Virus record (IMG/VR): IMGVR_UViG_3300017923_000138
Span: 1-23,175 of that record
Length of the DNA: 23,175 bases
Reading direction: 5' to 3' (one strand)
Origin: a virus
Part shown: piece by piece, positions 1-23,175 of the stretch
Layout of the letters: every line of letters starts with the position of its first letter
Position numbering within the stretch: the stretch's first letter is position 1
Notes under the pieces: generated by a model
The model's input: the letters and a program-made list of their open reading frames with translations, nothing else
The model's database searches: none
Told to the model about the DNA's origin: nothing
Translations under genes and position numbers: made by a program

Positions 1-765
1 GTGGAGCTGATTGAAGCGATTCTTTATGCAGATGACGGTGCTTCAGAAGTTGTGAAGGAATTTAAAAGTGGCGCACTGACACTTGGAATCGATGATATCG
101 GATCTTTGGTGGCACAGGATTTGACTGGGTGTAAAATCGACAGCAACAATGTCGTTGTTTCGAGAAGTGAAGACGGGGGAAGTCCGGTGGCAGTCGGGTT
201 TCGTGCCAAGAAAGCCAATGGAAAGTATCGATACTTTTGGCTTTACAGAGTTATTTTCTCAGTTCCTGCCACAACCCTTGCAACTAAAGGTGACTCCATT
301 ACTTTTAGCAGTCCCACCATAGAAGGTACTGTGTTTAGGAGAAATAAACTGGACGGAGAAAACAAGCATCCTTGGAAAGCAGAAGTCACTGAAGGAGATA
401 ATGGTGTATCAGCTTCAACAATCTCAAGCTGGTTCACATCCGTTTATGAACCGGACTTCACAGCAGTGACACCGACCATTACCATCACAACTCAACCTGC
501 AGGGCTGACGGAAGTAACAGCTGGTAGCATTACAGGAAGTCTTTCTGTAGTAGCAGAGTCCAACACCAGCGATCCGGTAACCTACCAGTGGTATGAGAAC
601 ACCATCGATAGTACAACCGGAGGCACTGCTATTAACGGAGAGACATCGGCAAGCTTTGATATTCCAACGGATCTTCTGGCGGATACCTATTACTATTACT
701 GTGTTCTCAGCCTCGTTGGCGCCAGTGATGTAACGACAACCGTAGCTACAGTGACGGTATCTTAA
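1..765 (+). CDS. Phage major tail protein, phi13 type, with C-terminal Ig-like domain (5' truncated)
   Basis: Structural protein that would polymerise into the tube of a long non-contractile phage tail. The visible 254 residues start inside the conserved core: LYADDGASE near the start and NGKYRYFWLYRVIFS around residues 70-85 are typical of phi13-family major tail proteins. In that family about 35-40 residues normally precede the LYADDG motif, so the GTG at base 1 is probably an internal valine codon and the gene begins upstream of the window. Residues from about 155 to the end form a Ser/Thr-rich beta domain (TYQWYENT, then TYYYYCVLSL) resembling the Ig-like decorations often added to tail tube proteins. 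The gene is followed after 16 bases by the tail assembly chaperone, the usual order in siphovirus tail modules. The family call is firm; the exact Ig subfamily is not resolved. Confidence 0.85.
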   Translation: MELIEAILYADDGASEVVKEFKSGALTLGIDDIGSLVAQDLTGCKIDSNNVVVSRSEDGGSPVAVGFRAKKANGKYRYFWLYRVIFSVPATTLATKGDSITFSSPTIEGTVFRRNKLDGENKHPWKAEVTEGDNGVSASTISSWFTSVYEPDFTAVTPTITITTQPAGLTEVTAGSITGSLSVVAESNTSDPVTYQWYENTIDSTTGGTAINGETSASFDIPTDLLADTYYYYCVLSLVGASDVTTTVATVTVS

Positions 766-781
766 TGGGAGGTAAATAGTA

Positions 782-979
782 ATGGCAGATGAGAAAATAA
801 AAGTAGATGAGGTATCAGAAGAGAGAAGCACGACAATAAACATCGGTGGTGCCGACTTCAAACTGATTTTAACAACAAAAGCGACAAAGGCGATTGCCGG
901 ACGCTATGGTGGGCTTGAAAACTTAGGTGCCAAACTGATGAAGACCGAGAACTTCGAGATGGCACTAGACGAGATCGTG
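782..979 (+). CDS. Tail assembly chaperone gpG, 5' exon (interrupted by group II intron)
   Basis: First 66 codons of the gpG-type chaperone, which coats the tape measure protein during tail assembly and is absent from the finished virion. The start is ATG 782 behind GGGAGG. The sequence has the compact form of Firmicute phage chaperones (TTINIGGADFKLILTTKA, then KAIAGRYGGLENLG). Codon 66 (GTG, 977-979) is the last exon codon; the unspliced frame runs 12 more codons into the intron and stops at 1013-1015, giving a 77-residue truncated product. Joining base 979 to base 3439 keeps the frame and continues as WLITLLANQSILIHNIRNKD. The spliced protein is 136 residues, or 199 with the frameshift extension. 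It lies between the major tail protein and tape measure genes, as expected for gpG. Function is inferred from position and architecture; the splice junction follows from the frame and the intron end consensus. Confidence 0.8.
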
Positions 980-1533
980 GTGCGCCCAGATAGGGCAAAG
1001 TCGAAAGTAGCGTAAGGTGCTACACCGTAAGATAATGCGGTAATCAACCCGCCTAACCGAAAGGCGAAAGCCGACACGGGAACAGAGCACGGCGGGAAAG
1101 CGGTAAGTTGCCTAAGGCAATATGGCACGACTGAACCGCAATGATAAATGGATACGAGGATAAAGCTATATTTGCTGAATGTGAGTTTCGAGTTTTCTTT
1201 TCGTCAGAACAGGGGAAAGTGCCTGAAACCTCTGACACGGGTAACGACATGGACATACGATACATGCCGGATTATCACATAAACCCGTGAAACGAGCCGG
1301 AGAACCGGTGTTAAAGAAACAAAAGCATATCCGACAATCCATAAACCTAGCGACTTTGCTAACTGGGGATTGCCTAAACGGAAATGCCAAATGGCTATGG
1401 TCTTTGGACCTGAATATTTCGCAAGGCAACGGAGCTTCCATAGTAGTCAGAGATGGGTAACGCCCATTACATGGCGAAGGGAAGCAGTCATTGTGTACCA
1501 AAATCAAAAATTGATTAGGGAGGAAAACCTCAT

Positions 1534-3318
1534 ATGCAACCAACGATAGAGATTTTGGAGAGAATTAGAAAAAACTCACAAAATAACAGGAATGAAGTAT
1601 TTACCCGATTATATCGGTACATGCTCCGACCCGACCTATACTTTATTGCTTACAACAATCTTTATGCTAACAGCGGTGCATCTACTAAAGGTGTTAATGA
1701 TGATACAGCAGACGGATTCAGCGAAGAAAAAGTAGGTAGAATCATTGAAATGTTAGCGAATGAAAGCTATTCACCAACTCCGGTAAGAAGGACGTATATC
1801 AAGAAACCAAATGGAAAAATGCGTCCATTGGGGATTCCAACGTTTACGGATAAACTTATCCAAGAAGTCTTACGCATGATAATGGAAGCTGTCTATGAAC
1901 CGGTTTTTTTAGACTGTTCTCATGGATTCCGACCAAATAGAAGCTGTCACACAGCTTTAGGTGGAATGAAAAGAGGGTTTAATGGAATCAGATGGTTTGT
2001 GGAGGGTGATATAAAGGGGTGTTTTGATAACATCAACCACAATGCGTTAACTGGGTTTATTCGTAATAAAATTGCAGATGCACGTCTAATTAAGTTAATT
2101 TACAAATTCTTAGGAGCAGGGTATTTGGAAGATTGGAAATACCACAACACTTATAGTGGAACACCGCAAGGTGGCATAATATCTCCATTACTAGCAAATA
2201 TCTATCTCCATGAATTAGATGAATTTGTAGAAAAACTTAAAGAAGAATTTGAGCAACCTCGGAAAACCCATACCACCTACGAATACGGAGTGCAGTGGCG
2301 CAAAGTCCAAAAATTGCGTAAAAAGCTGAAAATCGCGGAAGGAAATGAGAAAACCTTACTTCTTGAAGAGCTGAAAGCAGAAAGGAAGGAGTTACTTAAA
2401 ATTCCCTATAAATCACAAACTGATAAAACGCTGAAATATGTGAGGTATGCGGATGATTTCTTGATTGGAATAAATGGAAACAAAGAGGATTGCATTGCAA
2501 TAAAAGAGAAACTCTCTAATTTTGTTGCCAATACTCTAAAAATGGAATTATCCGATGAGAAAACGCTCATTACCCACAGCAATACTTCAGCAAGATTTTT
2601 GGGTTATGATGTACGGGTTAGGAGAAACAATGAAGTAAGAAGTCACGGGTCAGGATATACTCAACGGTCATTGAGTAATACTCTTGAATTAACCGTGCCT
2701 TTAGATGAAAAAATTAAAAAGTTTCTGTTAGAAAAAGGAATAGCCAGACAAATAAATGGTGAATTAAAACCATGGTGTCGCAACGTTATGATAACGCAAA
2801 CGGATTTTGAAATCGTAACATCATTCAATGCTGAATTGCGTGGAATATGCAATTATTACAGCTTAGCCAGTAATTTCAATAAGCTACACTACTTCGCATA
2901 TCTAATGGAATATAGCTGTCTAAAAACGCTTGCAGGTAAACATCGTTCATCAATTGGTAAAATCAAGACCATGTTCAAAGATGAAAAAGGTGGATGGTGT
3001 GTCCCTTATGAAACTTCCAGAGGGAAAAAGAATCTATACTTTGCGGATTTTAGACAATGTAAGGGAAATAAGCATGTAGCAGATAATATGCCGCGAACGT
3101 GGGTGATAAATCAAAATGCCCGAACAACATTTGATAGCCGATTAAAAGCTAAAAGGTGTGAATTATGCGGTAGCGAAACTGCTGAACGTTACGAAATACA
3201 CCATGTCAATAAGGTTAAGAATCTCAAAGGCAAATCAGAATGGGAAAAATATATGATTGCTAAAAAGAGAAAAACCATGGTTGTCTGCTATGATTGCCAC
3301 AGAGAAATCCATAAGTGA
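1534..3318 (+). CDS. ltrA: Group II intron reverse transcriptase/maturase with HNH endonuclease domain
   Basis: Multifunctional intron-encoded protein (594 residues). It helps the intron RNA fold and splice, cuts the target DNA strand, and reverse-transcribes the inserted intron. The start is ATG 1534 behind AGGGAGG. Reverse transcriptase blocks are clear: YIKKPNGKMRPLGIPTFTDK, then FRPNRSCHTAL, the catalytic-block DIKGCFDNINH, GTPQGGIISPLLANIYLHEL and the active-site YADD at residues 305-308. A lysine-rich insertion of about 65 residues lies between the GTPQGG and YADD blocks, a feature of chloroplast-like maturases. The maturase (X) domain follows (ELRGICNYYSLASN around residue 430). The C-terminus (about 542-594) is an HNH endonuclease with CELCGS, EIHHVNK and CYDCHREIHK. 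All key residues are present and no frameshift is visible, so the element is probably active or recently active. Confidence 0.95.
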   Translation: MQPTIEILERIRKNSQNNRNEVFTRLYRYMLRPDLYFIAYNNLYANSGASTKGVNDDTADGFSEEKVGRIIEMLANESYSPTPVRRTYIKKPNGKMRPLGIPTFTDKLIQEVLRMIMEAVYEPVFLDCSHGFRPNRSCHTALGGMKRGFNGIRWFVEGDIKGCFDNINHNALTGFIRNKIADARLIKLIYKFLGAGYLEDWKYHNTYSGTPQGGIISPLLANIYLHELDEFVEKLKEEFEQPRKTHTTYEYGVQWRKVQKLRKKLKIAEGNEKTLLLEELKAERKELLKIPYKSQTDKTLKYVRYADDFLIGINGNKEDCIAIKEKLSNFVANTLKMELSDEKTLITHSNTSARFLGYDVRVRRNNEVRSHGSGYTQRSLSNTLELTVPLDEKIKKFLLEKGIARQINGELKPWCRNVMITQTDFEIVTSFNAELRGICNYYSLASNFNKLHYFAYLMEYSCLKTLAGKHRSSIGKIKTMFKDEKGGWCVPYETSRGKKNLYFADFRQCKGNKHVADNMPRTWVINQNARTTFDSRLKAKRCELCGSETAERYEIHHVNKVKNLKGKSEWEKYMIAKKRKTMVVCYDCHREIHK

Positions 3319-3343
3319 GTTTTAATAATTGAACAATGATGGA

Positions 3344-3377
3344 AAGCCGGATACTTCGAGAGGGGTACGTCCGGTTT
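3344..3377 (+). ncRNA. Group II intron domain V
   Basis: Catalytic hairpin of the intron RNA. The arms AAGCCGG and CCGGTTT enclose the characteristic distal stem and the TACG/bulge region, and the AGC catalytic triad is in the 5' arm. It starts 25 bases after the maturase stop, the normal position. Domain VI with the branch-point adenosine should follow up to about 3430; I did not pin the branch-point base. Confidence 0.8.
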
Positions 3378-3438
3378 GGGGAGGGGTCTGTGCAAACCTG
3401 CTTCGGAAACGTAGCAAGGCGGCACTTTCCTACTCTAC

Positions 3439-3651
3439 TGGCTGATTACACTTCTGGCCAACCAGTCCATACTGATCCATAACATCAGGAATAAGGATGA
3501 GAAGAAAGAACTCCTCACCGAAGAGGAAGTGGAGCTTCTCACTACTCCCTTTGATTTGGCTGAGTACAAGAATGCCATCATGGCCAGTATGATGAGGGGA
3601 ACCAAGAGAAACGTGGAGAGTGAACCCTCAAAAAACGAGGTGGTCGGGTAA
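3439..3651 (+). CDS. Tail assembly chaperone gpG, 3' exon
   Basis: Second exon of the chaperone gene: 70 codons and a TAA at 3649-3651. It has no start of its own and is read only after splicing from base 979. The translation begins WLITLLANQSILIHNIRN and continues through a charged helix (KDEKKELLTEEEVELLTTP) to a C-terminus of KNEVVG. The segment PFDLAEYKNAIMASMMRGTK is typical of the end of Firmicute gpG proteins. Near the 3' end the frame passes over the slippery heptamer A AAA AAC, where a fraction of ribosomes would shift back one base and make the longer gpGT. The exon carries normal coding sequence with no decay, which argues that the gene is still used despite the intron. Confidence 0.8.
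   Translation, partial: WLITLLANQSILIHNIRNKDEKKELLTEEEVELLTTPFDLAEYKNAIMASMMRGTKRNVESEPSKNEVVG
3630..3636 (+). promoter_or_regulatory. Programmed -1 ribosomal frameshift site (A AAA AAC)
   Basis: The heptamer AAAAAAC is in the exact zero-frame phasing required for -1 slippage (codons TCA-AAA-AAC). It lies 12 bases before the gpG stop codon and just upstream of a long open -1 frame. Tail assembly chaperones of many tailed phages use such a slip to make gpG and gpGT at a fixed ratio. No downstream pseudoknot was modelled. Confidence 0.8.
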
Positions 3652-3839
3652 GTGACGAAGAACTCTTTACCCGACTGATCTACTATGGTACAGCCCATCT
3701 TAATCGAAAGGAAGACGAGGTGTGGCTGATGCCTATTGGTTACCTCATGGACCTTTGGGAATGTCACAAACAATTTGTAGGTATTGCAAAACCAAAACTG
3801 GAGTTATTTATCGATGATGTGATTCCCTCATGGTTGTAG
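3636..3839 (+). CDS. gpT extension of the tail assembly chaperone (reached by -1 frameshift)
   Basis: Open -1 frame entered at the slippery site and read for 67 codons to TAG at 3837-3839. It has no convincing start codon or ribosome binding site, so it was almost certainly made only as the C-terminal part of gpGT. Its translation includes DEELFTRLIYYGTAHLNRKE, MPIGYLMDLWECHKQF and ends DDVIPSWL. This fits gpT-like extensions of Firmicute phages, which carry the tape-measure-binding function while gpG keeps the complex soluble. With both exons the frameshifted protein is 199 residues. The next phage gene should be the tape measure, but here an IS element and a toxin-antitoxin cassette intervene. 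The assignment rests on frame logic, motif phasing and gene order. Confidence 0.75.
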   Translation, partial: RGGRVSDEELFTRLIYYGTAHLNRKEDEVWLMPIGYLMDLWECHKQFVGIAKPKLELFIDDVIPSWL

Positions 3840-3848
3840 ATGTTATTT

Positions 3849-3880
3849 TTGTTCGTAAATAAACAGGTATATACGAACAA
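3849..3880. repeat. Inverted repeat downstream of gpT
   Basis: Perfect 8-base arms TTGTTCGT (3849-3856) and ACGAACAA (3873-3880) are separated by 16 bases, ten bases after the gpT stop. No T tract follows, so it is not an obvious terminator; it could be an operator or RNA hairpin. Confidence 0.5.
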
Positions 3881-3900
3881 GTATGACAAGGATAAGGTTT

Positions 3901-3942
3901 GACATTGGTGCTAATAATAAACTTTAAATTAGCACGAGTGTC
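3901..3942. repeat. Long imperfect inverted repeat near the left edge of the IS element
   Basis: Arms GACATTGGTGCTAAT (3901-3915) and ATTAGCACGAGTGTC (3928-3942) pair over 13 of 15 positions plus one G.T wobble, around a 12-base AT-rich loop, followed by ATTTTC. It could be a terminator of the tail transcript upstream of the IS or part of the IS left end. I could not decide between these. Confidence 0.45.
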
Positions 3943-4058
3943 ATTTTCAGACTCTAAGTAATATAATGGTTTAAGAAAACTCGACATGTAAATACTCGTA
4001 TGATAATGAATCTGATATACTTAACACAAGCATTAATAGCAGAAAGCAGGTCATTATC

Positions 4059-4406
4059 ATGTCAAAGAAAAGAAGATCATTTACACCCGAATTCAAAGCA
4101 AAAGTTGTACTCGAAGCATTAAGCGGAATCAAAGAGATTAACGAGCTTGCAGCTGAGCATCAGATACAACCGAACTTGATTAGGAACTGGAAACGTGAGT
4201 TCATGGAAAATGCGTCCAAAGCTTTTGATACAAAGGCCGATGAGAAATATACCGACGCTATCAACGAATTACAAGCTGAAAATGATGAGCTAGCTAAAAA
4301 AGTAGGTCGCCAGTCAATAGCCATTGACTGGTTGAAAAAAAAATCTGAGGAAACGCTTGGACCTGACTACGAAAGTAAATTTAGTAAGAAGCCTAAAGGA
4401 ATGTAG
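4059..4406 (+). CDS. IS3-family transposase OrfA (HTH protein)
   Basis: DNA-binding component of an IS3-family transposase, 115 residues. The N-terminus RRSFTPEFKAKVVLEAL is the signature of the HTH_Tnp_1 family, with a helix-turn-helix at about residues 8-50 (INELAAEHQIQPNLIRNWKR). A leucine-zipper-like coiled coil covers about residues 65-95 (INELQAENDELAKKVGRQS), as usual for OrfA oligomerisation. The start is ATG 4059 with only a weak AGCAGG upstream. It overlaps orfB by 50 bases in another frame. A run of nine A (4335-4343) lies before the overlap and could allow slippage into orfB; the required shift is +1 (or -2), not the classical -1. The family call is secure; how OrfB is expressed is open. 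Confidence 0.9.
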   Translation: MSKKRRSFTPEFKAKVVLEALSGIKEINELAAEHQIQPNLIRNWKREFMENASKAFDTKADEKYTDAINELQAENDELAKKVGRQSIAIDWLKKKSEETLGPDYESKFSKKPKGM

Positions 4407-5223
4407 TCCATCAGGGGGCACTCTTCCTACTATAAAAGATGCTGCCAAGCTTCTTGATATCAACCGCACGAGTGTTTATTACAAGGGCCGTATGATGTCT
4501 GATACCGAACTGGAAATCATGAACCATATCGACCGCTTGCATACAGATCATCCCACATGGGGCAAACGCCAACTGGCCTCACAACTTCAGGAGTTGGGTT
4601 ATACAATCGGCAAATACAAAGTCAGACGATTTATGGACCAAATGGGCATCGAAGTCATCTATCCCAAGCCGAATCTCTCGAAACCTATGAAAGGACATAA
4701 GGTTTATCCTTATTTGCTACGCAACAAAACAGTAACAGCACCGAATCAGGTATGGAGCATTGATATCACCTACATCCGATTGAAGCACGGTTTTGTATAT
4801 CTAACTGCCATCATCGACTGGCATAGTCGTTACATCGTTGGATGGCATCTGGATGATACATTGGATACCACTGCTGCCTTGGAGGCAGTCAAGAAGGCTT
4901 TCCTCACTGCCAAGCCGGAAATCTTGAATTCAGATCAAGGCTGTCAATTCACCAGCCATCTGTATACCGATTACTTGAAGGAAAACAATGTCCAAATCAG
5001 CATGGACGGCAAAGGCCGCTGGGCTGACAACATATTGATTGAACGATGGTTCCGTTCACTTAAACACGAAGAAGTGTACTTGAACGAATATCACAACTTA
5101 CGTGATGCCAGAAAGAAAATCGGCAGCTACATCGATATCTACAACTGGACCAGGCATCATTCATCGATTGACTATAAAGCACCCGCTTCACTATATTTTG
5201 GAGCAATGGAAGATGCAGCATAA
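4357..5223 (+). CDS. IS3-family transposase OrfB (DDE integrase core)
   Basis: Catalytic component of the IS3 transposase; with OrfA it excises and inserts the element through an RNase H-fold DDE active site. Counting from TTG 4357 (288 residues), an N-terminal HTH_21-like region (KYKVRRFMDQMGIEVIYPKP) is followed by the rve core. Catalytic D136 is in WSIDITYI, D193 in NSDQGCQFT and E229 in LIERWFRSLKHEEVY. The 35 residues between the second D and E match the DD(35)E rule. The C-terminus ends normally (YNWTRHHSSIDYKAPASLYF). The TTG start is only a proxy: the frame is open from just after the TGA at 4333-4335, so the native product may be an OrfAB fusion made at the nine-A run. No inactivating change is seen. 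Confidence 0.9.
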   Translation: MDLTTKVNLVRSLKECSPSGGTLPTIKDAAKLLDINRTSVYYKGRMMSDTELEIMNHIDRLHTDHPTWGKRQLASQLQELGYTIGKYKVRRFMDQMGIEVIYPKPNLSKPMKGHKVYPYLLRNKTVTAPNQVWSIDITYIRLKHGFVYLTAIIDWHSRYIVGWHLDDTLDTTAALEAVKKAFLTAKPEILNSDQGCQFTSHLYTDYLKENNVQISMDGKGRWADNILIERWFRSLKHEEVYLNEYHNLRDARKKIGSYIDIYNWTRHHSSIDYKAPASLYFGAMEDAA

Positions 5224-5566
5224 CCCAGGGCTTTGCCCCGGACCCCATCCTCGCCGGAAGGCAGGTGCCATGACGCATGGCACCGAATCAAGGATGTGTA
5301 ACGATGCTTGTCAAGGGTAAACAAGCGAGTTCCTCGCCCTTGACAAACACTTCAGCTACTGGAAGCAAGCAACCAATCGGATTCATTAAGAAATTTCGAT
5401 CCCGTGTCTTGACAATTAGACCACTATATAATGTAACATCAAAGACTTAAGATGTAACAGTAAGATTGTTATATTAAAAATCAAAAAGTTAAATTACGCT
5501 GGCACCGAAATATGGTGTCTCTTTTCATACCCTCTTATTGCTCAGACAAAGTTTTTATTGCATAAA
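5224..5566. other. Gene-free stretch with strong hairpins between IS transposase and toxin-antitoxin cassette
   Basis: No credible gene. It contains a perfect 8-base inverted repeat GGTGCCAT/ATGGCACC (5264-5284) and a 10-base perfect one TTGTCAAGGG/CCCTTGACAA (5308-5346) with an inner CGAG/CTCG stem. The direct repeat ATGTAACA occurs twice in 5430-5460. A hairpin GGCACC/GGTGTC with T tract (5501-5526) follows. The first two hairpins are probably part of the IS right end; the last resembles a terminator isolating the toxin-antitoxin cassette. Confidence 0.5.
5514..5531 (+). repeat. Left copy of an 18-base direct repeat bracketing the toxin-antitoxin cassette
   Basis: GGTGTCTCTTTTCATACC matches the copy at 6360-6377 at 16 of 18 positions. 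In both places it is the 3' arm of a hairpin plus its T tract. The cassette 5567-6287 lies between them. Confidence 0.6.
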
Positions 5567-5586
5567 GTTATCGTATATGATAACAT
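5558..5586 (+). promoter_or_regulatory. Probable promoter and palindromic operator of the toxin-antitoxin operon
   Basis: TTGCAT (5558-5563) and TAACAT (5581-5586) are spaced by 17 bases and lie 38 bases before the toxin start. A perfect inverted repeat GTTATC-GTATAT-GATAAC (5567-5584) fills the spacer and overlaps the -10. This is the expected place for autorepression by a HigA-type antitoxin with a helix-turn-helix. The -10 is a weak match (4 of 6). Confidence 0.5.
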
Positions 5587-5623
5587 GTAATCGAAGGAAG
5601 TATTAGCAGAGGGGGGAACTAGG

Positions 5624-5989
5624 TTGGCACACGACGTTGAATTTTATCAAAAAGAAAATGGCGAAGTTCCAGTGAAAGACTTCCTAGAATCCTTACCTGT
5701 TAAACTAAGAGCTAAGACTTTTCGAGAAATTGAACTTTTAAAAGATCATGGACTTGACCTGAGAGAACCGCATACAAAATCAATTAAAGGGAAAGATAAT
5801 AAAGGAATTTATGAATTGCGAGTTAAGTTCTCTACGGATATAGCTAGAGTATTCTATTTTGCATATACTGGTAGTAGATTTATCTTGCTCCATGGTTTTG
5901 TGAAAAAAACTAATAAGACTCCTTCGAGGGAACTTGATAGAGCAAGAAAATATAAAGAGGATTATGAAAGAAGGTGTAATGATGAGTAA
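5624..5989 (+). CDS. HigB/RelE-superfamily toxin (phage Gp49-like)
   Basis: Probable ribosome-dependent mRNA interferase of a type II toxin-antitoxin system, 121 residues. It starts at TTG 5624 behind a strong GAGGGGGG. The sequence shows the Gp49-like (PF05973) layout: an N-terminal strand (VEFYQKENGEVPVKDFLESL), a helical pair (KTFREIELLKDHGL), then the strands IYELRVKF, IARVFYFAY and FILLHGFVKKTNKTP. The closing KKTNKTP-x-R-E-x-x-x-A motif is typical of this toxin family. The antitoxin follows with overlapping ends, and the toxin-first order is the HigBA arrangement. The operon reads with the phage late genes but has its own operator. It could stabilise the prophage or act in phage defence; the sequence does not say which. 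Confidence 0.88.
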   Translation: MAHDVEFYQKENGEVPVKDFLESLPVKLRAKTFREIELLKDHGLDLREPHTKSIKGKDNKGIYELRVKFSTDIARVFYFAYTGSRFILLHGFVKKTNKTPSRELDRARKYKEDYERRCNDE

Positions 5990-6287
5990 AGTGAATGTGA
6001 AAACGAAATCTGCCGGAGTAAAGTTCGAAGATATTAAGGCTCAACTTATGGAAGATGCTGAATTTGAAGAAGAGTATAACAAACTACAACCAAGATACGA
6101 ATTGATTTCTCAGATTATCGAAGCAAGAAAAAGCATGAAAATGACTCAAGAAGAATTGGCAAAAAGAGCTGGAACCAGAAAATCTAATATCTCCAGGCTT
6201 GAAAGTGGGTCCTACAATCCATCGTTAGACTTCCTTATTAAAATTGCTAAAAGCTTAGGTAAAGAAGTTCATATAGATATTCGATGA
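5982..6287 (+). CDS. HigA-type antitoxin (XRE-family helix-turn-helix)
   Basis: Antitoxin that should bind and neutralise the upstream toxin and repress the operon, 101 residues from ATG 5982. Two ATGs are adjacent (5979 and 5982); AAAGAAGG at 5967-5974 is better spaced to 5982. The start overlaps the toxin stop (5987-5989), so translation is coupled. A variable, acidic N-terminal segment (about residues 1-45, EDAEFEEEYNKL) is the likely toxin-binding part. An HTH_3 domain follows, MTQEELAKRAGTRKSNISRL, with the recognition helix around TRKSNISRLESG and the canonical NPSLDFLIKIAKSLG after it. The protein ends in a short strand, KEVHIDIR. The perfect palindrome at 5567-5584 is the obvious candidate binding site. 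Confidence 0.9.
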   Translation: MSKVNVKTKSAGVKFEDIKAQLMEDAEFEEEYNKLQPRYELISQIIEARKSMKMTQEELAKRAGTRKSNISRLESGSYNPSLDFLIKIAKSLGKEVHIDIR

Positions 6288-6343
6288 CGATTGATTTTTA
6301 TTAGGTAACTTTCTTTCAACCAAAAACAAAATACTAATTTTTC

Positions 6344-6371
6344 AGGACACTTCAAATGAGGTGTCTTTTTT
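6344..6371 (+). terminator. Intergenic hairpin with T tract before the tape measure gene
   Basis: Seven-pair stem AGGACAC/GTGTCTT (one G.T) with a 10-base loop and six T. It could end transcription from the toxin-antitoxin operon. A hairpin of the same geometry precedes the holin gene at 11264, with one compensatory base-pair change. Because the tail genes continue beyond it, leaky termination or antitermination is implied. Confidence 0.6.
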
Positions 6372-6400
6372 CATGCCTAAAGAGGAGGAGGTGAGTCATA

Positions 6401-9001
6401 ATGGCTGATAATTTTGGGTTAAAGATTGGTGTGGAAGGCGAGAAGGAGTTCAAGAATGCCCTCCGAGATATCAATCGAAGCTTCAAGGTGCTGGGTTCTG
6501 AAATGAATCTTGTTACCTCACAATTTGATAAGCAGGATAAATCCATTCAGGCGATGACAGCAAGAAATAATGTGCTGAACAAAGAGATTGATGCTCAGAA
6601 AAATAAGATCAATACCCTTGAAGCTGCACTAAAAAATGCCTCCGACTCCTTTGGTGAAACCGATCGAAGAGCCCAGAACTGGGCCATTCAGTTAAATAAT
6701 GCCAAGGCCGACCTCAATAAGATGGAAAATGAACTGGATAAGAATGTTCAGGCCATAGATGAGATGAATCAAGGTTTTAATGAAGCAGAAAATGGTGCAG
6801 GTGGATTCGCTGATGCTGTTAATGATGCAGCTAATGAAACAGATGATGCCTCCGGTAAGTTTGAAAAACTGGGTGGTGTGTTAAAAGGAATCGGTGCAGC
6901 AATTGGTGCTACCGTTATTGCCATCGGATCTGCCGCTGTGGCAACTGGTGCAAGTCTTATTAAACTGGGCGATGAATACAATATGGCGGTCAACCAGATT
7001 TCTGCATCCACTGGGGCTACCGGTCAGGAGCTGGAGGAGCTGGGCGAGGTTGCTCAAAATGTGTATAAGCATAACTTTGGTGACAGCTTAGAAGATGTTG
7101 CTAATGGCATATCTGAAGTGAAAAAGACAACAGGACTCATGGGCCAGGAACTTGAAAAGGCTACAAAGTCCGGTTTTGCTTTAAGGGATACCTTTGGTTT
7201 TGAACTTCAGGAATCTGCAAGAGCTGCAGGAGCACTCATGAAAAACTTCGGAATCTCTTCTGAAGAAGCTTATAACATCATCGCAACGGGTGCTCAAAAC
7301 GGTGCCGATAAAAACGGAGATCTTCTTGATACTTTAAATGAATATTCTAATCAGTACTCAGCCTTAGGACTCAGTGCAGATGAATTTATCGCAGGACTTA
7401 TAGGTGGTGCCGAAGCAGGAGCATTTAGTATCGATAAGATTGGTGATGCGGTCAAGGAGTTTAACATCCGAGCTAAGGACGGAAGCAAAGGAACCATTGA
7501 AGCTTTCACATCCCTGGGGTTTAATGCTGATGAGATGACTCAGAAGTTTGCCCAGGGTGGGGAAACGGCCAGTGATGCTTTCTATTCAGTAGTGGAAAAG
7601 TTGAATGAAATTGAGGATCCTATTCTTCGAAACACCGTCGGCGTTCAGCTCTTTGGTACGCAGTTTGAAGACCTCGAAGCAGGAGTCCTACCGGTCCTTG
7701 CTGGCATGAAAGACAGTACCATTGCAGCAAAGGATGCTTTAAGTCAGATCACTGAAGTGAGATATGATAATCTTTCAGACGGATTTGAAGGGGTGAAGCG
7801 GTCTCTTCAAGGTGTGTTTCTACCGGCTGTTAGTGAGGTGTCTGCAGGTATTACTGACCTGTTCTCGGGGCTGTCCAATGGAATCAATGAAGCAGACGGT
7901 GACTTTGAGAAAATTTCAGAGGTTATCGGAGAAACGGTGAGCGGTATTACGACGTTGATAACAGAACAACTTCCTCAGTTTGTTACCTTGGGTCTGGACA
8001 TCATTTTGGCTTTGGTTGGTTCAATCGTAGAGAATCTTCCTATGATTATCGACTCTGCCATGCAGATCGTGCTGACGCTTTTAACCGCTCTTATAGAAGC
8101 ACTACCACAGATTACAGAAGGAGCCCTGTATCTGGTGATGGCTTTGGTGGACGGAATTATCGCCAATCTACCGGCCCTGGTTGAAGCGGCTCTTGTGATG
8201 ATTGTGACCTTGGCTACTGGGATTGCAGAGGCACTTCCCGAGCTGATTCCATCCATTGTACAGGCGATTATTCTGATTGTGGAAACACTTATTGCCAACA
8301 TGGACCAGATTTTGAATGCCGCTTTTCAACTCATTCAGGGTCTGGCTACCGGTATCTTAAATGCCCTACCCGTATTAATTGAGGCTTTGCCTCAGATCAT
8401 TACTAGCATTGTGAGCTTCTTAGCTGGAAACTATCCAAAGATTATCGAGAATGGGATTCAGCTGACTATTCAATTGGCAGCTGGACTGATTAGAGCGATT
8501 CCCCAGCTAGTGGCTCAACTTCCACAGATTATCACGGCTATTGTCACCGGTCTTGGCAGAGCAGTTCCTTCTATGAATGACGTGGGAAGAAACATCGCCA
8601 GAGGTCTGTGGGATGGTATCTCATCCATGATAGGTTGGCTCAAGAGTAAGGTGGATAGTATGGTTGGTGGTATTGTACGAGGCGTTAAAAGCATTCTTGG
8701 AATCCGCTCGCCTTCTAGAGTGTTCGCCGGTATTGGTGCCAACATGAGTGAAGGTATTGGAGAAGGTTTTACTGAAGCCATGAGTGGTGTGGAAAAAGAT
8801 ATGCAAGACACTATACCAACGGACTTTGATTTGGACCTGAACTCTCAGGTTTCAGGAAGTCTTGGAGGCTCAGAAGGTGCAGTCTTTGATGTGACCATTC
8901 CGCTTACCATTGACGGAAATATTCTAACAAGAGTCATAGCCCAGCTTCAGTGGAATCAGAATACGGTCACCGTTAGAAACCTTGGAGTGGCAGGATCATA
9001 A
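6401..9001 (+). CDS. Phage tail tape measure protein (TP901 family)
   Basis: Sets tail length and is ejected ahead of the DNA at infection; 866 residues. The start is ATG 6401 behind AGGAGGAGG. The N-terminus (to about residue 130) is a coiled coil rich in Lys, Glu and Asn. A glycine/alanine-rich membrane-active segment follows (GIGAAIGATVIAIGSAAVAT, about 160-185). The TP901 core then runs to about residue 470 (for example the LGEVAQNVYKHNFGDSLEDV and FGISSEEAYNIIATGAQNG regions). Residues 524-721 are nine consecutive 22-residue hydrophobic repeats beginning LPQ, LPM, LPQ, LPA, LPE and so on. The C-terminal part has the common RSPSRVFAGIG motif. There is no peptidase or lysozyme domain. By the usual 1.5 angstrom per residue rule, the tail would be about 130 nm long, making this a siphovirus. 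Confidence 0.95.
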   Translation: MADNFGLKIGVEGEKEFKNALRDINRSFKVLGSEMNLVTSQFDKQDKSIQAMTARNNVLNKEIDAQKNKINTLEAALKNASDSFGETDRRAQNWAIQLNNAKADLNKMENELDKNVQAIDEMNQGFNEAENGAGGFADAVNDAANETDDASGKFEKLGGVLKGIGAAIGATVIAIGSAAVATGASLIKLGDEYNMAVNQISASTGATGQELEELGEVAQNVYKHNFGDSLEDVANGISEVKKTTGLMGQELEKATKSGFALRDTFGFELQESARAAGALMKNFGISSEEAYNIIATGAQNGADKNGDLLDTLNEYSNQYSALGLSADEFIAGLIGGAEAGAFSIDKIGDAVKEFNIRAKDGSKGTIEAFTSLGFNADEMTQKFAQGGETASDAFYSVVEKLNEIEDPILRNTVGVQLFGTQFEDLEAGVLPVLAGMKDSTIAAKDALSQITEVRYDNLSDGFEGVKRSLQGVFLPAVSEVSAGITDLFSGLSNGINEADGDFEKISEVIGETVSGITTLITEQLPQFVTLGLDIILALVGSIVENLPMIIDSAMQIVLTLLTALIEALPQITEGALYLVMALVDGIIANLPALVEAALVMIVTLATGIAEALPELIPSIVQAIILIVETLIANMDQILNAAFQLIQGLATGILNALPVLIEALPQIITSIVSFLAGNYPKIIENGIQLTIQLAAGLIRAIPQLVAQLPQIITAIVTGLGRAVPSMNDVGRNIARGLWDGISSMIGWLKSKVDSMVGGIVRGVKSILGIRSPSRVFAGIGANMSEGIGEGFTEAMSGVEKDMQDTIPTDFDLDLNSQVSGSLGGSEGAVFDVTIPLTIDGNILTRVIAQLQWNQNTVTVRNLGVAGS
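7970..8563 (+). repeat. Nine tandem 66-base units in the tape measure gene
   Basis: The units encode 22-residue repeats at residues 524-721, all exactly 22 long with no indel. Each starts with a [LMYI]-[PD] step (LPQF, LPMI, LPQI, LPAL, LPEL, MDQI, LPVL, YPKI, IPQL) and ends in a small-residue pair such as EN, EA, AN, NA or RA. The DNA units have diverged, so the periodicity is kept at protein level. Confidence 0.85.
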
Positions 9002-9022
9002 AACAGAGAGGAGGAATAAGCC

Positions 9023-10150
9023 TTGATTGAAATCTATGCAGGAAGTACGCTTCTTCAAAGCATCAAAAAAGTGATGAGTGCCAATGTCAGAGAAACCTTG
9101 GAAGGAGAATATACCCTTTCATTCACGGTACTTGCAAAGTCAGCGCTGGCACTTAAGGTAAAACAGATCGCCAAGCTGGATGATCAGTATTTTGAATTAG
9201 TACAGATATCAAAGAGCCTTCAGGGCAGCCTTCCTATCTGTTCAGTGATCTGCGAGCACGTCTCTTATGTCCTGAATCATGAGATGTATAACATCACGGA
9301 GTTTGACTTCACCGGAGATCCGGCTGCAGGACTTGCGCAGGTTCTTTCAGGTACACCTTTCAATGCAGGTATTGTAGATTTCACAGAAAGTGTCACCATG
9401 AAGATCAATCAGGAAGTCTCAAGAAGGGCCGCTTTGATGCAGTACATTGCCATTCTTGGCGGAGAGATTGAGTATGATGGCTACAACATCAATGTTCGAA
9501 GCCACAGGGGAAGCACCGACTATATCCCGGTAATGGATTCAAAGAACGTCACCAACGTGGCGGTATCTCATGATTCCAGAGAGAATGCATCTTCTTATGA
9601 CATCTCATTCTTTAAGCTTTTGAACCTTGCAGTGGGAGATAATGTTCAGATTGTTTTTAATCCCCTAGGAATCAACGTGAAGACGAGGATCATCTCCCTA
9701 GAATATAATCCATTCTACCGGTACAACATCCGGGTGGAAGTGGGAAGATACAGACCCAGTATCTCTGACACCTTCTATCGGATAGAAAATTCATTAAATA
9801 ATGTGGGAAGCTCAGTGGATGACATTCAAACACAGGTGAACGACCTGGGGGTGTCCTATACCATCGTTTCCAATCTAGTGGTGACAGAGACCACCATTGA
9901 CGTGACCTATACCGTTGAGAAGGGAGATACCCATCAATATCATGCCCAGTATCAATACACCACCGATAGCGGAGGACGTATTACAAGCATCACCCTGGAT
10001 AACATTTTCTCGGAGCTTCTCTTAAAGGAAGTCTCCACTTTAACGGTGGATATGATGAGTTTTTATATTGAATATGCAGACGGAACAACGGCAACATACA
10101 ACTACACCGTGGATAGTGGTGGAAGAATCACCAGCGTCACCAAAGTATAA
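9023..10150 (+). CDS. Phage tail protein, Tal / prophage-tail endopeptidase type
   Basis: Probable tail-tip (tail-associated) structural protein, 375 residues. It starts at TTG 9023 behind GAGAGGAGGAA. The N-terminal half resembles the Prophage_tail (PF06605) family: REYTL-type segment ETLEGEYTLSFTVLAKSA, then QIAKLDDQYFELVQISKS, and a region like baseplate hub proteins (MQYIAILGGEIEYDGYNINV). A short coiled region (RIENSLNNVGSSVDDIQTQV, about residues 253-273) links to a C-terminal part with two related copies of the pattern Y-TTDSGGRITSITLDN and Y-TVDSGGRITSVTKV (about 312-326 and 359-375). The gene directly follows the tape measure. A separate Dit gene, usually found in between, is absent, so this protein may cover both roles. 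No catalytic motif was recognised. Confidence 0.75.
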   Translation: MIEIYAGSTLLQSIKKVMSANVRETLEGEYTLSFTVLAKSALALKVKQIAKLDDQYFELVQISKSLQGSLPICSVICEHVSYVLNHEMYNITEFDFTGDPAAGLAQVLSGTPFNAGIVDFTESVTMKINQEVSRRAALMQYIAILGGEIEYDGYNINVRSHRGSTDYIPVMDSKNVTNVAVSHDSRENASSYDISFFKLLNLAVGDNVQIVFNPLGINVKTRIISLEYNPFYRYNIRVEVGRYRPSISDTFYRIENSLNNVGSSVDDIQTQVNDLGVSYTIVSNLVVTETTIDVTYTVEKGDTHQYHAQYQYTTDSGGRITSITLDNIFSELLLKEVSTLTVDMMSFYIEYADGTTATYNYTVDSGGRITSVTKV

Positions 10151-10165
10151 AGGAGGGCTGATTCC

Positions 10166-11239
10166 ATGAGCTATGATCATATTTTTAATAATACCTTGGC
10201 CATCTGGACAGCCTTTGGTGGCAGGGGCGAGGTTCTCTTTACCATTCCAACACTCAGCTGGACCAAGAAATATTATAACAACTTTGGCTACACCCAATAT
10301 GGCAGTGAGAAGCAGATTAATGTCTATGATAATGGCAACGCGCAGATCGCAGTTTATTATGCAAAGACCCCCTACATGTCTTATTGGAACAAGACCACAA
10401 AGCAGTGGACGGTGGTTAGCGTTCCTTGGTGGAGTTATGGACAGCCGGAGATTCTCTATGCAGCGAATGGTGTGTTTATTGCTAAAATCGTCGGCCTTGC
10501 CAATGTCATCGCTTCCTTTGATGGCATCACATGGCATAATGCTGGATATTGTCCAGGGGCCTATAACGCCATGACCTGTGGGGCTTATGATATGGCAAGA
10601 GGCTCTGGTATCGTCAGTTGGTGGTACTACAAGTCACCGGTCTATTACAGCTTTGATTCTCTAGAGGAAAGAACCGCATGGACCTTGGTTGGATCTGATG
10701 GTACTTCAGTACCGATCTTTAAATACTTGACCACCCATAAAGGAAACTTTGTGGGCGTGGTTGGTGGCGATAAATCCATCGCAATAGCTAGTTCAGCCAG
10801 TCCTGGTCTTTGGACCACGACCATACCAGAGGATGTGAACGACACCCGTTATATGTTTATCCGGTCCGTGAATGACGTCCTCTTCGTGATGAAGTTTAAC
10901 TACACCAATGTGGGCGGCGAGTACACCTACTATGTAAAGCTCTGTGTAATGAGTGATGATGCCACGCAGATTACAGAGACCAATCTTTCCTGGGTAGGAG
11001 ATCTGGCCAACAACAATATCCCTAATCCAAGGAATATCATCTGGATGGTGGACTGGGGCAAGTTTGCACTTCTGAAAGAGAGTATGCTCTGTGTCTCCAA
11101 TGATGGACTGAACTGGGAGGGTGTAGAGCAGCCGGGCTTAACCACAAGCCAGTATGACACCTTTGACGGTGCAATCTATATTCCTGGTGATGGATTCTAC
11201 GCCAAAGCAAGTGGCTATGTATATCACGCTCCGTATTAA
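10166..11239 (+). CDS. Putative tail-tip beta-propeller protein
   Basis: Protein of 357 residues, starting at ATG 10166 behind AAAGGAGGG, of a type commonly left as hypothetical in prophage tail modules. It is rich in Trp, Tyr and Gly. It contains Asp-box-like turns, SFDGITWHNAG at about residues 118-128 and SNDGLNWEGV near residue 310, separated by strand-rich repeats (GNFVGVVGGDKSIAIASSAS; KFALLKESMLCVSNDGLNW). That pattern suggests a beta-propeller of the sialidase/BNR-like fold, without evidence of enzyme activity. Its position after the Tal-type gene and before the lysis genes is where receptor-binding or tip proteins are found. The propeller fold is an inference from motif spacing; host-binding is an inference from position. 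Confidence 0.55.
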   Translation: MSYDHIFNNTLAIWTAFGGRGEVLFTIPTLSWTKKYYNNFGYTQYGSEKQINVYDNGNAQIAVYYAKTPYMSYWNKTTKQWTVVSVPWWSYGQPEILYAANGVFIAKIVGLANVIASFDGITWHNAGYCPGAYNAMTCGAYDMARGSGIVSWWYYKSPVYYSFDSLEERTAWTLVGSDGTSVPIFKYLTTHKGNFVGVVGGDKSIAIASSASPGLWTTTIPEDVNDTRYMFIRSVNDVLFVMKFNYTNVGGEYTYYVKLCVMSDDATQITETNLSWVGDLANNNIPNPRNIIWMVDWGKFALLKESMLCVSNDGLNWEGVEQPGLTTSQYDTFDGAIYIPGDGFYAKASGYVYHAPY

Positions 11240-11263
11240 AGAAAACGATTAAGGATAATGATT

Positions 11264-11290
11264 AGGACGCTCTTAAATGGGCGTCTTTTA
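11264..11290 (+). terminator. Intergenic hairpin with T tract before the holin gene
   Basis: Seven-pair stem AGGACGC/GCGTCTT (one G.T) around a 10-base loop, then TTTT. Same geometry as the hairpin at 6344, with A-T changed to G-C at one pair. It separates the tail genes from the lysis genes. Confidence 0.6.
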
Positions 11291-11324
11291 TATATACAAA
11301 TTTTATGAAAGCGAGGAAAAGAAC

Positions 11325-11741
11325 ATGAGAGATATTTGGACCTTTCTTCAGATGGCTTTTGCAGCCATTGGTGGTTGGCTTGGTTGGTTTCTTGGAGGTT
11401 ACGATGGGTTTTTATATGCCCTGATTGCCTTTGTAGTCATTGACTATCTGCTGGGAGTGATGTGTGCCATTTTGGAGAAACACCTATCCAGCGATGTAGG
11501 TGCTCAGGGCATCTTCAAGAAAGTAGTAATTTTTTCCTTGGTGGGTGTAGCACACATCATTGATCAGAACATTATAGGAGATGGCAGCGCCATAAGGACT
11601 GCAGTGATTTTCTTTTATCTGTCCAATGAAGGAATCAGCATCATTGAAAATGCCACAAGACTGGGATTACCAATTCCAGAGAAGTTAAAAGACATCCTGG
11701 AGCAGCTAAAAGATGGAGGCGATAAGGATGGCACTAAGTAA
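11325..11741 (+). CDS. Phage holin (Phage_holin_4 / toxin-secretion holin type)
   Basis: Small membrane protein (138 residues) that permeabilises the cell membrane at the end of infection so the amidase can reach the wall. ATG 11325 is chosen over the upstream in-frame ATG at 11277, because GCGAGG precedes 11325 and the 11277 frame starts inside the hairpin. Predicted membrane segments: about residues 5-22 (FLQMAFAAIGGWLGWFLGG), 26-46 (FLYALIAFVVIDYLLGVMCA) and 60-110 (KKVVIFSLVGVAHIID; AVIFFYLSNEGISIIENA). The VIDYLLGVMCA and YLSNEGISIIENA blocks are hallmarks of this holin family. The C-terminus is charged. The stop overlaps the amidase start by 14 bases, a standard holin-endolysin cassette. 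Confidence 0.9.
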   Translation: MRDIWTFLQMAFAAIGGWLGWFLGGYDGFLYALIAFVVIDYLLGVMCAILEKHLSSDVGAQGIFKKVVIFSLVGVAHIIDQNIIGDGSAIRTAVIFFYLSNEGISIIENATRLGLPIPEKLKDILEQLKDGGDKDGTK

Positions 11742-12708
11742 TTTGAAGACAAAGTACATGACCAGAAATGATTGCTATACAGCCGGGAGAAAGATCACAC
11801 CTAAAGGCATCATGGTTCATTCCACTGCTACCCCAGGAGTGATGGCCGCAGATTGGTTTAGTCGGTGGAATAAATCTTATAAGGCTGGTGAAATCAATCG
11901 TCAGGTCTGCGTCCATGCCTTCTTGGACAATAAAGAAATCTGGCAATACCTACCTTGGAATCACAGAGGCTGGCATGCAGGCGGCAAAGCAAATGATACC
12001 CACATCGGTTTTGAGATATGCGAGCCGGGTGGGTTTTCTTATTCTAAGAATCAGATGGTAGGCTATGATGTGAAGAAAAATGAAGCCTACTTTAGAGCGG
12101 CTTGGGAAAATGCAGTGAAGCTTTGTGTTTATCTCTGCAGAGAGTATGGTTTGACTGAGAAAGACATTATCAGTCATGCGGAAGGAAATAATAAGGGAAT
12201 CGCATCAAACCATTCTGATGTGGGCCACTGGTTTCCAAAGCATGGAGAGAATATGGATACCTTTAGAGCTGCAGTAAAGAAGGCACTGGAGAATGTAGGT
12301 GAGGCCAAAGAAGGCTTTGAAGCAGGTGATATTGTTGAAATCAAAGCGACTGCCAGAACCTATTATCCCGGCGGTCCTATCATTCCAAACTGGGTGAAAT
12401 GGAATTATCACTTAATCACCCAGGATGTGTTTAATGGAAAACCTGTGATCAAAGGCGGCAAGGAATGTGTTCTTCTTGGAAAAACCATTCTGAAAAGCAC
12501 CATGGATGAGAAGGCTGGCATTATGACCTGGGTTGATAAAGACAATCTTGAGATGGTCAGTGCTGGTGTGGAGGTCGAGCCTGAGAAGGAATCCGGTAAA
12601 AAATACTACCGGGTGCAGGTGGGTGCCTTCAGCGAAAAGAAGAATGCAGAGGCCCTCATGGCCCGCTTAAAGAAGGCAGGATTTGATGCCTACATGAAAT
12701 ATGATTAG
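11728..12708 (+). CDS. Endolysin: N-acetylmuramoyl-L-alanine amidase with SPOR-like C-terminus
   Basis: Cuts the amide bond between muramic acid and the peptide stem of peptidoglycan; 326 residues. ATG 11728 (after GGAGGCGATAAGG) is preferred to ATG 11713, which would place the start within the ribosome binding site. The N-terminal Amidase_2 domain spans about residues 20-180. H31 in GIMVHSTA is the likely first zinc ligand, with the others probably among H150, H162, D164 and H167 (SHAEGNNKGIASNHSDVGHW). Residues about 195-280 look like an SH3b-type cell wall domain (GDIVEIKATARTYYPGG). Residues about 290-326 resemble a SPOR peptidoglycan-binding repeat (YYRVQVGAFSEKKNAEALMA). There is no signal peptide, so export depends on the holin. 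Catalytic domain secure; ligand assignment tentative. Confidence 0.93.
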   Translation: MALSNLKTKYMTRNDCYTAGRKITPKGIMVHSTATPGVMAADWFSRWNKSYKAGEINRQVCVHAFLDNKEIWQYLPWNHRGWHAGGKANDTHIGFEICEPGGFSYSKNQMVGYDVKKNEAYFRAAWENAVKLCVYLCREYGLTEKDIISHAEGNNKGIASNHSDVGHWFPKHGENMDTFRAAVKKALENVGEAKEGFEAGDIVEIKATARTYYPGGPIIPNWVKWNYHLITQDVFNGKPVIKGGKECVLLGKTILKSTMDEKAGIMTWVDKDNLEMVSAGVEVEPEKESGKKYYRVQVGAFSEKKNAEALMARLKKAGFDAYMKYD

Positions 12709-12728
12709 GAAAAAATCGCAAAATTGTA

Positions 12729-12763
12729 GCCGGTGTTATCTCCATAGCATCGGCTTATTTTTA
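12729..12763 (+). terminator. Terminator after the lysis genes
   Basis: Arms GCCGGTG and CATCGGC pair over seven positions with one G.T, followed by TTATTTTTA. It begins 21 bases after the amidase stop and probably ends the late transcript. Confidence 0.65.
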
Positions 12764-12830
12764 TCCCTATATATAGTAGAAATGACTTGATAAATACCTG
12801 TTTATGAGTGATATATACTATGACGCCGAT

Positions 12831-12875
12831 ACCCTGAAGCCTTGAATTACGGGCGTTTCAGGGTTTTATATTTTA
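12831..12875 (+). terminator. Terminator upstream of the recombinase cluster
   Basis: Perfect 8-base arms ACCCTGAA (12831-12838) and TTCAGGGT (12857-12864) with an inner GCC/GGC, then TTTATATTTT. It lies 65 bases before the first recombinase start and after a weak promoter-like TTGATA/TATATA pair (12788-12818, 19-base spacer). Transcription of the recombinases may therefore be gated by read-through. Confidence 0.65.
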
Positions 12876-12939
12876 AAGAGTTTGATTGATAAACAAAAAG
12901 GTCGTCAGGTTGAAAAAGGATAAAGGAAGGAGGAAGAAC

Positions 12940-14580
12940 ATGGCTGAATCGTTGTATGAAAGTGGATTTTATGACAGCATTGATTTTCAATCCCAAGAGA
13001 GGCAAGTCATTGAAATTGGAATGAAAACTCAAGTGGCTTCAACAACATCAAATATTAAGGAAGAAGCAAAAAGACTTAGAGTTTGTGCGTATTGTCGAGT
13101 GAGTACAGAAGAAGAAATGCAAATGAACTCCCTTGAAAATCAAACAATTCATTACACAAACTACATTAGAAATAATACTGAATGGATGTTTGTGGGCATC
13201 TACTCTGACAGGGGCAAGTCTGGAACTAAAAGGGCCCATAGAGCGGGATTCAATAAGATGATGCGCCATGCCCTGGAAGGAAATATTGACTTGATTTTAT
13301 GTAAGTCTATCTCAAGGTTTGCTAGAAATGTCATGGACACATTAGAAGCAATTAGAGTGCTCAAAGAAAATGGAATCAGAGTTATCTTTGAAAAGGAATC
13401 CGTTGATACAGGCAGTATGGAAAGTGAATTTATTTTGACTATGTTATCGGTGGTCGCACAAGAAGAAAGTAGAATGATTTCAGAAAATCTAAGTTGGGCG
13501 CATACAAAAAGGTTCTCAAGTGGAAAGCCTTTATTCACAAGAATTCTAGGTTATAAAAAAGTGAATGGTGTTCCCTGGACCATTGATTTGGAGGAAGCAA
13601 AGATTGTAAGGGAGACTTACGACTTGTATTTAGAAGGCTACAGCCTGGTCGCTATAGCCAGAAAATTTATAAGTAAAGGTTATAAAAAACCAAATGGTCG
13701 CATTGACTGGAAGGATTCAAATATCAAAAGTATTTTGAGCAACGAACGTTATGTTGGTGATGCTCTTTGTCAAAAGACTTATACAATAGATTATCTAACG
13801 CATGAAACCAAAGTAAATAATGGAGAAAGGCCTCAGTATTATATAAGCAATCATCATGAGCCAATTGTTGATAGAAAAGTCTATGACAGAGTTCAGAGAA
13901 TTCTTGAGAAAAAATCAGTCGCATATTCCAGAAGTAGTAAGAATATAAACGAGTTCACAAGCAGAATCAAGTGTGGGTGTTGTGGGAAGAACTATCATCG
14001 ATATGTTGGTAGGAAAAGAGTGCTATGGAGATGCTCGAGCAGACTTAAAAGCAAACTGCTTTGCGAAATGGAAGCAATCGATGAACAAGATATTGTAAGG
14101 ACGTTAAAAAGAGAATTCACCAGGAAGTATCTGGACGATGGCACCAGCGTAAATAAAAAACTTGTCATTAATTTGATCAAAGAACTCAAAAATATTGAGT
14201 TAAATCGAGAGTCAGAGCAAAGTTGGTTAAGGCTTTCTTTAGAAAAAGCATTGGTGGATGAAAACAGAGCGATTATGGAACTTCGGGATGAGTCAGCATT
14301 TAAGGAAAAACGGATTCAAGTTGAAGAACAATTAGAATCAAAAAAGCATCTATGGGAGTTTATCGATAAGGATGCTGAGTACAGGGAAGGTGCAATAAAG
14401 TCATTAGAGAAAATTAAAGATACCACCAGACTTGTGCAAGGAATGAATGATTTATCTGAAGATATTAGTTTTCTAAGAGCGTGGTTTATCAGAATGACTT
14501 ATACGGAAAAAGGAACGCTGCTTTTATTTTGGGCAAATGGAGATATGAAAGAAGTCAAAATTGAGAAAGGAGAAGATTGA
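12940..14580 (+). CDS. Large serine recombinase 1
   Basis: Site-specific DNA recombinase acting through a 5' phosphoserine intermediate; 546 residues. ATG 12940 behind GGAAGGAGG is preferred to the TTG at 12886, which lacks a ribosome binding site. The resolvase domain covers about residues 46-200: RVCAYCRVS contains the catalytic S55, followed by IYSDRGKSGTKRAHRAGFNK, DLILCKSISRFARNVMDTLE and VVAQEESRMIS. The Recombinase domain (PF07508) continues (GYKKVNGVPW to YVGDALCQKTY). A zinc ribbon uses C345, C348, C365 and C375. A coiled coil follows near residues 400-500. The ~45-residue N-terminal extension before the catalytic core is shared by all recombinases of this cluster. It is two bases from the next recombinase gene and probably co-translated. 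No key residue is missing. Confidence 0.95.
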   Translation: MAESLYESGFYDSIDFQSQERQVIEIGMKTQVASTTSNIKEEAKRLRVCAYCRVSTEEEMQMNSLENQTIHYTNYIRNNTEWMFVGIYSDRGKSGTKRAHRAGFNKMMRHALEGNIDLILCKSISRFARNVMDTLEAIRVLKENGIRVIFEKESVDTGSMESEFILTMLSVVAQEESRMISENLSWAHTKRFSSGKPLFTRILGYKKVNGVPWTIDLEEAKIVRETYDLYLEGYSLVAIARKFISKGYKKPNGRIDWKDSNIKSILSNERYVGDALCQKTYTIDYLTHETKVNNGERPQYYISNHHEPIVDRKVYDRVQRILEKKSVAYSRSSKNINEFTSRIKCGCCGKNYHRYVGRKRVLWRCSSRLKSKLLCEMEAIDEQDIVRTLKREFTRKYLDDGTSVNKKLVINLIKELKNIELNRESEQSWLRLSLEKALVDENRAIMELRDESAFKEKRIQVEEQLESKKHLWEFIDKDAEYREGAIKSLEKIKDTTRLVQGMNDLSEDISFLRAWFIRMTYTEKGTLLLFWANGDMKEVKIEKGED

Positions 14581-14582
14581 TT

Positions 14583-16250
14583 ATGCAGACAAATTTGTCA
14601 ACAAGTATGAACCCTAAAGTCCGGATTATTCCAGTAGTTAGCAGAACGGGAAGAAGCGATGAACATCATGATGGAAGGAAAAAAAGAATCGCAGCCTATG
14701 CCCGTGTGTCGACCTTGCTTGAACATCAAGCGTCCTCTTATGAACTTCAGGTTTCATATTATACGGATTATATAAAGAAGAACCCAGCCTGGGAGCTTTA
14801 TAAAATCTACACAGACGAAGGAATTACGGGTACAAACACAAAGAACAGAACGGGATTTCTTGAGATGATTGAAGATGCCAAAGCGGGAAAAATCGACTAC
14901 ATTCTAACAAAATCCATCAGCCGATTCGCTAGAAACACCCTTGATTGCTTGAGCTATGTAAGGTTATTAAAGAACTTAGATCCCCAGGTCGGCGTATTTT
15001 TTGAGAAGGAAAATTTGGACACACTCGACTCAAAATCAGAGCTATTTTTGACAATTTTAAGCTCCCTCGCGCAGGAAGAATCAAAATCATTAAGCATGAA
15101 TGCTACCTGGGGTGTAACAAAGCGTTTCTCTCAAGGTAAGCCTCATATACCAACCACATACTTTCTAGGATACGATACGAATGAAGATGGGAAGATTGTT
15201 ATTCTAGAAAAAGAAGCAGAAGTTGTGAGGCGGATATTTAGAGAATTTATAGAAGGAAAAGGAACAGCAAGGATCGCTAAAGGGTTGATGAAAGATGGCG
15301 TTTTAACAGCAAGGGGCAAGAAAACCTGGACCAGCGATTCAATTCGAAAAATATTGATCCAAGAAAAATATACAGGAGATTGCGTGGCACAGAAGACGGT
15401 AACAATAGACTTTTTAAGCCATAAAAGAGTTCCTAATAAAGACCACAAACCGAAATATTACATCCAAAATCACCATCCTGCAATTATCTCAAAAGAGGAT
15501 TGGGATAAGGTTCAAAAGGAGCTCATAAGAAGAAACGATCTACTAAGAAATCCCGAAAAGAAGTATAGGATGACCTATAGCGGGAAATCCGTATTTTCCA
15601 ATATGTTGTTTTGCGGGAAATGTGGCAGACCCGTTACACGCAGACGAATGACCTCATCAAAAAATGGTGAAAAATATCACTTTACAACATGGCACTGCAG
15701 GGTAGCAGCACATAGGGATATAGACAAAGGCATCAAATGTAATGCGAGTTATGTATGGGAAGAAGTATTGGAGAAAGCCTTCATGAAGATTCTCCAAGAG
15801 ATGAATGATGATCGTGATGAAGTGATCCGTGAAGCGCGACTCGCCAGTGAAGATTATGCCCTTACAGAAGCGGAGCAGGAAAAACTGGTCGAACTAGAGA
15901 CGAAGCTTGAACACATCACTAACAGAATCAGTGATTTGGCGGCGAGAGAATCAGCTACAAGTGATCCAGTATATGATGCAACAATGCGACATATGATTTA
16001 TGAGCAAGAGATCATTCAGCTCGAGTATGAGAATTTAAGCAAGATGGAAAGCGAAAGCATATTTATAAAGAAACATTTAGAAGAGTTCATTGAAAGTTTG
16101 GATGACTTGAGTGATGACGATGGCTTTCGAGAAGATATTTTTGTAAAGACCATTGAAAAAGGTGTGGTGCATGACAATCATCAAGTCGATTTCCATTTTA
16201 AATGCGGCATTAAATGGAGCATCAGCGCTGACCGTAAAGATTACATGTAG
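14583..16250 (+). CDS. Large serine recombinase 2
   Basis: Second recombinase of the cluster, 555 residues from ATG 14583 (AAAGGAG at 14566-14572 is ten bases away; the TTG at 14577 is too close to it). The catalytic serine is S43 in RIAAYARVST. The rest of the resolvase core is intact: YTDEGITGTNTKNRTGFLEM, DYILTKSISRFARNTLDCL and LAQEESKSLSMN. The Recombinase domain has IRKILIQEKYTGDCVAQKTV and HHPAIISKEDWDKVQ. A zinc ribbon begins C344-GK-C347 and closes with later Cys residues (TTWHC, KCN). A C-terminal coiled coil spans about residues 420-510. It is divergent from recombinase 1, so it is not a recent tandem duplicate. The tight packing suggests that the products act together or at different sites of the same element. 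Confidence 0.95.
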   Translation: MQTNLSTSMNPKVRIIPVVSRTGRSDEHHDGRKKRIAAYARVSTLLEHQASSYELQVSYYTDYIKKNPAWELYKIYTDEGITGTNTKNRTGFLEMIEDAKAGKIDYILTKSISRFARNTLDCLSYVRLLKNLDPQVGVFFEKENLDTLDSKSELFLTILSSLAQEESKSLSMNATWGVTKRFSQGKPHIPTTYFLGYDTNEDGKIVILEKEAEVVRRIFREFIEGKGTARIAKGLMKDGVLTARGKKTWTSDSIRKILIQEKYTGDCVAQKTVTIDFLSHKRVPNKDHKPKYYIQNHHPAIISKEDWDKVQKELIRRNDLLRNPEKKYRMTYSGKSVFSNMLFCGKCGRPVTRRRMTSSKNGEKYHFTTWHCRVAAHRDIDKGIKCNASYVWEEVLEKAFMKILQEMNDDRDEVIREARLASEDYALTEAEQEKLVELETKLEHITNRISDLAARESATSDPVYDATMRHMIYEQEIIQLEYENLSKMESESIFIKKHLEEFIESLDDLSDDDGFREDIFVKTIEKGVVHDNHQVDFHFKCGIKWSISADRKDYM

Positions 16251-16274
16251 GCAGCCGAGCCAAATCATGAAAAC

Positions 16275-16299
16275 AAACGCCTTAATACTGTAGGTGTTT
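16275..16299. repeat. Short inverted repeat between recombinase genes 2 and 3
   Basis: Arms AAACGCCT and AGGTGTTT (one G.T) with a 9-base loop. No T tract follows, so termination is doubtful. Confidence 0.35.
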
Positions 16300-16367
16300 A
16301 ACATAGAAAGATGAAAACTCCCTCAATCAGGATAAAGTACTTGCATTATATCCTGTACAGAGTGAAC

Positions 16368-16386
16368 ATACCTAGTAGCTAGGTAT
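16368..16386. promoter_or_regulatory. Perfect palindrome upstream of the fused recombinase gene
   Basis: ATACCTAG-TAG-CTAGGTAT, 8-base arms with a 3-base centre, ends 27 bases before the start codon and 11 bases before the AGAGGAG. It could be an operator or a recombinase-binding half-site pair. A weak -35 like TTGCAT sits at 16341-16346. Confidence 0.5.
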
Positions 16387-16413
16387 ATCACCGAAAAGAG
16401 AGGAGTTTTTTCT

Positions 16414-19400
16414 ATGGGCAAAACATCAGATGATGCTGTAAATAAAGCAACTGTTTATCAGTTGGATGAAATTGAAAACATGAATCCCAATGATACGAGG
16501 CAGTGGGTTCAAACATTATGGAACCCTTTAGATGAAAAGAGGAAAAGTCCGCTTGAAAGAACGGATGATGAAGTAAGGGTAGCCGCCTATTGCAGGGTTA
16601 GTCCAACACCGAACAAAAGAGGAAGATCCCTTCAAAATCAGATGAGTCATTATACAGAACTAATTCGGAATAAACCTAACTGGAAGTTTGTCGGGATCTA
16701 TTTTGATGATAATATTTCTGGCAGGACAATAAAGGATAGACGTAGTTTTAAGAGAATGCTCCGCCATGCCGAAGAAGGCAAATTGGACCTAATCATCACC
16801 AAAAGTGTGCAGCGATTCTCAAGGAATACAAAAGAACTACTTGAAGCCGTTGAAGAACTAAAAGGACATGGCACCGGGGTATATTTCGAGAAAGAGCGAA
16901 TTGACACATCCATCGATTATAATGCTTTTTTATTATCAACCTATGGCAGTCTTTCTCAAGCTGAAGTGGAAGCAATGTCAGAGCTGGGCAAGTGGGGAAT
17001 AGAGCAAAGACTATTAAGCGGTCGACCATATTTCCAGAAGACTTATGGATATGAACTGGTAAAAGGTTCTGGTAGATCGGAACTTAGGATTATTAATGAA
17101 GAAGCAGACGTTGTTAGGTGGATTTACAGAGAATACCTCAACGGCAAATCTCAGACAGACATCATGAGAACATTGACCCTTAGTGGTATCAAGACGCCTA
17201 GAGGACTGGATACATGGAACATTTCATCAGTAAAGAAGATATTAACCCTCCCGATTTATACAGGGAATTACATTGGTAGAACGACAAACAAGGATCTTAT
17301 GACGAACAGGGTTAGGTCATCAAAGGGCATGAGAGATAAGATTTTAATTGAAAATGCAAATCCACCGATCATTGATTTGGAGACCTTCGAGAAAGTGCAA
17401 AAGCTTATTGAAGACAATAGACCAAATAAAACCACGACCTCAAAAAAGACATTCAGCCCTTTTGCAGGGCGGATTATATGCGGTTATTGCGGGAACATCC
17501 ATTATAGAACAACAGACCGAGTGAAAGCAGCATATTGGGGTTGCAAGTTGCGTGTGGGGCATAAGGAACTATGTCCTACAAGTTATATCAGGGAAGAAGT
17601 TATGCGCGATATCCTTCAAAGAGGCTTTGAGGAATGGTTTGATTTTGGATCTGATAGAACAGTTAAAGAGCTGGAGCAAATGATAGAGTGGGTAAATAAG
17701 AATGACCATTTCGAATTTCATCGGCTCAAATACTTAACGGAAATTGAGATTGCGGAACATTTAATCGGATCCAGATTTACGCTAGAGGATGTTGAAGATA
17801 AGCGTAAACAATATGGAGAATTCGAAGATAAAATCAATCAGATAGAGGATGATAGGCAGTACAGGGACCAGGCTCTTGACTGGCTTAGTGAGGGAAAGGA
17901 TTCAGTGGCTTTCTTAACTGAGCTAACACTGGAGCTCATGAGAGCCTGGATTTTTACTGTTACTATATATTCTGACGAGAATTATACGATTCACTGGATT
18001 AATGGCAGCGAAACGAGTGTGGGTGATGTTGAGCTTTGCAAAAGTAAAGCTGAGGATTTCCGAAAATCTAGAGACGCCAAAATTGAGCAAACGGAACTCA
18101 TATCCGGACCTGATGCCACAATTGACAATGAACGTGAGGCCAAGACATTAAGTACTGAAAATTTGATATCAAGAGCTTCATATGGACCGGACACTAAAAA
18201 TAACAGGATAGAGAAATTAGAGAGTCTTCATTCAAGTGAAGGCATCAAAGAATACGGGAGAAGGGAGGAAATCGACGTGGCATTACCCCAAGTAACACAG
18301 ATTGATCATCAGCAGCATATGCAGTTAATGAGTCGCATCCATAAAAACGTAAAAGACAATTATCACCCAAAGATTGAGACTAAAAAGAAGTTAAAGGTCG
18401 CTGCCTACGTTCGAGTGTCGACCGATAAGGAAGAACAAGAGACAAGTCTAAAAACCCAAATAGCTTTTTATACCTACGCCATTCTCAAAAATCCCGAGTA
18501 TCAGTTTGCTGGTATCTATGTAGATGAAGGCATTACAGGAACTTCAACAAGACACCGTGAAGGATTCAATAGAATGATTGCTGATTGCAAAGCAGGAAAA
18601 ATCAATTTGATTCTGACAAAATCATTGTCACGGTTTAGTCGAAATACTATTGATGCAATTAAGTATGTACGGATCTTGAGAGAATTAGAGTCACCGACTT
18701 ATATTATTTTCGAGAAAGAAAATATTTCATCAGAAGATGATACCAGCGAGCTTATGGTCAGCTTGATGGGAGCCTTAGCACAGCAGGAGAGTAGAAATAT
18801 TGGAAGTTCCATCTCCTGGGGTAAACGAGCGCTGGCCAGTAGAGGGATAGTCAGGCCAAGAAGGCTTAACTATGGGTATGAATACAACGAGAATAAAGAG
18901 TGGGTCATCAAAGAAGAGGAAGCAGTAATTGTTAGGCGCATATATACGGATTACTTGAACGGGGTCAGACGAGCAGATATCTTTAAAAGACTTAATGATG
19001 AGGGTATCGTGCCACCATGTGGTTCCGGACTTTGGAGCAATTCCTCCATTCAAAACATCCTGGTGAATGTTGTTTACAAAGGGGATTACATTCACAATCA
19101 AAAATATAAAAATCCAGAACGTAAACAACCGCTTGTTCCAAACCGGGGAGAGCTGCCGATGATTCATATTGAGGATCACCACCCGGCCATTATTGAGAAG
19201 GACATGTGGGATGAAGTACAACAAATGAGAGCTGAGAGACAAAAAAGTGTGAAAAGAGTTCATCTCGGTTTTGAAAAAGAGGAAGTAAAAAATGAAGCTT
19301 TTACTGATAAATTTAAATGTGGAGAATGTGGTAGAACAGTTGGATTTGGAAGATATATAAATAGAAAAAGAGTTCAAAAGCTTGATGATAAAACAGGTGA

Positions 19401-20352
19401 AATTGAGAGGAAAAAGATCAAGAAAAAATCAAGCGTTACACTATTTTGGCGCTGTGGTTATGGCCTGCAGAATATGCTTCAGGCGTGTGATGCTAAACAG
19501 TTCAATCAAGAATATCTAGAAATCAATTTTCAGCATTTGCTGGTTGAAATGATTTCAAATCCTGAATTTAAGGCTTACTATGAAAAGCAAATGGATGAGC
19601 TTGAGATAAGTGAAGAAGAGCTAAGTATGGAGAAACAGCTGATAGATAGAATGAATGAGCTGTATCAAAAACTTTACGAAGCGGTGGATGAGGAGCTCAA
19701 CAAAAAGGGCAGAGACTCCCAGCGAATTGATATGCTTACGAGCAAGATTGTGGCAATACAGGAACAACTGAAAATCTACACAGAGAAAAGAGAGCAGCAA
19801 CAATTTCTACAATCAGAAATGGAGTGGTTCTTTAATAGCTACAAACTTCAGGATCTTTTAGGAAAGAAGAGAAGAATGAATTTTTATGGGTTCGATCAAA
19901 CCAAGTACGGAAAATCACTGCTTCCATCAAAGGTTTTAGAGACGGGTCTTAAGGTCGAAGAAGCAAGCTTTAACAGAGAATTATTTGAGAGGCTGATTGA
20001 ATCTGGCATAATCTATAAAGATGGGACAATGGTGTTCAATCTGAAAGTCGGGCTTGAGTGGTCCACGCCGGTAACTTATGAGAACTATAAAAAGCTCATC
20101 ACTAAGCGAAGGAAGCTTGATAACTTTTTGAAGCGACTGGATTTTTTAAACGGACCTGAAATAAAAAAGCTTATGAAGTATTGCCGAACGCCTAGAACTA
20201 GCCATGAGATGTTAGCATTCATGGGAGATGTGATGACAATTGAACATTTCAGGACAACGATAATCAACCCATTGGTTGAAATGGATAGACTGAAACGGAC
20301 GATTCCAGAATATATCTACAGCCATGATCAGAAGTATTATACGGAAAGCTGA
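16414..20352 (+). CDS. Double large serine recombinase (two complete units fused) with winged-helix-like C-terminus
   Basis: One open frame of 1312 residues with two full recombinases, about twice the usual length. The start is ATG 16414 behind AGAGGAG. Unit 1 (to about 560): catalytic S63 in VAAYCRVS, DLIITKSVQRFSRNTKELLE, a zinc ribbon from C356/C359 (ICGYCGN), then a coiled region. A polar linker (about 565-640) joins it to unit 2: catalytic S669 in VAAYVRVST, IYVDEGITGTSTRHREGFNR, LILTKSLSRFSRNTIDAIK, a zinc ribbon from C969/C972 (KCGECGR) and a long coiled coil (about 1045-1130). Residues 1247-1312 (PRTSHEMLAFMGD, FRTTIINPLVEMDRL) look like a winged helix of the kind at the C-termini of RecG-like/AlbA_2 and Fic proteins. 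An internal AAGGGAGG and in-frame GTG (18277) suggest that the second unit was, or still is, also translated separately. Confidence 0.92.
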   Translation: MGKTSDDAVNKATVYQLDEIENMNPNDTRQWVQTLWNPLDEKRKSPLERTDDEVRVAAYCRVSPTPNKRGRSLQNQMSHYTELIRNKPNWKFVGIYFDDNISGRTIKDRRSFKRMLRHAEEGKLDLIITKSVQRFSRNTKELLEAVEELKGHGTGVYFEKERIDTSIDYNAFLLSTYGSLSQAEVEAMSELGKWGIEQRLLSGRPYFQKTYGYELVKGSGRSELRIINEEADVVRWIYREYLNGKSQTDIMRTLTLSGIKTPRGLDTWNISSVKKILTLPIYTGNYIGRTTNKDLMTNRVRSSKGMRDKILIENANPPIIDLETFEKVQKLIEDNRPNKTTTSKKTFSPFAGRIICGYCGNIHYRTTDRVKAAYWGCKLRVGHKELCPTSYIREEVMRDILQRGFEEWFDFGSDRTVKELEQMIEWVNKNDHFEFHRLKYLTEIEIAEHLIGSRFTLEDVEDKRKQYGEFEDKINQIEDDRQYRDQALDWLSEGKDSVAFLTELTLELMRAWIFTVTIYSDENYTIHWINGSETSVGDVELCKSKAEDFRKSRDAKIEQTELISGPDATIDNEREAKTLSTENLISRASYGPDTKNNRIEKLESLHSSEGIKEYGRREEIDVALPQVTQIDHQQHMQLMSRIHKNVKDNYHPKIETKKKLKVAAYVRVSTDKEEQETSLKTQIAFYTYAILKNPEYQFAGIYVDEGITGTSTRHREGFNRMIADCKAGKINLILTKSLSRFSRNTIDAIKYVRILRELESPTYIIFEKENISSEDDTSELMVSLMGALAQQESRNIGSSISWGKRALASRGIVRPRRLNYGYEYNENKEWVIKEEEAVIVRRIYTDYLNGVRRADIFKRLNDEGIVPPCGSGLWSNSSIQNILVNVVYKGDYIHNQKYKNPERKQPLVPNRGELPMIHIEDHHPAIIEKDMWDEVQQMRAERQKSVKRVHLGFEKEEVKNEAFTDKFKCGECGRTVGFGRYINRKRVQKLDDKTGEIERKKIKKKSSVTLFWRCGYGLQNMLQACDAKQFNQEYLEINFQHLLVEMISNPEFKAYYEKQMDELEISEEELSMEKQLIDRMNELYQKLYEAVDEELNKKGRDSQRIDMLTSKIVAIQEQLKIYTEKREQQQFLQSEMEWFFNSYKLQDLLGKKRRMNFYGFDQTKYGKSLLPSKVLETGLKVEEASFNRELFERLIESGIIYKDGTMVFNLKVGLEWSTPVTYENYKKLITKRRKLDNFLKRLDFLNGPEIKKLMKYCRTPRTSHEMLAFMGDVMTIEHFRTTIINPLVEMDRLKRTIPEYIYSHDQKYYTES
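18261..18279 (+). promoter_or_regulatory. Internal ribosome binding site and GTG start inside the fused recombinase
   Basis: AAGGGAGG at 18261-18268 lies eight bases before GTG 18277-18279, which is in frame and would start at residue 622 of the fusion (VALPQVTQID). The encoded product would be a 691-residue single recombinase with its own ~47-residue N-terminal extension, matching the layout of the other units in the cluster. Confidence 0.65.
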
Positions 20353-20447
20353 AATTTTGAAGTAATGAATTTTCGAATTTTGTCGATATAAATACTAATC
20401 CGGGGTATAATAATGACAAGAGTAATAGTCGCAAAAATAAAAAATTC

Positions 20448-20476
20448 TTGAAAGATATTCTGAATGATGGTAAAAT
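20448..20476 (+). promoter_or_regulatory. Promoter upstream of the GNAT pair
   Basis: TTGAAA (20448-20453), a 17-base spacer and TAAAAT (20471-20476). It lies after the recombinase stop and 110 bases before the small gene's start. Confidence 0.6.
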
Positions 20477-20501
20477 GGTCTAACTAGAAAAATTAGGAAT
20501 C

Positions 20502-20530
20502 TAGCCAATCAAGGCAGAATATGATATAAT
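20502..20530 (+). promoter_or_regulatory. Second promoter upstream of the GNAT pair, extended -10
   Basis: TAGCCA (20502-20507), a 17-base spacer and a perfect TATAAT (20525-20530) preceded by TGA, an extended -10. It is 56 bases before the small gene's start. Confidence 0.6.
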
Positions 20531-20586
20531 GTATATGTATCAAAAGAATGAGTAAGGCATATTATAATAGCAAAGGAGGGATTAGA

Positions 20587-20760
20587 ATGGCCACATCATC
20601 TTTTAATAAGGATTTCACGTTGAATACCAAGAAGGCTGTGGAGTCATTCGAGAGAATTGTTTCCACTCCTAACAAAAGCGTTAAAATAAATAGAAACTTG
20701 GTATCGCCTGAAAAAGAGAGGCGAGGTGAGCAAAAATTAAAACAAATGTTATCTCGCTAA
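20587..20760 (+). CDS. Small protein upstream of a GNAT-fold protein, candidate antitoxin
   Basis: Protein of 57 residues. ATG 20587 is behind AAAGGAGGG (20572-20580); the in-frame ATG at 20548 has no ribosome binding site and is rejected. The sequence is highly charged, with TLNTKKAVESFERIVSTPNK in the middle and a basic C-terminus (SPEKERRGEQKLKQMLSR). I recognise no named domain. Small proteins of this appearance often precede GNAT-fold genes in Firmicutes, and the size, charge and tight coupling to the next gene (14 bases) fit an antitoxin that binds DNA or its partner. This is inference. Two promoters upstream give it transcription independent of the recombinase cluster, as expected for an addiction module or for host genes next to the prophage end. 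Confidence 0.6.
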   Translation: MATSSFNKDFTLNTKKAVESFERIVSTPNKSVKINRNLVSPEKERRGEQKLKQMLSR

Positions 20761-20774
20761 AAAGACTAATAGAA

Positions 20775-21341
20775 ATGAGTGATGAGACTAAAGCTCAAGA
20801 ACTTATTTCTATTTTTGTTTGTGAAAAAGATGCAGACATCGAAAACTTTCTTAAAAGCAGGGCAATCCAATTTGAGAAATTAGGTAAGAGTAGAACCTTT
20901 TTCATTTATGATGAAGATCAGGATGAGTTCCAGATTCTTGCCTACTTCACGCTAGCTATACAGGTGTTGAAAATTCCAGAGGGTATGCTTTCTGGAAACA
21001 AAGTTAAAAAGCTAGATGGACTGAGTGCCAACATGCGAGGGAGTCGTATCACGGAGTTTCCGTCTATTCTAATTGGACAGCTTGGGAAAAATGAAATGTA
21101 TCCAGGAGTTATCTCTGGATCAGATGTATTGGAATATTGTTTGGCCACAATTTTTGAAGGACAAGCCCGATTAGGTGGAAGAATAATCATGTTGGAATGT
21201 AAAGATATTCCTTACTTGATTAGTTTGTACGAGAAGTTCGGATTTAATGTATTGGAAAGAGAATATGGAGAAGGAGAACTTCTGCAGATGATTAAGATTC
21301 TTGAAGAAGATGAAATTATCGAACCTAAAGAAGAAGTTTAA
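20775..21341 (+). CDS. GNAT-fold protein, candidate acetyltransferase toxin
   Basis: Protein of 188 residues starting at ATG 20775. It has no strong ribosome binding site, so translation is probably coupled to the gene 14 bases upstream. The middle shows a GNAT-like layout: strand FFIYDEDQDEFQILAYFTLA, a long insert (about 75-105), EYCLATIFEGQARLGGRII as the probable acetyl-CoA-binding segment, and the very typical LISLYEKFGFNVLER near the end. GNAT toxins such as TacT and AtaT acetylate charged tRNAs and pair with ribbon-helix-helix antitoxins. The partner here is not visibly ribbon-helix-helix, so this may be a different branch. The glycine motif (Q-A-R-L-G-G-R) is only a partial match to R/Q-x-x-G-x-G/A. 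It could instead be an ordinary acetyltransferase. Confidence 0.65.
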   Translation: MSDETKAQELISIFVCEKDADIENFLKSRAIQFEKLGKSRTFFIYDEDQDEFQILAYFTLAIQVLKIPEGMLSGNKVKKLDGLSANMRGSRITEFPSILIGQLGKNEMYPGVISGSDVLEYCLATIFEGQARLGGRIIMLECKDIPYLISLYEKFGFNVLEREYGEGELLQMIKILEEDEIIEPKEEV

Positions 21342-21375
21342 GTTTGGATAAAGTAACTACATATTTAGCATAATT

Positions 21376-21406
21376 GCCTATCACATTGTGATGGGCTTTA
21401 TTTTTT
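21376..21406 (+). terminator. Terminator of the GNAT operon
   Basis: GCCTATCAC/GTGATGGGC, nine pairs with one G.T and a 3-base loop, followed by TTTATTTTTT. It begins 35 bases after the GNAT stop. Confidence 0.8.
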
Positions 21407-21422
21407 GTGATCACAGATGAAC

Positions 21423-21486
21423 CACCAAGATGGCATCTAGGCTCGGCATCAGTTCCGAACTTAGACTTGCATCTTGGTGATTTTTT
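21423..21486. terminator. Long structured hairpin with T tract
   Basis: Perfect 10-base arms CACCAAGATG (21423-21432) and CATCTTGGTG (21470-21479) enclose 37 bases with possible inner pairs TCTA/TAGA and TCGG/CCGA, then ATTTTTT. It is larger than a simple terminator and could be a folded RNA end or, given the prophage edge, part of a recombination site. Confidence 0.55.
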
Positions 21487-21650
21487 GGTTTTTCGAAGGA
21501 ATCTCGACAGGTTTGCGATTTCAGGCGATATAGCTCGAAGTTAAACAACAGGTCCTAAATTAAATAAAAATCCGACACAGGCCAATCTGAAGGCTCGATT
21601 TTTTTGCTCATATACAAAAATGGCAATTGCTAGAATAGATTTTCGAACTT

Positions 21651-21680
21651 TTGAACTAATCTACTGAGTAACAATATAAT
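21651..21680 (+). promoter_or_regulatory. Promoter directly upstream of a terminator hairpin
   Basis: TTGAAC (21651-21656), an 18-base spacer and a perfect TATAAT (21675-21680). The expected start near 21687 lies only about 13 bases before the hairpin at 21700. Confidence 0.55.
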
Positions 21681-21699
21681 AGAAGGAATTTTTCGAGAG

Positions 21700-21735
21700 A
21701 GCTCATTTCTTAACTGAAATGGGCTTATTTTTTTA
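21700..21735 (+). terminator. Terminator or attenuator in the aminotransferase leader
   Basis: AGCTCATTTC/GAAATGGGCT, ten pairs with one T.G and a 6-base loop, followed by TATTTTTTTAT. A transcript from the adjacent promoter would end after about 45 bases unless termination is relieved. Confidence 0.7.
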
Positions 21736-22050
21736 TCCTTACAGTATAATGTATAAAACTACATATTGTATTTTAGACAACTTAAATACATTAACAACCA
21801 CAATATATTGTGTTTTTATCCATCTCGTATCATGCCGACGTGAGTATGGTGAAAGGATAAAGAGGGTCTATCCCAGTAATATCAACAGTCCTAACAGAAA
21901 AGCAAAAATGTACATTTCAATTCAATACAAAAATAGATAGAAAATACAGATCAGATTAAAATACATAAATTAGAAATCAAGAAGGTGCTAAATACATAAA
22001 AGCACCTCTATACAATACATAGACTTTAGATTAGGAAGGATGACGGTAAT

Positions 22051-23175
22051 ATGGCTGAGAATAAAAAAATCTGGCTAGCTTCACCACACATGAGTGATGA
22101 AGGTTATGAAATGCAATATGTACAAGAAGCATTCGATACAAACTGGGTAGCACCACTTGGTCCAAATGTAAATGAGTTTGAGAAAGAACTAGCAGCTAAA
22201 GTTGGTTCAAAACACGCTGCAGCTATGACTTCTGGTACAGGAGCCATTCATCTAGCGCTTAAAGCTGCTGGTGTCGGTGAAGGTGATATCGTATTCTGCC
22301 CAACTCTAACTTTCTCAGCTACAGCCAATCCAATCATCTATCAGAACGCTACTCCTGTTTTCATTGACAGTGATTATGAAACATGGAATATGGACGCATC
22401 AGCATTAGAGGCAGCCTTCGAGAAGTATGGAGATAAGGTAAAGGCTGTTTTAGTGGTGCATTTATATGGTCTTTCTGCAGATATGGATAAGATTATGGAG
22501 ATTTGTCGTAAGTATGATGTGACTGTCATTGAAGATGCTGCAGAGTCTTTAGGTGCTTATTATAAAGGAAAACATACTGGCACCTTTGGTGAGTTTGGAG
22601 TGTTTAGTTTTAATGGGAACAAGATTATCACTACTTCGGGTGGTGGGATGCTTGTTTCAGATGATGAAGAGAAAATCAAGAAAGTTAGGTTCTGGTCCAC
22701 TCAGTCCAGAGATGCAGCAAGGCACTACCAGCATAGCGAATTAGGGTTCAATTACCGTATGAGCAATGTCGTTGCTGGGATTGGTAGAGGGCAGCTTAAG
22801 GTGCTAGACCAGAGAGTGGCTAAGAAGAAATATATATTTGAGTTTTATAAGAGAGAATTAGGTAGTTTTGAAGGTGTGGACTTCATGCCAATTAATGACT
22901 GGAACGAACCTAATTACTGGCTTAGTGTTATGACGCTGAATGGGAACGTGAGACCTCTTGATGTTATGGAAGCACTGGAGAAAGAAAATATTGAATCAAG
23001 ACCAGTCTGGAAGCCAATGCATATGCAGCCGTTCTTTGCTGAGTATGATTATGTTGGTGGAGATGTTAGTGCGAAGTTGTTTGAGAACGGTGTGTGTTTG
23101 CCATCTGATACGAAAATGACGGATGAGGATCTTGAGAGAATTTGTTCAATTATAAAGGGACTGTGGTCCAAATAA
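22051..23175 (+). CDS. DegT/DnrJ/EryC1/StrS family PLP-dependent aminotransferase
   Basis: Pyridoxal-phosphate enzyme that aminates a keto sugar on a nucleotide carrier, used in making amino sugars for surface polysaccharides or protein glycans. The 374 residues are complete; ATG 22051 follows AGGAAGG, and TAA is the last codon of the window. Family landmarks: NWVAPLGPNVNEFEKELA near the start, TSGTGAIHLAL (phosphate-binding region), PTLTFSATANPI, VVHLYGLSADMDKI, EDAAESLGA (Asp contacting the PLP ring) and FSFNGNKIITTSGGG with K191 as the Schiff-base lysine. Its closest named relatives by pattern are PglE, LegC and EpsN transaminases of the bacillosamine/legionaminic acid type; I cannot separate these by eye. 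It is unrelated to the phage genes and is probably host, perhaps heading a polysaccharide operon that continues to the right. Confidence 0.93.
   Translation: MAENKKIWLASPHMSDEGYEMQYVQEAFDTNWVAPLGPNVNEFEKELAAKVGSKHAAAMTSGTGAIHLALKAAGVGEGDIVFCPTLTFSATANPIIYQNATPVFIDSDYETWNMDASALEAAFEKYGDKVKAVLVVHLYGLSADMDKIMEICRKYDVTVIEDAAESLGAYYKGKHTGTFGEFGVFSFNGNKIITTSGGGMLVSDDEEKIKKVRFWSTQSRDAARHYQHSELGFNYRMSNVVAGIGRGQLKVLDQRVAKKKYIFEFYKRELGSFEGVDFMPINDWNEPNYWLSVMTLNGNVRPLDVMEALEKENIESRPVWKPMHMQPFFAEYDYVGGDVSAKLFENGVCLPSDTKMTDEDLERICSIIKGLWSK

Follow-up and report, generated by a model that had tools for sequence, protein, structure and literature searches.

The large serine recombinases (LSRs) that phages use as integrases, such as those of SPbeta (YokA), Bxb1, phiC31 and A118, work as four copies of one subunit encoded by one gene. 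In general, serine integrases are thought to act as tetramers of identical subunits, and the way in which half-sites are distinguished and the direction of the reaction is set are open questions. Elements with more than one LSR have also been described. SCC elements encode their Ccr recombinases in two distinct LSR genes. Tn1806-like ICEs carry triple serine integrases, which target hsdM, snf2 and methylase genes, and show nested integration into another mobile element (PMC12942858). Two- or three-gene LSR systems are already known, and what appears to be new in the locus described here is a natural fused LSR pair; no matching report of a natural fused or tandem serine recombinase pair was found in the open-access literature.

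The window analysed, a stretch of 23,175 nucleotides, is an IMG/VR record and not a whole genome, and covers only part of a prophage; all the features given below lie on its + strand. The fused gene, CD (1312 aa, 16414..20352), is directly preceded on the same strand by two further LSR genes, A (564 aa, 12886..14580) and B (557 aa, 14577..16250), which overlap by 4 bases and each carry Resolvase, Recombinase and zinc-ribbon domains, so that the window encodes four LSR units in three genes. This order, with A (~550 aa) always first, B (~560 aa) always second and CD (1104-1309 aa) behind them on one strand, is kept in almost all loci that are covered by enough sequence. The functional unit is A + B + CD, with four LSR units, and is larger than the sequence-only reading, centred on the fused gene, had it. 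In addition, the nearest relatives of A and B, found in two other genomes (L153 and L154), are A-B pairs with no further LSR in the stretch read, which is consistent with a later addition of CD to an A-B system of two genes.

When compared with the SPbeta, Bxb1, phiC31 and A118 integrases, the module shows the same domain order and fold within each half and occupies the same kind of place beside the attachment site. It differs in encoding four distinct units, two of which share a single chain that also has an internal start. The best NCBIfam relatives are CcrA, CcrB and CcrC, with 213, 189 and 103 bits, far from the equivalog cut-offs of 900, 900 and 700; like an SCC element, the module combines different LSR genes, whereas the ccr genes are separate and SCC elements are not phages. 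The Tn1806-like ICEs, compared by gene plan, share the presence of several LSRs in one element and the nesting in a mobile element, but their integrases are three in number, lie on ICEs and have targets other than recombinase genes (PMC12942858).

Within CD, two Resolvase domains, two Recombinase domains and one zinc ribbon scored above the Pfam cut-offs. PF00239 was found in C and in D, PF07508 exceeded its cut-off in both, and PF13408 did so in C; the zinc ribbon of D scores below the Pfam cut-off, and its four cysteines (C969, C972, C1014 and C1025) are invariant across the family. The catalytic serine codons, S63 of unit C (16600..16602) and S669 of unit D (18418..18420), are likewise invariant, and 21 fused proteins taken together show little or no variation, in either unit, at the catalytic serines, the catalytic-motif arginines or the zinc ligands. 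The sequence-only reading had proposed two complete LSRs in a single 1312-residue frame, each with its own catalytic serine, Recombinase domain and zinc ribbon, and the open frame and domain searches agree with it on all these points, the zinc ribbon of D being recognized by its cysteines. It had also proposed a coiled coil in each half; in an AlphaFold2 model of the fused relative L125 long helices lie at the place of the C-terminal region where this putative coiled coil would be expected. Judged by sequence, C and D are each a complete and catalytically intact LSR. Canonical single-gene serine integrases have one LSR unit per polypeptide, and the whole subfamily has two per chain; each half taken alone is an ordinary LSR. 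Most fused relatives, with the exception of a short subclade, also conserve an extra C-terminal domain of D (20146..20349), which is winged-helix-like by resemblance only.

The model of L125 (1115 residues; mean pLDDT 72, pTM 0.53) contains two LSR units, and each of its halves aligns to the full-length structures of the SPbeta, phiC31 and Bxb1 integrases. Residues 29-513 align with the SPbeta integrase 9y66 (Z 16.8, rmsd 20.3 over 359 residues), the high rmsd meaning that the alignment holds domain by domain and not as one rigid body, and residues 613-1109 align with the phiC31 integrase 9rah (Z 12.4, rmsd 20.9 over 372). The stretch which joins both units in this protein (530-611) has a pLDDT under 50, and the linker of L125 is thus predicted to be disordered. 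In the window, the variable linker occupies 18049..18276, ahead of the internal start, and in relatives it comprises 80-114 residues, always in frame. Over seven pairs, dN/dS was 0.02-0.20 in the domains of C and D where it could be estimated, and 0.02-0.14 in the two catalytic domains, versus 0.24-0.93 in the linker, with dS saturated in some cells and a short N-terminal stretch of D reaching 0.30 in one pair on five changes. By these estimates, both C and D are under purifying selection.

A retained motif with a GTG codon at 18261-18279 had been pointed out in the sequence-only reading, together with the possibility that both the fusion and a free second unit are produced. It is present, as a GGGAGG ribosome-binding site and GTG start at 18263..18279, from which a free D of 691 aa (18277..20352) is the predicted product. 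Scoring the full anti-Shine-Dalgarno complement over the 25-80 codons before the D catalytic motif, an in-frame start with at least five matched bases was found in 25 of the 27 fused genes, against about 0.2 expected from the background elsewhere in the same genes, although these genes are kin, hence not 27 independent trials; the exact start position nevertheless varies by subclade. A second scoring gave 21 of 27 against 0.15 expected. In two fused genes no internal start can be recognised, and in a few others it is weak. The distance from the start to the D catalytic motif is 37-42 codons (37, 39 or 40 by subclade), and 61-62 in one subclade; a stand-alone D-like gene of the isolate Anaerotalea alkaliphila begins about 42 codons ahead of its catalytic motif, a position matching that of the internal starts in fused genes. 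Moreover, in the subclade of the window there is a conservation step at the start codon, identity being 60% in the 20 residues before it and 100% in the 20 after it. Two other subclades rise from 71% to 96% and from 69% to 91% over the same spans, and the fourth shows no rise (53% to 55%). Since the internal start is conserved and conservation rises there in three of the four subclades, it is likely that full-length CD and free D are both made, the dual production first proposed being strongly suggested.

Searches with the fused protein, and with alignments built on it, recovered the fused gene, at identities down to ~33%, from some 20 further viral contigs, from an isolate genome (Anaerotalea alkaliphila) and from one named gut phage. 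The phage, PV036459.1 ('Ca. Heliusvirales', from human faeces), and Anaerotalea both carry CD in the A-B-CD order. In a FastTree tree of 161 LSR units, all C halves form one clade and all D halves another (0.997 each), with A and B in separate clades of their own. Because C halves and D halves each form a single clade, the fusion is taken to be ancestral and, to judge from the tree, it is older than the divergence of the known family. Interrupted versions do occur. An 8-base insertion in the linker of L145 shifts C and D into different frames, and D is interrupted in L135 and L140. In Anaerotalea, additionally, an unfused C-like gene (536 aa) closes one contig (G003:C15) and the stand-alone D-like gene (546 aa) opens another (C14); these contig ends do not overlap, so that the adjacency of both genes is unproven. 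These two genes nest inside the C and D clades beside fused sequences with a support of 1.0, and are for this reason regarded as secondary splits. The sequence-only reading had considered that relatives might uniformly carry two separate genes; the reverse was found, the relatives being almost uniformly fused. Its proposal of a stop-loss fusion probably holds insofar as two adjacent genes were joined with the ribosome site of the second one kept, and fails if a recent or sample-specific event is meant, the fusion being ancestral. Open frames of 946-1390 aa in other genomes, considered as further double LSRs, were dropped when ORF calls resolved them into separate genes.

The position of the module in the prophage gives an indication of its role. 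An attR-like junction, the right end of the prophage, lies at 21790..21842, with an end sequence common to two Anaerotalea prophage ends (...TTTTTATCCATCTCGTATCATGCCG) finishing at 21837, 1.5 kb beyond CD. From 21842 onwards the sequence corresponds to that of a related genome, G012, whose chromosome is uninterrupted and represents the empty site, and a host chromosomal DegT/DnrJ-type aminotransferase gene (22051..23175; Pfam), 92% identical in this host-family genome, runs off the window. Given its distance of only 1.5 kb to a prophage end that was located by comparison with an empty site, A-B-CD is best read as the integrase of the prophage. Furthermore, the module adjoins the prophage end wherever an end was found, and the end sequence and target change with the module type; such co-occurrence of module type and end type is what would be expected if the module chooses the site.

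The sequence ahead of CD may bear on its translation. In recombination proteins of IS10 and IS50, the ribosome site is locked in an RNA stem, which gives protection against read-through expression. A structured RNA leader (16305..16416), whose outer stem pairs with the CD Shine-Dalgarno, is found in the window; its upstream motif can be aligned across the family. The leader, of ~105 nt, is present in most of the family, with its 5' arm pairing with the Shine-Dalgarno region, and the fold was more stable than shuffled sequences in all seven cases tested (z -5.6 in the window and -5.6 to -6.9 in six relatives). In L125 and L126 the leader lacks the outer stem. No Rfam family matches it, and RNAalifold on a MAFFT alignment returned only five pairs, probably because the leader arms are misregistered in the alignment, and so does not demonstrate covariation of the outer stem. 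The likeness to IS10 and IS50 lies in the ribosome site held in an RNA stem, but the CD leader is larger and is conserved in a phage integrase operon. A second promoter for CD was also considered for this region and discarded, since the motif spacing differs among relatives, whereas the RNA fold is strong in each relative tested by shuffling. The leader would limit translation of CD, and might protect it against read-through or act as a sensor.

The ends of related prophages also reveal where these are inserted. An end of the TTTTTATCCATCTCGTATCATGCCG type, with small differences, follows two Anaerotalea CD copies and is joined to the N-E-K-F codons of another LSR gene. A second type, TTTTTATCCTTTTAGATTCGAGG, is found behind a C'D' subfamily; here the junction falls at the F-E-K-E codons in the catalytic domain of A, B, C and D genes, at five loci, with a degenerate case in L136. 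A third type follows the PV036459.1 subfamily and is joined near the A-Q-E-E-S codons of B genes. In record G001, B is joined to the end of another prophage at the position of 15003..15005 of the window, after which both sequences are identical for 5758 bases (15003-20760, 100%). In Anaerotalea, this prophage end abuts a truncated CD copy, where position 33864 corresponds to 16887 of the window (16887..16889, in unit C), and one junction thus falls inside the fused gene itself. All these junctions are right ends, the left ends of the nested prophages being outside the available contigs. It therefore appears that related prophages insert into each other's recombinase genes, and excision would restore the recombinase gene. 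The open-access literature searched yielded no report in which such prophages have LSR genes as their attachment sites. Insertion of this kind would represent direct phage-phage competition.

Taken together, we consider it probable that CD is an ancient natural single-chain pair of paralogous LSRs which constitutes the third gene of an A-B-CD prophage integrase module. In such a module, translation, limited by the leader, would yield both full-length CD and free D. CD would be a built-in C-D heterodimer, a possibility that the sequence-only reading had raised along with a change in directionality control; it would be placed on one attachment site and act with A and B, which may supply either the partner site or the two tetramer positions that remain. 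A single chain each of A, B and CD could provide the four catalytic subunits of the synaptic complex, the 1A:1B:1CD ratio being a matter of arithmetic, and free D could adjust stoichiometry or direction. The covalent link does not seem strictly required, as indicated by the split frame of L145 and the stand-alone C and D of Anaerotalea, and C and D could also operate as separate subunits after proteolysis, or with the linker as a neutral tether. An explanation along these lines, in which C lost its stop long ago and both units are ordinary separate subunits on a floppy, perhaps cleaved, linker, with the internal start giving the D that is needed, would account for the fast evolution and predicted disorder of the linker and for the loss of the tether in the same L145 and Anaerotalea cases. 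Nevertheless, more than 20 diverged genes have preserved an open, in-frame linker of some 80-114 weakly constrained codons and splits are rare, and we regard a neutral fusion as unlikely.

The differences between C and D, and the extra C-terminal domain which most D units carry, might rather suggest that one half is catalytically dead, with a structural or regulatory role, CD being one enzyme with an attached DNA-binding module. This is very improbable, as the serines, catalytic-domain arginines and zinc ligands hardly vary, if at all, in the 21 proteins and dN/dS is low in both catalytic domains where estimable. It is also very improbable that the module is a DNA inversion or resolution system working within the phage. 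PHROG 125, which has a match in the window, does carry the label DNA invertase, but the module lies beside each prophage end found, ends and targets vary with the module type, and there is no other integrase gene in the window, though the window is only part of the prophage. As to an assembly error, which the sequence-only reading had wished to exclude, or a recent stop-loss fusion limited to this sample, no support was found for either, and both are practically untenable: the fused frame recurs in independent records and in an isolate genome, at identities down to 33%, the tree places the fusion as ancestral, and the relatives already contradict such an origin.

More tentatively, and with rather more doubt than confidence, the system may be imagined as an obligate heterotetramer of four paralogous LSRs, each on its own half-site, with the C-D single-chain dimer and a separate D forming a directionality or stoichiometry switch, and with phages using the conserved active-site codons of the recombinases of rival prophages, the fused gene included, as attachment sites and so disabling the resident. 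A natural fused pair accompanied by two paralogues and an internal start represents a subunit pairing fixed by evolution and not by engineering, and could provide asymmetric integration tools whose halves can be mutated separately.

Two further elements of the locus may be mentioned. An acetyltransferase-like cargo gene (20775..21341; PHROG 1758) is located between CD and the prophage end. A repeated GAGTGATATATA motif, which stands at prophage left ends and also upstream of A, was considered as an att element and rejected, since it is found upstream of unrelated LSR genes too, with a TTGACT-like box; it is more likely a promoter.

The conserved catalytic codons of large serine recombinase (LSR) genes, encoding F-E-K-E or A-Q-E-E-S, were found to be the point at which some prophage right ends are joined. 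Such junctions lie within LSR genes at 33864 and 45743 of the Anaerotalea alkaliphila contig G003:C15, at 86207 of the related record G001 (reversed), and, among the loci of relatives, at L097 10790, L099 10777, L133 6006 and L147 6006. The genes entered are those of other prophages, either the separate LSR genes A or B or the units C or D of the fused double gene CD, and the junctions appear to represent nested prophages which split the recombinase genes of their rivals. In L126, a prophage end (10535) is joined within a homologue of the window tail-region gene 10166-11239, so that a rival's structural gene may also serve as the insertion target for some of these phages.

The tail genes of the window also harbour a group II intron (1534-3438), composed of a reverse transcriptase/maturase with HNH (1534-3318) and a match to Rfam RF00029 (3342-3438), as well as an inserted IS3-type transposase pair (4059-5223; HTH_Tnp_1 and integrase core). 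At 5624-6287, a Gp49/HigB-like protein is followed by an XRE-type HTH protein, a probable toxin-antitoxin pair judging from the translations only.

CD is preceded by a leader RNA (16305-16416), predicted to fold into a structure pairing with the CD ribosome site, which matched no Rfam family. Between CD and the prophage end lies a cargo slot, occupied in the window (20580-21341) by a short ORF and an acetyltransferase, and in relatives (L005 3678-5388; L155 1952-3731) by AbiEi/AbiEii-like pairs, recognised by eye. Possible defence genes are present in the relative L007 (1042-2986), directly upstream of the endolysin gene, where an ATPase and a small protein were judged RloA/RloB-like by eye. 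Another common LSR layout (L020, L081, L082, L083, L085 and L088) consists of two full LSR genes flanking a short one (137-305 aa), whose LSR similarity is weak and partial.
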